A DNA stretch of 64,000 nt from Lachnospiraceae bacterium (GTDB lineage: Bacteria > Bacillota > Clostridia > Lachnospirales > Lachnospiraceae). Of this stretch, positions 1 to 64,000 are shown piece by piece (the first letter of the stretch is position 1; each line of letters opens with the position of its first letter). The notes under the pieces were generated by a model, which worked only from the letters and a program-made list of their open reading frames with translations, searched no databases and had not been told where the DNA came from. The stretch is from contig JAFSYI010000014.1 in assembly GCA_017450065.1 (NCBI GenBank), positions 1 to 64,000 on the forward strand. The letters are read 5' to 3'. The translations under genes were made by a program, and so were the position numbers.

Positions 1-8
1 CACTCCCA

Positions 9-45
9 CAATCCTACCCACCATTCGCAATTCCGTGGTGCTAAG
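9..45 (-). repeat. Intergenic repeat, inverted copy of one at 33862-33922
   Basis: The reverse complement of this stretch reads CTTAGCACCACGGAATTG followed by GCGAATGGTGGGTAGGATTG. The same two blocks occur on the + strand at 33862-33879 and 33903-33922, where 23 bases are inserted between them. It lies upstream of the large surface-protein gene. Function unknown; I read it as a dispersed intergenic repeat, seen here in its more compact form. Confidence 0.7.
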
Positions 46-291
46 CCCCACTTCTTGCTCATGTTGGGGCGGGTCATAAATCCTTGTCCCCACCATCAAG
101 CAAGCTTGTGGTGTTGACAGGCTTTTGACCCTTTAATCATAAAATGTGAAAAACGTGTGAAATATATTACGGAAATGTAAAGAAATCTTTCTTTTTGGCC
201 GATAATATGTTATAGTCGTGTGGCATATGTGTATTTATGTTGCAATTATTATAGATGATGCATGTTGTTTTTTATATAAGGAGGAGAATAA
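46..291. other. Leader region of the LRR surface-protein gene
   Basis: This stretch holds no gene. It contains a GCCCCA/TGGGGC inverted repeat, a hairpin at 91-113 (CACCA, bulged T, CAAGC, AA, GCTTG, TGGTG) and the conserved block at 116-140 described separately. Further on there is an AAAGAAA/TTTCTTT palindrome near 180-195 and TATAGT at 211-216, which could be a -10 box without a clear -35. An AAGGAGGAG ribosome binding site sits just before the GTG start at 292. Confidence 0.4.
116..140 (+). repeat. Conserved upstream block, copy 1
   Basis: A 25-base block beginning GACAGGCTTTTGACCC and ending AATCAT. It recurs with one base changed at 52380-52404, and its core (TTTTGACCC, then A/T-rich, then ATCAT) recurs at 34017-34034. 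All copies have the same orientation as the gene downstream. It may be a regulator site, a promoter element or a repeat fragment; the sequence alone does not decide. Confidence 0.6.
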
Positions 292-3200
292 GTGAAGATC
301 AGAAAAGTGTTGGCAACATTGTTGTGTACGGCCGTAACTTTGACATCGCTTGGCATGGATGTCAGTGCTGCCGCTGTTGACCTGTTACCGGACGGAGAGA
401 TCCTGCTTCAGGAGGATCCTGTACCTGTTGGGCAGGAAAACGAGACACCGGTTTCCGAAGAGAACGGCAATACTGTTAAGGAAGCCGATATTTCCGGAGG
501 AGATGAGCTGCTTGTTGAGGGAAACACGCAGGATAACTTACTGTCGGAAGAGCCTCTTAAAGCCGGTGATAAAGATAAGCCGGGAGAAACCCTGCAGTCA
601 GAGGGTAGTGTAATATCCGGGGACAGTGTTCCGCCCATTATGGAAGCAGAGGACAGGGAAGCTACTCCTTTCAGGACTGATACGGAGGTGCTTACGCTTA
701 TTCCCGAGTATGACAGCCTTAAGGACTGGGATTTCGATTATGTAGTGATCCCGGCAGCGGTAAAAGAGATACCGGCTTCCGAAAAACTGTTCCAGAATAA
801 TGAAAAGATCAAAACGGTCACGTTTGAAAATGCAAACAATGTATCATATATAGAATCTAAGGCTTTTCTTAATTCGGGAATCACCAAGTTTACGGTACCC
901 GGAGGCATGACCAGGATAGAAGACAATACCTTTGAGGGATGTACGTCACTTGAAAAGCTTGTACTTAATAAGACTACAGATATAGGAAATGCTGCATTTA
1001 AGGGTTGTACCAGCCTTACCTCGGCAGGCATATCCGGTGGAACCTATGTTGTAACGATCGGTGACAGTGCTTTCGATAATACCGGATTTACCACGCTGTC
1101 ACTCAGCGGTATGACAAGGAGTGAGATAACGGTCGGCAAGGATGTGTTTGCCAACTGCGCAAGCATGACAAGAGCTGTATTGCCTGCAGGCTTTAAGACA
1201 GTTCCGGAGGGGTGCTTCAGGAATGACAGGAAGCTTGAGAAGGTTGAGATCGGTTCTAAGGCAAAGATCGTATGCAAGGAGGCATTTAAGAATTGTGAAG
1301 CGTTAAAGGAAGTTACATTCGGTAATGTTGAAGAAATAGAGACACAGGCTTTTGACGGCTGTAAAAGCATTGAAAAGATAGATCTCTCTTCGACGGTATA
1401 TAAAATGGCCGACAAGGCTTTCAACAGATGTGACAGCCTTAAGACACTGTATATAAGATACAAAGATAAAACAACAGGATATGCCGACGGTGTGATCATA
1501 GGGGATAATCTTGTTTACTATCCCAAGCAGCTTACAATATATGGTTACGAAGGTGATGTTAAGAAATATGCGAATGCCAAGTCGATCAATTATGTTTCTC
1601 TGTTTACCGATATGGAGGTAAAGCTTGGAGAAGCGTACAAGGGTTATTTTTCATCGTATAAGTTCGGCAAGGTGGGAAGCAAGACCACAGGAACGACGAT
1701 AAAGGCAAAGCCCGGAGAGACCGTGTCCGTAACAGTAACCACCCGGTCGCCATGGATAGTTACAAAGATATATGATCTTAAGGACAGAGATGGGGAGGAA
1801 ATCCCTTTCAGCTATGCTGCAGGCAGCGGAAACACGCTGATGTTTGCGTTTACAATGCCCGAGCGTCCTGTTGAAGTGGGTTGTGATTTTGTGACCCAGA
1901 CAATGATAAATAATGGGACGATCGGATACGAGCTTACCGGATATGACTATAAGTATGATGAGGTATACGATTCGGATGGTAAGCTTATTGGCTACAGAAC
2001 ACCCACCACAGGCAATAAGGCCCAGCTTCAGATATATACGATATATAATAAAACAAAGTATCCGCTGGGAACATGGTTCTCTACTTATAAGACGACCAAT
2101 ACGAATATAGCTACCATTACAAAGAGCGGTTTGATAACTGCAATGGGTCAGGGAGAGGCCGACATAACCTTTACCGTAAGCGGAAAGAGCACCAGGTTTA
2201 CGATATTTGTTACAAGCGGCGTCAATGTTAAGAGCATGGAGTTCGACCAGGCAAGGCTCGAGGCGGACTTCTATGGTGCAAGGTATGGACAGGTAAGCAC
2301 TGTAGAGAGGGAATTCAACGAGAACGGAAAGATCGTAAAAAGAACGGTTCCGCTTATCACATATTATAAGGATGATCTGAATAACACGGATCAGAAGTTC
2401 AAACTGTATCTTCTTGCATATGATCAGGATGACGGGGAAGTGAACGTTAATGCAGCGTGGAGTGTTGATAATAAGAACATTGCCGCACCGGCCACTGCTT
2501 CCAATTATGATAATGAAAATACGATAACGGTAAAGAAGGGCTGCAGCGGCGAAACCTATATAAAGGCGTCGGTAACGACCAACGAGAAGGATGCAAGCGA
2601 TAAGAGGATAGTAAAATATGCATATGCGGTTCTCAGGGTTATAAATCCGGCACCCATGACTGCAGGTACATATTACATGGTCAATAAGCAGGCCACATAT
2701 GTTGCGGATGAGCATGTTGAGGACAGTAACAGTGACGGTGCGGTCATCGAGATCATAGCAACGGAAGGGTATGATATCGATCCTGCGAAGATGGGACAAC
2801 TGCTTTATAAGGATACGGCACTCAACAATGCCGAGGCCTTCAAGGGGATCAAGGTAACATACATAGGACCATCCAAGGATCATGCGAGAGGATACCTGTA
2901 CCGTCTGTCAGTGATCGAAGGAAAGAACGGTGATACACAGGTTAATTCACTTAAAGAGAATAAATCAATAGAGTATTCGGGTAAGACACAGTTATATTTG
3001 AGGGGAAGATTCGCCAAAACAGGAGTAGAGGACGGATTGGCTGATTCGTTTTACTTCGTACCCATTACAAAGCTTATAATATTCAATCAGAAGCTTAAGC
3101 CGTCGGTGGCACAGGGCGGACGGATCAATATCTTCTATAACAGCAAATGTTATGAGCCCGAAAACAACAATTGGGACGGATGGACGGAGATACTCGGAGA

Positions 3201-5544
3201 TAAGGCCGTTAAGAGTACTGCCGACAGTTCATTCCAGGCAAACAGGACTAAATTTATAAACAGTACCATAGGTGAGATCTCCGTAACCCAGAGCATAATC
3301 AAGACGAGTGCTGCTGTTGACTATGACGGTGTATATAATAAAGAAGACAGAGAGAACAGTCAGGAAATAACAGATTACACCAACGATATAGCAGGCGGAC
3401 AGAGCAAGGCCGTAAGGACCAGACTTATTTCCGAGAGGAATTATGCTTACTTCGTAAATCCCAACAAGCGTTCCTCAAGGGAGACGAAAGATGGTAAGTA
3501 TTTCGATTCATTTGCCAACAACTTTACAGTTACGGCATCCAAGAACGGCAAGGATTTTGTGATCAGAAGATCGGCAAATGCGATGGCACAGTTTAACGGA
3601 ATGGATACCACAAGCGGATATCTGCTTATCTATTATAAGGGATATAAGGAGCCTTTCGCATATAAGCTTAATCTGAACGTGAAGATTCAGGCGCCTGATT
3701 ATGTTATCTCGCCGTCAAGCGGTACGGATAACTTCCTCAATTATAATACAGGTACTTCGAACAATATAATGTTTGAGATAGGTCTGTTTAATAAGAAGAC
3801 ATCCAAGTCCGTTCTGTACAGTACGAGTGATATGGCAGCAGGTTATCCGTTCGTGGACCAGCGGTCAAGTACACATAAAAGCGGCTGTGTATACAATAAA
3901 GCCGTTGCGATAGCCAAGTTCCATGATCCGAGCAAAGATACCTATGTTATGAACATAGTAAAGAACCAGAGCTATGTAGGGAAGAGTAACGCGATCATTC
4001 ATGTAAAGAAGACCTGGTGGGAAAAGGAGCAAAGCTATAAGCTTACGGTAAATGAAGCAAATAATCTGCCGACAGGCAAGCTGTCATCGACTACTATCGA
4101 GCTTAACAATATGCTGGCAGGACCTGAAAGCTCTGCTACCTATAAGGTTAATCAGGGACCATGTACAGTAAATGCACAGGGTGGTACGGTCACTCCGGTA
4201 CCGGCAAGGAATCAGAGCCTTGCAGATTATAATAAGCTTACCGTAACGGCTGCATCAACAGGTGCCGGAACCCAGGAGCTTATTATCAAGGCTAAAATAA
4301 ATGACAACACAATACCGAAGGGCAGCTATAAGTTCAAATTCACACCTGTGGCAGGCTTTACAAAGAGGGATGTTGCTCTTAAAGAAGCAACGTTTACCGT
4401 AAAGGTTATAAGCAGCCAGCCTACGGTTAAGCTCAGTAATGTAAACTATAATTTCAATATAGGTTATCCCGGTGTTGAGACCTATAAGGTTAATGCAACC
4501 TTTGGTTCCATACCGAAGACAGTTAAGCCGGAGGATTATGTTCTTGACAAGAGCGCGGCTAAGCTGGTACCTACGGCAAAAGCGGGAACCGCTGCTTATA
4601 ACATGGCAATGGCAGTAGGTAACTGTTTCGAGATCACGAAATTTGCGTATAACAAGGATACGAAGAAGACAGACTTCTTCTGCAAGCTTAAGGACGGTCA
4701 CGGATATTCGGACTTCAACTGCAAATACAGCCTGCAGGGGCTTAAGCTGTGCGGGGCAACGCTCAAGCCTATAAATGTGACCATTAAGAGTAATCATGGT
4801 ATTCCGTCCATACTTCTTAGCGGAAGCGGAAAGATAAATACCATGGACAAGTGGTCATACTTCACGGTTAAGCCTACAGTGAAGAATCTGGTAAATCCGG
4901 AATTCGCATCAATAACCTATGTTGAGTGGGATTCCAATGTGGGTGATTACGTTACCAATAGCAGGTTCAGCATTACCAGGGAAACGAACCCGGATAAGGA
5001 TACTACTCTGGCATACATTAAGGCAACACACAGTAAGGATGGCCAGGGAAGAGACACCTGCACCAATACAGACCACAGGCTGATACTTAAATATACGATC
5101 GGTTCAGACATACTCGAGTCGGCCGAATTCAAGTTAAGACCTGTGCAGACCGCGCCGGCTCTTACAGTTACACCTTCAAGTGCGGTATTCTACAATAATG
5201 CAAAGCCCGAGGACAGGGTAGCTACGGTAGAACTTACAAAGACCTCAGTACTTAATGCTTCCGTTGATAAGACAGCAAAGAATAAGGGTATTAAGCTGAG
5301 TGACAGAAATTCGCTTGAACTTAAGAACGCCTTTACGGTAACGTACAGTGATGAAGGCGCTGATGTGGTTCCGGCACCGGCAGGAGCCACTACATCCAAG
5401 GCAGGAAAGGTTGTGATCAAGTGTATTGCACCCGAACTGCTGACGATGGGAACAACCTATGACCTGATCCTTGAACCGGAGTGGAACGGACAGTTCGTGA
5501 ATTCAACAGGCTCAACGGTAACGGTTAAGGTAACGGTAAAATAA
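292..5544 (+). CDS. Very large secreted BspA-like LRR and Ig-like surface protein
   Basis: A 1750-residue secreted protein. It starts at a GTG preceded at good spacing by AAGGAGGAG. Residues 1-27 form a signal peptide (basic start, hydrophobic core, VSA-A cleavage-like end). An acidic low-complexity linker follows to about residue 120. About nine BspA-type leucine-rich repeats then run from about 155 to 395, with recurring 'AFxGCxSLxxx' patterns. A Big_2-like Ig module lies near 600-650 ('IATITKSGLITAMGQGEADI'). The remaining thousand residues look like repeated beta-rich modules I cannot name. No LPXTG sorting motif or C-terminal membrane anchor is visible, so attachment may be non-covalent. 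BspA-type LRRs are known in adhesins, but binding is inferred only. The gene stands alone and is followed by a hairpin. Confidence 0.85.
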   Translation: MKIRKVLATLLCTAVTLTSLGMDVSAAAVDLLPDGEILLQEDPVPVGQENETPVSEENGNTVKEADISGGDELLVEGNTQDNLLSEEPLKAGDKDKPGETLQSEGSVISGDSVPPIMEAEDREATPFRTDTEVLTLIPEYDSLKDWDFDYVVIPAAVKEIPASEKLFQNNEKIKTVTFENANNVSYIESKAFLNSGITKFTVPGGMTRIEDNTFEGCTSLEKLVLNKTTDIGNAAFKGCTSLTSAGISGGTYVVTIGDSAFDNTGFTTLSLSGMTRSEITVGKDVFANCASMTRAVLPAGFKTVPEGCFRNDRKLEKVEIGSKAKIVCKEAFKNCEALKEVTFGNVEEIETQAFDGCKSIEKIDLSSTVYKMADKAFNRCDSLKTLYIRYKDKTTGYADGVIIGDNLVYYPKQLTIYGYEGDVKKYANAKSINYVSLFTDMEVKLGEAYKGYFSSYKFGKVGSKTTGTTIKAKPGETVSVTVTTRSPWIVTKIYDLKDRDGEEIPFSYAAGSGNTLMFAFTMPERPVEVGCDFVTQTMINNGTIGYELTGYDYKYDEVYDSDGKLIGYRTPTTGNKAQLQIYTIYNKTKYPLGTWFSTYKTTNTNIATITKSGLITAMGQGEADITFTVSGKSTRFTIFVTSGVNVKSMEFDQARLEADFYGARYGQVSTVEREFNENGKIVKRTVPLITYYKDDLNNTDQKFKLYLLAYDQDDGEVNVNAAWSVDNKNIAAPATASNYDNENTITVKKGCSGETYIKASVTTNEKDASDKRIVKYAYAVLRVINPAPMTAGTYYMVNKQATYVADEHVEDSNSDGAVIEIIATEGYDIDPAKMGQLLYKDTALNNAEAFKGIKVTYIGPSKDHARGYLYRLSVIEGKNGDTQVNSLKENKSIEYSGKTQLYLRGRFAKTGVEDGLADSFYFVPITKLIIFNQKLKPSVAQGGRINIFYNSKCYEPENNNWDGWTEILGDKAVKSTADSSFQANRTKFINSTIGEISVTQSIIKTSAAVDYDGVYNKEDRENSQEITDYTNDIAGGQSKAVRTRLISERNYAYFVNPNKRSSRETKDGKYFDSFANNFTVTASKNGKDFVIRRSANAMAQFNGMDTTSGYLLIYYKGYKEPFAYKLNLNVKIQAPDYVISPSSGTDNFLNYNTGTSNNIMFEIGLFNKKTSKSVLYSTSDMAAGYPFVDQRSSTHKSGCVYNKAVAIAKFHDPSKDTYVMNIVKNQSYVGKSNAIIHVKKTWWEKEQSYKLTVNEANNLPTGKLSSTTIELNNMLAGPESSATYKVNQGPCTVNAQGGTVTPVPARNQSLADYNKLTVTAASTGAGTQELIIKAKINDNTIPKGSYKFKFTPVAGFTKRDVALKEATFTVKVISSQPTVKLSNVNYNFNIGYPGVETYKVNATFGSIPKTVKPEDYVLDKSAAKLVPTAKAGTAAYNMAMAVGNCFEITKFAYNKDTKKTDFFCKLKDGHGYSDFNCKYSLQGLKLCGATLKPINVTIKSNHGIPSILLSGSGKINTMDKWSYFTVKPTVKNLVNPEFASITYVEWDSNVGDYVTNSRFSITRETNPDKDTTLAYIKATHSKDGQGRDTCTNTDHRLILKYTIGSDILESAEFKLRPVQTAPALTVTPSSAVFYNNAKPEDRVATVELTKTSVLNASVDKTAKNKGIKLSDRNSLELKNAFTVTYSDEGADVVPAPAGATTSKAGKVVIKCIAPELLTMGTTYDLILEPEWNGQFVNSTGSTVTVKVTVK

Positions 5545-5579
5545 TCCGACAGGACAATAATAGTAAATAAAAGGCACAT

Positions 5580-5605
5580 GGAGTCACTGCTTATGCAGCG
5601 ACTCC
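5580..5605 (+). terminator. Probable terminator after the LRR gene
   Basis: An 11-base-pair inverted repeat with one mismatch (GGAGTCACTGC, loop TTAT, GCAGCGACTCC) lies 36 bases after the stop codon. The following TTGTGTGTTG is only weakly T-rich, so termination may be partial and could let reading continue into the MBOAT gene. Confidence 0.5.
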
Positions 5606-5630
5606 TTGTGTGTTGCTATGGGAGATTCAT

Positions 5631-7127
5631 ATGCTGTTTAACTCCTTACAGTTTTTCATTTTTTTCCCGGTGGTCGTATTCCTCTATTTTGTAATACCGG
5701 ACAGATTTAAGTACATATGGCTTCTCGCCGCCAGTTATTATTTCTATATGAACTGGAACGCCGTATATGTCCTGCTGCTTCTGGCATCTACGGTCATTAC
5801 CTATACAGGGGGGCTTCTTATTGATGCAGCGGAGGCGGGAAAGGAAAAGAAGAACGGTAAGACAGATAAGAAAAAGACAGTTCTGATAACGGGCTGCGTT
5901 ATAAATCTGGGTATCCTGTTTGTGTTTAAGTATGCAGGCTATACCATGGAGCTTTTGACACTTGCAGGAGAGAAGGCACATATTGGTATTAATATACCGG
6001 TATATGATATAATATTACCTGTGGGTATATCCTTCTATATTTTCCAGGCTCTGGGATACCTTATCGATGTCTACAGAGGAGATACACCCGTAGAGCGGAA
6101 TTTCTTAAGATATGCGCTGTTTGTATCCTTCTTCCCACAGCTTGTGGCAGGTCCCATAGAGCGCTCCGGAAACCTTATAAGGCAGCTTCGTGAGGTCCAC
6201 AGATTCGATTATGAGAGAGCAAGGGAAGGTATCCTGCTGATGATATGGGGATATTTTCTTAAGATCGTACTGGCTGACCGGATAGCGATCGTTGTAGATA
6301 AGATATACGGCGATCCCGGAACATACGGGGGTGTATATCTTATCGTGGCTACTGTGCTCTTTGCAGTACAGATATACTGTGATTTCGCGGGGTATTCCAC
6401 CATAGCAATGGGAGCGGCCAAGGTTATGGGCATCGAGCTTATGGATAATTTCAATGCGCCGTTTCTTTCACGGAAGGTATCGCAGCTGTGGAGAAGCTGG
6501 CATATTTCCCTGACCTCCTGGTTCAGGGACTATGTATATATCCCGCTCGGAGGCAGCCGCAAGGGCAGACGGCGTAAGTACCTTAATATATTCATCGTAT
6601 TTCTCTTAAGCGGTATTTGGCATGGTGCCAATATCACCTATGTCATATGGGGAGGACTTAACGGTCTATATCAGGTTATCGGAGAGATCCTTATGCCGGT
6701 CAGGAACAGGATGGTCAGGCTGTTTTCGCTTAACAGAGAGAGTATCGGACACAGGGCGCTGGAATGCATCTTTACGTTCGGACTGTTTTGTTTTTCACTC
6801 GTTTTTTTCAGGGCAGACGGAATGACTTCGGCACTCAGGATATTGAGATCTGTATTCACTGTCCATAACCCATGGATATTATTTGACGGCTCTCTGTATG
6901 AGCTTGGACTCGACAGTAAGAACTTCCATCTGATGCTTATATGCATTGCAATACTGATCTTCGCCGATGTACTCAAGAAGAAGGGGATATGCATACGCAA
7001 GGTGATAGCGGGACAGGATTACTGGTGCCGTGTGCTGGTGATGGTGGCTGCCATATGTTTTATCCTGATGTTTGGTATCTGGGGTTCGGGCTATGATGCT
7101 GCCGGCTTCATTTACTTCCAGTTCTAG
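5631..7127 (+). CDS. MBOAT family O-acyltransferase (AlgI/DltB-like)
   Basis: A polytopic membrane protein of about 498 residues. I place the start at the ATG at 5631, preceded by GGGAG, rather than at a GTG 21 bases upstream. The hallmark MBOAT region is clear: 'LWRSWHISLTSWFRDYVYIPLGG' type sequence followed by 'SGIWHGANITYVIWGG', whose histidine (about residue 331) is the expected catalytic or channel His. Family members move acyl groups, usually acetyl, across the membrane for transfer to alginate, teichoic acid or exopolysaccharide. The next gene encodes an SGNH/DltD-like partner, the usual pairing. A second MBOAT-SGNH pair lies at 36.1-39.2 kb, so the locus probably makes a polysaccharide with two acylation steps. 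Confidence 0.88.
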   Translation: MLFNSLQFFIFFPVVVFLYFVIPDRFKYIWLLAASYYFYMNWNAVYVLLLLASTVITYTGGLLIDAAEAGKEKKNGKTDKKKTVLITGCVINLGILFVFKYAGYTMELLTLAGEKAHIGINIPVYDIILPVGISFYIFQALGYLIDVYRGDTPVERNFLRYALFVSFFPQLVAGPIERSGNLIRQLREVHRFDYERAREGILLMIWGYFLKIVLADRIAIVVDKIYGDPGTYGGVYLIVATVLFAVQIYCDFAGYSTIAMGAAKVMGIELMDNFNAPFLSRKVSQLWRSWHISLTSWFRDYVYIPLGGSRKGRRRKYLNIFIVFLLSGIWHGANITYVIWGGLNGLYQVIGEILMPVRNRMVRLFSLNRESIGHRALECIFTFGLFCFSLVFFRADGMTSALRILRSVFTVHNPWILFDGSLYELGLDSKNFHLMLICIAILIFADVLKKKGICIRKVIAGQDYWCRVLVMVAAICFILMFGIWGSGYDAAGFIYFQF

Positions 7128-7179
7128 TATAACGAGGGGTGTGGACGTTATACTGGCATGATGAGGGAATCTACAGACA

Positions 7180-8580
7180 ATGGACAATAACGGAACACTC
7201 AAGGTAAAGAGAATACTGTCGTTCCTGGTATTTGCGGTTCTTCTTGTTATCGCGGTAAGAGCCTGTACCCTGCTGACGGAGCACAAGTCATCACGTATAA
7301 AGTATACGGATTTCCTTGACAATGATACAGAGTACGACTGCTTCCTTATGGGGACATCAATAACGCTGAACAGTCTTCTTCCGATGGAAATGTGGAAGGA
7401 CTACGGTATAGCTTCCTACAACTTCGGTTCATCCAACTGCACACCGGCAGAGGATTATTATATCTTAAGGGAAGCCATGAAATACAAGAAGCCTGAGCTT
7501 GTCGTGATCGACATGATGGGTGTTGTGGAATTCAATGACATAGGGAACGGCAAATATATGTGGACCCAGGTGGAGGCACAGCATACGCAGTTTGACTGCT
7601 TTCCTTTATCCAGGACCAAGGCAGAGGCTGTAAACGATCTTTTCGATATCTATGAGGACAGGAACGACTTCCTGTGGTCATATATAATGTTCCATAACCG
7701 CTGGAGTGAGCTGGAGGAGCAGGATTTCAACTGGAAGAATATGCTTAATGTTGAGAAGGGTGCGCTTACCAACACGGGGACTCTCGGAAAGGCCTACAGT
7801 AAATCAGAACCTACCGGTGAAACAATATCTCTTAAAGGGGTTAATTATGATTATTTTATAAGGCTTGTGGAGTACTGCAGACAGGAGGGAGTGGACGTGC
7901 TTGCCATATACCTTCCGCACCCTGTGGAGACTCTCAACCGGCAGGTGGCCAATTCGATCGGAGCCGTGGCGGCACAGTATGATAATCTTGAATATATAAA
8001 TATGCTTGACCTTGATATCCTTGATTATGATACAGACTTCACGAGTGATAATACACATCCGAACCTTTCGGGAGCGCTGAAACTTACTGACTATATCGGT
8101 CAATATATACGGGAGCACTATGAACTCAGGGATCACAGCAGCGATGAGGCATGGCTTAAATCCGAAAGTAAATATCATGAATACAAGAAAGAGAATATAA
8201 CATCACAGAAGGCACTGCCTTATTATCTTGTACAGCTGTCGGATGACGAATTTACGGCATCTGCGTATATATATAATAAGGAGTTTATGAGGGATGAATG
8301 GCTCATGGAGCTGTTCGACAATGCCGGTATAAAGCCTGAGTATAAGAATACAGATACAGATAAAAATGCAGATAAAGAAACAAATACAGATACTGATTTT
8401 CTTAAGGATGCCGATGCCATGCTTGATATAAGGGATGAAGTAAACGGTGAAACGATAGAGAAGGCATACTTTAAATATCAGGATGATACAGATTATACAG
8501 ATGATACAGAAGCAGAGGACAGGGATATATTTAAGCTTATTAAGATCACAGAGGAGGACACGGATGCATCAGAGGAATAG
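7180..8580 (+). CDS. SGNH/DltD-like acyl-transfer partner of the MBOAT protein
   Basis: A 466-residue protein with one N-terminal membrane segment (about 10-28), the rest probably outside the cell. A nucleophile-type motif 'MGTSITLNS' near residue 50, an 'NFGSSNCTP' block and a 'DNTHPNLSGA' Asp-x-x-His block near 290 fit the SGNH-like proteins that complete O-acetylation next to MBOAT transporters (AlgJ/AlgX/DltD type). The C-terminal 100 residues are Asp/Thr/Glu-rich and repetitive. Its last 17 bases overlap the start of the protease gene, suggesting translational coupling. Acceptor and acyl group cannot be told from sequence. Confidence 0.75.
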   Translation: MDNNGTLKVKRILSFLVFAVLLVIAVRACTLLTEHKSSRIKYTDFLDNDTEYDCFLMGTSITLNSLLPMEMWKDYGIASYNFGSSNCTPAEDYYILREAMKYKKPELVVIDMMGVVEFNDIGNGKYMWTQVEAQHTQFDCFPLSRTKAEAVNDLFDIYEDRNDFLWSYIMFHNRWSELEEQDFNWKNMLNVEKGALTNTGTLGKAYSKSEPTGETISLKGVNYDYFIRLVEYCRQEGVDVLAIYLPHPVETLNRQVANSIGAVAAQYDNLEYINMLDLDILDYDTDFTSDNTHPNLSGALKLTDYIGQYIREHYELRDHSSDEAWLKSESKYHEYKKENITSQKALPYYLVQLSDDEFTASAYIYNKEFMRDEWLMELFDNAGIKPEYKNTDTDKNADKETNTDTDFLKDADAMLDIRDEVNGETIEKAYFKYQDDTDYTDDTEAEDRDIFKLIKITEEDTDASEE

Positions 8581-11500
8581 AAGACGGATATCTGCCATAA
8601 TAATAACAGCTGCGATAATACTTAATTCCGTACCCGTGTATGCTTCTGCGACCGGGGAGGATATCCTGTATGATGCTGCGGATACCGTGCTGCTTAAGGA
8701 CGAAGGTCAGAACAGCGGGGAAACGCCTTACAGTGGACTGACACAGGAATCCGTGTCAGTAAGTACAGGGGCTGAAGACATTGAAGGGGATATCCTGTTA
8801 AAGGAAGACAATATCCATATTATACCGGAAGTCTCCGATGCTCCGGGAGGTTCCGAAGATCCGGAAACGCCCGGTGAAAGCATCCTTTCGGATGATGAAA
8901 AGGAAGAGCCGGGTTCATCCATATCCGCCGAAGATGACGGCACGGATAAAGAAGCTGATACGGAAAACAATAACGCTAAAGATAAAGATAAAGAAACACT
9001 GCTTCCGGATGAGGAAGGCGGTTTAACAGGCGGAGCGGATAATGAAGAGAATTCAATGGGTGAGATGCCGGTTGAGAGGCAGGTAGAGCCCGAGAATCCT
9101 TCACGTAACGGCAGAAGACTGTTCTCGAAATATTCAGCTGAAGGAGCAGATCCTCTTCCGGAGAGCTTTATCCCTTCAGATCTGCCGGAGCTTAGGAACC
9201 AGAATCCCTATCCTACGTGCTGGTCATTCACAAGCATTGCCCTGGCGGAGATGAGTCTTATAAGACAGGGGAAGGTGAGCGTCGGGGATATGAACAGCCT
9301 TGACTTGTCAGAGCTGCATCTTGCCTTTTTTTCATATAATACCGTGACGGATCCTTTGGGAGGAACGAAGGGTGATAATAATACCTTAACCCGCAGCAGT
9401 TTTCTTTACAGTGGAGGAAACAGGGAATTCACCAAGAATATACTGGCGGCATGGACGGGACCTGCAGACGAAGATACTGCTCCGTATGGCAGAGCGGCCG
9501 AAGTGGCACGGGACGGCCTTGACAGTGAGCTTGCGTTTCTTTCATCGGCACATTTACGGAATTACTATGATATTTCACTGTTTACTACGGACAAGGACGG
9601 GAAGCGGACCGGCCTTGATGAAAACGGAATGCGGGCCGCGAAGGAGCTTATCAGGTCTAACGGTGCGGTCGGATTAAGCTTTAAGGCTGCAAGCGCATCC
9701 AGCGCGGCAACAGATAAGAAATATTATAACGAGGACAATAACTGTTATTACGATCCCAACGAAGGCAGCACCAACCATTCTGTAACAATAGTGGGCTGGG
9801 ATGATAATTTTGACAGGAACAGATTCACGACCGTTCCGGAGGGTGACGGCGCATGGCTGGTGAGAAACAGCTGGAAGAACGGGGGGAGTTATGAGGACAG
9901 TCAGTGCTACGCAGGTTATTTCTGGCTGTCTTACTATAACATGAATACCGGAAAAACAGCGCATGCTTTTGTATTTGATACAGCGGATGATCATTTCAAT
10001 AATTACCAGTACGACGGTGGTATGGGGACATGGTATACAAAGCATTCCAAAGCTGCCAACGTATTTAAGGCGCATGCCGAGAAGAATACATGGGAATATG
10101 AGAAGGTTAAAGCTGTTTCATTCTATACCAATGCATCCAATGTTGATTATACGATAGATGTATATACAAGGCTTAAGGATGTTAACGATCCGGAAAGCGG
10201 GAGGCTCAGATCGACAACCAGGGGAACTACCACGTATACGGGTTATTATACTGTTCCGTTAAGCAGTGAAGTGGCTGTTGATGAGGGCGAAAGCTTCTCC
10301 GTGGTCGTTACACTGAATAAAACAGGCGGGAATCCCTGTATAGGTGTCGAGTATTCCGAGGATGAAGCCTCATGGTACAGGATTCAGACAGCAGCTGATA
10401 AGGGACAAAGCTTTATCTATGATGAGGCAGAAGATAAATGGACCGATTACGGAGACGAATATGACGCAAATATAAAGATCAAGGCTTTCACCGGCCTTGC
10501 GGAAAAAGAGGGAAGGTTTAAGATAAGCTTTGCCGACGGCAGGCAGGGAGAAAAGTTCAGAGAATACGATTATACGGGAACTGCGGTGAAACCCGAAATG
10601 GATGTACAGTGTGATGATATTGTGCTTACAGAGGGGGAAGACTATACGGTTGCATACAAGAACAATACCAATGTCTGTACTCCTGCATCACCATCGGTGA
10701 CCGGAAGTAAGGATCCGCAGGTCATAATAAACCTGAAGGGTGATTACAGCGGTAAGTACATCCGGAATTTTAAGATAAACAGCGTGGATATTTCCGGGTA
10801 TCATGAGGCCGGAAGGATAACCGCATCTGAAGCTACCGCAGCGGCAAAAAAGAACAGCCGCGGAGAGTATATGATACAGAAGCTCATCCCGGATGTGTAT
10901 TACGGAAACGTGAAGCTGACAAAGGGAACCGATTATGTGCTTGTATACGATGATGACAGGGAGGGGGCATACAGGGAGCCATGCCCGTCTTCCGATCCAT
11001 GGAAGATAACGGTTAAGGGTACAGGTAATAATTTCCACGGAAGCTTTACAACCGGTGAAATATTAAAGGATAACGGCGGGACAGCCTGTATCCCGCTTAG
11101 CGATAAGAGTGTAAAGGTTACGCTGAGCAGTTCGTCTTCCGTATACGGAGGCCGGCTTCCGGATTATACCCTTACCTACACGGATCCTTCAGATAAGAGC
11201 AGAACCCCGTATATCCTGACAGAAGGTGTGGATTATCTGGTAAAGTCATATAATACGGATACTGTCGGCAGAGCACAGTATGTATTTACGGCAGCTCCGG
11301 ACAGCGACAGATTTACAGGAAGTACAGGTAAGACATTTAAAATAAACAAAGCCTCCATGCCTAAGGTAAAGGCAGAGGTCAGGCTTATTCCCGAGAAGGG
11401 TTCCTTATCCGGATCTTCATATACATATGTCAAAGGCGGTGTGAAACCTTCGGTGGAGGTGATATTTACCGATGATTACGGTAATAAGAGGGTGCTCAGG

Positions 11501-12181
11501 AAAGGAACGGATTATAAGCTCACATACGGATATTTTAACGTTATACGAAACAGAGATGAGAAAAATGCTCCCTATGTCAGGATCACGGGATTGGGGTGCT
11601 TTTCGGGCAGCCTGAAAACAGCCTTTTCAATAGTCCGTGGTAACATAGAAGCTCTTCCTGAACCTTCGGTTCCCGATGTTGTCTGGTCAAAGACGAAGAA
11701 CGCCTTTAAGAAAACCGATGTGGTGCTGATCGACAGTAACGGTGAACGACTTGTAAAGAATACGGATTACATGATAACGGATTTCGTTACCGAAGACGGA
11801 ACCCTGACGCCGGCTGTGGGTACACGTGTTTTCGCAGTAATACAGGGTAAGGGCAGATACAGCGGTTCCGTTAACATAAGCTACAGTGTAAATTCCTGGG
11901 ATATAAGCAAGACAGCCATAACCTTTTATGCGGATGATTATATGGATGACAAGGTCAGCGGGTATACATATACCGGACGAGAGATAAGACCCGGGTATAT
12001 AAGCATAAGAACAACAGGAAAGGATCCGGTGGTACTGACCGAGGGTATTGATTACACTATAGCCGGATATTATGATAATATAAATGTGGGTAAGGGCAGT
12101 ATTGCTATCAGGGGAATTGGGCAGTACGCGGGATTAAAGATATTTAAGTTCAGGATTACAGCGAGGAAATATGTGAAATGA
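8564..12181 (+). CDS. Secreted C1 (papain-like) cysteine protease with repeat tail
   Basis: A protein of about 1205 residues. The start is the ATG at 8564, with GAGGAGG seven bases upstream and a signal peptide directly after it (IIITAAIILNSVPVYASA); an upstream in-frame start would bury this. An acidic linker leads to a papain fold with the full catalytic set: Gln213 and Cys219 ('RNQNPYPTCWSF'), His405 ('NHSVTIVGWDD') and Asn435 ('VRNSWKNGG'). A beta-rich lectin-like segment follows (about 490-650). Then come several related modules of the pattern 'L-x-x-G-x-D-Y-x-x-x-Y ... G-x-Y-x-G'. No LPXTG motif is seen. It overlaps the SGNH gene by 17 bases and the rfbF gene by four (ATGA), so it is translated within the polysaccharide operon. 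Substrate unknown; processing of surface proteins is an inference. Confidence 0.85.
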   Translation: MHQRNRRRISAIIITAAIILNSVPVYASATGEDILYDAADTVLLKDEGQNSGETPYSGLTQESVSVSTGAEDIEGDILLKEDNIHIIPEVSDAPGGSEDPETPGESILSDDEKEEPGSSISAEDDGTDKEADTENNNAKDKDKETLLPDEEGGLTGGADNEENSMGEMPVERQVEPENPSRNGRRLFSKYSAEGADPLPESFIPSDLPELRNQNPYPTCWSFTSIALAEMSLIRQGKVSVGDMNSLDLSELHLAFFSYNTVTDPLGGTKGDNNTLTRSSFLYSGGNREFTKNILAAWTGPADEDTAPYGRAAEVARDGLDSELAFLSSAHLRNYYDISLFTTDKDGKRTGLDENGMRAAKELIRSNGAVGLSFKAASASSAATDKKYYNEDNNCYYDPNEGSTNHSVTIVGWDDNFDRNRFTTVPEGDGAWLVRNSWKNGGSYEDSQCYAGYFWLSYYNMNTGKTAHAFVFDTADDHFNNYQYDGGMGTWYTKHSKAANVFKAHAEKNTWEYEKVKAVSFYTNASNVDYTIDVYTRLKDVNDPESGRLRSTTRGTTTYTGYYTVPLSSEVAVDEGESFSVVVTLNKTGGNPCIGVEYSEDEASWYRIQTAADKGQSFIYDEAEDKWTDYGDEYDANIKIKAFTGLAEKEGRFKISFADGRQGEKFREYDYTGTAVKPEMDVQCDDIVLTEGEDYTVAYKNNTNVCTPASPSVTGSKDPQVIINLKGDYSGKYIRNFKINSVDISGYHEAGRITASEATAAAKKNSRGEYMIQKLIPDVYYGNVKLTKGTDYVLVYDDDREGAYREPCPSSDPWKITVKGTGNNFHGSFTTGEILKDNGGTACIPLSDKSVKVTLSSSSSVYGGRLPDYTLTYTDPSDKSRTPYILTEGVDYLVKSYNTDTVGRAQYVFTAAPDSDRFTGSTGKTFKINKASMPKVKAEVRLIPEKGSLSGSSYTYVKGGVKPSVEVIFTDDYGNKRVLRKGTDYKLTYGYFNVIRNRDEKNAPYVRITGLGCFSGSLKTAFSIVRGNIEALPEPSVPDVVWSKTKNAFKKTDVVLIDSNGERLVKNTDYMITDFVTEDGTLTPAVGTRVFAVIQGKGRYSGSVNISYSVNSWDISKTAITFYADDYMDDKVSGYTYTGREIRPGYISIRTTGKDPVVLTEGIDYTIAGYYDNINVGKGSIAIRGIGQYAGLKIFKFRITARKYVK

Positions 12182-12954
12182 AGGTAGTGATACTTGCGGG
12201 AGGATACGGGACACGGATCAGCGAGGAGAGCCATCTTAAACCCAAGCCGATGGTGGAGATAGGTGAGAAGCCCATATTATGGCATATAATGAAGGGATAT
12301 TCGGCATACGGATTTAATGATTTCATCATTTGCTGCGGATATAAACAGCATATGATCAAGGAGTGGTTTGCCGACTATTATCTGTACAACAGTGACGTGA
12401 CCTTTGATTTCACGGACGATAACCGCATGACGGTCCATAACAATGTAGCCGAACCGTGGAAGGTGACGCTTGTGGATACAGGCCTTGATACCATGACCGG
12501 AGGACGTATCAAAAGGGTGGAGAAATATATAGGGAACTCCAGCTTTATGTTAACCTATGGTGATGCGGTTTCCGATATTGATATCAATAAGCTTCTTGAA
12601 TTCCATAAAAGCCACGGTAAGCTGGCCACGATAACCGCGATCAGCGTAAATGAGAGGTTTGGAGTGCTGGATATAGATGATGAGAATACCATATCATCTT
12701 TCCGTGAGAAATCCGAGGAGGATAAGAGCAGGATAAGCGGAGGCTTTATGGTTCTGGAACCTGAAATATTCGGATATATCGAAGGGGACAGTACGGTTTT
12801 TGAAAAGACCATACTTAAGAGACTGGCAGATGAGGGAGAGCTTAAGGCATACGGACATGACGGCTTCTGGCAGTGTATGGATACCAAGCGTGAGCATGAC
12901 AGGCTAGAGGAGTTGTGGGCTTCGGGTAATGCGCCATGGAAGATATGGGATTAA
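12178..12954 (+). CDS. rfbF: Glucose-1-phosphate cytidylyltransferase
   Basis: A 258-residue nucleotidyltransferase that forms CDP-glucose from CTP and glucose-1-phosphate, the first step to CDP-3,6-dideoxyhexoses. The N-terminal signature 'LAGGYGTRISEESHLKPKPM' and 'EIGEKPILWHIMKGYSAYG' are typical of RfbF and differ from the RmlA type. Length equals that of the family. The ATG overlaps the stop of the upstream protease gene as ATGA, so it is probably translated by coupling. rfbH and rfbG follow, completing the route to CDP-4-keto-3,6-dideoxyglucose, apart from the separate reductase that E1 requires, which is not obvious here. Confidence 0.95.
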   Translation: MKVVILAGGYGTRISEESHLKPKPMVEIGEKPILWHIMKGYSAYGFNDFIICCGYKQHMIKEWFADYYLYNSDVTFDFTDDNRMTVHNNVAEPWKVTLVDTGLDTMTGGRIKRVEKYIGNSSFMLTYGDAVSDIDINKLLEFHKSHGKLATITAISVNERFGVLDIDDENTISSFREKSEEDKSRISGGFMVLEPEIFGYIEGDSTVFEKTILKRLADEGELKAYGHDGFWQCMDTKREHDRLEELWASGNAPWKIWD

Positions 12955-12994
12955 GTTCAGGAAAGACTGATTGAGAGTGAGCGGAGACAGAAAT

Positions 12995-14335
12995 ATGTTT
13001 AAAAATATGAATGAAAAAGAGGCAAGGGAGCAGATACTGTCACTGGTCGGTGAATACTGCGACAAATATCATAACCGTGATACGCGATTTGAAAAGGGCA
13101 GGAAGATAAACTATGCTTCGAGAGTATACGACAGGGAGGAGATGGTCAACCTGGTTGATTCATCTCTTGAGTTCTGGCTGACTTCGGGACATTATACAGA
13201 TGAATTCGAGAAGTCGCTGGCAGGATATCTGGGAATCAGGTTCTGCTCGGTGGTCAATTCGGGATCCTCAGCCAATCTGCTTGCATTTATGGCGCTTACT
13301 TCTCCCCTGCTCGGTGACAGGAGAATAGGCAGGGGTGATGAGGTCATAACCGTGGCAGCAGGCTTTCCCACTACGGTAACTCCGATCATCCAGTACGGTG
13401 CGGTTCCTGTTTTTGCCGATGTCACAATAGGACAGTACAATATAGATGTCTCAATGCTCGAGGATGCATATTCGCCCAAAACAAAAGCTGTAATGTTGGC
13501 GCATACACTGGGAAATCCGTTTGATCTTAAGGCAGTGAAGGAATTCTGTGACAGACATGGTCTGTGGCTTATAGAAGATAATTGTGATGCACTTGGTTCA
13601 AAGTATGTATTGGACGGTAAGGAGCGGTATACGGGTACGATCGGGGATATCGGAACCTCCAGCTTCTACCCGCCCCATCATATGACCATGGGCGAGGGAG
13701 GAGCAGTATATACGGACGATCCTCTGCTAAATAAGATAGTCCGCTCCATGAGGGACTGGGGACGGGACTGTGTGTGTCCCTCCGGTCATGATAATCTGTG
13801 CGGACACAGATTTGACGGACAGTACGGTGAGCTTCCGCAGGGATACGATCATAAATATGTTTACTCACATTTTGGATATAATCTTAAACCGACAGATATG
13901 CAGGCGGCTGTGGGATGTGCCCAGCTTAAGAAGCTTCCCGGGTTTGTTGAAAGAAGAAGGCATAATTTTGATCTGCTGCATTCTCTTCTTGACGAGGAAG
14001 GGGTCAGGGAGAAGCTTATTCTGCCCCAGGCAGCTCCCGGTTCAATACCCAGCTGGTTCGGATTCCTAATAACATGCAATGAAGGAACAGACAGAAATGA
14101 GCTGGTAAGGAAGCTGGAGTCGTCAGGAATACAGACCAGGATGCTCTTCTCGGGAAACCTTATTAAACATCCGTGCTTCGACGGGATGAGGAAGTCGGGA
14201 GAAGGCTACAGGGTTGCAGGTGATCTTAAAAATACCGACAGGATCATGAGAGATTCCTTCTGGGTAGGTGTTTATCCGGGAATGACGGATGAGATGATCT
14301 CATATATGGCAGGAGAGATAAAAGGAGCAATATAA
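12995..14335 (+). CDS. rfbH: CDP-4-keto-6-deoxyglucose 3-dehydrase (E1)
   Basis: A 447-residue PMP-dependent iron-sulfur dehydrase that removes the C3 hydroxyl of CDP-4-keto-6-deoxyglucose. The start at 12995 has GCGGAG nine bases upstream. The aminotransferase lysine is replaced by histidine in 'SFYPPHHMTMGEGG' (His228), as expected for E1-type dehydrases. The 2Fe-2S ligands are visible as Cys259-x-Cys261-x7-Cys269 ('DCVCPSGHDNLC') with a probable fourth, Cys197 in 'EDNCDALG'. The blocks 'GYDHKYVYSHFGYNLKPTDM' and 'QAAVGCAQL' match RfbH closely. It lies between rfbF and rfbG. E1 needs an electron-donating E3 reductase, and no such gene is evident in the window. Confidence 0.94.
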   Translation: MFKNMNEKEAREQILSLVGEYCDKYHNRDTRFEKGRKINYASRVYDREEMVNLVDSSLEFWLTSGHYTDEFEKSLAGYLGIRFCSVVNSGSSANLLAFMALTSPLLGDRRIGRGDEVITVAAGFPTTVTPIIQYGAVPVFADVTIGQYNIDVSMLEDAYSPKTKAVMLAHTLGNPFDLKAVKEFCDRHGLWLIEDNCDALGSKYVLDGKERYTGTIGDIGTSSFYPPHHMTMGEGGAVYTDDPLLNKIVRSMRDWGRDCVCPSGHDNLCGHRFDGQYGELPQGYDHKYVYSHFGYNLKPTDMQAAVGCAQLKKLPGFVERRRHNFDLLHSLLDEEGVREKLILPQAAPGSIPSWFGFLITCNEGTDRNELVRKLESSGIQTRMLFSGNLIKHPCFDGMRKSGEGYRVAGDLKNTDRIMRDSFWVGVYPGMTDEMISYMAGEIKGAI

Positions 14336-14346
14336 GGGGGATGATG

Positions 14347-15429
14347 ATGGACTTAACCGGTTTTTATAAAGATAAAAAAGTTCTGATCACCGGACATACG
14401 GGATTCAAGGGATCGTGGATGACATACCTTCTTCTGGAAGCCGGAGCCAAGGTAACAGGCTATTCACTGGAGCCGCCCACATATCCCAACCTGTTTGAGA
14501 TATGTTCCCTGGCCGAACGGCTTGACAGGCATGTGCTGGGAGATATAAGAGATCTTGATAATCTTAAGAAGATCTTTGCATATGCCGCTCCGGAGATCGT
14601 GATCCATATGGCGGCCCAGCCGATAGTACGTACTTCCTATTCGGATCCCGTTTATACCTATGATGTTAATGTCATGGGTACGGTTAATGTAATGGAATGC
14701 TGCAGGCTTACGGACAGTGTCAGATCCGTAATAAACGTTACTACGGATAAGGTCTATAAGAATAACGAGTGGGAATGGGGATACCGTGAAAATGAGGAGC
14801 TGAACGGATATGATCCGTACTCCAATTCCAAGTCCTGTTCGGAGCTTGTGACTTCATGCTATAAACAGTCCTTCCTTAACGAGAGGGGGATCGCTGTATC
14901 AACCGTAAGAGCGGGAAATGTCATAGGCGGCGGCGATTTCGCAAAGGACAGGATAATACCGGACTGTATAAGGGCAGTAACAAAGAATGAAGATATAGTG
15001 GTAAGGAATCCGTATTCGACCAGACCTTTCCAGCATGTACTCGAGCCGGTGAATGCATATCTGATGCTGGCCATGAGGCAGTATGAAGATCCGGGGATAA
15101 GCGGCTGTTATAATGTGGGACCGGATGAATCGGACTGCCTTAACACAGGTGAGCTTGTCAGTCTGTTTACGGATGAATGGCACAGACAGACCGGCAGGGA
15201 GATAAAGTGGGTCAATGAAAATGACGGTGGACCTCATGAGGCGGGATATCTTAAGCTTGACTGTTCAAAGCTTAAAAAGACTCTCGGATGGCGCCCTGTG
15301 TGGAGCATATATGATACAATGGAAAAGCTGGTTGAATGGTATTCTGTATATATCGATAAAGGAAATATGGATGAATGCATGAAAGATCAGATATCAGCCT
15401 TTATGAAGGATTCATCGGAAAACAGATAG
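14347..15429 (+). CDS. rfbG: CDP-glucose 4,6-dehydratase
   Basis: An NAD-dependent extended SDR of about 360 residues that converts CDP-glucose to CDP-4-keto-6-deoxyglucose, supplying RfbH. The Rossmann motif 'VLITGHTGFKGSW' is the typical RfbG form, and the catalytic block 'TTDKVYKN ... YDPYSNSKSCSE' carries the Tyr and Lys. Three ATG codons occur in a row at 14341-14349. AAGGGGG ends at 14340, so the third, at 14347, has the best spacing. It ends the rfbF-rfbH-rfbG group; a 175-base gap with a structured repeat separates it from asnB. Confidence 0.94.
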   Translation: MDLTGFYKDKKVLITGHTGFKGSWMTYLLLEAGAKVTGYSLEPPTYPNLFEICSLAERLDRHVLGDIRDLDNLKKIFAYAAPEIVIHMAAQPIVRTSYSDPVYTYDVNVMGTVNVMECCRLTDSVRSVINVTTDKVYKNNEWEWGYRENEELNGYDPYSNSKSCSELVTSCYKQSFLNERGIAVSTVRAGNVIGGGDFAKDRIIPDCIRAVTKNEDIVVRNPYSTRPFQHVLEPVNAYLMLAMRQYEDPGISGCYNVGPDESDCLNTGELVSLFTDEWHRQTGREIKWVNENDGGPHEAGYLKLDCSKLKKTLGWRPVWSIYDTMEKLVEWYSVYIDKGNMDECMKDQISAFMKDSSENR

Positions 15430-15462
15430 AGCCTTCGCCCTGACAGTTACATGAGTATTAGC

Positions 15463-15524
15463 ATGACTTTCTGAATGCAAACAAGGAAATGCATTCAGAA
15501 ATCATGCGTTCCGCATGACACGGT
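15463..15524 (+). repeat. 62-bp two-hairpin repeat, copy 1 (upstream of asnB)
   Basis: This 62-base segment is identical to 26608-26669. It contains a perfect 12-base-pair stem (TTTCTGAATGCA at 15468-15479 with TGCATTCAGAAA at 15490-15501) and directly after it a 7-base-pair stem (TCATGCG, loop TTC, CGCATGA, 15502-15518). The outer GCATGA at 15461-15466 could instead pair with TCATGC, giving two alternative folds. It lies 82 bases before asnB. The other copy lies 95 bases before another gene, in the same orientation. Confidence 0.8.
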
Positions 15525-15605
15525 CCTGCTTTTAGCAGAACCTGGTCGAGTACGAATCCCGAATTTCTGATGAAATTCAGGATTCTATAAGAAAGTGAAT
15601 GGATC

Positions 15606-17483
15606 ATGTGTGGTATAGCCGGATGCTACATGGTCAACAGTAAGGTTGACCGTGATGTTTTTGAAAAAATGGTTGACATAATATCGTACCGCGGACCGGA
15701 CGACAGAGATACCTTTTATGAGGGTAATCTGGCGCTCGGTCATCGAAGGCTTTCAATAATCGATCTGAGTGAAGCGGGACATCAGCCCTTTCACTACAAA
15801 GACCGGTATGTGGTTGTATTTAACGGTGAGATATACAATTACAGGGAGCTCCGGGAAGAGCTTGAATCCCGGGGCTGTTCGTTTGTCTCGGAATGTGATA
15901 CGGAGGTACTGATAGCATCCTACGATCAGTACGGTCCGGCATGTGTCGACAGATTTAACGGTATGTGGGCTTTCGCTGTTTATGACAGGAAGGAAAAGAC
16001 TGTCTTCCTTTCGAGAGACCGCTTCGGAGTGAAGCCGCTGTATTATTATCATAAGGACGGCACCTTTATCTTTGCGTCCGAGGAGAAGCAGATAATCATG
16101 ATGGCGGGTCACAGGTTCAGCGTGAACAGACCGCGTCTTATGGAATATATGATTCGCGGGGTCCATGATCATACCGAAGAGACCATGTTTAAGGATATCA
16201 TGCAGCTGCGCGGCGGATGCAGTATGCTGTACCGAATGGAGAAGGACAGCATATCGGTAAAACGGTATTACGACCTGTCTGAAACGACATGCAGCAATGA
16301 GAGCTTTGAAGAAGCCGCAGCCGATTTCCGTAAATGCTTTGAAAATGCGATAAGACTGAGGCTCAGAGCCGATGTCCCGGTCGGTTACTGTCTGTCGGGA
16401 GGTCTTGACAGCTCGTCCATAGTATGCATGGCCGATTCCATCATAAAAAAGGACGGACTTAATGCAGAGCAGGAATCCATTTCGTCATGCTTCGAGGACA
16501 GGAGGTATGATGAACAGGAATATATAGATGAGGTGCTTAAGCATACCGAAGTCAGGGGGCATAAGATATTTCCGCAGGGAAGCAGTGTCCTTGACGATCT
16601 TGATGATGTACTGTGGCATATGGATGAACCCTTTGGTTCCACATCGATGTACGCACAGTGGAATGTCTTCAGGGCTGCCAAAGAGCACGGACTTACGGTA
16701 ATGCTTGACGGACAGGGCGCGGATGAACAGCTTGCGGGGTATACGGGATTCTACAGTGTCATTTTTGCCGAGTATCTGAGGAAATTCCGCCTGCGCAGAT
16801 TCCGCCATGAGCTTGAATGCTATAAGAAGCTCCGTGCGTCAACGGAGAAATACGTTAATTCAAAAAAGATAATAATCGAGGCCCTTATCGGGGCTTTCCT
16901 TCCGAAGAAGCTTCAGAAATTCGGAAAGATCCATATGTTTTATCTTAAGCAGGGACTTCCCTTTGAGCCTGAGGATATCAAGAAGACCATATACGGCATA
17001 GACCTGTATCCTGCCGGAGATTCAAGAAGATATATACTTGACCAGCTTAAATGCAATCTTTCGATGCTGCTTCATTATGAGGACAGGAATTCGATGGCTC
17101 ATTCGATAGAATCAAGAGTCCCGTTCATGGATCCCCTGCTTGCGGAGTGCGCCTTTAAGATGCCTGTAGAATACAAGCTTAAGGATGGCATAACCAAGTA
17201 TGTGGTCAGAGAGGGACTTAAGGATGTCCTCCCGGACAAGATACGGAACAGATACAGCAAGCTTGGGTTTGTTACACCGGAGGATCAGTGGATAAACAAC
17301 AGTCCGGAGGTGTTCAGGAAAGAGATAGAGGAAGCCGCAGATGTCCTTTCTCCCCTTCTAAAAAAAGAAAGAGTAATGGCCTGGTATGACAGGATAGAGG
17401 GAAATGTGCAGAGGATGGACTTCATGCCATGGCGTATTATATGTGCCGGCCACTGGGTGAAGCTGTTTGATCTTGAGGTGTAG
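15606..17483 (+). CDS. asnB: Glutamine-dependent asparagine synthase family amidotransferase
   Basis: A 625-residue two-domain enzyme. The N-terminal class II glutaminase has the catalytic Cys2 ('MCGIAGCY'), 'HRRLSIIDLS', 'FNGEIYN' and 'ECDTEV'. The synthetase domain has the pyrophosphate loop 'SGGLDSSSIV' and 'SIESRVPFMD', with the full C-terminal region 'RYSKLGFVTPEDQW'. Family members make asparagine from aspartate. Homologues inside O-antigen and capsule loci often amidate sugar carboxylates instead, and the position between rfbG and a glycosyltransferase favours that role, by inference. The ribosome binding site is weak (AAGAAAGTGA). The 62-bp repeat lies in its leader. Confidence 0.85.
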   Translation: MCGIAGCYMVNSKVDRDVFEKMVDIISYRGPDDRDTFYEGNLALGHRRLSIIDLSEAGHQPFHYKDRYVVVFNGEIYNYRELREELESRGCSFVSECDTEVLIASYDQYGPACVDRFNGMWAFAVYDRKEKTVFLSRDRFGVKPLYYYHKDGTFIFASEEKQIIMMAGHRFSVNRPRLMEYMIRGVHDHTEETMFKDIMQLRGGCSMLYRMEKDSISVKRYYDLSETTCSNESFEEAAADFRKCFENAIRLRLRADVPVGYCLSGGLDSSSIVCMADSIIKKDGLNAEQESISSCFEDRRYDEQEYIDEVLKHTEVRGHKIFPQGSSVLDDLDDVLWHMDEPFGSTSMYAQWNVFRAAKEHGLTVMLDGQGADEQLAGYTGFYSVIFAEYLRKFRLRRFRHELECYKKLRASTEKYVNSKKIIIEALIGAFLPKKLQKFGKIHMFYLKQGLPFEPEDIKKTIYGIDLYPAGDSRRYILDQLKCNLSMLLHYEDRNSMAHSIESRVPFMDPLLAECAFKMPVEYKLKDGITKYVVREGLKDVLPDKIRNRYSKLGFVTPEDQWINNSPEVFRKEIEEAADVLSPLLKKERVMAWYDRIEGNVQRMDFMPWRIICAGHWVKLFDLEV

Positions 17484-17506
17484 GACATCTGTGATTGGGG
17501 AGTGCG

Positions 17507-18496
17507 ATGGATCTGATAAGTGTGATCATACCGGCATATAATGTGGAGAAGCATCTGGAAAGATGCCTCGATTCGGTATGCGGACAAAGCTATAAAAATC
17601 TGGAGATACTGCTTGTTGATGACGGATCCTCCGACGGCACACCGCAGATATGTGACAGCTATGCGAAAAGGGATGACAGGATCAGGGTCATACATAAAGA
17701 GAACGGCGGGGTGGCAGCGGCAAGGAATACCGCTCTTGATATGATGACGGGTGACATGACCGCATTCTCCGATGCGGATGACTATTACGAGCCGGGAGCA
17801 CTGGAAAGCATGCATAAGGCAATGCTTATGCATAATGCCGATATGGTATGCTGCGGCTACTATGAGGAATTCGACGACAGGATCACGGAATACGGAACCG
17901 GTCCCGGAGATGTTATATATAACAGACATGACGCATATGAGGAGTATTTTAAAATGGGTAGCCGTATAGGCTCCGGCTGCTGGAATAAGCTGATAAGGTC
18001 AGAAGTACTTAACGATATACGTTATAAACCGTATGTTATGGGTGAGGATGTGGAGATGCTGTGCCGTACCATTGATAAATGCGACAGGGTGGCCTGCATT
18101 GATTACCCCGGTTATCATTACATTCACCGCGGCGACAGCGCGACCAGGGCGGTATTTGGTGAGAATAACATAAATATGCTTCATATAGCAGACGAGATGC
18201 TGGAATATATTAAAGAACATCATCCGGAGCTTACAAAGCAGATGTACGCATATAATGCGGCCTGGCATGTGGCACAGATACAGGTCATGTACTGGAGTAA
18301 AGATACATCCGGCTTCAGAAAAGAAAAGCAGCTTATAAGGGACAGTATCCGCGCAAATATGAAAGGTTATGAAAACAATCCCTGTGTACCGGCACGTGAC
18401 ATGCTGTATATAAAGAGCTTTCTTTACGGATGCTTTAAGCCGGTACAGTCTGTCTGCGATCTTCTGGTCAGGATCAGGAGGATGATACATCACTGA
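17507..18496 (+). CDS. Family 2 glycosyltransferase
   Basis: A GT-A fold enzyme of 329 residues. I place the start at the ATG at 17507, six bases after TTGGGGAG, rather than at the TTG inside that site. The GT2 signature 'SVIIPAYNVEKHLERCLDSV' opens the protein, followed by 'LLVDDGSSDGT', 'NGGVAAARNTAL' and the metal-binding 'SDADDYYE'. No membrane segment is seen, so it should act in the cytoplasm on a lipid-linked intermediate, adding one sugar. Donor and acceptor are unknown. It sits 11 bases after an in-frame upstream gene, as part of the same operon. Confidence 0.88.
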   Translation: MDLISVIIPAYNVEKHLERCLDSVCGQSYKNLEILLVDDGSSDGTPQICDSYAKRDDRIRVIHKENGGVAAARNTALDMMTGDMTAFSDADDYYEPGALESMHKAMLMHNADMVCCGYYEEFDDRITEYGTGPGDVIYNRHDAYEEYFKMGSRIGSGCWNKLIRSEVLNDIRYKPYVMGEDVEMLCRTIDKCDRVACIDYPGYHYIHRGDSATRAVFGENNINMLHIADEMLEYIKEHHPELTKQMYAYNAAWHVAQIQVMYWSKDTSGFRKEKQLIRDSIRANMKGYENNPCVPARDMLYIKSFLYGCFKPVQSVCDLLVRIRRMIHH

Positions 18497-18561
18497 TGCA
18501 GTACGAATAGCTATTCTATGATATAATAGATATTACTTTGGATTTACATGGAGACAGGTGT

Positions 18562-19104
18562 GTGAAGGGAATATTGTATTATTTAAATAAGGCCGTATGC
18601 AGGATGGGAGATGCCGCAAGGTGTTTTATGACCGTTTATGCAGGCGCCGGAAAAGTTAAGACGAACGGAAGGCTGGTGATCAGGAAAAACGCGGTTACCG
18701 AGATAAGGGAGGGGGGAGAGCTTGAGACAGGAAAAGGTACCGTAACAATACAGAGCGGCTGCAGGATAGTGGTTGAAAACGGAGGCAGACTTGTTATAGG
18801 CGATGATGTCGGAATAAACAGTAACTGCTACATAGCCGTGCATAACATGGTAACCATCGGAAGCAATACAATATTCGGGCCGGGTGTCGTGGTGGTCGAT
18901 CAGGATCATGACTACAGAGCCGATGGCGGCCTCAGGGCGGAGAAGTATAAGACCGGAACAGTGGATATCGGCAGTAATGTCTGGATAGGAGCAAATGCTG
19001 TTGTTCTCAGAGACAGCGTGATAGGAGATAACGCAGTGATTGGAGCCGGAAGCATAGTAAAGGGTGAGGTACCTGCGGGCAGCATATTTGTTAACGGACG
19101 GTAA
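18562..19104 (+). CDS. Left-handed beta-helix (hexapeptide) acyltransferase
   Basis: About 180 residues with repeated hexapeptide units across the C-terminal half ('VTIGSNTIFGPGVVVVDQDH', 'VDIGSNVWIGANAVVL', 'VIGDNAVIGAGSIV'), forming the trimeric helix of acetyltransferases. The histidine in 'DQDHDY' is the likely catalytic base. I chose the GTG at 18562 because GGAG lies eight bases upstream; an in-frame TTG at 18538 lacks a site. TATAAT at 18522-18527 could serve as a -10. Probably O-acetylates a sugar precursor using acetyl-CoA in the cytoplasm. A second such enzyme follows. Confidence 0.8.
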   Translation: MKGILYYLNKAVCRMGDAARCFMTVYAGAGKVKTNGRLVIRKNAVTEIREGGELETGKGTVTIQSGCRIVVENGGRLVIGDDVGINSNCYIAVHNMVTIGSNTIFGPGVVVVDQDHDYRADGGLRAEKYKTGTVDIGSNVWIGANAVVLRDSVIGDNAVIGAGSIVKGEVPAGSIFVNGR

Positions 19105-19146
19105 TGGGAGGCTAAGGGCATTTTTTTCAGATGGGGAGGGAAAAGG

Positions 19147-19695
19147 ATGGCTGGAGTTAAGTTATTGGTAAAGAGGGTGCTGAAGAAATGTTTTCATATA
19201 GGACCGGAGGATGTGGAGGACTACAGACGCAGGGGTGTAAAGATCGGTAAAAATGTTAACATGTTTTCATGTGATGTGGATTACGGGCACGGTTATCTGA
19301 TAGAGATAGGAGATAACTGTACATTGACCAATGCCACAATACTGACTCATGATGCAAGTACCAAGATGTATCTTGGATATTCAAAGGTAGGACGGGTTAA
19401 AATAGGGAACAATGTTTTTATAGGACAGGGCTCGATAATACTTCCCGGTGTAAGTATAGGGAATAATGTGATCGTAGGCGCCGGGAGTGTTGTCAAGAAG
19501 GATATTCCTGACGATACAGTGGCAGCCGGTAATCCTGCAGAGCCTATATGTCCGCTGGATAAATACCTGGAGAAAAACAGGAAACGCATGAAAGAATCAC
19601 CTGTTTATGATGTGTATTGGGAGAACAAGACACCGGTGGATATCCGCAGGATGCAGGAGGAGCTCGCTGACGGAAGGATAGGATATGATCTGTAA
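19147..19695 (+). CDS. Hexapeptide-repeat O-acetyltransferase (VatD/WcaF type)
   Basis: A 182-residue left-handed beta-helix enzyme. Motifs: 'CTLTNATILTHDAST' with the expected catalytic His, 'VKIGNNVFIGQGSIILPG', 'VSIGNNVIVGAGSVVKKDI' and the typical closing 'VAAGNPAEPI'. It probably acetylates a sugar with acetyl-CoA. GGGAGGGAAAAGG precedes the ATG. The next gene begins 12 bases on, supporting one operon. Precise substrate unknown. Confidence 0.82.
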   Translation: MAGVKLLVKRVLKKCFHIGPEDVEDYRRRGVKIGKNVNMFSCDVDYGHGYLIEIGDNCTLTNATILTHDASTKMYLGYSKVGRVKIGNNVFIGQGSIILPGVSIGNNVIVGAGSVVKKDIPDDTVAAGNPAEPICPLDKYLEKNRKRMKESPVYDVYWENKTPVDIRRMQEELADGRIGYDL

Positions 19696-19707
19696 GGGGA
19701 TCCCGGA

Positions 19708-20994
19708 ATGAGAAAGCTTTATCTGTTACTTGATGAATGGGATAATGACAGGAATTTTGTGGGCAGAGAACTGGAACTTATCGCCCGGAAATATGATGTG
19801 ACCGTTATATGTAATTCCGCTGACGAAGACCTTAACCCGAATGTCCGGTATGCAATATACAGAAGACCGGGGAAGCTTAAGGCTATAGGAAGCGTACTCA
19901 GAATGATCGCGGACGCAGATGCATGGAGTGAGCTGAGACGCGTGCTTAAGGAGCATGCCGGTAAGCGCGCCAAGGTGTCAGAGGTGATAAGGTTCTATAT
20001 TAACGCAGATCTGTTTCGTTCATATATGAGGAGGAACGGTTTCCTTGAGGATAATGCCATTTACTATTCCTACTGGTATTTCTGGAAATGTTATGCCGTT
20101 ACTCATGAGAGAAAAAGGTTTCCCGGAATCAGGGTAATAACCAGGACACATGAGTATGATCTGTATGACTATACCAGCCCGTCGGGTTATCAGCCCTTTA
20201 AGGTGTCCATGGATGAAAAGCTTGACAGCATTATATTTATAGCAGAACATGGGCGCGATTATTATCTTAAGAAGTATAACAGGATGCCGGGTGATAAATA
20301 TAAGCTGTATCATCTTGGAACTCTGAGGACTGATACGGCAAAGATACACGGGGAGACCGAGGATGCTTCCTTAAGTGATGAAGCCTGTATGAATGGGCAT
20401 GACACAGCCCGGAACAGGAATGATTCCGATGCCGGACAGTCCAATATGCTGACTATGGTCAGCTGCTCAAGTATAATCGTAAGAAAGAGAGTTGACAGGA
20501 TAGCAGAGGCTCTGGGTCTGATAAACGATCTTAATGTCAGATGGCTGCATTTCGGAACGGGAGACTGTGAAGACCGGCTTAAAAAACTGTGTGAGGATAA
20601 GCTTAAGGGTAAGGAAAATATAAGCTATGAACTGAAGGGCTATGTTAAGAATGAGGAGCTTCATAAGTTCTATGCACAGAACAGGGTTGACTGTTTTATA
20701 ACGGCATCATCCTCGGAGGGTAATCCTGTGTCAGTCATGGAAGCCATGTCTTACGGGATACCTGTGATAGCGCCGGCTGTGTGTAACTTTCCGAATATGA
20801 TAAGGGACTGTGGTATACTGGTCAGCGGGGAATGTACTCCGGGGGAAATGGCTGAGGCCATAAGGAAGATTAAGAGCATGCCTGCTGCCGAAGCTTTACA
20901 GATGCGTGATAATGCGTATAAATGCTGGGATGAAAGCTTTAATGCCGATAAGAATAACCGGAGGTTCACGGAAGAAGTACTGGACAGGCTGTAG
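19708..20994 (+). CDS. GT-B glycosyltransferase (family 4-like)
   Basis: A 428-residue cytoplasmic retaining glycosyltransferase. The C-terminal half carries the GT4 signature 'SSSEGNPVSVMEAMSYGIPV' (E-x7-E type, binding the nucleotide sugar) after 'WLHFGTGDCEDRLKKL' and 'ISYELKGYVKNEEL'. The N-terminal acceptor domain is divergent but starts with the expected beta-strand and 'GREL' helix. A non-conserved, Asp/Asn-rich insertion lies near residues 213-245. It is co-directional with the preceding acetyltransferase. Confidence 0.82.
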   Translation: MRKLYLLLDEWDNDRNFVGRELELIARKYDVTVICNSADEDLNPNVRYAIYRRPGKLKAIGSVLRMIADADAWSELRRVLKEHAGKRAKVSEVIRFYINADLFRSYMRRNGFLEDNAIYYSYWYFWKCYAVTHERKRFPGIRVITRTHEYDLYDYTSPSGYQPFKVSMDEKLDSIIFIAEHGRDYYLKKYNRMPGDKYKLYHLGTLRTDTAKIHGETEDASLSDEACMNGHDTARNRNDSDAGQSNMLTMVSCSSIIVRKRVDRIAEALGLINDLNVRWLHFGTGDCEDRLKKLCEDKLKGKENISYELKGYVKNEELHKFYAQNRVDCFITASSSEGNPVSVMEAMSYGIPVIAPAVCNFPNMIRDCGILVSGECTPGEMAEAIRKIKSMPAAEALQMRDNAYKCWDESFNADKNNRRFTEEVLDRL

Positions 20995-21079
20995 GATCTG
21001 CCCGGACAGATCATGAATAACGGGATCCGGCGGCTGCCGGAAAGGGGTTAGGAGTAGAAAGGACGGAAGTAAGGAAATA

Positions 21080-22018
21080 ATGATCAGTTATGTGATACCC
21101 TGCTATAATTCGCATGAAACACTGCCGCTCGTTGTTGAGGGGATCGACGAGGCAATGCGTAAGAATAAAGATGAAGCGTATGAGATAATACTTGTGAACG
21201 ACTGCTCTCCCGATAATACCGGAGAAGTGATCGAAGAACTCTGCAGCAGGAAACCGTATGTAAGAGGTGTGGAGCTTGTCAGGAATTTCGGACAGCATGC
21301 GGCTCTTATGGCGGGATTCCACTATGTTACGGGTGATATTGTTGTATGTATGGATGATGACGGTCAGACACCCGCAGACGAAGCATGGAAGCTGATAGAA
21401 CAGGTAAGGGCAGGTCATGATGTCGCATATGCGAGATACAGGGAAAAGCATCACAGCACGTTCAGGAATATCGGAAGCAGGATCAATGACATAATGGCCG
21501 ATATCATGCTGGGCAAGCCGAGAGACCTGTATGTATCAAGTTATTTTGCGATCAAGAAATTTCTTGTTGATGAGATGATCAAATACTCCAATCCGTATCC
21601 GTATGTCATAGGACTGGTACTGCGTTCGACGAAGGATATAGTTAACGTCGATATAACTCATCACGAACGCATTTCCGGAACATCCGGCTATAATATATCA
21701 AAGCTTATCGGACTGTGGATGAACGGCTTTACCGCCTTCAGCATCAAGCCGCTGAGAATTGCTACCTGCTGCGGTGCGATCATGGCGATAGGCGGATTTG
21801 TTTATGGTATCATAACGATCATAAGAAAGCTGCTGGGGCTTAATTACATCCTCGGATACAGCGGGATGATAACCATGCTGACAGTGATAGGAGGTATTCT
21901 CCTGCTGATGCTGGGTATCATAGGAGAGTATATAGGAAGGATATATATTTCGCTTAACAGCTCACCGCAGTTCATTGTAAGGAAGGTCATGAACGAGCCC
22001 GAGAGGCATGGATCATGA
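21080..22018 (+). CDS. Polyprenyl-phosphate glycosyltransferase (GtrB/ArnC-like GT2)
   Basis: A 312-residue GT2 enzyme with a cytoplasmic catalytic domain ('SYVIPCYNSHETLPLVVEG', 'LVNDCSPDNTGE', 'ELVRNFGQHAALMAGF', 'DDDGQTPADE') and two C-terminal membrane segments (about 230-255 and 265-290) ending 'GEYIGRIY'. Such enzymes load a sugar onto undecaprenyl phosphate, which is then flipped for side-branch addition. The 'DDDGQTPADE' form is close to ArnC. AAGGAAATA precedes the ATG. Its end overlaps the convergent gene by six bases. No GtrII partner is adjacent. Confidence 0.86.
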   Translation: MISYVIPCYNSHETLPLVVEGIDEAMRKNKDEAYEIILVNDCSPDNTGEVIEELCSRKPYVRGVELVRNFGQHAALMAGFHYVTGDIVVCMDDDGQTPADEAWKLIEQVRAGHDVAYARYREKHHSTFRNIGSRINDIMADIMLGKPRDLYVSSYFAIKKFLVDEMIKYSNPYPYVIGLVLRSTKDIVNVDITHHERISGTSGYNISKLIGLWMNGFTAFSIKPLRIATCCGAIMAIGGFVYGIITIIRKLLGLNYILGYSGMITMLTVIGGILLLMLGIIGEYIGRIYISLNSSPQFIVRKVMNEPERHGS

Positions 22019-23218
22019 TGTCCTTTTGATGATCTCACTTACGTAACCGTTATACTGAAGCCTGTCTTTTGCATGCTCATACATTTCTTTCCTGTAGCCG
22101 GGATGGCTCTTCCTGATCTCTTCATACCACCGGATTATTGCGTTCAGGTCGATATCCGCATCGGTATCCTTCATAAAATAATAATAAGGATAATCCGCCG
22201 GGAAGGAGGAATCGGTACAGGTCGAGAACATGGGCAGACCGAGGCCGCAGTAATCCTTATGTTTGATCGCGTGAGTCTCCATGACTCCGTATTCCGATCC
22301 GGACAGCTGCCCCACCGCTATATGGCAGTCCTCTGCGATCCTGTTTATCTCAGATATCTGAAGAAAGCCGTGAAAGTCTATCATATCCGCTATTCCTATA
22401 TCTGCTGCCAGCTGTTTCATGGCTGTGTACTCGGGAGATTCGGGAGAGGCTACTGTAAGATGCAGCCTGTGCGGACCCTTATAATCCCTGATCGCATAAA
22501 GGATACGTTCGCTTCTGTGCCAGCTCTGCATGTTGGCTATCATCAGCATATTTATCGTGGCTGACTCCGAATCAAGAGGCGGCATATCATGTACTGAATA
22601 ATTGGATATATCAATCCCGTTCTCAAATAAGAGCCAGTCCGGATCCGGCCTGCCGTGCTGATACAGACAGCAGGAGGTTACACTTATATATTTCTTGCAA
22701 CGTCTGTAGGTAAACATTTCAAGCTTATCCCTTAATGCATACAGCCTGTTTGTCGGTACATCAAAGGGAAAGGTGGGAATTTCATATACTATGCGGCATT
22801 TCTTTGAAAGATGTTTAAAATGCGGCCCCGCATATACTATCTTGGACATAAGGCGGCGCATGTAAACAATGTCATAATCATTATCCGAAGCATAGTCGAA
22901 CAGATATCTGAAAGCGCCGAAGTAAGCTGTCCCGAAGGGTTCTTTGTCAAGAATCTGTGAGGCTTGCGTTGTCAGGGTGTATGAAGCAGCTTCATTGCCG
23001 CTATCTGCCGGTTTATCCAAAGCGACACCGGTATCAGAAGCCGGTTCTTTGGCTGTACCGCTATAGACCACCCTGTATATTTCGCATTTCAGCGTTTTTC
23101 CTTCATCAATTACGGTAGCCGCACAGGTCTCATATCCGAAATGAGCGAAGCTCTTAAGCTGAGCCAGTGTTTTGTGCCCGTATTTATCAAACCATAGATT
23201 TATGGATAGTATTTTCAT
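22013..23218 (-). CDS. Glycosyltransferase, GT-B fold
   Basis: 401 residues, no membrane segment. The start 'MKILSINLWFDKYGHKTLAQ', a middle 'FENGIDISNY' block (the common GT4 'NGVD' turn) and 'IDFHGFLQISEINRIAEDCH' resemble GT4-type enzymes, but the E-x7-E motif is poorly preserved ('ETHAIKHKDYCGLGLPMFS'). It is convergent with the upstream GT2 gene, with a six-base overlap. A hairpin at 23269-23303 separates it from the CotH gene on the same strand. Donor sugar unknown. Confidence 0.65.
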   Translation of the reverse strand: MKILSINLWFDKYGHKTLAQLKSFAHFGYETCAATVIDEGKTLKCEIYRVVYSGTAKEPASDTGVALDKPADSGNEAASYTLTTQASQILDKEPFGTAYFGAFRYLFDYASDNDYDIVYMRRLMSKIVYAGPHFKHLSKKCRIVYEIPTFPFDVPTNRLYALRDKLEMFTYRRCKKYISVTSCCLYQHGRPDPDWLLFENGIDISNYSVHDMPPLDSESATINMLMIANMQSWHRSERILYAIRDYKGPHRLHLTVASPESPEYTAMKQLAADIGIADMIDFHGFLQISEINRIAEDCHIAVGQLSGSEYGVMETHAIKHKDYCGLGLPMFSTCTDSSFPADYPYYYFMKDTDADIDLNAIIRWYEEIRKSHPGYRKEMYEHAKDRLQYNGYVSEIIKRTS

Positions 23219-23237
23219 TCTGCTGAGACTGTCTCCT

Positions 23238-23252
23238 TGTTCTGAATAGTTA
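23238..23252 (-). repeat. Solo arm of the three-hairpin element
   Basis: On the - strand this reads TAACTATTCAGAACA, identical to the left arm of the structured element at 39182-39324. No matching right arm is found nearby. It lies about 20 bases before the - strand glycosyltransferase start, the same orientation relation as the full elements. Confidence 0.55.
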
Positions 23253-23268
23253 TAGTGAACGAATTTGG

Positions 23269-23303
23269 TATAGTAAACGAAATTATTTATTTCGTTTGCT
23301 ATA
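23269..23303. terminator. Long hairpin between two - strand genes
   Basis: A 15-base-pair inverted repeat (TATAGTAAACGAAAT with ATTTCGTTTGCTATA, one G-T pair, five-base loop) follows the CotH gene by ten bases on the - strand. No clear T-run follows, so it may be a processing or mRNA-end stability hairpin rather than a classic terminator. Confidence 0.45.
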
Positions 23304-23312
23304 TGTTTAAGA

Positions 23313-25430
23313 TCATGGCAGGCTGCGGTAAACCGGTTCGATCACACAGTCATTACCGGGGAGCAGGGTAACGGAAGCTTTGCTCTCGTCAACTATCGTA
23401 CCGTTACTTATATTCCAGTGATCGACGGTTCTTCCTTCACCCGGGAATGCCGTTACGGTAACAGGCACATCCTGAAAATATAAGCCGTGATATTCGCCTG
23501 ACATTATAATATTGCTGTTGTCTATCTTAAAGGTATCTGTCGGCCCGTCTCCCGGAAGCACCGTTACATTAACAGGTTCCGATAATCCGAAACCGTTCAT
23601 TATCTGTTCCGGGAAAATATCATATCTTGCCGCGAACCATTCTTCAACCTTATCTATTGACTGATTTACATATTCGATGGGATCCGTAAATCTGGCTATG
23701 GCTTCGGGGCCGAAGCGGACCATGGAATACGGTACCAGCAGGCCGTACGAGGCCCTGAATCCGGGAATGGTATTCCTGACTCTGTTTACTTCAAAATCGA
23801 TGTTACGCATGTCGCAGAGCTCAGTGATAAACAGGCTCATGAATCCTTCATTGCGAAGCAGTGATCCCAAAAGTCTGCAGCCGGTTGATGAGCCGTTAAT
23901 ATCGCATGCTTCTCTCATTATATCCGCATCAGATCCCACATCCTCATATATACCTGATGAATAGTCCGTATCAAAGCACATCATGCGCCATTTACCGTCA
24001 CCGAATGCATGCTGTTTGTCAATACGCCGTACCCGCCACATTTCCCAGTTGTTGTCATTCAGGAAAATACTGTCACGGTTACAGATGTAGATATTCAGGG
24101 CACAATATCCGGCAAAGCTCTCCATGTCAAGCATTTCGGATGCTCTGGCGTAATTAACGGGATCGCTCATGTCATTACCCGTAATGAAATCCATCATTTC
24201 ATTAAACATGGGCATGTCTTCTTCCATACCCTCGTCAATCCTGCCGTTCTTTACCGTTATGACATTGTTTTCGTCTATGCCGTAGTTATACTCTATATAA
24301 TGACCGCTGTAGTCCTCGCACAGAGCATAGCATCCCCAGTATTCCCCGTCTATGAAGAGCACGACCGGTTCGCTGTCCTGTGTTTCGAAGTCATGGGAGC
24401 TGACCATTTTCTGGATGAAGGGATCCCTTATCTTTCCGTAATCACAGTCATTGCCTCCGTTTCTCAGAACGAAGGAGTTGTATCTTTCCACTTCGCCTGT
24501 CCCGTCCCGGCGCAGATTACCGGGGATCATGTCATATTCGATGTATCTGCTTCCGTATTTTTTACGGCATTTAAGCCTGAAGCTCTTCTGGGTATTGTTC
24601 CTGCTTCCGCCTCCCATTATACGCATACCGAGATCCGTTATGAAGCCTTCGCTTCCGTCATACGGCATGTATTCGATGGTTGCGGGTCTTTCCCACTCCG
24701 TACCTCTGTTTGAGTAGTTGCCGGATGGCTCGTCGGGATTGAATGCGGTAACTTCTTCACCGGCCGCACCGTCTGAACCGGCAGGATCATATTCGGATCC
24801 GGTATTTACGTCAGGGGCACTGTATTTTGCTCTCCACGAAAGCCACTCATCATAGGTTCTGCCCAATACATATATACCGTCGTCATATGAAAACAGATTA
24901 TCGTAATCGGTATACAGTGACAGTACCGGAGCCGTACCGAACGCAGCTGTCCTGTCGATCCCTATAAAATATGTCCCGCTGGCTACCCCGCTCGTCCTTC
25001 CGCCGGGGAGTACCGCTATCGCCCTGACGACCGTGGCTTTGATCACCGACACGCCGGGAACATAATCCTCATATGGGTTCACACCTGTTACGGCACTTAA
25101 ATAATTGGAGTAACCGCTTCTGTTCTCCAATATGAAGCCTTCCGTATACGGTTCGGAATCGGCAGTCGGAATACTGCCGTCAAAGGTACAGTAGATCTTC
25201 GCCTCAGGGTCCGGATAGCTGACGGTCAGCTCGAAGGGACCGGCATAGAACCCGCTCTTAACGTTAAAGACCGGTCTGTCGTTCCGGCTGACGGATCCCT
25301 GTGCCTGGGCGGCCCTTCCGGCATGTACGAACGAGAAGTCACCGTTAAAGTATGCAAGCAGACCTGTGATGAGTATGCAGAGCACACACATCACGGCGAT
25401 CATATTTTTATAATTATCCGTTTTAAACAT
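23313..25430 (-). CDS. Membrane-anchored CotH kinase family protein
   Basis: 705 residues. An N-terminal membrane segment (about 9-28) anchors the protein with the rest outside. Residues about 50-150 form a chitobiase-C-like beta domain ('GFYAGPFELTVSYPDPEAKI'). The CotH domain spans about 235-600, with 'LGMRIMGGGSRNNTQKSFRL', 'FIDGEYWGCYALCEDY', the loop 'NRDSIFLNDNNWEMW' and the metal site 'MCFDTDYSSG', all intact. A C-terminal InlB-repeat-like module with 'VTVTAFPGEGRTVDHW' ends it. CotH of Bacillus is a spore-coat protein kinase; extracellular homologues are mostly uncharacterised. It is divergent from the secreted protein at 25.7 kb, sharing a 230-base upstream region. Confidence 0.82.
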   Translation of the reverse strand: MFKTDNYKNMIAVMCVLCILITGLLAYFNGDFSFVHAGRAAQAQGSVSRNDRPVFNVKSGFYAGPFELTVSYPDPEAKIYCTFDGSIPTADSEPYTEGFILENRSGYSNYLSAVTGVNPYEDYVPGVSVIKATVVRAIAVLPGGRTSGVASGTYFIGIDRTAAFGTAPVLSLYTDYDNLFSYDDGIYVLGRTYDEWLSWRAKYSAPDVNTGSEYDPAGSDGAAGEEVTAFNPDEPSGNYSNRGTEWERPATIEYMPYDGSEGFITDLGMRIMGGGSRNNTQKSFRLKCRKKYGSRYIEYDMIPGNLRRDGTGEVERYNSFVLRNGGNDCDYGKIRDPFIQKMVSSHDFETQDSEPVVLFIDGEYWGCYALCEDYSGHYIEYNYGIDENNVITVKNGRIDEGMEEDMPMFNEMMDFITGNDMSDPVNYARASEMLDMESFAGYCALNIYICNRDSIFLNDNNWEMWRVRRIDKQHAFGDGKWRMMCFDTDYSSGIYEDVGSDADIMREACDINGSSTGCRLLGSLLRNEGFMSLFITELCDMRNIDFEVNRVRNTIPGFRASYGLLVPYSMVRFGPEAIARFTDPIEYVNQSIDKVEEWFAARYDIFPEQIMNGFGLSEPVNVTVLPGDGPTDTFKIDNSNIIMSGEYHGLYFQDVPVTVTAFPGEGRTVDHWNISNGTIVDESKASVTLLPGNDCVIEPVYRSLP

Positions 25431-25530
25431 TTTTATCCACGCTTAGAATCTTTAAACAGTCAACATAGATTATAGAGTATCGGTATGACCAAATCAAGGA
25501 TAACAAACTTCATAATTGTTACAGTATCAC

Positions 25531-25559
25531 TTGAAAATAACAATACTTTTGTGTATTAT
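25531..25559 (+). promoter_or_regulatory. SigmaA-type promoter for the secreted Ig-like protein
   Basis: TTGAAA at 25531-25536 and TATTAT at 25554-25559, 17 bases apart. This leaves a leader of about 95 bases before the ATG at 25662. Confidence 0.6.
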
Positions 25560-25661
25560 AATAACACAACAGAAATGGTGTAAACTATCATGAAAACAAA
25601 TATGGTCATGAGGGATCGGCCGGGATGGCTGTCCTTATGACAGAAGAAAGGAGGAAACAGT

Positions 25662-26504
25662 ATGAAAAAGAATACAAAAATAAGACTGTTATGCGGTTTT
25701 GCTGCAGCTGTTCTTGCGACTGTTACTGTGGTTTCGCCGGTAAAAGTATCTGCAGCACCCAGTCACGAGGATATTCAGAAGCAGATAGCTCAGAATGTTC
25801 AGGAGGCGATCGATTATCAGATCGAACAGCAGGAGAAGGAGCAGGTTACACCACAGCCTCAGTGGCCTTATCCCTATGATCCTTACTGGTGGGAGCATCA
25901 TCACAAGGATCCGTACTGGTGGTTCTACGGCCCGTGGAGCATGGAGCTTGAGGTAGGAAGTACCCAGAGCATTAACCTGCACGGACGGGGAGGCTTCCAG
26001 TCAACCAACGGAGGTATCGCCAGTGTTGATTATTACGGCAACGTTACAGGTATACATGAAGGTCACTGCGATATAATAGTTACATCCTATGACGGCGGAG
26101 GAGTGGCATATGTTCATGTTCATGTAAAGGGAGAGCGTAAAGACGACAAGAAGGATGAAAACAAGACTGTCGTATATGTGCAGCAGCCTGTATACAATGC
26201 TGTAAACGCCAATGCTTCATGGCTTGCGATCGCTACCAACCTTGTAGTGGCAACACCCAGGAACGGTACGGTTAACCTTTCATCGTTAACCCCGCTTAAT
26301 TTCGATGCCAACTTCGCAAATGTACTGAAGCTTCGTCCCGATGTTACCGTAAACGTAACCTACGGCTTCAACGGACATACATTCCTGCTTACCATACCGA
26401 GAGGTTATAATCTTACAAGCAGGCTCAACGCGGCAGGATATGTTGATTTCGTAACCCTGTCAAATGTAGTGGACGGTAAGATAAACTGCAGACTGCTTTA
26501 CTGA
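25662..26504 (+). CDS. Secreted Ig-like protein with aromatic-rich segment
   Basis: 280 residues. The start has GAAAGGAGGAAACAGT upstream. Signal peptide about 1-30 ('VTVVSPVKVSAAPS'). Residues about 65-90 are an unusual Trp/Tyr/Pro/His segment containing 'YPYDPYWWEHHHKDPYWW'. A Big_2-like Ig domain follows ('MELEVGSTQSINLHGRG', 'ASVDYYGNVTGIHEGHCDI'). A basic/acidic linker leads to a C-terminal domain I do not recognise. It is monocistronic: promoter at 25531 and strong terminator at 26540. It is divergent from the CotH gene, so it may be a partner or substrate of the kinase, which is inference. Confidence 0.78.
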   Translation: MKKNTKIRLLCGFAAAVLATVTVVSPVKVSAAPSHEDIQKQIAQNVQEAIDYQIEQQEKEQVTPQPQWPYPYDPYWWEHHHKDPYWWFYGPWSMELEVGSTQSINLHGRGGFQSTNGGIASVDYYGNVTGIHEGHCDIIVTSYDGGGVAYVHVHVKGERKDDKKDENKTVVYVQQPVYNAVNANASWLAIATNLVVATPRNGTVNLSSLTPLNFDANFANVLKLRPDVTVNVTYGFNGHTFLLTIPRGYNLTSRLNAAGYVDFVTLSNVVDGKINCRLLY

Positions 26505-26539
26505 TATCCGTACAGGATATGATCAAATGTGCTTTCTTT

Positions 26540-26573
26540 CCCCCGTGGCCGGCAGCCGGTCACGGGGGTTTTT
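26540..26573 (+). terminator. Strong intrinsic terminator
   Basis: CCCCCGTG-G-CCGG, loop CAG, CCGG-T-CACGGGGG followed by TTTTT. This is the clearest intrinsic terminator in the window and closes the gene ending at 26504. Confidence 0.92.
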
Positions 26574-26607
26574 GCGGTTAAAGACCCGGGGAAGGATGTA
26601 CTGCCGT

Positions 26608-26669
26608 ATGACTTTCTGAATGCAAACAAGGAAATGCATTCAGAAATCATGCGTTCCGCATGACACGGT
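26608..26669 (+). repeat. 62-bp two-hairpin repeat, copy 2 (upstream of membrane protein)
   Basis: Identical over 62 bases to 15463-15524, including both stems. The flanking base that would extend the outer stem differs (GTATGA here, GCATGA there) but still pairs with TCATGC through a G-T wobble. It lies 95 bases before the ATG at 26764, and no gene is present in 26505-26763. Confidence 0.8.
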
Positions 26670-26763
26670 TCTGCAGGAGTACAGTCTGACAGGTGATACT
26701 TGAAGCCAAATTATAAAAATGGTATATTTCTATTCATAAAAGGCGACAGAAGGAGTTATATCC

Positions 26764-28803
26764 ATGAGCAACAGAAGAGTATTATCAGATAAGAAGTTAA
26801 CATACATTATGCTGGCAGTCCTGTGGATCCAGATAATCTTTATTGTCTGGATCAATCTTTTTAAATGTCATGACTTTGTTGAGCATGATGCATCCATGCT
26901 GTACAGCCATACGATACATATGTGGGAACAGGGAAAGCTTGTAATACCCAATTACCAGGAGGAAACCTTCTTCCATCTGGATACATCCTGTATTCTTGCC
27001 CTCCCGCTTTACGGACTTACACATGACATTTTTCTTGCGTACGGAATAAGCAACATAATTTTCCTGTTACTTACCCTGCTTATAATGAACGATCTGTTAA
27101 AACGGCTTAATGTAAAGGACATGTACCGTTATGCGGGTCTGCTTCTGTATATAATACCTTACCGTCTCGGTCTGGCTCAGTATCTTAACATGCTTTTCTT
27201 CGAATGCAGCTTTTATAATGTGTGCATACTGGTGACGGTACTTGCGATCGATCTCTTCCTGTACAAAAAGCCCGAAACAAAGGATAAGAAGGAGAGCTTA
27301 CGGTATTTGGCGATGCTTGTCATTTATGCGCTGTTTACGGTACTGACTGCTTTCTCGAGAGGAACATATACGCTGCTTGTGGCACTTCTTCCGGCCATCC
27401 TTTGTTATGCCCTGGACGTGATCCTCTCTCCGGAGGGGCTTCGCCATATAGAAAGGTCCAAGACCGCCGTGATACTTGTCACCTTCGTATCATATGCCGC
27501 CGGGATGGGCTATGCGAGAATGAAGGGCTTTGTCCCCAACAAAACAGGGTATAAGCTGGTATATGTAAGAGACCTTGTCGATAACTTTATCGGCGTTATC
27601 TGGGGGCATTTCTGTATTTTCATAGGGCTTACAAACCCTGATGTATTTACTAAAGAAGGCATTTTCCAGCTTATACTTACCGCATATGCAATACTTATCA
27701 TCATCATGATCATCTTTAACTTAAAGCATGCCTTTAAGGATGAAGAGTATTCAAGTGCACTCCGTTATCTGACGATAATATATCTCTGGAACTGCGCGAT
27801 CCTCGGCCTTACGGAGAGTCATGACAGTACCTGGGGATTTCCGGAAAGATATCTGCTCCCCGGCTTTGTTCCGCTGCTGCTGTCGGCACCCATAATGCTT
27901 ACTTATATGGAAAAGATAAAGAGGGATCTGCTCAGGCAGTGTACCTTCATCGCGGTCTCCGCGCTTACATGCCTGACTCTGGGCGTATGTAACCTAAATG
28001 CCATGGAGAAGATATGGCAGACGGATGTTGACCTGCAGGGAGTGAGGGAAGTCCTTTCCTACGCAAGGGAGAACGGGATAGATACGGTATTCTTTGTTAA
28101 TGATTTCAATGCGGCACTCATTTCAAGAAGTCTGGATCCGGGACTTCACGTGGCTCCCATAGATAAGCTTGATGACGGAAGTATCATAATAAATACAAGG
28201 GAAGACTATGCATCTGCCCATGACCGCGGAAGCTATTCGGATGATAACCTCCTTGCCATGACCTGGTATGAACAGCCGGAGAATGTTTTCAGTGATTATC
28301 AGATAAGCTCATATCAGTATGTCGGTGATGTTAAGGATTATCATCTTTATCGTGCCGGCTCGAATAAGTTCGATGATATGTCAGGCTTCCCCATTGATGA
28401 CCATCATATTTATAAAACCACGGATTTCTGTTATTCACCCGGATATCAGGCAACGGGAGATATAGATCTGTACGGTTATCTTGAAGCAACAGGTACCGGA
28501 GACTATGTATTGACAAGCCCGTATCTTGATGCTCCGTATGCTGCCTGCAACGTAGCTTTAACTTATGAAATGGGACATAAAACGGCAGACGGTGAAGAGG
28601 AGACTCCGGAAAATGACCGCACCGTAGGCAGACTGGTGCTGCTTGATCAGGATAAGAATGAGATAAAGTCAGCAGATATAACAGGCAAAAGCGGAACCGT
28701 ATCCGTAACTGCAGATCCCGCACAGCCCTGCTATGTGGCTGTATGGCTTGATAAAGGAGAGAAGGTTACTCTTTGTAAGCTTGATTTTGAAACAGTTAAA
28801 TAA
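26764..28803 (+). CDS. Polytopic membrane protein, probable GT-C glycosyltransferase or polymerase
   Basis: 679 residues. About ten hydrophobic segments fill residues 15-425. A soluble extracytoplasmic domain follows from about 430 to 679, ending in a beta-rich part ('DIDLYGYLEATGTGDYVLTSPYLDAPY'). After the first membrane segment comes 'HDFVEHDASMLYSHTIHMWEQGK', whose acidic residues resemble the first-loop acidic site of GT-C enzymes. GT-C proteins use polyprenyl-linked sugars outside the membrane. It could instead be the missing Wzy-type polymerase; sequence reading does not decide. AGAAGGAG precedes the ATG, and the stop is six bases from a convergent gene. Confidence 0.65.
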   Translation: MSNRRVLSDKKLTYIMLAVLWIQIIFIVWINLFKCHDFVEHDASMLYSHTIHMWEQGKLVIPNYQEETFFHLDTSCILALPLYGLTHDIFLAYGISNIIFLLLTLLIMNDLLKRLNVKDMYRYAGLLLYIIPYRLGLAQYLNMLFFECSFYNVCILVTVLAIDLFLYKKPETKDKKESLRYLAMLVIYALFTVLTAFSRGTYTLLVALLPAILCYALDVILSPEGLRHIERSKTAVILVTFVSYAAGMGYARMKGFVPNKTGYKLVYVRDLVDNFIGVIWGHFCIFIGLTNPDVFTKEGIFQLILTAYAILIIIMIIFNLKHAFKDEEYSSALRYLTIIYLWNCAILGLTESHDSTWGFPERYLLPGFVPLLLSAPIMLTYMEKIKRDLLRQCTFIAVSALTCLTLGVCNLNAMEKIWQTDVDLQGVREVLSYARENGIDTVFFVNDFNAALISRSLDPGLHVAPIDKLDDGSIIINTREDYASAHDRGSYSDDNLLAMTWYEQPENVFSDYQISSYQYVGDVKDYHLYRAGSNKFDDMSGFPIDDHHIYKTTDFCYSPGYQATGDIDLYGYLEATGTGDYVLTSPYLDAPYAACNVALTYEMGHKTADGEEETPENDRTVGRLVLLDQDKNEIKSADITGKSGTVSVTADPAQPCYVAVWLDKGEKVTLCKLDFETVK

Positions 28804-28809
28804 ATGGAT

Positions 28810-29706
28810 TCAGCGGAGCCTTAACAGGGAGTCCTTTTCAACAGCCCTGTTGCCGCTTAAATAGAATTCTTTTACAGCGTCCGGATTTAATTCATCGTTT
28901 ATCTCATGGGAAAGCGCCTGCCCGGGGTGGAAGAGGATCTCAAGATCCCGGCCGGAGGCGTCCGCCTTCTTTTCCATTGCGTTTTTCAGCTTTTCTATTC
29001 TCGGATAGTCCATTTTGCCGCTCATAAGAAGTCCCCATAAATACATTTTGGGCAGTCCCTTCCTTTGGCAGTATCTGTCGATCTTGCCGGCATACATGGC
29101 CAGGATAAGGTTCTTTACGGCATTTACGGGACGATAGGTCATAAACAGCCCGGGTTTTGAAAGAAATACGCTCAGAGGCTCTCTTGAGCATCGGATGTAT
29201 TCGACGTTATAGTTATTCTTATCCGTTACGGAGATGATCGCTTTCCATACTATGGGAAGATGATGGGTGTGCTGGTGACTGTCGATACGGAGAGCCTTCT
29301 GCCGGTATTTGATGTTGCTGGCCCTGGCGATCGCCATACATTTATTTATTGCGGGGATGCATCTTTTTATCTGCGCTTCGATCTCTGCCCGTATCCCGCG
29401 TCTGACTTTGTTTGCCGGAGGCAGTATATACGAATACAGGAATAACTGTCCCCATGAAAAGGTGAGCCGGTCTCCAAGTCCCGAATCCGTAAGGCAGAGG
29501 CCCTCCACAAGATTGATGTGCACGCTCATAAGCGGAAGGAACGGCATTGACGGAATAGCCTTATACAGCATGTCCATACATTCCTCAAAGCAGCCCGTAT
29601 TGGGAACAATGCTGATGCTGTCAAGCCTGCCTGCCAGCATACATTCAAGCATGTCCCCGGATGTGTTTTTGGTTAAAGCATAATCGTCCGCATGTATATC
29701 GGTCAT
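28810..29706 (-). CDS. ChbG/YdjC family carbohydrate deacetylase
   Basis: 298 residues. The start 'IHADDYALTKNTSGDMLECM' carries the family's Asp-Asp metal motif, 'MSVHINLVEG' has the conserved His, and 'RIDSHQHTHHLPIVW' the metal-binding histidines. 'EILFHPGQALS' near the C-terminus is also typical. Known members (ChbG) remove an N-acetyl group from chito-oligosaccharides; HpnK-type relatives act on other substrates. It is the last gene of a - strand set, four bases after a GtrB-like gene and downstream of a GtrII-like gene, so deacetylation of a lipid-linked or branch amino sugar is an attractive inference. Confidence 0.85.
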   Translation of the reverse strand: MTDIHADDYALTKNTSGDMLECMLAGRLDSISIVPNTGCFEECMDMLYKAIPSMPFLPLMSVHINLVEGLCLTDSGLGDRLTFSWGQLFLYSYILPPANKVRRGIRAEIEAQIKRCIPAINKCMAIARASNIKYRQKALRIDSHQHTHHLPIVWKAIISVTDKNNYNVEYIRCSREPLSVFLSKPGLFMTYRPVNAVKNLILAMYAGKIDRYCQRKGLPKMYLWGLLMSGKMDYPRIEKLKNAMEKKADASGRDLEILFHPGQALSHEINDELNPDAVKEFYLSGNRAVEKDSLLRLR

Positions 29707-29710
29707 TTAC

Positions 29711-30688
29711 CTATTCTTCCTCTGTTTCCCTGCATATTACACAGTCAATAAGATATTTGGGCCTGTTCTTAGTCTCGATATAGATCTTGCCCATATATTC
29801 ACCGATCACTCCAAGAGACAGCAGAATGATCGCTGACATAAACAGTGTTACAAGAAGCAGCGTTGTATAGCCCGGAACGTTCTTTCCCTGTATCCATTCA
29901 ATGAAGCTGAATATACTGAAGCCAACGCTGAAAAGCATTGTAATAAAGCCTGTAAAGGATATTATCCGTAAAGGCGTGATGGTAAAGGATGTAATACCGT
30001 CGGTGGCGAGCCTGAACATTTTGGAAAGGGTATATTTCGATTCGCCTCCCGTACGTTCCTTTACATCAAAATATACGATATCCGAAGGAAAACCGAGAGA
30101 CGGGATAAGACCTCTTAAAAAAAGATTGCTTTCGTTATACTCCTTCAGGGCATCGACCACCTTGCGCGATATAAGCCTGTAATCAGCGTGATTCTTAAGG
30201 ACCCTGCTTCCCATTACCTGCATCAGCTTATAGTAGGTCAGTGCTGTCAGCTTCTTGAAGGTCCCGTCGCTGTTTCTGTCGTTCCGGACTCCGTATACCA
30301 CTTCGGCACCCTTCTTGTAGCATTCGATAAAACTTTCCAGTGCGTTGATATCCTGCTGGAGATCGGCATCGATGGTTATTATGATGTCCGCCTTCGAAGC
30401 CGTCATGATCCCTGCCCAGAGGGCGTTCTGATGCCCTGTATTGCCGACAAGTGACACGACGATAAAGATATCGTCCTTTCTTGCGGCATCAGCCAGCAGG
30501 TTAAATGTATTATCCCTGCTGCCGTCATTTACGAACAGTATCCTGCTGCTCTTTTCTATGACATGTGACGATATCAGACCTCTTATCCTGTCCCTCATGA
30601 CAGAGGCGCTTTTAAGTATTATCTCTTCCTCGTTGTAGCATGGCACAACAAGATATAAGACGGGAAGCTCCCGGTTCGATTCTTTCAT
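29711..30688 (-). CDS. Polyprenyl-phosphate glycosyltransferase (GtrB-like GT2)
   Basis: 325 residues: 'YLVVPCYNEEEIILKSASVM', 'LFVNDGSRDNTFNLL', 'SLVGNTGHQNALWAGI', 'TIDADLQQDINALE', then the GtrB block 'RTGGESKYTLSKMFRLATDG' and two C-terminal membrane segments ending 'GEYMGKIYIETKNRPKY'. Such enzymes form undecaprenyl-phosphate-hexose on the inner leaflet. It follows the GtrII-like gene and precedes the YdjC deacetylase in one - strand operon. Confidence 0.9.
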   Translation of the reverse strand: MKESNRELPVLYLVVPCYNEEEIILKSASVMRDRIRGLISSHVIEKSSRILFVNDGSRDNTFNLLADAARKDDIFIVVSLVGNTGHQNALWAGIMTASKADIIITIDADLQQDINALESFIECYKKGAEVVYGVRNDRNSDGTFKKLTALTYYKLMQVMGSRVLKNHADYRLISRKVVDALKEYNESNLFLRGLIPSLGFPSDIVYFDVKERTGGESKYTLSKMFRLATDGITSFTITPLRIISFTGFITMLFSVGFSIFSFIEWIQGKNVPGYTTLLLVTLFMSAIILLSLGVIGEYMGKIYIETKNRPKYLIDCVICRETEEE

Positions 30689-30729
30689 TGATTCTCCTTA
30701 TACAGTGTATCTGTTTGGAACGGGTGTAT

Positions 30730-32295
30730 CTAATAATTGTCCGACAGCTTGACTACAACAACATCATTGACCATCGCACAGCATCCAAGCTCCGGAAAGA
30801 CAGGCATATTTCTTACTGTTTCATCTTCAAGAGCCTCTTTGAGCTTGTCATCATCGGCAACCATGATATTGATCCCCATCTCATGAGTGAAGAAGCCCTG
30901 CCATGACTGGACGACCCACCTCGTATCATCCGGACTCCATGTTCCCACCATGGCATATCTGTTTGCCTCGTCAAATACGAAATTCTTAACAAAACATGGA
31001 TTATCGGAGGGAGTTCCGACAAAAACATATTTGTAATACGGATGATAAAGATTATAGGTCTGAAGGGTGGAGATCACCTCCCGCGACAGCTCGGTCAGGC
31101 TCTGACGTCCCATATACATGGCCTGCTGATCGTATATTGTCATGATATAACTCCCATATATGAGAAGAGAGAGAACTGCTGCCGTGACTGCTTTGTATAC
31201 GCCGGACGCTTTAATTCCGGGAAGTCTGATGGCGGAAGCAAGACATAAAAGCACGGGAAGGCTCATACTTACCGGAACGGTCATCTGAATGGATGTGACC
31301 GAGTTATACGCCATCAGCAGCGCAGCATTTACGGCAAGCGGAACAAGGAGCAGCGATAATGCCATAAGAACAGCTCTTATCCTGCTTTCCTTAACCTTAA
31401 ACAGGTCTGACAGGCCATATGCAAAGCATAAGGCCAGAAGAATGAATGATATCTTATATATCCGTCCGTTGAATATATTGGTGCGCCCGATCACCTGCCT
31501 GAAGTAATTGACAAAATCACTGTAGGCATGTACCGTGCTGGTCGGAAGATTTAAGATCATACCGACAGGGCCGTATGAATCCGTGCCGTTATACGAATCA
31601 AGTGATACTTCGTAATACCACAGGTTGATATTTAAAAGCACATAATAAAGCCCCATACCGATGATCAGTGAAATAAGGCATCTTATTATAAATAAGCCGG
31701 TCTCTTTAAGCGCCTTATCACCTTTATACAGACATAAAGAAACATATAAAAGAAGTACAAGGCAGGTACATCCTATATCCGCCTGGTATAGACCCATGGC
31801 AAGCGCTGTGCATATGGCCGGGAACACAAACACTATCGCCTTTTTTTCGCATTTTATCATGATATAGGCAGCCAGAATGCTTAAAAAACATGATATCGCA
31901 AAGGTTGGTGACATATACCGGTATGAAAGTGAAGCGAGTATGCTTATATTGACCGTAAACATAAGAGAGGCAAGTATCGCGACAGCCCTGCTCCTTACAT
32001 CGAATATGTCAAGGACAAGAATAAAACCCATTATAAAAAACGCCAGCGCGATAACAGAAGTTACGGGGTCGGGACTCAGGAAGAATCTGCCTCTGTCAAC
32101 GAACCTCCAGAACCATCTGCCGTTAGACAGCTCATGACCGTTGGCGTATGAAACCGATCCGTGCCAGATCCCGTCGATCTGATTTACCAGCTGGTGAATG
32201 ATCAGAAGTGAATATGTAAATATGCCTGCCACCATATTGACGGCAAAAACCGGAAACCATTTTTTCAGTTTACTTATCTTTTTAATTAAATTCAT
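30730..32295 (-). CDS. GtrII family membrane glucosyltransferase
   Basis: A 521-residue polytopic protein, about eleven hydrophobic segments. The N-terminal 'HQLVNQIDGIWHGSVSYANG' and 'LSNGRWFWRFVDRGRFFLSPDP' after the first membrane segment are typical of the GtrII family, which moves a sugar from undecaprenyl phosphate onto surface polymer outside the cell. The C-terminal 'FVGTPSDNPCF' and following region form a small external domain. It is the first gene of a - strand operon with GtrB and YdjC, divergent from the flippase gene. Confidence 0.82.
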   Translation of the reverse strand: MNLIKKISKLKKWFPVFAVNMVAGIFTYSLLIIHQLVNQIDGIWHGSVSYANGHELSNGRWFWRFVDRGRFFLSPDPVTSVIALAFFIMGFILVLDIFDVRSRAVAILASLMFTVNISILASLSYRYMSPTFAISCFLSILAAYIMIKCEKKAIVFVFPAICTALAMGLYQADIGCTCLVLLLYVSLCLYKGDKALKETGLFIIRCLISLIIGMGLYYVLLNINLWYYEVSLDSYNGTDSYGPVGMILNLPTSTVHAYSDFVNYFRQVIGRTNIFNGRIYKISFILLALCFAYGLSDLFKVKESRIRAVLMALSLLLVPLAVNAALLMAYNSVTSIQMTVPVSMSLPVLLCLASAIRLPGIKASGVYKAVTAAVLSLLIYGSYIMTIYDQQAMYMGRQSLTELSREVISTLQTYNLYHPYYKYVFVGTPSDNPCFVKNFVFDEANRYAMVGTWSPDDTRWVVQSWQGFFTHEMGINIMVADDDKLKEALEDETVRNMPVFPELGCCAMVNDVVVVKLSDNY

Positions 32296-32438
32296 CTCAG
32301 ACTCCTTAATCCATTAAAATAATTTACCACAAATCAGGGGGTTTATCAAATCAAATGTAACTGACCGGACCGGATCGGATCCATACCTGATTATTCCGCA
32401 GGTTTGCCTAATGAATAAATCTATGTTAGATTATATGG

Positions 32439-33866
32439 GTGAGTAAGCTTAAGTTATTTGTGGAAAACTTCATAATATACGGATTTGGCGGAATAATAAA
32501 CAAGCTTATTCCGCTTATTATGATTCCCGTGATCACACGGCTTATGCCGGATTCGACTTACTATGGGATCTCGGATATGGCCAATACGGTCGTGTCCTTC
32601 GCAACTGCGATAGCCGTCATGGGTATGTATGACGCGATGTACCGGATGTTCTTTGAAAAGGATGACCGTGATTATAAGAAAAAGGTGTGTTCGACCACCT
32701 TTGTGTTTGTGCTTGCTTCGGCGGGCGCAGTAAGTATTCTGGTCGTTCTGTTTAAGGATGTACTGTCGAAATATTTTCTCGGATCGGCACAGTATTCGTT
32801 CATTATTTATTTTGTTGCCGTCAATGTATTCGTTGATTCGGTAAACACGGTCGCAGCCTCCCCGACAAGAATGCAGAACCATAGGAAGACGTACCTTACG
32901 ACCAATGCTGTGGGTCCTCTTATTTCATATACCATGTCCGTAATACTGCTGATGAAGGGACATTACCTCATTGCCATGCCTCTCGGACTGGTTGTTTCAT
33001 CCCTGATCATTCACGTGACTTATCTGTGCATTAACAGGAGCTGGTTTTCGCCGCACCTGTTCGACAGGGATCTGCTTAAAGTCATGCTTCCGATAGGAAT
33101 CCCCATGGCTGTCAATATCCTGACATACTGGGTGTTTAATTCCTGTGACAGGCTGATGATAACAAATCTTATAAACGTCGGGGAATCGGGAATATATGCC
33201 ATAGGTTCCAAGCTCGGACACGCAAGCCAGCTTGTCTATACGGCATTCGCGGCGGGATGGCAGTATTTTGCCTTTTCAACGATGAAAGAGGACGGTCAGG
33301 TGGAATCCAATTCCATGGTCTTTGAATATCTGGGTGTGATCTCCTATGTTATCACCATGTTTGTCTGCGCCCTGGGTTATGAAATATTCAGGCTTCTGTT
33401 TACCGAGGAGTATCTGAAAGGATATATCGTAGCCCCCTACCTGTTCCTTGCTCCGCTGCTTCTTATGCTGTTTCAGGTCATCGCCAATCAGTTTCTTGTT
33501 ATTAAAAAGACATGGCCCAATATGCTTATACTTATAGCAGGAGCTCTCATTAATGTGGGCCTTAATTACCTGCTCATACCCATGATCGGTATCGAGGGCG
33601 CTGCGATCGCGACTCTGGCAGGATATATTGCGGCACTGCTTATTGCCTCGGCTGTTCTGACAAGGATGAGACTGCTTAAGGTATCGGGAAGGTTCATGGC
33701 TGCAACGGCTGTGATGGCTGCCGTAATGCTGATATGGCGCATATGCTTTACCGATAAGATGCTGTATATGCTTCTGACCGCTGTTGCGGGAGGGGCTGTC
33801 ATAGTGTTATTATATATAAGGGATATTAAGATGCTGTGTGAGAAGATCTTGGGACGTAAGGCTTAG
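32439..33866 (+). CDS. Wzx-like polysaccharide flippase (MOP superfamily)
   Basis: A 475-residue protein with about twelve to fourteen membrane segments. The start 'ENFIIYGFGGIINKLIPLIM' and 'RLMPDSTYYGISDMANTVVS' fit the polysaccharide-transporter branch of the MOP superfamily. Family members flip undecaprenyl-linked repeat units to the outer face. I place the start at a GTG at 32439; no good ribosome binding site is visible, so initiation may be weak. Its stop codon (TAG) lies inside the repeat beginning at 33862, implying that the repeat's arrival set the C-terminus. Confidence 0.85.
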   Translation: MSKLKLFVENFIIYGFGGIINKLIPLIMIPVITRLMPDSTYYGISDMANTVVSFATAIAVMGMYDAMYRMFFEKDDRDYKKKVCSTTFVFVLASAGAVSILVVLFKDVLSKYFLGSAQYSFIIYFVAVNVFVDSVNTVAASPTRMQNHRKTYLTTNAVGPLISYTMSVILLMKGHYLIAMPLGLVVSSLIIHVTYLCINRSWFSPHLFDRDLLKVMLPIGIPMAVNILTYWVFNSCDRLMITNLINVGESGIYAIGSKLGHASQLVYTAFAAGWQYFAFSTMKEDGQVESNSMVFEYLGVISYVITMFVCALGYEIFRLLFTEEYLKGYIVAPYLFLAPLLLMLFQVIANQFLVIKKTWPNMLILIAGALINVGLNYLLIPMIGIEGAAIATLAGYIAALLIASAVLTRMRLLKVSGRFMAATAVMAAVMLIWRICFTDKMLYMLLTAVAGGAVIVLLYIRDIKMLCEKILGRKA

Positions 33867-33922
33867 CACCACAGAATTGTGACGCAAAGCTAATCCTTTA
33901 GGGCGAATGGTGGGTAGGATTG
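33862..33922 (+). repeat. Intergenic repeat, long form
   Basis: CTTAGCACCACAGAATTG (33862-33879), 23 further bases, then GCGAATGGTGGGTAGGATTG (33903-33922). The two outer blocks occur without the spacer, inverted, at 9-45. It starts within the flippase stop codon and is followed immediately by other repeat types. Confidence 0.65.
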
Positions 33923-33931
33923 CGGGTATTC

Positions 33932-33970
33932 GTCATAAGGGGTACCGCGAAGCGGTGGATTCCTTATGAC
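33932..33970 (+). repeat. 41-nt hairpin element, copy A
   Basis: GTCATAAGG pairs with CCTTATGAC, and the inner GTACCGC, loop GAA, GCGGTGG forms a second stem. It lies 86 bases before the GT2 start at 34056. The right arm contains ATGACATAA, a two-codon frame. Confidence 0.7.
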
Positions 33971-34016
33971 ATAAGTGCGAAGCACGGAACAATCCGTTAA
34001 TCATAAAAAAGTATAG

Positions 34017-34034
34017 TTTTGACCCCTAAATCAT
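34017..34034 (+). repeat. Conserved upstream block, copy 2 (core only)
   Basis: TTTTGACCCCTAAATCAT shares its core with 116-140 and 52380-52404. It lies 22 bases before the ATG at 34056. It is preceded by a small hairpin AAGTGC, loop GAA, GCAC at about 33973-33985, as in the elements at 40 kb. Confidence 0.5.
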
Positions 34035-34055
34035 AATATAGAAGGTAGAAGACGG

Positions 34056-35024
34056 ATGATCAAACTGGCAATAGTAGTGCCCTGCTATAATGAGCAGGAG
34101 GTACTGCCAAGTACAAATGAACAGCTGACCGGGCTTATGGCCGGGCTTGTTGAAAGCGGAAGGGTGACGGAAGAAAGCTTCATCCTGTATGTCAATGACG
34201 GAAGCCGGGACGATACCTGGAGCATAATAGACAGATATGCCCATGAGTACAAAGCCGTTCAGGGACTTAAGCTGGCCGGTAATGTCGGTCATCAGAATGC
34301 GCTTCTTGCGGGACTTATGACGGTAAGGAATGAAGTGGATGCCGCTATTTCGATCGATGCGGATCTTCAGGATGATATCGGCGTCATTGCGGATATGATC
34401 GATAAGTTCGAGAAGGGCTGTGATATCGTATACGGTGTCAGGAATGCAAGAAAAACCGATACCTTCTTTAAGCGTTTTACGGCGGAAGGCTTCTACAAGG
34501 TTATGAAGTTTATGGGCGCAAGAAGCGTATACAATCATGCGGATTACCGTCTCATGAGTAAAAGAGCGCTTGAAGGCCTGTCTCAGTTCAAGGAGAGGAA
34601 CCTGTTCTTAAGGGGTATTGTTCCCACGATAGGATTTAAGTCGGACTGTGTCTATTACGAAAGGAAGGAAAGGACGGCGGGAGAGTCCAAGTACCCCATC
34701 AATAAAATGATCACCCTTGCCTTTGACGGTATTACTTCCTTCAGTACCAAACCCATGTCATACATAATGGGAATAGGTGTGTTCCTGATATTGTTTGCCA
34801 TTGCGTTTGCCATATATTCGTTCCATTCATATGCTACGGGAAATGTTGTAAGAGGGTGGACCTCGATCGTGCTTTCTTTATGGTTTATAGGAGGTCTGGT
34901 ACTGTTCTCTGTCGGAATGGTGGGCCAGTATATAGGAAAGATATACATAGAGGTTAAGGAAAGACCGAGATATATTGTCGAATGCAGGGAGAAGGGTTCC
35001 GATGACGATGTGAAACAGGATTAA
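34056..35024 (+). CDS. Polyprenyl-phosphate glycosyltransferase (GtrB-like GT2)
   Basis: 322 residues with 'AIVVPCYNEQEVLPSTNEQL', 'YVNDGSRDDTWSIID', 'LAGNVGHQNALLAGLM', 'SIDADLQDDIG', the 'RTAGESKYPINKMITLAFDG' block and two C-terminal membrane helices ending 'GQYIGKIYIEVKERPRY'. It is a clear paralogue of the - strand protein at 29.7 kb. It should load a sugar on undecaprenyl phosphate. No GtrII partner is adjacent; the GT-C-like protein at 26.8 kb is a possible partner. The SDR gene follows by 20 bases. Confidence 0.88.
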   Translation: MIKLAIVVPCYNEQEVLPSTNEQLTGLMAGLVESGRVTEESFILYVNDGSRDDTWSIIDRYAHEYKAVQGLKLAGNVGHQNALLAGLMTVRNEVDAAISIDADLQDDIGVIADMIDKFEKGCDIVYGVRNARKTDTFFKRFTAEGFYKVMKFMGARSVYNHADYRLMSKRALEGLSQFKERNLFLRGIVPTIGFKSDCVYYERKERTAGESKYPINKMITLAFDGITSFSTKPMSYIMGIGVFLILFAIAFAIYSFHSYATGNVVRGWTSIVLSLWFIGGLVLFSVGMVGQYIGKIYIEVKERPRYIVECREKGSDDDVKQD

Positions 35025-35044
35025 GGACAGGGCGGTGGAGGATA

Positions 35045-36016
35045 ATGCAGGCTGTAGCAGTTTCCGGCTGTACCGGTGCGATCGGTATAGCACTGATAAA
35101 TAAATGCATAGAGAAAAACATCAAGGTCATTGCCTATGTAAGACCGGATTCCGAAAGACGGGACCGTATTCCCAAACATGATCTTGTGAAGATTTCGGAT
35201 TATGATATAAAAGAATTTGCGAAAATGGCACGCCTGTCGGGAATGGTGAAGCTGCCTGAGGTGGATGCCTTTTACCATCTCGCGTGGGCAGGAACAATAG
35301 GCGACGGACGTAACGATGCAGAGCTTCAGGCACTTAATATCCAATACACCCTGGATGCCGTAAAGCTGGCCAAAGCAATGAATGCAAAGGTCTTTATAGG
35401 AGCCGGCTCTCAGGCTGAATACGGCCGTGTTGAAGGTGTGCTCAGGCCGGATACTCCGGTCAATCCCGAGAACGGTTACGGTGCAGCCAAATTATGCGCA
35501 GGGCAGCTCAGCAGGATAATGTGTGCCCGCAATGATATTAAACATGTGTGGGTAAGGATCTTAAGTGTTTACGGTCCGTATGACGGTGACAGGACAATGA
35601 TAATATCCACGATAAAGAAGCTGCTTTCGGGTGAGCGTCCAGCGCTTACCGGAGGAATGCAGATGTGGGATTATATATACAGCGCCGATGCGGCTGAAGC
35701 CCTGTACAAGATCGGGGAGAAGAGTATCGGGACTCCGTACTCGGAAGAAGACAGGGAAGGAAAGATATACTGCCTGGGATCGGGACAGTCATATCCGCTT
35801 AAGAATTATGTCAAGATCCTGCGTGATACCATAGATCCCGGACTGGAGCTTGGATTCGGAGAGATACCTTATTCGGATAAGCAGGTAATGAAGCTGTGTG
35901 CCGATATTTCCGGACTTACCGGGGATACCGGCTTCGTTCCCAGGGTTCCGTTCCAAAGGGGGATCAAAGAGACGGTGGATTACGTTCGCAGACTGCAGGA
36001 TGCGGACTGTGGCTGA
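35045..36016 (+). CDS. NAD(P)-dependent SDR epimerase/reductase
   Basis: 323 residues, extended SDR. Nucleotide-binding 'AVSGCTGAIGIALINKCIEK', catalytic 'GAGSQAEYG' (Ser) and 'YGAAKLCAGQ' (Tyr-x3-Lys), 'RILSVYGPYDGDRTMI' and 'WDYIYSADAAEAL'. The overall pattern resembles 4-ketoreductases of CDP-dideoxyhexose pathways (RfbJ-like) as well as other sugar epimerases. Because RfbF, RfbH and RfbG at 12-15 kb leave a CDP-4-keto-3,6-dideoxyhexose, this is the best candidate in the window for the last reduction, giving a CDP-abequose-, paratose- or ascarylose-type sugar. That link is inference. Confidence 0.72.
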   Translation: MQAVAVSGCTGAIGIALINKCIEKNIKVIAYVRPDSERRDRIPKHDLVKISDYDIKEFAKMARLSGMVKLPEVDAFYHLAWAGTIGDGRNDAELQALNIQYTLDAVKLAKAMNAKVFIGAGSQAEYGRVEGVLRPDTPVNPENGYGAAKLCAGQLSRIMCARNDIKHVWVRILSVYGPYDGDRTMIISTIKKLLSGERPALTGGMQMWDYIYSADAAEALYKIGEKSIGTPYSEEDREGKIYCLGSGQSYPLKNYVKILRDTIDPGLELGFGEIPYSDKQVMKLCADISGLTGDTGFVPRVPFQRGIKETVDYVRRLQDADCG

Positions 36017-36062
36017 CTGACAGACCTGCTGACCGGCAGATCCGGAAAGGGACAGGATACGA

Positions 36063-37532
36063 TCAGTGCACAGAGTACCCTCCGATCGTTTTATCAAGAA
36101 CCGTATCATACACATAGAACGAAAGCGCGTTGTCCGGCATTTCATAACTTTCATACGGTGTTATGCACTGATATCCCATGGACCCGTTGGTTCTTACAAG
36201 AGTCTGTGACTCTCCGTCATCATCAGTCGTTCTGGAAAAGAGTAACCGTCTGTTCCCGTCCGAGAAGCCAATCCTGAAATCCGGCGCGGATGAAGAATAA
36301 ATACACTGTCCGCCGGAAAGGACATAGGAGGCGGGACCGGTAAGCATATCTGTACCAAGCCCGAGCTGTTCAAGATATTTAATGACCGACGGATCGGATG
36401 GCCCCGGGTATTCATTTGGTACGGAACAGAAGACCACAAGATTTCTGTTATTGAGAAGATCCAGGAATTTCCCGTCTGCACCCTCCGTTGCAGCCGTAAT
36501 GATATTATATCTTAATGTATCCTGACGCTGATACAGGGCATCCTCATCCCAGGAAGAATAACGGGGATCACCGCGGTGATCCGTGAGGCCGTAATTATCC
36601 GCAAGATACCGGCCCAGATATGATGTGAACTTCATATTGCCGCTGCGGTTAAGATGCAGTATCTCGGCAAGATCCGTCGAGAAATCAATTCCCATCTCTT
36701 TATACAGCTTATTGAAATCAATATAAGGAATACCGTACTCATCGGCAATATCAAAGATGGTGTTATACTTTTCCTGTTCTTCGTCCGTGGTTATAACATA
36801 GGGTGAGGATATGAACAGTAGAGGAATATTCCGTTCTTTAACATACCCGATTATCTTCCTCAGATATTTTTCTTCCTTTTCGGTGAGCTCATGACGGCCT
36901 GTAATGCCGGATACATCAGGCGTTTCAAACGGGACAACTGTCTCTCTTGCGTCGAATCCCTTGAAACGCACATCCGCCGAATAGTTCATGAAATCTTCTT
37001 CACTCAGTTCTTTATATTTTCCGTGGGTGGAGTTCAGCGCAACAAGAAGCCGCCGGAATGATTCCTCAAGGGCACTTACTCGGATGGATTCGTATCTGTT
37101 GGGATTCCTTTTTATACCATAGTTATTGGTTATGACCCAGTTCTCCGGCTGATAGTCGGTGGGGCGTATCCCGGGAGTAGTTATATCCAGTATTATAACC
37201 TCGGGTTTCTGGGTCTTCAGCCCCTCGACTATATAATGATAGCTGTTCCAGAAGGGCTGTTCGGCTGCCGCGAGGTCGAAAGCGGAAATACCGTATTCAT
37301 CCCATAATACACCCGTATTAACGTGGCAGAAGATATGTGAGCTGCCGACAAAGAGAGCATCCACGGTATTTTCCGGCTGCTTATAATAAGACTGCATCTG
37401 GGAAATGCCGTCCTTTGATTTAAGCAGCAGTATGTGGTCGACCGTTATAAAGGTTATAAAAAAGGCTGAAAGAACGATCAGCAGCTTTATTATATTGATC
37501 CTTTTTTTATTGCTGAAGAGCTTATCTGACAT
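36063..37532 (-). CDS. SGNH/DltD-like acyl-transfer partner, second copy
   Basis: 489 residues with one N-terminal membrane segment (about 13-32). Motifs: 'DALFVGSSHIFCHVNTGVLW' (nucleophile block), 'AAAEQPFWNSYHY', 'VIILDITTPG' and 'EILHLNRSGNMKF' (His block). The organisation matches the protein at 7.2 kb, but the two are clearly diverged. It follows the MBOAT gene by 26 bases on the - strand. Predicted to complete O-acylation of surface polymer outside the membrane. Confidence 0.75.
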   Translation of the reverse strand: MSDKLFSNKKRINIIKLLIVLSAFFITFITVDHILLLKSKDGISQMQSYYKQPENTVDALFVGSSHIFCHVNTGVLWDEYGISAFDLAAAEQPFWNSYHYIVEGLKTQKPEVIILDITTPGIRPTDYQPENWVITNNYGIKRNPNRYESIRVSALEESFRRLLVALNSTHGKYKELSEEDFMNYSADVRFKGFDARETVVPFETPDVSGITGRHELTEKEEKYLRKIIGYVKERNIPLLFISSPYVITTDEEQEKYNTIFDIADEYGIPYIDFNKLYKEMGIDFSTDLAEILHLNRSGNMKFTSYLGRYLADNYGLTDHRGDPRYSSWDEDALYQRQDTLRYNIITAATEGADGKFLDLLNNRNLVVFCSVPNEYPGPSDPSVIKYLEQLGLGTDMLTGPASYVLSGGQCIYSSSAPDFRIGFSDGNRRLLFSRTTDDDGESQTLVRTNGSMGYQCITPYESYEMPDNALSFYVYDTVLDKTIGGYSVH

Positions 37533-37558
37533 ATAAATCCTTTCTTCGCAAACGTTTT

Positions 37559-39157
37559 CTAGAACCGTCCGTATATAAAATCGGACGAATTGAATTCAGA
37601 TCCGTAATGTCCCCAACAGATTATCATGATAAAGAGGATAATGAACAGAAGAAGCCTGAAAATGAAATTCTGCTTTCTTATCAATGAACGGACGTGTTCC
37701 ATCTGGGGGCATGGCATACCTTCCGCAGGAGTTAAGACACCGTTGTATTTATGCTCGAGCACCGATACCGTAAGAAGGATAAGCATTGAGAATATGAGTA
37801 TATGGAATTCGGATTCATCGATACCCAGACTGTATAAGGATCTGTCAAAGAATATCCATGGATTAAAGACCGAGAAAGCCGATCTCCACATGGAGAAGCC
37901 GTAGCTTAGGGTATCGGCCCGGAAGAATGACAGTCCGAAGATAAACAGGAAAAAGGTACGTACCCTTTTATACAGGGTATAGCTGAAGCACTGTGTTTTT
38001 ATGTGCAGGACTTCGGTAAGCTTTTTGAAGACTGGTTGACATAACTCAGAAGCGATTATAACCAGTCCCATATATACGCCTACGCCGAATATGTAATTAA
38101 AGCCTCCGCCATGCCACAGGCCGATAAGAAACCATGAGATGAGCAGACCGATGTACTGGGGGAAGTTATACTGCCTGAGCTTTTTGCGCCCAAGCTTTTT
38201 GGTGCAGAACTTCCTGAACCTGCGCATTGCTTCTGTTTCCTGTACGGCATAAAAAACATAGGACTTAAGCCATCCACCGAGTGTTATATGCCATCTTCTC
38301 CAAAACTCCGCAAGGGATTCGGAATAGAAGGGTGTATTAAAGTTCTCGGGAAGAGGGATGTCAAGTATCTGCGAGAAGCCGAGGACAATATCCATAAGCC
38401 CCGAGAAATCCGTGTAGAGCTGGAATGCGAAACAGGCTGCCGCAAAGACGACATACAGGCCCGGATACAGCTCATAGCTGCCATAGATCTCATTTACCAT
38501 TACCGCAAGGCGTTCGGATATGACGAGCTTCTTGAATATACCCCAGAGAACCCTCTGCGCACCAAGGATAAACCTTTCATATGAAAAGTCGTGTTTCCTG
38601 TCCCACAGACTTCCGCTTACCTGCTCATACTGTACTATGGGTCCCGAGGTCATGAGAGGAAAATATGATGCGAACAGCGCAAACTTCCCGGGATTTCTCT
38701 GAAGCTTTATCCTTCCCCAGTAAACATCCGTAAGATATCCCATTACGATAAGTGAGAAATAGGATATCCTGGGAGGACACAGCGCGTCCGAATAATATAT
38801 GACCTTCATGTAGATGCCTTCGTTGATCCGGTGTCCGGACAGCCCCGCTACCCATCTGTATATATCATAGAAAAAGTCTGTATATTTAAGTCCCATCAGC
38901 ATGATCACATCAAAGATGATGACTGCCCTGAACACCCGGGCAGGGTTTCTGCTTTCTTCGGTTATCCTTAAGGAAGCGGCGTAGTTAACAGCAAGGTAAA
39001 CTGCGAAAACCAGGCACTGAAGCGCGGTCGCATTAAAATAATAGAAAACAGCTCCCGCAATGAGCAGCCACAGCCACTGCATTTTTGCCGGAAGCATGAA
39101 ATAAACGATCATTACTATAAGAAAAAATACTGTAAATTCAAGCGAGATAAGTGACAT
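37559..39157 (-). CDS. MBOAT family O-acyltransferase, second copy
   Basis: A 532-residue polytopic membrane protein. 'FWRRWHITLGGWLKSYVF' and 'FLIGLWHGGGFNYIFG' hold the MBOAT signature with the key His. An insertion between these blocks ('QETEAMRRFRKFCTKKLGRK') makes it longer than the first copy. AAAGGAATACC precedes the ATG. The structured element at 39182-39324 ends 24 bases upstream of the start, in the same orientation. It forms a pair with the SGNH gene downstream. Confidence 0.87.
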   Translation of the reverse strand: MSLISLEFTVFFLIVMIVYFMLPAKMQWLWLLIAGAVFYYFNATALQCLVFAVYLAVNYAASLRITEESRNPARVFRAVIIFDVIMLMGLKYTDFFYDIYRWVAGLSGHRINEGIYMKVIYYSDALCPPRISYFSLIVMGYLTDVYWGRIKLQRNPGKFALFASYFPLMTSGPIVQYEQVSGSLWDRKHDFSYERFILGAQRVLWGIFKKLVISERLAVMVNEIYGSYELYPGLYVVFAAACFAFQLYTDFSGLMDIVLGFSQILDIPLPENFNTPFYSESLAEFWRRWHITLGGWLKSYVFYAVQETEAMRRFRKFCTKKLGRKKLRQYNFPQYIGLLISWFLIGLWHGGGFNYIFGVGVYMGLVIIASELCQPVFKKLTEVLHIKTQCFSYTLYKRVRTFFLFIFGLSFFRADTLSYGFSMWRSAFSVFNPWIFFDRSLYSLGIDESEFHILIFSMLILLTVSVLEHKYNGVLTPAEGMPCPQMEHVRSLIRKQNFIFRLLLFIILFIMIICWGHYGSEFNSSDFIYGRF

Positions 39158-39181
39158 GGTATTCCTTTTTTATTGATATTG

Positions 39182-39324
39182 GTAACTATTCAGAACAGGC
39201 TCAAAATACTTCGTATTTTTCGCTGTTTTGGATTCATCCAATACATATATTTGTAAAACATGTCCCTTACATGCGAGCATGACGTGCCATGTTTTAAAAT
39301 ATATGTGCTGTTCTGAATAGTTAC
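39182..39324 (-). ncRNA. Three-hairpin structured element, copy 1
   Basis: Read on the - strand, GTAACTATTCAGAACAG (17 bases) and CTGTTCTGAATAGTTAC close the element as a perfect terminal stem. Inside are a long hairpin (ACATATATTT... with ...AAATATATGT), a middle hairpin (TTGGA/TCCAA) and a 3' hairpin AAAATAC, loop GAA, GTATTTT. The same order, shared unpaired blocks and compensating stem changes occur in 40428-40563. It lies 24 bases before the MBOAT start. It could be a leader RNA or a MITE-like element. Confidence 0.65.
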
Positions 39325-39350
39325 TGATATTGTATTTACGAAACAGAGGC

Positions 39351-40082
39351 TTATCTGCCGGTGATCATACGAAGCAGCTTAAGTGCGTTGTCCGTACGCG
39401 TGCTTGTTGCGGTGATCGTAAACACGGGTTTGCGGCCTGCCGCTATCTGGGTGGCGTACGCTCCGCCGTTTCCGAGTTTTTTGAGATATTCCGAATTATT
39501 TATGTATATACCCGCCGGATATGTTCCGACCGGCTTCTGTGTTCCGTTTTCATCCTCTTCATATTCGGTGGTGTAATAAATACCGAAGCCTTTGTCTTCC
39601 AGTTCTTTTTTGAATTCATCGGTCAGTATGCCGGTAAGATCCATGTGTGCTCCGATGGCTCCGTATTCATCCGCTGTCGGTTCGGGCGCGATGACTACGT
39701 CGAGTTCGCCGGCCGAGTACATGGCAAATACCTTCTGCACGTTGGCCATGGTCATCTGGTCGTAGCTGTTTTCCGTTATTACTATCGAGGAGTCGATCGT
39801 AAGATTATAGGCCTCCGTATCCACTCCGGCGTATTCAATGTAGTCATCTGTGAGAGGATTGTCATATCCGTAGGCCAGATCGGAATTGATGAGTATTGCA
39901 TCGAGGTATACGGGACGTCTGTTCTGCCTGTAATCTTTTATGAAGGTACACAGGAATATGGATGCCGCGATCAGTCCTATTATCGGGAACTTATAGTAAT
40001 CCCAGATATATGAGACCTTCTTCTTGAAGGGCATATCCTTAAGCTTGAGATTCTCTTTTCTGATTTCGTCTTTTATTGCCAT
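39351..40082 (-). CDS. Membrane-anchored protein of unknown function
   Basis: 243 residues I do not recognise. A basic N-terminus ('KDMPFKKKVSYIWDYYKFPI'), one membrane segment (about 34-50), then an external-looking domain. The middle has 'SGELDVVIAPEPTADEYGAI', which recalls solute-binding folds, and 'TRTDNALKLLRMITG' ends it. It has a long leader (about 300 bases) with its own promoter, and lies between two outward-facing copies of the three-hairpin element. Conserved-looking, single-gene unit. Confidence 0.7.
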   Translation of the reverse strand: MAIKDEIRKENLKLKDMPFKKKVSYIWDYYKFPIIGLIAASIFLCTFIKDYRQNRRPVYLDAILINSDLAYGYDNPLTDDYIEYAGVDTEAYNLTIDSSIVITENSYDQMTMANVQKVFAMYSAGELDVVIAPEPTADEYGAIGAHMDLTGILTDEFKKELEDKGFGIYYTTEYEEDENGTQKPVGTYPAGIYINNSEYLKKLGNGGAYATQIAAGRKPVFTITATSTRTDNALKLLRMITGR

Positions 40083-40388
40083 GGCTGCTGATGATCTTAC
40101 TGATTATTATGTTATTATGACTTATTATGACGGGGTTGATCCCCGGTATATTTTTCGGCTCACGGTTCTCGCTTATCGTTTTCCTAAGCTTTCCGGCCGG
40201 ATTATCCATATCGTACGCTACCGGGCTCTATCCGGCATCCATGCCGGGTTTCGCCCTCTCCCCTCCATCCGGTCGGGGAGCAGCTGTCGGTAACGGAAAG
40301 CAAGGAAAGCCTGATAAGCTCGAACAATGTCGCCGGGAAAACATACCGTGGCTCAAACCCTGTTATCCATCCGACCGATAACATACAG
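40083..40388 (-). ncRNA. Long structured leader of the membrane-protein gene
   Basis: No gene is seen here. The region has nested complementarity: GCTTATC (40171-40177) with GATAAGC (40313-40319), inside it GCTTTCC (40188-40194) with GGAAAGC (40304-40310). Within these lie hairpins at 40232-40247 (CCGGCAT/ATGCCGG) and 40258-40280 (CTCCCC/GGGGAG), and outside them CGGGG/CCCCG near 40131-40145. A - strand promoter at 40390-40418 would transcribe all of it into the gene ending at 39351. I could not match it to a known riboswitch. Candidate cis-regulatory RNA. Confidence 0.4.
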
Positions 40389-40389
40389 T

Positions 40390-40418
40390 AGTTTAAAAGA
40401 AATAGCATTTTCTGTCAA
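40390..40418 (-). promoter_or_regulatory. Promoter for the structured leader
   Basis: On the - strand, TTGACA (40418-40413), 17 bases, TAAACT (40395-40390). This predicts a transcript of about 300 untranslated bases before the ATG at 40082. Confidence 0.5.
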
Positions 40419-40427
40419 TGTGTGATA

Positions 40428-40563
40428 CACTACTTAACAGCACATATATTTAATCAGTCTGCTCCTCAAGCTTGCTTGAAAGGAGCCGATTGATTAAATA
40501 TATGTATTGGAAAGTCCAATACATCGAAAGTGCGAAGCACTTGAGATGTGCTGTTAAGTAGTG
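40428..40563 (+). ncRNA. Three-hairpin structured element, copy 2
   Basis: Perfect 18-base terminal arms: CACTACTTAACAGCACAT (40428-40445) and ATGTGCTGTTAAGTAGTG (40546-40563). Inside are a long hairpin (TAATCA, GCTCCT, CAAGC pairing with GCTTG, AGGAGC, TGATTA), TGTATTGGA, loop AAG, TCCAATACA, and AAGTGC, loop GAA, GCACTT. It shares AACAGCACATATATTT and AAATATATGTATTGGA with the - strand element at 39182-39324. Confidence 0.68.
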
Positions 40564-40576
40564 AAGTACATAAGAA

Positions 40577-40673
40577 TAATCAGTCTGCTCCTCAAGCTTG
40601 CTTGAAAGGAGCCGATTGATTAAATATATGTATTGGAAAGTCCAATACATCGAAAGTGCGAAGCACTTGAGAT
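40577..40673 (+). repeat. Three-hairpin element, armless tandem copy
   Basis: 97 bases identical to 40451-40547, that is, the three inner hairpins of the preceding element without the terminal arms. It is followed after two bases by the 41-nt hairpin element, so the two element types are chained here. Confidence 0.85.
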
Positions 40674-40675
40674 TT

Positions 40676-40717
40676 GTCATAAGGAGGGACCCGCAGAGCG
40701 GGAGGATTCCTTATGAC
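40676..40717 (+). repeat. 41-nt hairpin element, copy B
   Basis: GTCATAAGGA pairs with TCCTTATGAC; inside, CCCGC, loop AGA, GCGGG. The right half reads GGGAGGATTCCTT then ATGAC, a ribosome binding site and start codon at ideal spacing, opening an eight-codon frame that stops at TAG. It lies 77 bases before the ATG at 40794. Confidence 0.8.
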
Positions 40718-40793
40718 GGCAAGAGGAAAAGTAAAGTAGCACAACAGAATCGAAAGCATAAACCATATAAATTCACATAAACAGGAGAACCAC

Positions 40794-41294
40794 ATGAACG
40801 AATCATATGTAGAATGCATGGTGGCGAGGAAGAGCTCGCCTATGATGAGCGTACTGAAATATATCATTTATATCCTGACCGGACTGTCGGCCGTGGGCTT
40901 TCTTGCAGGGTACTGGATATTTATAGTCCCTCTGATCATATTCGGACTCCTGGCCTTCTTTGTGGTCCCGGGATTCGATCTGGAATTCGAGTATCTGTAT
41001 GTTGACAGGGAGATCACGATAGATAAGATAATGAGCAAGCAGAAGCGCAAGACTGTCAGGAATCTCGAGCTTTCCAAAATGGAGTATATCTGCCCCATGA
41101 ACTCACATCAGCTCGATCCGTACAAATCAAGGAATCTAAAGATTTCGGATTATTCTTCCAAGAATCCCGATGCAAAGGTATGGGTGATCGTATATAAGGA
41201 AAAGACTGATGAAGAGCTTATCGGAATCGAACCCAACGAAGAGCTTATCAAAGCGATAAAAAGCATATATCCGAGAAAAGTCATTGAGTATTGA
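40794..41294 (+). CDS. Small membrane protein of unknown function
   Basis: 166 residues I do not recognise by name. Two hydrophobic segments (about 20-40 and 44-62), then a cytoplasmic-looking domain with 'LEFEYLYVDREITIDKIMSK' and 'KVWVIVYKEKTDEELIGIEP', reminiscent of membrane-associated PH-like proteins. AACAGGAG precedes the ATG. Its stop codon overlaps the -35 box of the guaB promoter. Confidence 0.75.
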   Translation: MNESYVECMVARKSSPMMSVLKYIIYILTGLSAVGFLAGYWIFIVPLIIFGLLAFFVVPGFDLEFEYLYVDREITIDKIMSKQKRKTVRNLELSKMEYICPMNSHQLDPYKSRNLKISDYSSKNPDAKVWVIVYKEKTDEELIGIEPNEELIKAIKSIYPRKVIEY

Positions 41295-41319
41295 CAAGCG
41301 AAATTTATTTAATTATAGT
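41291..41319 (+). promoter_or_regulatory. Strong sigmaA promoter for guaB
   Basis: TTGACA at 41291-41296 and TATAGT at 41314-41319 with a 17-base spacer, about 30 bases before the GGAGGT ribosome binding site of guaB. The TGA stop of the upstream gene is embedded in the -35 box. Confidence 0.85.
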
Positions 41320-41351
41320 AGATAAAATATAAAAAACAGAAACGGAGGTAA

Positions 41352-42812
<1,461 letters not shown>

Positions 42813-42814
42813 GA

Positions 42815-42850
42815 GCATCCATTATGCGGAGCATAATTCAGGATGGATGC
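42815..42850 (+). terminator. Possible terminator after guaB
   Basis: GCATCC-ATTATGC, loop GGA, GCATAAT-...-GGATGC forms a bulged hairpin three bases after the stop codon. No T-run follows. Confidence 0.35.
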
Positions 42851-42858
42851 GACGAATT

Positions 42859-42899
42859 GTCATAAGGAGGGACCCGTAAACGGGAGGATTCCTTGTGAC
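42859..42899 (+). repeat. 41-nt hairpin element, copy C (supplies a start codon)
   Basis: GTCATAAGG pairs with CCTTGTGAC (one T-G wobble), inner CCCG, loop TAAA, CGGG. Its GGGAGGATTCCTT-GTG forms the ribosome binding site and start codon of the permease gene at 42895. Confidence 0.8.
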
Positions 42900-43704
42900 T
42901 TACCCTACCGAGGGAGAAATACTTGGAAAAATGATCAGATACATCTTGAGAGAGCTTGACAGAGCATTGCGGAGCAAGTCGGCATATGTCTATCTTGCGG
43001 GCATATTTGTCCTCTGTATATTAGCCAACATAGCGGTGGTTGCCTTTCGTACCGTTTACGGTACGAATGAAGGCACCTACGCATATAATATAATGGAATA
43101 TGCGGCATGGTCATTTATTGTGCCTTATTTAAGCTGTATCATAATAGCCCATATGATAATGGGGAAGGAGTATCCGGATCCTCATATTAAGGACGGGGTT
43201 ACCAGCGGATTGAACAGGATACAGATTTATCTGTCAAAGCTTACGGCGGGAGTACTTCTTGCAAGTGTCTTTCTGGTGATAACCTACGTGGTACTGGTTG
43301 CTACAACATCGGGTTTTCATATCGGGGACAATACACTTACAAAGGAAGCGATCCGTGCATTTACGGACAAAATGGTGCTTGCCCTTCCGCTTTTTCTTGC
43401 GGGCATCAGCTTTGGGATCATGTTTCTGTTTATCTTCAGGGACAGAAGAAAGGCATATGCCGGGTTTTATATACTGACATTTGCCATTCCGAGGCTTGTG
43501 ATACTGCTTGCCAAGGATCCGCCGGGAGTAGGCGTATTCAAGGTTTTAAAGAAATATACGATATCACAGTGCTTTACGCTTATTCCTTATCCTTCGAGTC
43601 CGGACAGAAGCGTACCGTTCATAGTCGGACTTGGCATAGTATATTCTGTTATATCCACGGTTATCGGAATAGCCGTATATAACAGTTCAGAAAGAAAACG
43701 ATAA
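42895..43704 (+). CDS. ABC-2-like membrane permease without adjacent ATPase
   Basis: 269 residues, six hydrophobic segments, with 'SFIVPYLSCIIIAHMIMGKE' and 'VTSGLNRIQIYLSKLTAGVL', the usual ABC-2 permease loop. The GTG at 42895 has GGGAGG seven bases upstream, both inside the repeat. An ATG at 42931 lacks a well-spaced site, so translation probably starts within the repeat and adds about 12 residues. No ATP-binding gene is adjacent; the nearest is at 54.4 kb. Confidence 0.7.
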   Translation: MTYPTEGEILGKMIRYILRELDRALRSKSAYVYLAGIFVLCILANIAVVAFRTVYGTNEGTYAYNIMEYAAWSFIVPYLSCIIIAHMIMGKEYPDPHIKDGVTSGLNRIQIYLSKLTAGVLLASVFLVITYVVLVATTSGFHIGDNTLTKEAIRAFTDKMVLALPLFLAGISFGIMFLFIFRDRRKAYAGFYILTFAIPRLVILLAKDPPGVGVFKVLKKYTISQCFTLIPYPSSPDRSVPFIVGLGIVYSVISTVIGIAVYNSSERKR

Positions 43705-43740
43705 CTAAATCTTTACCATATCAGCAAAAGGGAACTAATT

Positions 43741-46488
43741 ATGACGGAAACCGCTACATCATCTCAGGATATACCACACCGCAGGGTCTCCATCGATATT
43801 GAATGGCTGCAGAAACTGCAGGACTATTATGCGGATATGACCCATCTGTATCTTTATCTGCTTGACGACCGTGGGGAGCCCGTGACAAGACTGTCAGGGG
43901 ATCTTGTGGAGAAAGAGCGTATAAAGGCGGTGATCCCGTCTGAGCTGATGCAGCAGATATATGACAGGGTCATGCTCTCGAATACCGAGGATCAGGTAGT
44001 TGAAACAGCCGGATTTTCAAATGTAAAGATTGCCGGAATAGCTATCAAAGCAGGCGGAGTCAACTGTCTGTGCTGGATCGTCTGTGGCGTTATTGAGGAG
44101 ATAAACGACACAGACTCACTTCTCAATATTCATGCAAAGATCCGTGAACGTGATTTTGAAGACTCTCTTGACTTCTTAAGACAGATCACGACAAAGATGT
44201 ACCGCGGTGCCTATCTGCGGGATGATGCCCTGGCCGAGTCGGTTAAAAGCAAGTCATCGGAACTGCAGATGCTGCATGATCTGCGTAAGTCGGAGATAAT
44301 GACCGATATAGTATCCCTGCTTGATTCGGATGAGGCATTTGAGGCTGTCTGCGCACATCTGGTGAACTATGTGGGCGGTTATGCAGACATTGCTCATGCG
44401 TATATTCTCCGCCCGAATGTCAACGGAGTGGGGATCGATGTACTCGGAGAATATATGAAAGAAGGATGTCTGACTCTGCATGGCAGGGTTAAGACAGATG
44501 ATGTTATCAAGCATATTAAGATCGCAGGGGAAAAACCTACGATAGTGTCATATAAAACAGTACTTGAGAGCGAGGCAAGGGACTGGCTTACCTCCCTGGG
44601 ACTTACCGCCTGTGTCGCCCTTCCCGTCTTTACGAACAGACCAAGCAGGCGGGTGGCAATGTATCTTGTTTTTGCGGATGATTCGCCCGGCCGTGTGTGG
44701 GACCGTGAAGAGATCAAGCTGTTCGGGGATGCCGAGAGGGTAATCCAGAGCATACTTGAGACCCGTATCCAGAAAAATTCACTTGCAAGTTCATATAAAT
44801 CACTTGAATCCATTCTTGACAATGTCGGGACGGCTATATATGTGCGCGATATTGAGTCGGGACATATCCTGTTTGCAAACAGGCTGTTCAGGAATTCATT
44901 TACCCGGGAAATGGAAGACGGGACCATTGAAAGACTGTTTGAGAAGGAACAGGAGGTAAATGCCCGGTCTGTAAGCTGTGAGGTGGAGTATGAGGAAAAG
45001 AGGAAGTGGTATGATCTTAACACCACTTATATAAGATGGGTAGACGAAAGGAAGGTTCTTCTGTGCTCGATTTATGATATCACAGAGAAGAAGCTTTACC
45101 AGCAGAAGATAGAGCAGCAGGCAAACAATGATTTCCTTACCGGACTGTACAACAGGATGAGCTGCGAACGCGATCTTTCCAGGTACATAGAGGAAGCAAA
45201 ACAGAATAACAGCAAGGGTGCCCTGCTGTATCTGGATCTTGATGATTTCAAGCATATAAACGACGGTCTGGGACATCAGTACGGGGATATACTGCTGAAG
45301 GCCATATCCCACTGCCTTTCAAGGATAAAGGGTGTGGAGGACAGCTGTTACCGGATGGGCGGTGATGAATTCATAATCATTGTTCCCTGTACGAGCATGC
45401 CGGGACTTGCTGATATCCTTGATGAGATCCGGACCGTATTTAACAAGCCGTGGTTCCTCAAGGGAGCTGATTATTACTGTACCTGCAGTATGGGTATAGT
45501 GACCTTTCCCGATGAGGGCGATTCAGTCCAGGATGTTATCAGAAAAGCCGATATCGCCATGTATGAAGCCAAGAGAGGCGGGAAGAACAGAACCGCATAT
45601 TACAGTGATGGCGGGGATGCGGACTCAAACAGGCGTCTTGATATGGAAAAGAGCATGAGAGACGCAACCTATGATGACTACAATGAGTTCGAGGTATATT
45701 ATCAGCCTATAATCGATACGCATAAGGGAAATATCTGTACAGGCGCCGAAGCCCTGATACGCTGGAATTCGTCGGAACTGGGCTTTGTCTCGCCGGGCGA
45801 TTTCATTCCTCTGGCCGAGTATCTGGGACTTATTAATCCCATAGGTAATTATGTTCTCAGGGAGGCCTGCCTTGCATGTAAACACTGGAATGAAAGCGGT
45901 CACCCCTATTATAAGGTGAATGTCAATCTTTCTGTGGTTCAGCTGCTGCAGAATGATGTTGTGGAGAAGATTGAGAATATCATAAAGGAAACGGGTATCA
46001 ATCCCAGAAATCTTACTCTCGAGGTAACGGAGAGCCTGGCTATAAATGACATGGACCGCATGAAGAAGATCCTTGGAAGCATCAGAAAGCTGGGTGTCCG
46101 TATAGCGCTTGATGATTTCGGCACGGGTTATTCATCGTTAAGCCATATACGTGAGATACCTCTTGATGTCATCAAGGTGGATCAGAGCTTCGTGAAGGAT
46201 CTTGCCGTGGATCAGTATGCCCAGGCATTTGTACGTATGGTCGGGGAACTTGCCGATGCGCTGCATGTTAAGATATGTGTGGAAGGAATAGAAACAGAGG
46301 AGCAGCTGAGGGTTCTCGATGATATGAATATAAGGCTCATACAGGGCTTTTATTTTGACAAACCCATGAGAAGATTCCTGTTTGAGGAAAAATATGTGGA
46401 CAACTGTCCGGACAATATGGATCCTCCGGAGGATTTCTTTGACCCTGTAGAAGAGCTGACCGATGAGGATAAAAGCATTTTATATTAG
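43741..46488 (+). CDS. GGDEF-EAL cyclic di-GMP enzyme with PocR/GAF/PAS-like input
   Basis: 915 residues, no membrane segment. N-terminal PocR-like sensor (about 15-150), GAF-like domain (about 190-345), PAS-like domain (about 350-450), GGDEF (about 460-625) and EAL (about 640-895). The synthase motif 'YRMGGDEF' (about residue 541) is intact, but the five-residue-upstream inhibitory RxxD site is 'GVED', so product feedback at the I-site is probably lost. The phosphodiesterase motifs 'EALIRW', 'EVTES', 'DDFGTGYSSL', 'KVDQSFV' and 'EGIET' are intact. Either activity is possible. Confidence 0.9.
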   Translation: MTETATSSQDIPHRRVSIDIEWLQKLQDYYADMTHLYLYLLDDRGEPVTRLSGDLVEKERIKAVIPSELMQQIYDRVMLSNTEDQVVETAGFSNVKIAGIAIKAGGVNCLCWIVCGVIEEINDTDSLLNIHAKIRERDFEDSLDFLRQITTKMYRGAYLRDDALAESVKSKSSELQMLHDLRKSEIMTDIVSLLDSDEAFEAVCAHLVNYVGGYADIAHAYILRPNVNGVGIDVLGEYMKEGCLTLHGRVKTDDVIKHIKIAGEKPTIVSYKTVLESEARDWLTSLGLTACVALPVFTNRPSRRVAMYLVFADDSPGRVWDREEIKLFGDAERVIQSILETRIQKNSLASSYKSLESILDNVGTAIYVRDIESGHILFANRLFRNSFTREMEDGTIERLFEKEQEVNARSVSCEVEYEEKRKWYDLNTTYIRWVDERKVLLCSIYDITEKKLYQQKIEQQANNDFLTGLYNRMSCERDLSRYIEEAKQNNSKGALLYLDLDDFKHINDGLGHQYGDILLKAISHCLSRIKGVEDSCYRMGGDEFIIIVPCTSMPGLADILDEIRTVFNKPWFLKGADYYCTCSMGIVTFPDEGDSVQDVIRKADIAMYEAKRGGKNRTAYYSDGGDADSNRRLDMEKSMRDATYDDYNEFEVYYQPIIDTHKGNICTGAEALIRWNSSELGFVSPGDFIPLAEYLGLINPIGNYVLREACLACKHWNESGHPYYKVNVNLSVVQLLQNDVVEKIENIIKETGINPRNLTLEVTESLAINDMDRMKKILGSIRKLGVRIALDDFGTGYSSLSHIREIPLDVIKVDQSFVKDLAVDQYAQAFVRMVGELADALHVKICVEGIETEEQLRVLDDMNIRLIQGFYFDKPMRRFLFEEKYVDNCPDNMDPPEDFFDPVEELTDEDKSILY

Positions 46489-46578
46489 TGATAACAGCAT
46501 ATTGAAGAATAAAAAAGTTAATTCCGCAGTATTCGGAGCTTGCATATTTTTTAGGGATATGTTAATTTATTTATGGGG

Positions 46579-46597
46579 TTTGACTTTGTTAGTCAAA
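46579..46597 (+). promoter_or_regulatory. Palindromic operator candidate upstream of the TetR-like gene
   Basis: TTTGACT, five bases, AGTCAAA: a perfect 7-5-7 palindrome 38 bases before the ATG at 46636. TetR-family regulators commonly bind such sites next to their own gene. A weak promoter (TTGCAT at 46540, TAATTT at 46563) lies just upstream, so binding would block early transcription. Confidence 0.5.
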
Positions 46598-46635
46598 AAG
46601 GGAGGGGACATTTCTTAAGAAAGGTATTGTGAGGG

Positions 46636-48663
46636 ATGAATCCAAAATTCTTCGATGTTAAAAAAGAAAAGCAGGATGCCATTATCAACGCTGCACTGAT
46701 GATATTTGCCGAGAACGGTTACAAAAAGGCAAGTACCGACAATATAGTCAAGGCGGCGGGAATCAGTAAAGGCCTCCTGTTTCATTATTTTATAAGCAAA
46801 CAGGGCGTATACGAGTTCATATACGATTACAGCATTAAGTATACGATGCTCGAGCTGTCACAGACCATAAACAAGAAGGAGACTGATTTCTTTGCGATCC
46901 AGAGGATGATCGAACTGACCAAGCTCAGGGTGATGAAGAATTATCCGTATATGCAGCAGTTCCTTAATAACGTTAAGTATGAGACACATCCGGATGCGCT
47001 TAAGATAATACAGGAATCGGAGAATTCGGTTGACGAGGCTTATGCCCAGATATATAAAAGGGCTGACATGTCGAAGTTCAACAGACCGGTTGACGCCCAG
47101 AAGATAATAAGGATGATCGGATGGATGTCCGATGGATTTATCAGGGATAAGTTCAGGAACGGAACGCCCGAGCCTGACAGCATGAACAGTGAGTTCGCCC
47201 AGTATCTTTCAATGCTCAGAGAGCATTTCTACGGAAATGATGACGGAAATTCAGAACTGATCATAGAGGCTACGGAAGCGGTAAGAGATGATTCCGTTAT
47301 GGATTCGATGAAGAGCGAGATGATCGGCGAGCCGGTAAGTACCGTAAGCGCAGCGGCCTTCGCAGTTGAAAAAGCGGAGGATAAACCGGCCGTTAAGGAG
47401 CCTGCGATAACTATTGCGGATTCGAATAGCGTACGGGAGTTAAGCTTTGAGGAAAGACTGGCGCTCGGCAAAAAGAGTGTGTATTATCAGGAGCCGGAGG
47501 AGAAGAAAGAAGATAAGCCGGCGGCTGAAGCTAAACCGGAAGCTGATACAAAGCCCGCAGAACCGGCAGTATCTGTGGTGAACGTGGTATCTTTGGATGA
47601 GCGGAGAGCACCTGAGAATGCGGATACGGAAAAAGCAGCCGGTACAGCTGTGTCTGCAGAAACTGCGGTAAAGGAAAGCCCTTCGGAGAATGAAGAAGCT
47701 GCAAAGAGCGAAGCTGCGACAGCTGCCGAAGAAACCGCAGTGAGTGCTGAGAAGGAAGAACCTGTAAAGACAGTGATCCCGGATAAAGAAGAAGAGGCGG
47801 TAATTCCCTCGGAAGAACCGGCGGTCAGTACAGAAGCAGCGGCAAAAGCAGAAGAGATGCCTGTAAACACACCCGGACCTGATACATCCGGTCCAAAGGT
47901 AAAGGTAACCGTGGAAGAAGAACCTGAAGAGCCGGAAGGCCAGGAAAGAGTTGTTGCATGCCTTCCCGAAACGGATATTAACTTCTTTGAGGTTTCGAGA
48001 CTTGATGATTTCTCATATGGTTCCGATGAGCGCGGCGGAAGAGGTATTCCGTATGACAGCAGCGGAAATGTCCAGATATTTGTTGAAGATGATGACGATT
48101 ACGAAGACGATTACGAAGATGAATATGAGGATGATGAATACTATGTAGATGACGCCGTAAAACAGGAAGAGGATATCAAAGATACAGAGGCGGCAGAAGA
48201 AGCCGGGTTACAGTCACCTGTACAGGCCCCTTCGAAGGAAAATGATCCCGGTGGTCAGACATCTGTGAATGCCGGTGACAGCGATGCTGCCGGCAGCAAA
48301 GACGATCCCGGGGAAGGTGTTGCCGGAGATGATGATAAGGAATCTGATAAAACAGAAGATGACAATAAAGAAGACGGTGATTCTCCGGATAATACCGCTG
48401 CCGGCTCTGAAGATAACAAAGCCGGTACTGCCGGGGATTACGGAAATAAGGCCGAAATGGATATAGATCTTGACGATCTGTCAGAGAAGATCATGAGCCA
48501 TACGGATAAGGAATCCAGGGAACAGGAGCGGGTTAAAGAGCTTGAAAGCATGGGACCTGCACCGGTGCTGCCGGATATCAATCCCGAGAGTATAAACAGC
48601 GCAGGCGCATCTGTCGATGAGGACAATGAGGATGTCCATATATACCGGCCTTTGAGCTTTTAA
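46636..48663 (+). CDS. TetR-like regulator with a long acidic disordered tail
   Basis: 675 residues. Residues 1-205 form a normal TetR protein: HTH 'ALMIFAENGYKKASTDNIVK' and 'GISKGLLFHYFISKQGVYEF', then a helical ligand domain. Residues about 210-675 are low in complexity, rich in Glu, Ala, Asp, Pro and Lys, with a run near residue 490 that is almost only Asp, Glu and Tyr. The reading frame is open throughout, so the tail is not a sequencing join. TetR proteins are usually about 200 residues. Tail function is unknown. A TTTGACT/AGTCAAA palindrome lies upstream. Confidence 0.8.
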   Translation: MNPKFFDVKKEKQDAIINAALMIFAENGYKKASTDNIVKAAGISKGLLFHYFISKQGVYEFIYDYSIKYTMLELSQTINKKETDFFAIQRMIELTKLRVMKNYPYMQQFLNNVKYETHPDALKIIQESENSVDEAYAQIYKRADMSKFNRPVDAQKIIRMIGWMSDGFIRDKFRNGTPEPDSMNSEFAQYLSMLREHFYGNDDGNSELIIEATEAVRDDSVMDSMKSEMIGEPVSTVSAAAFAVEKAEDKPAVKEPAITIADSNSVRELSFEERLALGKKSVYYQEPEEKKEDKPAAEAKPEADTKPAEPAVSVVNVVSLDERRAPENADTEKAAGTAVSAETAVKESPSENEEAAKSEAATAAEETAVSAEKEEPVKTVIPDKEEEAVIPSEEPAVSTEAAAKAEEMPVNTPGPDTSGPKVKVTVEEEPEEPEGQERVVACLPETDINFFEVSRLDDFSYGSDERGGRGIPYDSSGNVQIFVEDDDDYEDDYEDEYEDDEYYVDDAVKQEEDIKDTEAAEEAGLQSPVQAPSKENDPGGQTSVNAGDSDAAGSKDDPGEGVAGDDDKESDKTEDDNKEDGDSPDNTAAGSEDNKAGTAGDYGNKAEMDIDLDDLSEKIMSHTDKESREQERVKELESMGPAPVLPDINPESINSAGASVDEDNEDVHIYRPLSF

Positions 48664-48668
48664 TATTT

Positions 48669-48697
48669 GTCATAAGGGGTACCGCGAAAGGTGGATC
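48669..48697 (+). repeat. 41-nt hairpin element, copy D (right arm lost)
   Basis: GTCATAAGGGGTACCGCGAA resembles copy A, but the sequence after GGTGGATCC no longer matches, so the closing arm and start codon are missing. It lies 45 bases before the PfkB-like gene. Confidence 0.6.
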
Positions 48698-48741
48698 CGG
48701 AATAATAATATTTCATTGTAAAGAGTGGAAGGGGGTTGCGT

Positions 48742-49653
48742 ATGGGAAGATTTGCAATAGCTGGAATAGTACAGGTAGAGACTATCGTTAAGGTTGATGA
48801 AATACCGGTTGTATACAGTCCGGTGGTTAACAGACCCAATACGATCTTCACCAATCTCGGGGGAGATGCCTACAACGAGAGGGTGGCTCTTAAAGCGCTC
48901 GGGGATGAGGTTGAGTTCTTCTCCATGGTAGGAAAGCATGATATTAAGAGCATATTCTGGGACGAGGAATTCATGGGCGAGCATGATTATGTACTGCCGG
49001 TCCTGAAGGCAACGCCCACGGCTGTTATCCTGTATGACAATGAAAGACAGCAGCAGATATTTGAGGATATAAAGGACATGCGTGATGTTGAGTTCAATCT
49101 TGAACTTTTCAAGGAGCGCATAGAGAATGTGGACTGTGTGATACTGGCCAACGCCAATTTCTGCCGGCCTCTGGCACAGGCTGCCAAGGAAGCAGGAAAG
49201 CTGCTTGCGATCAATTTCCGCGGATTTACGGAAGAGAAAATGCAGTACAACGAGGATTACTTCCGGATGGCCGACGTCATTTACGTATCCGATGACAATA
49301 TTGTCGGAAGTGCGGACGAATTTGTAAGAAAGCTGGCAGATACCTATGATGCCAGGATCATAGTATTGGGTCAGGGGGCACAGGGACTTACGATCTTTTC
49401 GAGAGAAGACGATCTGCTGGCTCACTACAAGCCTGTTAAAACCAATGAAATAGTTAATACATCCGGTGCAGGTAATTCACTCTTCTCCTGCTTCTTACAC
49501 TGCTATGTAAGCTCCGGTGACGCGGTACATGCAATCAAGAACGCACTGCTGTTTGCTTCATACAAGATAGGGTACATGGGAACATCAAACGGTTTCCTTA
49601 CCGAAGAGGAGCTGGAGCACTGGTACAGACTTATATGGGGACCGGGAAAGTAG
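48742..49653 (+). CDS. PfkB-like sugar kinase homologue with altered catalytic residue
   Basis: 303 residues. The start at 48742 follows GGAAGGGGG; an in-frame TTG six bases earlier is less likely. The ribokinase-like fold is visible: 'MGRFAIAGIVQVETIVKVDE', 'FTNLGGDAYNERVALKALGD', 'FSMVGKHD' and 'ILGQGAQGLTIF'. The second PfkB signature, normally DTxGAGD, reads 'NTSGAGNSLFSCF', with Asn245 where the catalytic Asp should be. It is otherwise full length. It may be inactive, regulatory, or a specialised branch. Substrate unknown. Confidence 0.82.
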   Translation: MGRFAIAGIVQVETIVKVDEIPVVYSPVVNRPNTIFTNLGGDAYNERVALKALGDEVEFFSMVGKHDIKSIFWDEEFMGEHDYVLPVLKATPTAVILYDNERQQQIFEDIKDMRDVEFNLELFKERIENVDCVILANANFCRPLAQAAKEAGKLLAINFRGFTEEKMQYNEDYFRMADVIYVSDDNIVGSADEFVRKLADTYDARIIVLGQGAQGLTIFSREDDLLAHYKPVKTNEIVNTSGAGNSLFSCFLHCYVSSGDAVHAIKNALLFASYKIGYMGTSNGFLTEEELEHWYRLIWGPGK

Positions 49654-49719
49654 GCGCAGTCAGTCAGGGATACATGTTATAAGAACAGCAAAAAGAACAG
49701 TAATAAGGCAGGTTATAAA

Positions 49720-51258
49720 ATGCTTCCAACAGAATATCTGTCCGGAATGAGGGAACTTCTTAAAGATGAATATGATGATTATTTAAGAAGCCTTGAGGCC
49801 GAAGCATACAGGGCGCTGCGTCTTAATCCGCTTAAAGCGGATGAGGCGCAGCTTCTTGTGTTATTAAACGAATACCTGCATGTCGATATCGCGGCTGACC
49901 GGGTTCCGTGGGAGCCGCTGGGGTATTATTATACGGATGACAAAGACAGGCCTGCCGGAAAAAATCCCCTTCATGAGGCCGGGATGTACTATATACAGGA
50001 GCCAAGTGCCATGCTTCCCGTTTCCATGCTTATGGACGAAGATCCGGTCAGGGACAGTGAGGCCGGTAAATGTGAGCGGATACTTGATCTGTGTGCGGCT
50101 CCCGGAGGAAAATCAACCCAGATAGCATCCCGTATGAAGGGCAGGGGCGTGCTCATATGCAATGAGATCATATCCCAGAGAGCATCAATACTGTCAGAGA
50201 ATATTGAGAGGATGGGCGTAAGGAATGCCCTGGTACTGAATGAACCTCCGCAGAAGCTTAAGGATACCTTTGTTGATTATTTTGACAGGATACTGGTGGA
50301 TGCGCCCTGTTCGGGTGAGGGAATGTTCAGAAAGAATGAACAGGCTGTAAAGGAGTGGAGTCCTGACAGTGTCCTTATGTGTGCAGCACGGCAGGATGAA
50401 ATACTTGACTGTGCGGCTACTATGTTAAGACCCGGGGGGACCATGGTATATTCAACCTGTACTTTTTCCGAAGAAGAGGATGAGTCATGCATCGGGCGGT
50501 TCCTTGACAGACACGGGGATTATGAACTTGTGAGAATGGAAAAGCTGCTGCCTCACAGGATTAAAGGAGAAGGACATTTTGCCGCAAAGCTTGTCAGAAA
50601 GAGTACGGATGGCACCGCAGAACCGGCCGGATACTGCACCCTGGGAAATTACAGGGGAACCGATATTGCGGAATTTACAGGTATGAACGCTACGGAAAAG
50701 CCGGATGGCAAGTCCGGGGAAACGTCATCCGGAGAAAAGAAGAAAAGAGGAAGAAGCAAGGATAGCGGAGGAAATAACGCAAATACGGCAGAAGTCCGGA
50801 AGGTGTTTGCGCAGTTTATCGGAAGCACACTGAAAGAGGAAGCGGTAAACAGGCTGAAGGGCAGTATTCTGTGGTTCGGAGACAATCTGTATCTCATGCC
50901 GCAGGGAGCTCCCGGAATTGACGGGATAAGGGTGTTAAGGGCAGGGCTGTGCCTCGGGACCATGAAGAAGGACAGATTCGAGCCTTCGCATGCATTGGCG
51001 CTTGCTCTGAGTCCAGGGGAGGTTGCCTGTGCGGTTGACATAACACCGGAAAAAGCCGCAGCCTTTATTGAAGGGATGCCTATTGACCATGAGGAGGATA
51101 AAACAGACTGCGGAAACGGAGAAGATGATAAAGCGGCATCCGTACCATACCGGGGTTGGGTGCTGGTATGCTGCGGCGGGATCAGCCTCGGCTGGGGAAA
51201 GGCTGTAGGCAGTATCATAAAAAACCATTATCCGAAGGGATTGAGAAAGAGGCTGTGA
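49720..51258 (+). CDS. RsmF/NSUN-type rRNA (cytosine-C5) methyltransferase
   Basis: 512 residues. SAM-binding 'ILDLCAAPGGKSTQIASRMK', first active Cys in 'VDAPCSGEGMFRKNE', second in 'MVYSTCTFSEEEDESCIG'. The C-terminal part is PUA-like ('GDNLYLMPQGAPGIDGIRVLRAG' type sequence). A Lys/Gly/Ser-rich insertion (about 330-358) separates the two halves. Family members methylate cytosine in 16S rRNA; the exact site cannot be told. It ends 23 bases before the ArsR-type regulator. Confidence 0.88.
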   Translation: MLPTEYLSGMRELLKDEYDDYLRSLEAEAYRALRLNPLKADEAQLLVLLNEYLHVDIAADRVPWEPLGYYYTDDKDRPAGKNPLHEAGMYYIQEPSAMLPVSMLMDEDPVRDSEAGKCERILDLCAAPGGKSTQIASRMKGRGVLICNEIISQRASILSENIERMGVRNALVLNEPPQKLKDTFVDYFDRILVDAPCSGEGMFRKNEQAVKEWSPDSVLMCAARQDEILDCAATMLRPGGTMVYSTCTFSEEEDESCIGRFLDRHGDYELVRMEKLLPHRIKGEGHFAAKLVRKSTDGTAEPAGYCTLGNYRGTDIAEFTGMNATEKPDGKSGETSSGEKKKRGRSKDSGGNNANTAEVRKVFAQFIGSTLKEEAVNRLKGSILWFGDNLYLMPQGAPGIDGIRVLRAGLCLGTMKKDRFEPSHALALALSPGEVACAVDITPEKAAAFIEGMPIDHEEDKTDCGNGEDDKAASVPYRGWVLVCCGGISLGWGKAVGSIIKNHYPKGLRKRL

Positions 51259-51281
51259 ATGCCGGGTTACGGAGGAAGAAA

Positions 51282-51662
51282 ATGGACATGAATATGGAAG
51301 CAAACGGAAACGAACTTAAAGAATGCAGCTGCGGGAAGGAGCATGGAACGGTAGACCTTGTAAAGATGCTGGCGGATATGCCTCCCGAAGAGGAGCTGTA
51401 TGATCTGGCGGACTTCTTTAAGATATTTGCGGACTGTACAAGGATAAGGATACTGTGTACTCTTCTTTACGGTGAAATGTGTGTGAGCGAGATAGGGGAT
51501 GCTCTTGATATGACCCAGTCGGCGATATCACACCAGCTTCGTGTACTGAAGCAGGCGAAGCTTGTTAAGAACAGGCGTGAGGGCAAGACCATCTATTATT
51601 CGCTGTCTGACGGACACATAATAAGCATATTGAGTCAGGGACTGGAGCATATAGAGGAATAA
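51282..51662 (+). CDS. ArsR/SmtB-type zinc-sensing repressor candidate
   Basis: 126 residues from the ATG at 51282, preceded by GGAGGAAGAAA. Winged helix: 'LADFFKIFADCTRIRILCTL', 'MCVSEIGDALDMTQSAISHQ', 'LRVLKQAKLVKNRREGKTIY'. The last helix carries Asp110-x-His112-x10-His123-x2-Glu126, exactly the spacing of the SmtB/CzrA alpha-5 zinc site. An N-terminal Cys15-x-Cys17 could add a second metal site; the CadC 'CxC' in helix 3 is only half present (MCVSE). Metal binding releases such repressors from DNA. No metal transporter is adjacent. Confidence 0.87.
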   Translation: MDMNMEANGNELKECSCGKEHGTVDLVKMLADMPPEEELYDLADFFKIFADCTRIRILCTLLYGEMCVSEIGDALDMTQSAISHQLRVLKQAKLVKNRREGKTIYYSLSDGHIISILSQGLEHIEE

Positions 51663-51668
51663 GACGGA

Positions 51669-51697
51669 TTGACACATTAAGGGTGAAATGATATTCT
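51669..51697 (+). promoter_or_regulatory. Possible promoter for the zinc-ribbon genes
   Basis: TTGACA at 51669-51674 and TATTCT at 51692-51697, 17 bases apart, just after the repressor gene and 72 bases before the start at 51770. Confidence 0.45.
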
Positions 51698-51769
51698 TGA
51701 ATTGTCTGATTTTATGCAAAAATACTCTAATTTAACGGATTTTTTGACAGTGACAGGGGAGGATTGAGC

Positions 51770-52363
51770 ATGGCTTCTTGGGATGAATTAAAGAGCAGGA
51801 TATCCCGGGCAGGGAAAGCATCTGTGGTAAAGACCAGAACTTTGGCTAAAATAGCAACGGTTAACGGGAAGATCTCAGATACAAGAAAGAATATAAATAC
51901 AGGCTGCCGTGAGCTTGGGCGCATACTGGTTGATTCGGCGTATGCCGATGATTCGGCAGAGGATATCAGAAACCGTATAGACAAGGCTGAAGCAGCCGGC
52001 GAAGACAGGGAGCTCCTTGAAGCCGTACTCAGAGTGAAAGAGTATGAGGAAGAGCTTGATGAACTTATTTATGAAAAGGGACAGCTGCAGGGAATTACCG
52101 CATGCAGGGTGTGCGGAGCGGAGGTTACGGCTGATTCGGATTACTGCAGCAAATGCGGGGCAAGTGTGATACCTGAGGATGAGCCCCTTTACGAGGAGCC
52201 GGCCGAAGGAGAAGATACAGAGCCTGCTGAAGGAGAAGATACGGAGCCGGCCGAAGGAGAAGATACAGAGCCTGCTGAAGGAGAAGATTCGGAGCCTGTG
52301 GAAGGAGAAGATACGAAGCCTGCGGATGAGGAAGAAGAGACAGCTGAGGATGACTCCGAATAG
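51770..52363 (+). CDS. Zinc-ribbon protein with tandem acidic repeats
   Basis: 197 residues. The ATG at 51770 follows GGGGAGG at good spacing; an in-frame TTG six bases earlier is nearer the site than ideal. A helical region (about 1-105) precedes a double CxxC zinc ribbon ('CRVCGAEVTADSDYCSKCG'). The C-terminus is five near-identical eight-residue repeats of the type EPAEGEDT. The gene downstream also begins with a zinc ribbon. No enzymatic motif is seen. Function unknown. Confidence 0.78.
   Translation: MASWDELKSRISRAGKASVVKTRTLAKIATVNGKISDTRKNINTGCRELGRILVDSAYADDSAEDIRNRIDKAEAAGEDRELLEAVLRVKEYEEELDELIYEKGQLQGITACRVCGAEVTADSDYCSKCGASVIPEDEPLYEEPAEGEDTEPAEGEDTEPAEGEDTEPAEGEDSEPVEGEDTKPADEEEETAEDDSE
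52196..52315 (+). repeat. In-frame 24-bp tandem repeat, five units
   Basis: Five 24-base units beginning GAGCC and containing GAAGGAGAAGAT. Units alternate between two slightly different forms, suggesting expansion as 48-base pairs. Copy number is probably variable between strains. Confidence 0.85.
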
Positions 52364-52379
52364 TTTTTTTGATGCCGCC

Positions 52380-52404
52380 GACAGGCTTTTGACCCTTTGA
52401 TCAT
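52380..52404 (+). repeat. Conserved upstream block, copy 3
   Basis: GACAGGCTTTTGACCC and the following nine bases match 116-140 except one A to G. It lies 25 bases before the ATG at 52430, almost touching the AGGAGG ribosome binding site, so any effect would be on promoter clearance or on the mRNA leader. Confidence 0.6.
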
Positions 52405-52429
52405 ACATATTTTACCAGGAGGAAAACAT

Positions 52430-54322
52430 ATGAAGTGCAGTAACTGCGGAACAGTCTTAAGGAAGGATTCGGTGTTTTGCCATAAATGCGGTACAAGAGT
52501 GGAGGCTGTGCCCGAAGACGTGACCGGGGCTGCCGAAGCGGACGGGGCCGGAGAGGACCTGACAGCGGATGAGAACAAAGAGACGCCGGCAGCGGATGCC
52601 CTGACTCAGACGGGAGATGCTTCGGAAGCCGGCCGTGATGCATCAAAGGACAGTCCTCAGAGTGCTGATGAACGGTTTGATGAATACTTTAAGCCGGATG
52701 AAGAAGAGCCACGTAAAAAGAAGGGCTTTATCATTGGAGCAGCAGTTGCGGTTGCTGCCGTATGTCTGATATGCTTCTGCTGCAGCAATACCTTTAAGAG
52801 AACCTTCTACAAGCCTGCCGATTACTATAAGTATGTGGAGAAGAAGAACGCAAAGGAAACAATAAAGCTTGCGACCGACTGGTATGATGCAGGCAATGTT
52901 CTGATCCCCGGCGGCGGAAGCGTCGGCTATGAAGATAAGCTGTCACTCAGGATGTCCGGGGATATCCTGGATGAAGCGGCGGAAGCGCTTGATGTTTACG
53001 GGATATCCGGTCAGGAACAGGATCTTTTATGGCTTCAGGATATAAGCATATCCGGGAAAACAACCATGTATGATGATCTTGGAAGCCGTAACACCGCTGT
53101 GGCCATAGGATCCGATACTGTTTTTACATTAAACACGGTAACGGACAGGGCTTCGGGCAGAGTGTATGTAAGGATCCCCGAGCTTTCTGATTCATATATA
53201 GGCTTTGACGAAGCGAAAATGAAGGAACTTTCGGAACTGGCAGGGAAATATACCGATTCATCCGTTTCCGTAGATCCCGGAATGTATGATTATCTGTCTT
53301 TGGGAAAGGCCCTTCCCGAGGCATACAGGATGAATAAGCTGCTTAATAAGTATTCCGATATATGCTTTGACAATATGAATAATGTTACAAGATCGGGCAG
53401 ACAGAAGCTTGAGATCGGTGGAGTGGCCCAGAAGTGCTACTGTCTTACAGTGACTTTTGATTATAAGGATATGAAGAGCCTTGGCAGACAGCTTCGCGAA
53501 GAGATGACAGAGGACAGGGATGTTAAGGATGCTTATATAAAGCTTATGGAGGCTCAGGGAAAGAACGGCGAGGAAAGCTGGAACGATCTTACGGACGGCC
53601 TGTATGTGCTTGAGGACATATTGGGAAGTACAGCGGGTACGGAGATGAAGGTTTATGTTGATACCTGCGGAAATATAATCGCAAGGGATATCACACTCGC
53701 TGATACAGATGTCAGGGTCCGCTACGGACATACCGTCAACGGACGTAGCTTCGGTGCCCAGCTTGTTGTAAGCATAAGCGGTGATGAAGCTGTTGCACTT
53801 AACGGAAGCGGCAAGAAGGCAGGGCAGAATTATGCGGGCGATTTCAGGCTTTCGGTAGCGGATGCCTCTCCCGTCGTTATTACCCTGGAATCCTTTGACT
53901 ACAATGCGTTCAGGAAGCAGAAGGTTAACGCAAGGATGTCGGCCTGTATCGGAGAAATTGCAGATGCGCTGAATATCAGTAATCCGGCCACTGATTTTCT
54001 TGATGATTATAAAGCGGTCGTAACGGTCGACACACCGGCTATAGGCTCCTACAGTACGAATATAAGGCTGAGCGACGGAATTAGCGAGCCGGTGGTGATG
54101 GATTATTCTTATAAGAAAACGGGCGGTTCGCGCATCACTGTTCCCGGGGATGCACTGATGATAGAAGGTTTTGGAGATCTTAAGGGATATGTAAAGGAGG
54201 CCGATTTTGCAAGGCTTCGAAATAACCTTGAGAATGCGGGGGTTCCCTCTTCCATAACAGGATATATCGGTTATATAGAGAAGGCGGCGGATTATCTTGA
54301 CTACATCGACCTGTTCCTGTAG
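52430..54322 (+). CDS. Zinc-ribbon membrane protein with large external domain
   Basis: 630 residues from the ATG at 52430 (CAGGAGG nine bases upstream). Zinc ribbon at 1-25 ('MKCSNCGTVLRKDSVFCHKC'), an acidic linker to about 100, one membrane segment (about 103-122, 'AAVAVAAVCLICFCC'), and about 500 external residues of unknown fold. The layout resembles TcaA/YvbJ-type proteins. Its N-terminal ribbon and position pair it with the preceding zinc-ribbon gene. Function unknown. Confidence 0.75.
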   Translation: MKCSNCGTVLRKDSVFCHKCGTRVEAVPEDVTGAAEADGAGEDLTADENKETPAADALTQTGDASEAGRDASKDSPQSADERFDEYFKPDEEEPRKKKGFIIGAAVAVAAVCLICFCCSNTFKRTFYKPADYYKYVEKKNAKETIKLATDWYDAGNVLIPGGGSVGYEDKLSLRMSGDILDEAAEALDVYGISGQEQDLLWLQDISISGKTTMYDDLGSRNTAVAIGSDTVFTLNTVTDRASGRVYVRIPELSDSYIGFDEAKMKELSELAGKYTDSSVSVDPGMYDYLSLGKALPEAYRMNKLLNKYSDICFDNMNNVTRSGRQKLEIGGVAQKCYCLTVTFDYKDMKSLGRQLREEMTEDRDVKDAYIKLMEAQGKNGEESWNDLTDGLYVLEDILGSTAGTEMKVYVDTCGNIIARDITLADTDVRVRYGHTVNGRSFGAQLVVSISGDEAVALNGSGKKAGQNYAGDFRLSVADASPVVITLESFDYNAFRKQKVNARMSACIGEIADALNISNPATDFLDDYKAVVTVDTPAIGSYSTNIRLSDGISEPVVMDYSYKKTGGSRITVPGDALMIEGFGDLKGYVKEADFARLRNNLENAGVPSSITGYIGYIEKAADYLDYIDLFL

Positions 54323-54379
54323 GGAAGGCGGCTGTGTAAGAACAAGCGGATTTGATGAATTGTACGAGGAAAATCATAT

Positions 54380-55048
54380 ATGAAGATCGAACTTAAACAT
54401 ATTTCCAAGAATTATAACAGACGGAATGTGCTTAAGGACGTGTCTGTGACAGCGGAGAGTGGATCCTGCATAGGTGTATTGGGTGGTAACGGTTGCGGGA
54501 AATCCACTCTTCTTGCCATAATGGCAGGGATCAGAAAGGCATCGTCCGGAAGCTTTCTGTGTGACGGCAGGGACGTGCTTACAGACAGGGCCTTAAGATC
54601 GTCGGTTATCGGATATGTTCCTCAGGGAACACCGCTTATCGAGGAACTGAGCGCAAGGGACAACCTGCTCATCTTTTATAAGAAAAGGGAGCTTGAACGG
54701 GAGCTTGAAAGAGGAACGCTTAAGCTGCTTGGCGTAGATGAGTATATTGATGTGCCGGTAAGGAAAATGTCCGGGGGTATGAAGAAAAGACTGTCGATAG
54801 GCTGTGCGGTGGCCAATCATCCAAAGATACTGCTGCTTGACGAGCCATCGGCTGCGCTTGATCTTATATGCAAGCAGAGCATAAACGGTTATCTTCGCGC
54901 ATACAAAAGAAACGGAGGAGCCATCTTCCTTGCCACCCATGATGAGGAGGAGCTTAAACTGTGTGATAAATGGTATATTTTAAAGAATGGGATCGCGTCC
55001 GAATATGATTATGACGGGAATGTAGAGAGGCTGATCGCAAGGTTCTGA
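54380..55048 (+). CDS. ABC transporter ATP-binding protein
   Basis: 222 residues. Walker A 'GGNGCGKSTLLAIMAG', signature 'MSGGMKKRLSIGCAVANHP', Walker B 'ILLLDEPSAALD' and H-loop 'FLATHDEEE' are intact. Two ABC-2 permease genes follow at 42 bases and by overlap, so the three form one exporter: ATPase plus a heterodimeric membrane pair. Substrate unknown. Confidence 0.93.
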   Translation: MKIELKHISKNYNRRNVLKDVSVTAESGSCIGVLGGNGCGKSTLLAIMAGIRKASSGSFLCDGRDVLTDRALRSSVIGYVPQGTPLIEELSARDNLLIFYKKRELERELERGTLKLLGVDEYIDVPVRKMSGGMKKRLSIGCAVANHPKILLLDEPSAALDLICKQSINGYLRAYKRNGGAIFLATHDEEELKLCDKWYILKNGIASEYDYDGNVERLIARF

Positions 55049-55090
55049 GAGACGGCAGAGCGGCTTATGATCAGGGCCGGGGTATAAAAA

Positions 55091-56335
55091 GTGAGAAAAT
55101 TCTTTGTTTATTTAAGACTACAGCTTAAGAGAGCGTTTAAAGCGCTGCCGGCGGTTATAGCTACGGCACTGGTGATCCTTTGCTGTGTGCTTCTTCTTTT
55201 TGTGCTTGTAAGAAGAGCAGATGATTCGAGAGATGAAAATGAACCGCTTAAGATAGGGGTTGTCGGAGATATAGATGATAAGTATTTTTCGGTAGGACTG
55301 TCTGCTATGAAGCACCTTGATTCATCAAGATTTGCCGTAGAACTGCTTGAACTTACGGAGGATGAGGCAGTCCGCCTTGTCAATGAGGGGGAAATATCCG
55401 GATATGCAGTGATCCCCGAGGGGTTTGTTGCTTCGGTAATGACCGGCGAGAACAAGCAGATCACACTCGTGACAACCAATGCATCGGAAGATATAATGAC
55501 CGGGCTTGTTAAGGAGTTTATGGAAGAGATCTCGGGATATCTGTGCGAGACCCAGAATTCAATTTACGGGTTGCAGCAGTATCTTGCGGATATGGGAAGA
55601 CAGGATCTTATAAACAGCTCGGTAAACGATATAAATGTATTTTATGTAAACCTTGTGATGAAGAGAGATACTCTGTTTGAACCTGTGAAGATCATAAACG
55701 AAGGAAATGCAGTCTCATCCAATGCAGGCTATATCTGCGGCCTTATGATCTTCCTTGTCATGATGTTCGGAATTGCATATTCTCCCGTCTATACAAGAAG
55801 GGATACATCTCTTAACTCTGTACTCCGTCTTAAGAGCGTCGGAATACCTCTCCAGATCCTGGCCGAATATCTGTCATATCTGTGCATGATGCTTATCTGC
55901 CTGCTGCCTCTTATAACCGCTGCCGTTTACGGGATATACAGATCGGGGGTGGATGTACCCGAATGGCGGATGGGCTTTCTTGCGGATTACAGGTATTTTA
56001 TTCTTGGCTTCATTCCCATAACAGCTATGTTTGCGGCTGCACAGTACATGCTGTTTCTGGCCGCCGATAATTATATCGCCGGAATCAGCCTGCAGTTCAT
56101 GTTTGCCGTTGTGCCTGCATATCTCGGCGGATGTCTGTACCCGCTTTCGTTCTTTCCGGAGATCATAAGAAAGACTGCCCGCTTTCAGCCTGCCGGTCTG
56201 GCTTACGGATATCTTGCGGACATCCTTCTTGTCAATGATACGGGAAGAAATCTTGCGATGATGCTTGCCTATATGACTGTATTTCTTGCAATTTCAGCTT
56301 TCGTGCTTAACAGGAGGGTACAGAATGAGAAGTAA
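55091..56335 (+). CDS. ABC-2 type permease, first subunit
   Basis: 414 residues. One N-terminal membrane segment (about 15-38), a large external domain (about 40-205), then five or six segments (about 210-410). This is the YhgE/ABC2_membrane_3 layout. The start is a GTG at 55091 with GGCCGGGG upstream. It overlaps the next gene by 11 bases. Confidence 0.82.
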   Translation: MRKFFVYLRLQLKRAFKALPAVIATALVILCCVLLLFVLVRRADDSRDENEPLKIGVVGDIDDKYFSVGLSAMKHLDSSRFAVELLELTEDEAVRLVNEGEISGYAVIPEGFVASVMTGENKQITLVTTNASEDIMTGLVKEFMEEISGYLCETQNSIYGLQQYLADMGRQDLINSSVNDINVFYVNLVMKRDTLFEPVKIINEGNAVSSNAGYICGLMIFLVMMFGIAYSPVYTRRDTSLNSVLRLKSVGIPLQILAEYLSYLCMMLICLLPLITAAVYGIYRSGVDVPEWRMGFLADYRYFILGFIPITAMFAAAQYMLFLAADNYIAGISLQFMFAVVPAYLGGCLYPLSFFPEIIRKTARFQPAGLAYGYLADILLVNDTGRNLAMMLAYMTVFLAISAFVLNRRVQNEK

Positions 56336-57542
56336 TTATGCGGTTCTGTTCATGCTGTTGAATAAGAGGCTGTTCAAGAAGCCGAGCTTTGTGATCATAC
56401 TGTGTATGATCCCGCTTGTTGTATTCGGAATCAGGCTTATTGCCGGGCAGGAGAGCGGGATCGTAAGGATAGCGCTTGTGAATCTTGCCAAAGACAGCAA
56501 GGATACCGCTTCGGGAGCAGGAGCCATAATAGACCGTCTTACGGATAATGACTCGGTGTTCCTGTATTCTGAGTGCGCAAGTGAGGAAGAGGCTCTTAAA
56601 ATGCTTGAGATAGACAGTGTCGATGCGGTCTGGATCTTCCCGCGGGATTATGATGAAAGAGTGGCAGCCTTCACACAGGGACTTATTACAGAGCAGAACG
56701 GAACGGATACAGGGAAAAGAGGGGATAAAAATAACCGTGGAAGAGCCGGCGGAAAAGACGGCAATGCGGTAACCGTTATAGAACGCGAGGATACCGTCCT
56801 GCTCCAGCTTGCAAGGATGGAGCTGTTCGGATCGATGTATTCGGATCTGTCGTATTCACTGTTTGAGAATTTCATTGACTTACGTATAGCCGGTGGGGGA
56901 GGTGCGGACCATTCTGACTGCAGGAAGTATTATGATAATAACAGGAATAGCGGGTCACTGTTTAAATACAGGGATTATGACGGAAATAAAATACAGGATA
57001 CCGGAAACGGATATCTGTTTACGCCGGTGAGAGGTATGCTTCTTCTCCTTCTTCTTCTTGGAGGGCTTGCGGCAGCCATGTATTACAGGGATGATCTTGA
57101 TAAAGAAATATTTACGTGGATGCCGGTTGGAAACAGATGGATATTCGAGCATGTATATCTTATGACCGCGCTTATAGACGGCGGACTGGTGGTCTTTGTG
57201 ACCTTTATGATAACGGGGCTTGGCGTTGATTTTATCAGAGAGCTTGTCCTTATGGCACTGTATCTCTTATCATCCTGCTGCTTCTGCAGCATTATAAGAA
57301 AGATAACTCCCGGACTCAGGAGTCTTGCGACTCTGATCCCCATGCTGTTGCTTGCCATGCTCGTGATATGTCCTGTATTCATATATATAAGACAGCTTAA
57401 GATACTGCAGCTTGTCTGCCCTCCTTTTTACTATCTGATGGCCGATAATAACCCTCGGTATCTGCTCTATTTTTCACTCTATACGGCGGTAATCATAGTA
57501 TTTGATGTTTTGACCGGTTTAGGTAGCAGATGTAGTGGTTGA
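56325..57542 (+). CDS. ABC-2 type permease, second subunit
   Basis: 405 residues. The ATG at 56325 has AGGAGGG upstream, inside the previous gene. Same layout as its neighbour: N-terminal membrane segment, external domain with a basic Asn/Gly-rich loop (about 125-145), and six C-terminal segments. The two permeases would form the heterodimer served by the ATPase at 54380. Confidence 0.8.
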   Translation: MRSNYAVLFMLLNKRLFKKPSFVIILCMIPLVVFGIRLIAGQESGIVRIALVNLAKDSKDTASGAGAIIDRLTDNDSVFLYSECASEEEALKMLEIDSVDAVWIFPRDYDERVAAFTQGLITEQNGTDTGKRGDKNNRGRAGGKDGNAVTVIEREDTVLLQLARMELFGSMYSDLSYSLFENFIDLRIAGGGGADHSDCRKYYDNNRNSGSLFKYRDYDGNKIQDTGNGYLFTPVRGMLLLLLLLGGLAAAMYYRDDLDKEIFTWMPVGNRWIFEHVYLMTALIDGGLVVFVTFMITGLGVDFIRELVLMALYLLSSCCFCSIIRKITPGLRSLATLIPMLLLAMLVICPVFIYIRQLKILQLVCPPFYYLMADNNPRYLLYFSLYTAVIIVFDVLTGLGSRCSG

Positions 57543-57587
57543 AAAATTTCATTTCTTCAATTATATTTAATTTAAGGGAAAGAATGG

Positions 57588-57624
57588 TACGCCGAGGGGG
57601 ATGACCATCACGGTCAATGGCGTA
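57588..57624 (+). promoter_or_regulatory. Nested inverted repeat between the ABC and GH2 genes
   Basis: TACGCC...GGCGTA encloses TGACC, loop ATCAC, GGTCA. It may end the ABC operon transcript or be an operator for the GH2 gene, whose ATG is 91 bases on. Confidence 0.4.
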
Positions 57625-57715
57625 TCGGACAGATCTTAAAGCATATCTAATGTAAAAGGTATATCCGCATCAGTACGGAGTGCCGGGGAGTGAAACAGTA
57701 AGGGGAAATGAGGGA

Positions 57716-60211
57716 ATGATCTATCAGACATTAAACGGTACGTGGTTAATCAACGAGAAGGGTTCGGAGGCTTACATTGAGGGAAAGGTTCCGGGCTCTG
57801 TTTTATCTGCGCTGCTCGTGCAGCACAGACTTCAGGATCCGTTCTTCGGATTGAATGAGTATCCGACAAAGGAAATGTTTTACAGCGATTTCTATTTTAC
57901 AAGGGAATTCGAGGTAATGCCGGAGCTTATGTCCCAGGAGCGGATATATTTATGCTGTAAGGGTATAGATACTCTTGCAAAGATCTATATAAATGATATG
58001 CCTATAGGGCGTACGGAAAACATGCACCGTACCTACTATTTCAATATAACGGGTTACCTTCGCCCGGTAGGTAACAGGATCACCATAGAGATAGATTCTC
58101 CCCTTGAATATATAGAAAACATTCATCACGGGCTCAATAAGGAAGTAAACTATGTCCCCGGCGGATGTACGGAAGGGAACCAGTATCTTCGCAAGTCACA
58201 CAGCATGTTTGGCTGGATGCACGCGGCACAGCTCCCGGACTGTGGTATATGGAGGAGCATCGACCTTGTGGGGTACAGCTATATAAAGCTGGATGAAGCT
58301 GAGATAATCCAGCATCATGACAAGAAGAATGTTACTCTTGAGATAAACGTATCCGCAGAGGTGTTCAGGAACGACCCGTTTATCATCCAGGCTGAGCTTA
58401 TATCTCCGGAAGGCCGCATATCCGCCATCACCGAAACCATGATAGGCGGACAGTGCTCCATGAACATGGAAATAGAAAGTCCGAGACTGTGGTGGCCAAA
58501 CGGCTTCGGTGAGCATCCGCTGTATACGGTAAGCATCTATGCCCTTGATATGAACGGCAACCAGTGGGACAGCAAGACATACAGGATCGGCCTCAGGACC
58601 ATAACGGTAAGCCGTGAACCGGACAGATACGGTACGGAATTCTGTTTTAAGGTAAACGGCATTAAGATATTTGCCATGGGAGCTGATTATGTTCCCGAGG
58701 ATTCCATATATTCCTTTATCACAAAGGAGAAGATAGATTATCTGCTTAAGAGCTGTGTAAAGAGTAATTTTAATACACTGAGGGTCTGGGGAGGCGGATA
58801 TTATCCGTCGGATACCTTCTATGATCTGTGCGATGAATACGGACTCATCGTCTGGCAGGATCTGATGTTTGCGGATAATGTATATGAACTGAATGAGGAT
58901 TTCAGGAAAAATATAGAGGCAGAGATCACAGATAACATAAAGAGGTTAAGAAGCCATGCCTGCCTTGGACTTATATGCGGTAACAGCGGAATAGAGAAGG
59001 ACTGGGTTGAGGATGAACAGTTCTCAGGACATTCAGGCCCTCTTATGGATGATTACAAAAAAATATTTGAGGATATGGTTCCTGCCATCATGGAGCGTTA
59101 TGCTCCGTCGACCTTCTACTGGCCGTCAACACCGTCAAGCGGAGGCAACTTTGTAAAACCGTCGGATGAGGCGCACGGAGATTCGCATTTCTTCGGTGTG
59201 TGGGGTGACGGAGAACCGGTGAGAGCATATTACGATCACGAAATGAGATTCTGCTCGGCGTTTGGCTTCCTGTCATATCCGTCAATAAAGACGGTAAAAT
59301 CATTTACAAGGGAATCGGACAGGAATATTTTCTCAGAGGTCATGGAAAGCCATGTGAAGGAGCCGGGCGCAGGCGGGCGCATGCTTAAGTACCTGTCGGA
59401 GGAGTTCCTGTATCCCAAGGATTTCGAAAGCCTGCTGTATATTACACAGATAATGCAGGGGCTGACAGTCAAAAAGGCTGTCGAGCATATGAGAAGGAAC
59501 AGGGGCAGATGCATGGGGTCGCTCTTCTGGCAGCTGAATGACAGCTGGCCGGTTGCATCCTGCTCAAGCATTGATTATTACGGAAGGTTCAAGGCGCTCC
59601 AGTATATGGCCAAGGGCTTCTATGCATCGGTGGCCGGCTCCATTTACAGGGAGGGCAGTGTCGCCTCGGTCTATGTTCAGAATGAAACAAGGGATATTGA
59701 GGTAAGGCGCGTGAGGGTGAGCCTGCAGACCTTTGAGTTCAGGCTTCTGCACGAGGTTGAATATGAGGTCGAGATCAAGCCCTTTGAAGCCGTAAAGGTG
59801 TGTGAGATAAACTATACACCTTATATAGAAGGACTTGAAAACCGTGTATTCATGGAAGCCAACTTCATAGATGAGGAAGGGAACGTGGTTTCCACGGAGA
59901 CAGAGGTGTTCGTGCCTTACAAGAGGCTGGCTCTTGATCTCTCATCCATCTCCTACTCTGTGATCGAGCTGGTGGATGAGTATGTTATAAGAATGATGTC
60001 GGGAGGCTTCGCAGCCTTTGTTGAATTGGATCTTAAGCAGGCAGATGCGATCTTTTCCGATAATTTCTTCCATCTTACATCAAAGAGGGAAAAGGCGATA
60101 AGGCTTAAGAAGGCCGATATAAGGTATCTTCAGTACGGCTCTCCGCAGATACAGAACGGTTATGAGCTGGAACAGCAGCTGGTTATAAGGAGCCTGAAGG
60201 ATACATACTGA
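57716..60211 (+). CDS. GH2 beta-mannosidase homologue lacking both catalytic glutamates
   Basis: 831 residues from the ATG at 57716. A full GH2 layout: jelly-roll, Ig-like, TIM barrel ('FNTLRVWGGGYYPSDTFYDL', 'CDEYGLIVWQDLMFA') and C-terminal domains ('GSLFWQLNDSWPVASCSSID'). The acid/base block, GNNE in active enzymes, reads 'CGNSGIEKDW', putting Gly425 at the glutamate. The nucleophile block, SEFG, reads 'CSAFGFLSYPS', giving Ala515. Their spacing (90 residues) fits the family's catalytic pair. No signal peptide, so cytoplasmic. Each change needs only one base from Glu, and the rest of the frame is intact. Probably non-catalytic: a sugar-binding or regulatory protein. Confidence 0.88.
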   Translation: MIYQTLNGTWLINEKGSEAYIEGKVPGSVLSALLVQHRLQDPFFGLNEYPTKEMFYSDFYFTREFEVMPELMSQERIYLCCKGIDTLAKIYINDMPIGRTENMHRTYYFNITGYLRPVGNRITIEIDSPLEYIENIHHGLNKEVNYVPGGCTEGNQYLRKSHSMFGWMHAAQLPDCGIWRSIDLVGYSYIKLDEAEIIQHHDKKNVTLEINVSAEVFRNDPFIIQAELISPEGRISAITETMIGGQCSMNMEIESPRLWWPNGFGEHPLYTVSIYALDMNGNQWDSKTYRIGLRTITVSREPDRYGTEFCFKVNGIKIFAMGADYVPEDSIYSFITKEKIDYLLKSCVKSNFNTLRVWGGGYYPSDTFYDLCDEYGLIVWQDLMFADNVYELNEDFRKNIEAEITDNIKRLRSHACLGLICGNSGIEKDWVEDEQFSGHSGPLMDDYKKIFEDMVPAIMERYAPSTFYWPSTPSSGGNFVKPSDEAHGDSHFFGVWGDGEPVRAYYDHEMRFCSAFGFLSYPSIKTVKSFTRESDRNIFSEVMESHVKEPGAGGRMLKYLSEEFLYPKDFESLLYITQIMQGLTVKKAVEHMRRNRGRCMGSLFWQLNDSWPVASCSSIDYYGRFKALQYMAKGFYASVAGSIYREGSVASVYVQNETRDIEVRRVRVSLQTFEFRLLHEVEYEVEIKPFEAVKVCEINYTPYIEGLENRVFMEANFIDEEGNVVSTETEVFVPYKRLALDLSSISYSVIELVDEYVIRMMSGGFAAFVELDLKQADAIFSDNFFHLTSKREKAIRLKKADIRYLQYGSPQIQNGYELEQQLVIRSLKDTY

Positions 60212-60229
60212 CGGAGGATATTAAGTAAT

Positions 60230-61549
60230 ATGGATCTGTTCTCATATATGAGTGAACAGAATAAGGAAAAGGATTCACCGCTTGCGGCAAGGCTTCGTCC
60301 GACTACTCTGGACGAGGTGGTGGGACAGCAGCATATCATCGGAAAGGATAAGCTTCTTTACAGGGCGATAAAGGCGGATAAGCTCAGTTCCATCATTTTC
60401 TACGGCCCGCCCGGGACCGGGAAGACCACGCTTGCAAAGGTCATTGCCAATACCACAAGTGCGGAGTTCACGCAGCTTAACGCAACCGTCGCCGGCAAGA
60501 AGGATATGGAGGAGGTTACGGCAAAGGCTAAGGACACCCTTGGCATGTACAATAAGAAGACCATTCTCTTTATAGATGAGATCCACCGTTTCAATAAGGG
60601 GCAGCAGGATTATCTGCTTCCGTTTGTGGAGGACGGTACGGTGATCCTTATAGGAGCCACTACCGAGAATCCTTATTTCGAGGTTAACGGGGCTCTTATT
60701 TCGCGCTCCATAATATTTGAATTAAAACCGCTGTCCGTTGATGATATAAAGGAGCTTATCAGACGGGCCGTATATGATGAGGTCAAGGGCATGGGAAGCT
60801 ATGATGCGGTCATTGATGAGGATGCCCGGAACTTCCTTGCCGATATGGCTGACGGGGACGCCCGTACTGCCCTTAATGCTGTTGAGCTTGGTATACTGAC
60901 GACAGAGCGGAGTGAGGATAAGAAGATACACATCACTCTTGAGGTGGCACAGGAGTGTATTCAGAAGAGGGTTGTTAAATACGATAAAACAGGTGATAAC
61001 CATTATGATACAATTTCGGCCTTCATAAAGTCCATGAGGGGTTCGGATCCCGATGCGGCGGTGTTCTATCTTGCACGGATGTTAAACGCCGGAGAAAGTG
61101 TGACATTTATTGCCAGAAGGATGATGATCTGCGCTTCAGAGGATGTGGGCAATGCGGATCCGCAGGCTCTTGTGGTGGCAACGGCGGCAGCACAGGCTGT
61201 TGAACGTGTCGGAATGCCCGAGGCTCAGATAATACTGTCACAGGCTGTTGCATATATTGCGACGGCTCCAAAGAGCAATGCCAGTGTTGTTGCGATAGAG
61301 GAGGCTATGAGAGCAGTTCAGGAGACTCCGAATGTGACCATTCCGGTACATCTTCAGGATGCGCACTATAAAGGGGCTTATAAGCTGGGACACGGCGAGG
61401 GCTATCTGTACGCCCACGATTATCCGGGTAATTATGTGAAACAGCAGTATCTGCCGTATGAACTTAACGGAAGGGAATTCTACAGACCCTCCGGAAACGG
61501 GTATGAAGTAAAGATCAGAGAGCATATGAAAAAGCTCAGATCACAATAG
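60230..61549 (+). CDS. rarA: Replication-associated recombination protein A (AAA+ ATPase)
   Basis: 439 residues. 'PLAARLRPTTLDEVVGQQHI', Walker A 'FYGPPGTGKTTLAKVIANTT', Walker B 'ILFIDEIHRFNKGQQDYLLP', sensor 'LIGATTENPYFEVNGALISR', and the C-terminal MgsA block 'DNHYDTISAFIKSMRGSDPD' and 'YPGNYVKQQYLP'. RarA acts at stalled forks and unwinds DNA ends. It starts 18 bases after the GH2 gene, with CGGAGGA upstream, and overlaps the convergent gene by nine bases. Confidence 0.96.
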   Translation: MDLFSYMSEQNKEKDSPLAARLRPTTLDEVVGQQHIIGKDKLLYRAIKADKLSSIIFYGPPGTGKTTLAKVIANTTSAEFTQLNATVAGKKDMEEVTAKAKDTLGMYNKKTILFIDEIHRFNKGQQDYLLPFVEDGTVILIGATTENPYFEVNGALISRSIIFELKPLSVDDIKELIRRAVYDEVKGMGSYDAVIDEDARNFLADMADGDARTALNAVELGILTTERSEDKKIHITLEVAQECIQKRVVKYDKTGDNHYDTISAFIKSMRGSDPDAAVFYLARMLNAGESVTFIARRMMICASEDVGNADPQALVVATAAAQAVERVGMPEAQIILSQAVAYIATAPKSNASVVAIEEAMRAVQETPNVTIPVHLQDAHYKGAYKLGHGEGYLYAHDYPGNYVKQQYLPYELNGREFYRPSGNGYEVKIREHMKKLRSQ

Positions 61550-62059
61550 GCATTCCATCAGATACGCATACACATCCTGATTCTTCTTCTGCCAGTTGGT
61601 GCATATCGCTGAGGCTACTTCCTCATTTGGAAGTGCGATCTTTATACTGAGCACATCGGTGTTTCTTTCCTTCGCATTGAGTTCGGCTATGTATTCACCA
61701 AAGGTATTTTTGTAATAATCAGCCGAAATGGACACTTCATTTCTCAGCTGTACATCATTTTCCTTAAGATAGGTATCTATCTCTTCCCTTATCGATTCGC
61801 TTATATCATTCTTGAGAAGCTCGAAGGTTTCGCGCCCCTTGGGGGTAATAAGAAGATGCGAAGCGTTTCTGGCCGATTTCGTCTCGACCAGTCCGTTATC
61901 AACAAGCTCGGACATGACCTCCTGAAGTGTAAAGAAATCCGTATATTCCTTGTCAAGAATATAATTAAACAGCTGTATCCTTGTAAGAGAGTAATCAACC
62001 TTGGAAAGCATGTAAAGGATTATCAGCTTGTATAAGGTAAGCATCTCAGTGTTATCCAT
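61541..62059 (-). CDS. DUF4364 family protein
   Basis: 172 residues. 'MDNTEMLTLYKLIILYMLSK' opens a winged-helix-like N-terminal half ('TLQEVMSELVDNGLVETKSA', 'LLITPKGRETFELL'), with a C-terminal half of mixed strands ('VLSIKIALPNEEVASAI'). The family is common in Clostridia and thought to be regulatory by its fold only. It is convergent with rarA and divergent from the TetR gene at 62.4 kb. Confidence 0.85.
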   Translation of the reverse strand: MDNTEMLTLYKLIILYMLSKVDYSLTRIQLFNYILDKEYTDFFTLQEVMSELVDNGLVETKSARNASHLLITPKGRETFELLKNDISESIREEIDTYLKENDVQLRNEVSISADYYKNTFGEYIAELNAKERNTDVLSIKIALPNEEVASAICTNWQKKNQDVYAYLMECLL

Positions 62060-62166
62060 GATGACTCCTCGGAATTATGTTATCTATATTATTATATCAT
62101 TCCTTACCGGAAGTGCAAGATGTGTTAACCGCGGTATTCTGAGCGTGATTTTTTTGGATTTCCGTA

Positions 62167-62195
62167 TTGACATAAAAAAAACGGTATAGTACAAT
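62167..62195 (+). promoter_or_regulatory. Strong sigmaA promoter for the TetR gene
   Basis: TTGACA at 62167-62172 and TACAAT at 62190-62195 with a 17-base spacer. A GTTATATAAC palindrome at 62202-62211 lies at the predicted start of transcription and could be the regulator's own operator. The leader would be about 180 bases long. Confidence 0.8.
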
Positions 62196-62382
62196 AACAT
62201 CGTTATATAACAAAAATGCATAACCGTGATACATATCAGTGAAATTTTATGCATGTCTCATCAAAGGGGAAATTTTTGAGTGGAGTATACGGACCGGCTT
62301 AGGGAACCGGACCGGAAAGAGAGAAGCCGGGGATCATTATGGATCTGTCCGACATCCAGGGCGATTAAGAAGGGGAAATCAC

Positions 62383-62946
62383 ATGCCTCCAAAAGAAAAA
62401 GTGTCCAGGGTCATGGTGCTGAACGCAGCATTTGAAATGACCAGGGAGAATGGTTTCGAGAACGTCACCGCGCGAAAGCTGGCGGAAAGACTGGGGAGCT
62501 CGACACAGCCGATATTCCGTGCTTATGAAAACATGGATATGCTGAAGGAAGAGCTGTTCTATAAAAGTGCGGAATTGTTTTCGGATCACATGTTGAAAAG
62601 CAGGGAGAAGGGACAGCCGGTATATCTGTCAATGGGAATGGCATATATCGAGATGGCCTGCAGGGAAAAGCATCTGTTCAAGCTTATTGCGGATATCGAT
62701 GAATATGAGACGGGCGATCTGAATGAGTTCCTTCAGCAGGGAGACTGCAATGAACTGCTGGAGAATCTTCCGAAGACCGAGAAGCTGACCCCGGATCAGA
62801 AAAAGGAAGTATTCCGGATGGTCTGGATGTTCACACACGGGGTCGCCACACTGGTTGCGGCGAAAAGGGTGAGCATGGGGACCGGAGAAATTGAAGAGAT
62901 GCTGAAGAAGGCATACGAAGGTTTTGTGAGTTCAATACAGAATTGA
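62383..62946 (+). CDS. TetR family transcriptional regulator
   Basis: 187 residues from the ATG at 62383, with AAGGGG seven bases upstream. A longer in-frame reading from 62239 has no ribosome binding site and an atypical N-terminus. HTH: 'MVLNAAFEMTRENGFENVTA', 'RKLAERLGSSTQPIFRAYEN'. The helical domain 'FRMVWMFTHGVATLVAAKRV' is typical of small TetR proteins. Ligand unknown. It has its own promoter and a long hairpin after the stop codon. Confidence 0.88.
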   Translation: MPPKEKVSRVMVLNAAFEMTRENGFENVTARKLAERLGSSTQPIFRAYENMDMLKEELFYKSAELFSDHMLKSREKGQPVYLSMGMAYIEMACREKHLFKLIADIDEYETGDLNEFLQQGDCNELLENLPKTEKLTPDQKKEVFRMVWMFTHGVATLVAAKRVSMGTGEIEEMLKKAYEGFVSSIQN

Positions 62947-63011
62947 TATCCGGATTTCCTTTATTGCAATACAAACTGCAGATGTATTGTAATAAAGTGA
63001 GTAAACGGATA
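62947..63011 (+). terminator. Long two-level hairpin after the TetR gene
   Basis: TATCCG...CGGATA encloses TTTATTGCAATACA and TGTATTGTAATAAA (14 pairs, one wobble, nine-base loop). It starts at the stop codon. No T-run follows. Confidence 0.5.
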
Positions 63012-63124
63012 TGTTATAGAAGCTGTCTAAGGGAGAGGGGATCCTTTTGACGGTGGATTCACGCGGTACAGGGGAAGGCCTGTATATTGTTACGTGAAAC
63101 AAATGGATCATATCAGGGTGAGGG

Positions 63125-63154
63125 AAGCAGATGTTAAGGGCATCTGCTTTTCTG
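63125..63154 (+). terminator. Intrinsic terminator upstream of the last gene
   Basis: AAGCAGATG, seven-base loop, CATCTGCTT then TTTCT. It lies about 180 bases after the TetR gene and directly before the repeat at 63157. The stretch 63012-63124 holds no gene I can support. Confidence 0.65.
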
Positions 63155-63156
63155 TT

Positions 63157-63198
63157 ATCACAAGGAGGGACCCACGAAGTGGGAGGATTCCCTGTGAT
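63157..63198 (+). repeat. 41-nt hairpin element, copy E
   Basis: ATCACAAGGA pairs with TCCCTGTGAT and CCCAC, loop GAA, GTGGG. Relative to copy B, G-C has become A-T and T-A has become C-G at matching positions, so the stem is kept. GTG ATG GCA TAA opens at its end. It lies 45 bases before the ATG at 63243. Confidence 0.78.
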
Positions 63199-63242
63199 GG
63201 CATAAACAGGGATAAAGCCATAGAGCACGAGGAACCGGCGAA

Positions 63243-64000
63243 ATGTCTACCACAGATGAACAGAACGCAGACAAAAAAATATCGTTAAAAGCCGCGGAGC
63301 TTCTCCGCCTTGCATCCGATACCATAATTGTGAACATGCGCTTCATGGATGTTGCGCTGAACAGGCTGAAGCGTGAGGAAAAGACAGGTCTTTTCGGCGT
63401 GGCACCGGACGGGGACAGGTTTTATTACGACAGCAGGTTTCTGCTTAATTCCTACCTTAAGGATGATAACGCCGTTACGAGGATGTACCTTCACTCCCTT
63501 CTGCACTGCATATTCAACCATTCCTTTAATTATGACAGGGTTGATGATGAGGTCTGGGATATGGCCTGTGATATTGCGGTGGAAAATATCATCATGGAGC
63601 TGGAGGTTCCCGATTTTACGCTCCATGATGACAGCGACAGGGTCTGGATGCTGAAGGGTATTGTTAAGGAGGTTCCCTCACTGACAGCTGAAAAGATATA
63701 TAAATATCTTCTTGTCAATCCGCTGTCCAAAGCAGACAGGATAAAGATGACGGAACTGTTTGCGCAGGACCGCCATATTTACTGGCGAAAGGCTGAGAAT
63801 TACGAGATATCGGAAGAGGCATGGAAGAAGATAAGCCGCAGGATCAGAACGGACCTGGGAACCTTCTCCAAAGCCGGGAACGGATCCGAGAGTCTTATAA
63901 AGAATCTTATAGATACCACAAAAAAGAAGTATGATTATAAGAGACTGCTTGAGCGCTTTACCGTAATGGGCGAGGAACTTAAGGTTAACGACGAGGAATT
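63243..64000 (+). CDS. DUF2201/VWA-like putative metallopeptidase, 5' part
   Basis: The first 252 codons; the frame is open to the window end. GAGGAACCGGCGAA precedes the ATG. 'MRMYLHSLLHCIFNHSF' type sequence near residue 80 resembles the metal-binding H-x3-H helix of the DUF2201 N-terminal domain, followed by 'DMACDIAVENIIMELEVPDF'. Full-length members carry a C-terminal VWA-like domain and often follow a MoxR-type ATPase, but here a TetR gene is upstream. Family assignment is moderate because the C-terminal half is missing. Confidence 0.65.
   Translation, partial: MSTTDEQNADKKISLKAAELLRLASDTIIVNMRFMDVALNRLKREEKTGLFGVAPDGDRFYYDSRFLLNSYLKDDNAVTRMYLHSLLHCIFNHSFNYDRVDDEVWDMACDIAVENIIMELEVPDFTLHDDSDRVWMLKGIVKEVPSLTAEKIYKYLLVNPLSKADRIKMTELFAQDRHIYWRKAENYEISEEAWKKISRRIRTDLGTFSKAGNGSESLIKNLIDTTKKKYDYKRLLERFTVMGEELKVNDEE

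Follow-up and report, generated by a model that had tools for sequence, protein, structure and literature searches.

Miniature transposons in a Lachnospiraceae genome with IS66-type ends and a three-hairpin fold probably related to Clostridiales-1 RNA

The window analyzed here, 64,000 nucleotides of contig JAFSYI010000014.1 from a Lachnospiraceae bacterium (assembly GCA_017450065.1), contains several copies of a structured repeat, of which copy A is a MITE, a miniature non-autonomous transposon. Taken as a whole, it appears quite probable that copy A is a MITE mobilized by an IS66-type transposase, with a body that carries a three-hairpin fold related to Clostridiales-1 RNA (Rfam RF01699). The element begins and ends with 17-bp perfect inverted repeats, GTAACTATTCAGAACAG, includes no open reading frame of 60 amino acids or more, and is bounded on both sides by the same 8 bases (Table 1). 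In the relative RUI289, for which the locus was retrieved via the ortholog of the 243-aa gene between copies A and B, there is no copy at the corresponding site, the flanks having diverged too far to define an empty site to the base. The TGATATTG duplication around copy A had not been recorded in the preliminary description of this region.

Table 1. Features of the window relevant to the structured repeat
Feature	Position	Strand	Basis
Solo terminal arm AACTATTCAGAACAA, one mismatch	23237..23251	-	arm-pattern search
Left target duplication of copy A, TGATATTG, scored 8/8	39174..39181	.	sequence
Copy A, 143-bp MITE with three internal hairpins	39182..39324	-	sequence, fold, flank scoring
Right target duplication of copy A, TGATATTG	39325..39332	.	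sequence
243-aa gene between copies A and B, no Pfam match	39351..40082	-	ORF, Pfam
Copy B, divergent, 18-bp perfect terminal stem, three hairpins	40428..40563	+	fold, model matches
Copy C, body of B without paired arms	40577..40676	+	99% over 100 bases
Additional hairpin module GTCATAAGG..CCTTATGAC following copy C	40676..40717	+	sequence, long forms of the family
DUF6106 protein gene, 166 aa, downstream of B and C	40794..41294	+	ORF, domain search
Clostridiales-1 RNA (RF01699), 86.4 bits, truncated at the contig end, of the same class of architecture	1..139	-	Rfam scan

Target duplications are found across the family. Among the 117 testable copies (17 of the 134 lie too near contig ends and were left out), 26 have identical 8-bp flanks, where about 0.1 would be expected, and 33 have flanks matching at 7 or more of 8 positions, compared to 0.6% for mismatched pairs; these rates are lowered by some rows with misplaced ends at contig edges that were kept in the scoring. 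Among copies with two perfect ends, the flanks match at 7 or more bases in 26 of 36. Three reverse-strand palindrome matches were dropped before this count and before the wobble, direction, shared-site, loop, strand-folding and R2 counts given below.

Judging from the ends and the proteins next to them, copy A was likely moved in trans by a transposase of the IS66 family (ISBst12 group). A 1453-bp element, L162, carries GTAACTATTCAGTAG at both ends around a 465-aa open reading frame, which shows a 41% match to the transposase of L145, a locus within the genus where the left end GTAACTATTCAGAAC, the only end present, agrees with the arm at 15 of 17 positions and adjoins a protein with a DDE_Tnp_IS66 domain. 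Among the 20 IS66 loci fetched from the genus, none other than L145 has an end that differs from the arm at 3 or fewer positions, and beyond the ends, the window element shares no sequence with the L145 left end that is evident by eye. The assignment to IS66/ISBst12 is to be read as "works like" only, because the element's own genome (G000, a draft, 88% complete) holds IS66 (PF03050) just as a 27-aa remnant; the domain was not found in the drafts of four element-bearing relatives (G003, G011, G013 and G017). The inverted repeats bound by such a transposase would be the terminal stem, and the closing helix of the fold would thereby double as the transposon ends.

The arm pattern has 113 matches in this genome, compared to none for the reversed pattern. 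The covariance-model search that the preliminary description had suggested was run, and the resulting model, R1, has 64 matches in this genome, 78 in G035, and matches in 21 of the 37 genomes of the genus. Some copies occupy shared sites between species; at the L280 site, there is no copy in G035, and there too, the flanks have diverged too far to define the empty site to the base. The direction of the copies relative to genes is random: among 100 copies (34 of the 134, too near contig ends, were left out), 29 are sense and 30 antisense in tandem settings, 25 divergent and 16 convergent, which led us to reject a consistently oriented leader RNA in a general role. That description had set a functional RNA against a plain mobile repeat, and the copies turned out to show traits of both, namely, retained pairing, which speaks for structure, and yet random direction and target duplications, which speak for a mobile repeat. 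The dozens of further copies in the genome had not been noticed earlier. Pairs of arms 5-7 kb apart (L165, L166) were considered as composite transposons and rejected, being end fragments with mismatched flanks.

The fold itself is conserved across the copies. As previously described from the letters alone, the minus strand of copy A and the plus strand of copy B share an architecture in which a terminal stem (17 perfect pairs in A, 18 in B) encloses one long and one middle hairpin as well as a 3' hairpin with GAA as its loop; both 16-mers reported as common to the two copies are exact, each copy indeed lies 5' of a gene in its own direction, and the solo arm reported near 23238 is present (Table 1), probably as a fragment. 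The folding energies are -53.8 kcal/mol for A and -73.6 kcal/mol for B (z of -8.7 and -14.0), and for either copy, none of 200 shuffles was as low. Double changes occur in 20 of the 46 pairs across copies, with 97.7% of the cells paired; the controls gave 0 of 500 shuffles, and 3-7 pairs when the structure was slid. Several loops are also conserved, including CTTG (86/125 A-type copies vs 40/58 Clostridiales-1), GNA (110/125 distinct A-type copies vs 40/58) and a tandem G.A next to C-G (114/125 copies); a plus strand that folds and is recognized could account for their retention. The earlier reading of the region as selection for structure stands with respect to conservation across copies, whereas the comparison of the A and B stems, on which it leaned, is not a clean proof of selection because the inverted ends of a transposon are complementary in any case and because some shared-site stems were rewritten as blocks. 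Similarly, in the proposed choice between an RNA and a folded mobile DNA, the ends, duplications, copy number and absence in relatives bear out mobile DNA, whereas a generally oriented leader RNA found no support.

Comparison to Rfam points to homology between the three-hairpin fold and Clostridiales-1 RNA, which, on the sequence and model matches, we regard as probable. All three copies score below the RF01699 gathering score of 48 bits: copy B reaches 44.9 bits over 40435-40556 (E 8.5e-9), copy C 35.3 bits over 40562-40721, and copy A has no match. Model R2 was built from 40 Clostridiales-1 copies, with no A-type copy among them, and recognizes 98 of the 134 family copies at E of at most 0.001, all 98 on the same strand and none on the opposite one; copy B, with 46.7 bits, is the best-scoring of the A-type copies, copy C scores 32.2 bits, and copy A, missed with filters on, scores 24.0 bits on the minus strand with filters off. 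At a relaxed threshold, RF01699 also matched 5 of 26 other family loci (L317, 40.3 bits; L330, 33.9; L286, 33.4; L100, 24.6; L316, 22.5). Furthermore, two loci, L389 and L390, are full Clostridiales-1 members with IS66-type ends, flanked by the duplications CATAATCT and GATATATG, respectively, and scoring 59.1 bits with RF01699, above the cut-off. Clostridiales-1 is classified as an sRNA in Rfam and was listed as "probably" RNA by Weinberg et al. 2010 (PMC2864571), the main text of which names it once, in a table, gives no function and does not contain the word "mobile". Among the matches listed in a search of the open-licence literature, none tied Clostridiales-1 to transposons.

In another genus, all 14 tested Clostridiales-1 copies lie inside a second MITE type, with ends of the form TGA....AGGGTCAAAAG. 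Of 33 extendable copies, 23 have 5-6-bp duplications, including 7/7 in G313 and 7/7 in G282; eight of the extended rows have 5-6 end mismatches, and six of these eight, without duplication, are probably spurious, all being included in the count. This signal is visible only after the elements are extended to the further right end: at the borders of the model itself, 3 of 60 Clostridiales-1 flanks match at 7 or more bases (control, 0.9/60; one edge copy, L405, left out), two of the three being the IS66-type L389 and L390. For 48 of 81 checked copies, no longer ends and no duplication at the model borders were found (these 48 include L389 and L390, with duplications at their IS66-type ends), so that many full Clostridiales-1 copies are not recognizable transposons. 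A second, different MITE type thus carries Clostridiales-1 bodies as well, and we tentatively suggest, as a possibility that falls somewhat short of probable, that Clostridiales-1 is a transposable fold, one module placed between unrelated ends, with its closing helix serving as inverted repeats, its stems rewriting themselves through hairpin-templated copying and its loops fixed.

Copies B and C go back to an insertion older than copy A, which was likely rearranged locally. The RUI289 locus has a single copy where the window has both (40428-40676), and the right arm of copy B, an exact inverse of its left arm, is missing from this ortholog; the ortholog of B (L336) scores 35.2 bits with R2 and has no RF01699 match at the relaxed threshold. 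The armless third copy that had been placed at 40577-40673, with 97 exact bases, was recovered with a slightly longer extent (Table 1). The hairpin module that follows it is present also in the long forms of the family and is similar to the 3' hairpin of a GA-cis match at 42808-42896. An IMP dehydrogenase gene comes next after the DUF6106 gene. A scan of 39100-40900 yielded six promoter-like sites (4.7 in shuffles), among them a 9-of-12 match over the left arm of copy B, and five terminator-like sites (1.3 in shuffles), those touching the copies being, on the minus strand, the middle hairpins of both B and C, with the tail ATATTTAATC.

Shared sites offer a view of how the stems change. Between L287 and L317, 19 of 64 positions differ inside the long hairpin and 0 of 47 outside, and all 16 changed paired positions are still paired; between L320 and L332, with flanks 99% identical, 24 of 64 positions differ inside and 2 of 55 outside, and 16 of 17 changed paired positions are still paired. 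A search of 9 genomes for a source of the rewritten L317 hairpin gave no full-length match above 78%, the only hit being a 24-base tip at 92-96%, which fits local rewriting and also a missing donor; for that of L332, there was no source above 88% among the loci compared. Since pairing survived this rewriting of the long hairpin, some of the "compensatory" signal probably comes from hairpin-templated copying. The stems may stay complementary largely through such template switching, combined with the spread of well-paired copies. These rewritten hairpins, together with the right arm of copy B, are compatible with an ordinary MITE, the fold of which has no function and the pairing of which comes from a few palindromic masters and arm repair by template switching, a process described as creating and maintaining hairpins (Monttinen and Loytynoja 2022, PMC8794818). 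We consider this explanation possible although doubtful, given that template switching has no need to protect the loops and the tandem G.A, yet these are conserved in divergent copies and in Clostridiales-1 as well, that R2 recognizes most of the family on one strand only, and that one and the same body is found between two unrelated sorts of ends.

Whether the fold acts as RNA or as DNA was addressed by strand and wobble counts. Of the two strands, the plus strand gives the better RNA fold in 108 of 125 A-type and in 39 of 39 Clostridiales-1 copies (one near-duplicate of the 40 dropped). In A-type stems (134 rows reduced to 85 distinct pair strings), there are 72 G.U vs 19 A.C cells, whereas unpaired sites show no such excess; counted by column types, the difference is a marginal 28 vs 14 (p 0.05, Fisher, against unpaired sites). 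Clostridiales-1 shows no excess, with 11 vs 10 in a consensus of 28 pairs that leaves out most of the long hairpin. The share of G.U among standard pairs is 2% in the A-type, 1% in Clostridiales-1 (28 consensus pairs) and 9% in 8 local tRNAs. Because the G.U excess is marginal by column types and absent in Clostridiales-1, we do not claim RNA over DNA. The fold might act as single-stranded DNA, with the plus strand extruding during replication or transposition as a cruciform or hairpin recognized by a transposase or a repair protein. In DNA, GNA triloops and tandem G.A adjoining C-G have unusual stability, and the low wobble content, the presence of one fold inside two transposon types and the random direction relative to genes would all suit this proposal. 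Nevertheless, we regard it as rather unlikely: the inverted ends and target duplications of the two MITE types are classical and require no single-strand step, the A-type preference for G.U over A.C argues for RNA or for one specific strand, and the frequent CTTG tetraloops are stable in RNA too. Whether as RNA or as single-stranded DNA, the fold more likely works for the element itself than in the regulation of neighboring genes. That copies would be leaders or small RNAs for neighboring genes, with the structure kept by host selection, is improbable, notwithstanding the positions of A and B 5' of genes, the better folding of the plus strand, the A-type G.U excess over unpaired sites, the copies at one site in more than one species and the published RNA status of Clostridiales-1 in Rfam and in Weinberg 2010, in view of the random direction over 100 copies, the duplications around most copies with two perfect ends, the rarity of G.U pairs and the lack of a Clostridiales-1 excess.

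If Clostridiales-1 is indeed a transposable fold, a large share of an Rfam family that passes for a conserved RNA gene would be mobile DNA. Transposon copying and template switching could then produce covariation, which usually serves as proof of a functional RNA; this would be relevant to every screen that infers RNAs from covariation, and the pairs of shared sites with rewritten hairpins would provide a natural test bed for the origin of compensatory changes. A route to the birth of MITEs would also follow: the closing helix of any structured element already amounts to a pair of inverted ends, which a transposase could take over.

The ends and mobilizers of REPINs are different from those considered here. 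Being short, non-coding, high-copy and intergenic, the family resembles bacterial MITEs such as MITEAba12 (PMC6382973) and REPINs (PMC3116915), and differs from these in its cross-species covariation, conserved loops and link to an Rfam RNA family; among the matches listed from the open-licence literature, there was no Lachnospiraceae MITE of the A-type kind. The likeness to ISBst12-group IS66 elements lies in ends of the GTAACT..TCAG form and 8-bp target repeats, as in ISDge4 (PMC12898284), which has the end GTAACTGCTCAGCA and made an 8-bp repeat, as well as in the related ends of L162 and L145 beside IS66-type transposases; two Paracoccus IS66 elements also have 8-bp repeats (PMC3281130). 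The difference is the small, non-coding form of the window element. As in the template-switch hairpins of PMC8794818, multi-base compensatory changes arise together, as seen in L287/L317 and L320/L332, but that work concerned RNA genes and ancestral reconstruction, whereas here, the changes are in a mobile repeat and are seen in shared-site pairs only. With Clostridiales-1, the family shares the terminal stem, the long hairpin with a CTTG loop, the middle hairpin and the 3' hairpin with a GNA loop, whereas the A-type middle hairpin is shorter and IS66-type ends take the place of TGAT..ATCA.

The three-hairpin element in the window is a real, structured, mobile element, namely, a MITE (non-autonomous miniature transposon) with IS66-type ends and a body resembling the Clostridiales-1 RNA (RF01699). 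Sequence and folding bore out the two opposite-facing copies (A and B) of the preliminary description, and its armless third copy (C) and solo arm (an arm being a terminal inverted end) are likewise present. The fold energies of copies A and B are far below those of shuffled sequence (z of -8.7 and -14.0). Copy A is a transposon insertion: along the plus strand, it reads TGATATTG, GTAACTATTCAGAACAG ... CTGTTCTGAATAGTTAC, and TGATATTG once more. In the relative RUI289 (JAILNV010000252.1), where aligned pieces are 85-90% identical to the window region, the neighboring genes are present and copy A is missing from that site. RUI289 is the genome that we list as G044, because G044 locus L336, the ortholog of copy B, is contained letter for letter in RUI289 locus L120.

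Locations of the element copies and accompanying features (window positions unless a contig or locus is named)
Feature	Location	Strand	Rfam score (bits)
Clostridiales-1 RNA, full copy at window edge	1-139	-	RF01699, 86.4
GTCATAAGG site	33932-33970		
Copy A	39182-39324	-	
TwoAYGGAY RNA	40164-40326	-	RF01731, 60.6
Copy B	40428-40563	+	RF01699, 44.9
Copy C (score includes following hairpin)	40577-40676	+	RF01699, 35.3
Hairpin after copy C	40676-40717		
GA-cis RNA (RF02987) match	42808-42896	+	
Clostridiales-1 RNA, contig end	G000:C90:1-139		equal to window copy
Clostridiales-1 RNA, contig end	G000:C67:79638-79776		equal to window copy
Unit with IS66 remnant (contig G000:C24)	L150:834-1818		

The TwoAYGGAY RNA is found upstream of a 243-aa gene, in the stretch separating copy A from copy B, and is retained in RUI289 (54.6 bits). 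With an expectation of 0.48, the window holds 7 occurrences of GTCATAAGG. The hairpin that follows copy C and the 3' hairpin of the GA-cis RNA (RF02987) match are nearly identical, so that hairpin modules seem to be common to Rfam families here.

The mobility of the element is firm. With up to one mismatch, the arm motif occurs 113 times in the window's own genome, and its backward reading does not occur there at all; DNA searches also located copies in 4 of 30 relatives. A covariance model built on 21 copies of this (A-type) family, R1, matched in 21 of 37 genus genomes, among them the own genome with 64 matches, and gave 78 in G035, 33 in G047, 27 in G044 and 22 in G033. Identical 8-bp flanks bracket 26 of the 117 copies with readable flanks, and 7 more agree at 7 of 8 positions, compared to 0.6% for mismatched pairings; where both ends are perfect (36 copies), the flanks agree at 8/8 positions in 21 and at 7 or more in 26. 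Many solo arms are truncated copies. In G035, arm pairs are spaced at 143, 189, 232 and 279 bp (our reading of the match rows), the longer forms having gained a ~46-bp hairpin before the right end, a ~89-bp block after the long hairpin, or both. A short palindrome of the form ACCTGTTCWGAACAGGT recurs in variants at several loci of the own genome (L172, L177, L200); it is possibly an operator, or else all that remains of two arms.

The structure of the element is conserved, and its loops vary much less than its stems. In the first alignment, 20 of the 46 pairs changed on both sides with pairing kept and 97.7% of the cells were paired; none of 500 shuffles reached either value, and sliding the partners left 3-7 double-change pairs. 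Among 125 distinct copies, the long hairpin has a CTTG loop in 86 and the 3' hairpin a GNA loop in 110; the tandem G.A adjoining the 3' hairpin is kept in 114 and replaced by ordinary pairs in 4.

The outward-facing arrangement of copies A and B is present as previously described but does not reflect a general rule: orientations are random, and the one in the window is a chance outcome. Among 100 copies with readable neighbors, 29 are sense and 30 antisense to tandem genes, 25 lie between divergent genes and 16 between convergent ones; the element has no orientation relative to genes. At L286, L314 and L343, in three species, one copy lies between atpA-like and atpG-like genes (named from flank reading) and provides the stop codon of the former.

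Several copies are common to different species at the same site. At L287/L317 (G047 versus G035; flanks 94-95% identical), 19 of 64 positions differ within the long hairpin and 0 of 47 outside it, with pairing kept at 16 of 16 changed paired positions; at L320/L332 (G035 versus G044; flanks 99% identical), the respective values are 24 of 64, 2 of 55 and 16 of 17. Such block changes could hardly come from point mutation plus selection; they would result from exchange with another copy or from rewriting directed by a template. No full-length donor for the L317 hairpin was found in nine genomes. Published work describes template switching as a means by which hairpins arise and are maintained (PMC8794818); the mechanism of stem rewriting in this element is inferred. 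Copy B shows an event of the same kind: at this site, RUI289 has a single body lacking a right arm, and in the own genome there are two, separated by an exact 18-bp inverse of the left arm. Alternatively, RUI289 lost one body by recombination. Other shared copies are little changed (for example, L338/L346, 100%). The L314/L343 copies are closer than their flanks (98% versus 79-85%), and those of L286/L314 far less alike (72% versus 95-96%); across these and other shared copies, the pattern is as if copies were converted in place.

IS66 is the putative mover, as suggested by the ends GTAACTATTCAG together with the 8-bp duplication. In G265, an order-level genome, L162 is a 1453-bp element whose two ends both read GTAACTATTCAGTAG; the 465-aa ORF between them is a 41% match to the transposase of the IS66-type locus L145, and no duplication was found in the element's own flanks. 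In G016, within the genus, GTAACTATTCAGAAC precedes a pair of ORFs, 144 bp ahead of the first one; Pfam DDE_Tnp_IS66 is carried by the second (the sequence examined stops short of the right end). ISDge4, of the ISBst12 group of IS66, is described with ends GTGACTACTCAGCA and GTAACTGCTCAGCA and an insertion that produced an 8-bp repeat (PMC12898284). Against an IS66 mobilizer, however, the search of the own genome yielded only a 27-aa remnant, no IS66 domain was found in the element carriers G003, G011, G013 and G017, and L145 is the sole one of 20 IS66 loci of the genus with an end within 3 mismatches. Because all these genomes are drafts, the mobilizer may be lost or unassembled. The remnant lies in a ~985-bp stretch bounded on both sides by GTAAGCGTCAAACCATGCGC, a perfect inverted repeat of 20 bp; this unit probably derives by deletion from a different IS66 element.

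At relaxed thresholds, RF01699 aligned with copy B across the whole model (E of 3.4e-8 in 1.7 kb and 8.5e-9 in 421 bases) and with copy C plus the following hairpin, against a cut-off of 48 bits. It also matched 5 of 26 other family loci (L317, 40.3 bits; L330, 33.9; L286, 33.4; L100, 24.6; L316, 22.5) and not L336. A model from 40 Clostridiales-1 copies, none of them A-type (R2), is a more sensitive local test with a clearer result: it matched 98 of 134 family copies at E <=0.001, all 98 on the element's strand and 0 on the other; copy B scored 46.7 bits, copy C 32.2 and L336 35.2. Copy A belongs to the 36 copies that the filtered search missed; unfiltered, it scored 24.0 bits on its own strand versus 11.9 on the other. 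In the reverse test, R1 had 12 matches across 44 Clostridiales-1 loci (E up to 1), strong only at L389 and L390. These two own-genome loci bridge the two families: they have GTAACTATTCAGA as ends and CATAATCT and GATATATG as duplications, and their bodies score 59.1 bits to RF01699, over the cut-off.

Whether the fold acts as RNA or DNA is addressed by several counts. By RNA energies, the plus strand folds better than its complement in 108 of 125 A-type copies and in all 39 Clostridiales-1 copies, and A-type stems hold 72 G.U versus 19 A.C cells (28 to 14 by column types, p 0.05), a bias not seen at unpaired sites; these energies and the G.U excess speak for folding of the plus strand. The Clostridiales-1 ratio is 11 to 10. 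Wobble content is low (G.U makes up 2% of standard pairs in A-type and 1% in Clostridiales-1 copies, versus 9% in eight tRNAs of the same loci), which fits DNA or template switching better than ordinary RNA. More likely, the fold serves the element rather than neighboring genes.

Within the genus, 30 of 37 genomes matched Clostridiales-1, 27 of them over the cut-off, with 22 matches in the own genome; in the order, 57 of 295 did (42 over the cut-off; often at least 9 matches per genome), and none of 14 control genomes matched. Matches equal in length and score end three own-genome contigs, so this is probably a repeat that breaks assembly. Clostridiales-1 itself often lies within transposon-like ends. 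G313 and G282 belong to another genus of the bacterial family; all 14 copies examined in them reach inverted ends TGACGTAAGGGTCAAAAG and TGAGGTAGGTGTCAAAAG (the latter exact or in close variants) with 5-6-bp duplications; in G146, from a third genus, 6 of 7 extend, 4 of these with a duplication. Overall, 33 of 81 copies checked were extendable, 23 of them with duplications of at least 5 bases (versus 75 of 1056 mismatched pairings); the remaining 48 showed no duplication at the model borders. By these checks, one fold occurs in two MITE types that differ in their ends and in duplication length; many further copies of it have no visible ends. The A-type body is likely linked to Clostridiales-1, where the CTTG loop and the GNA loop are each likewise present in 40 of 58 copies.
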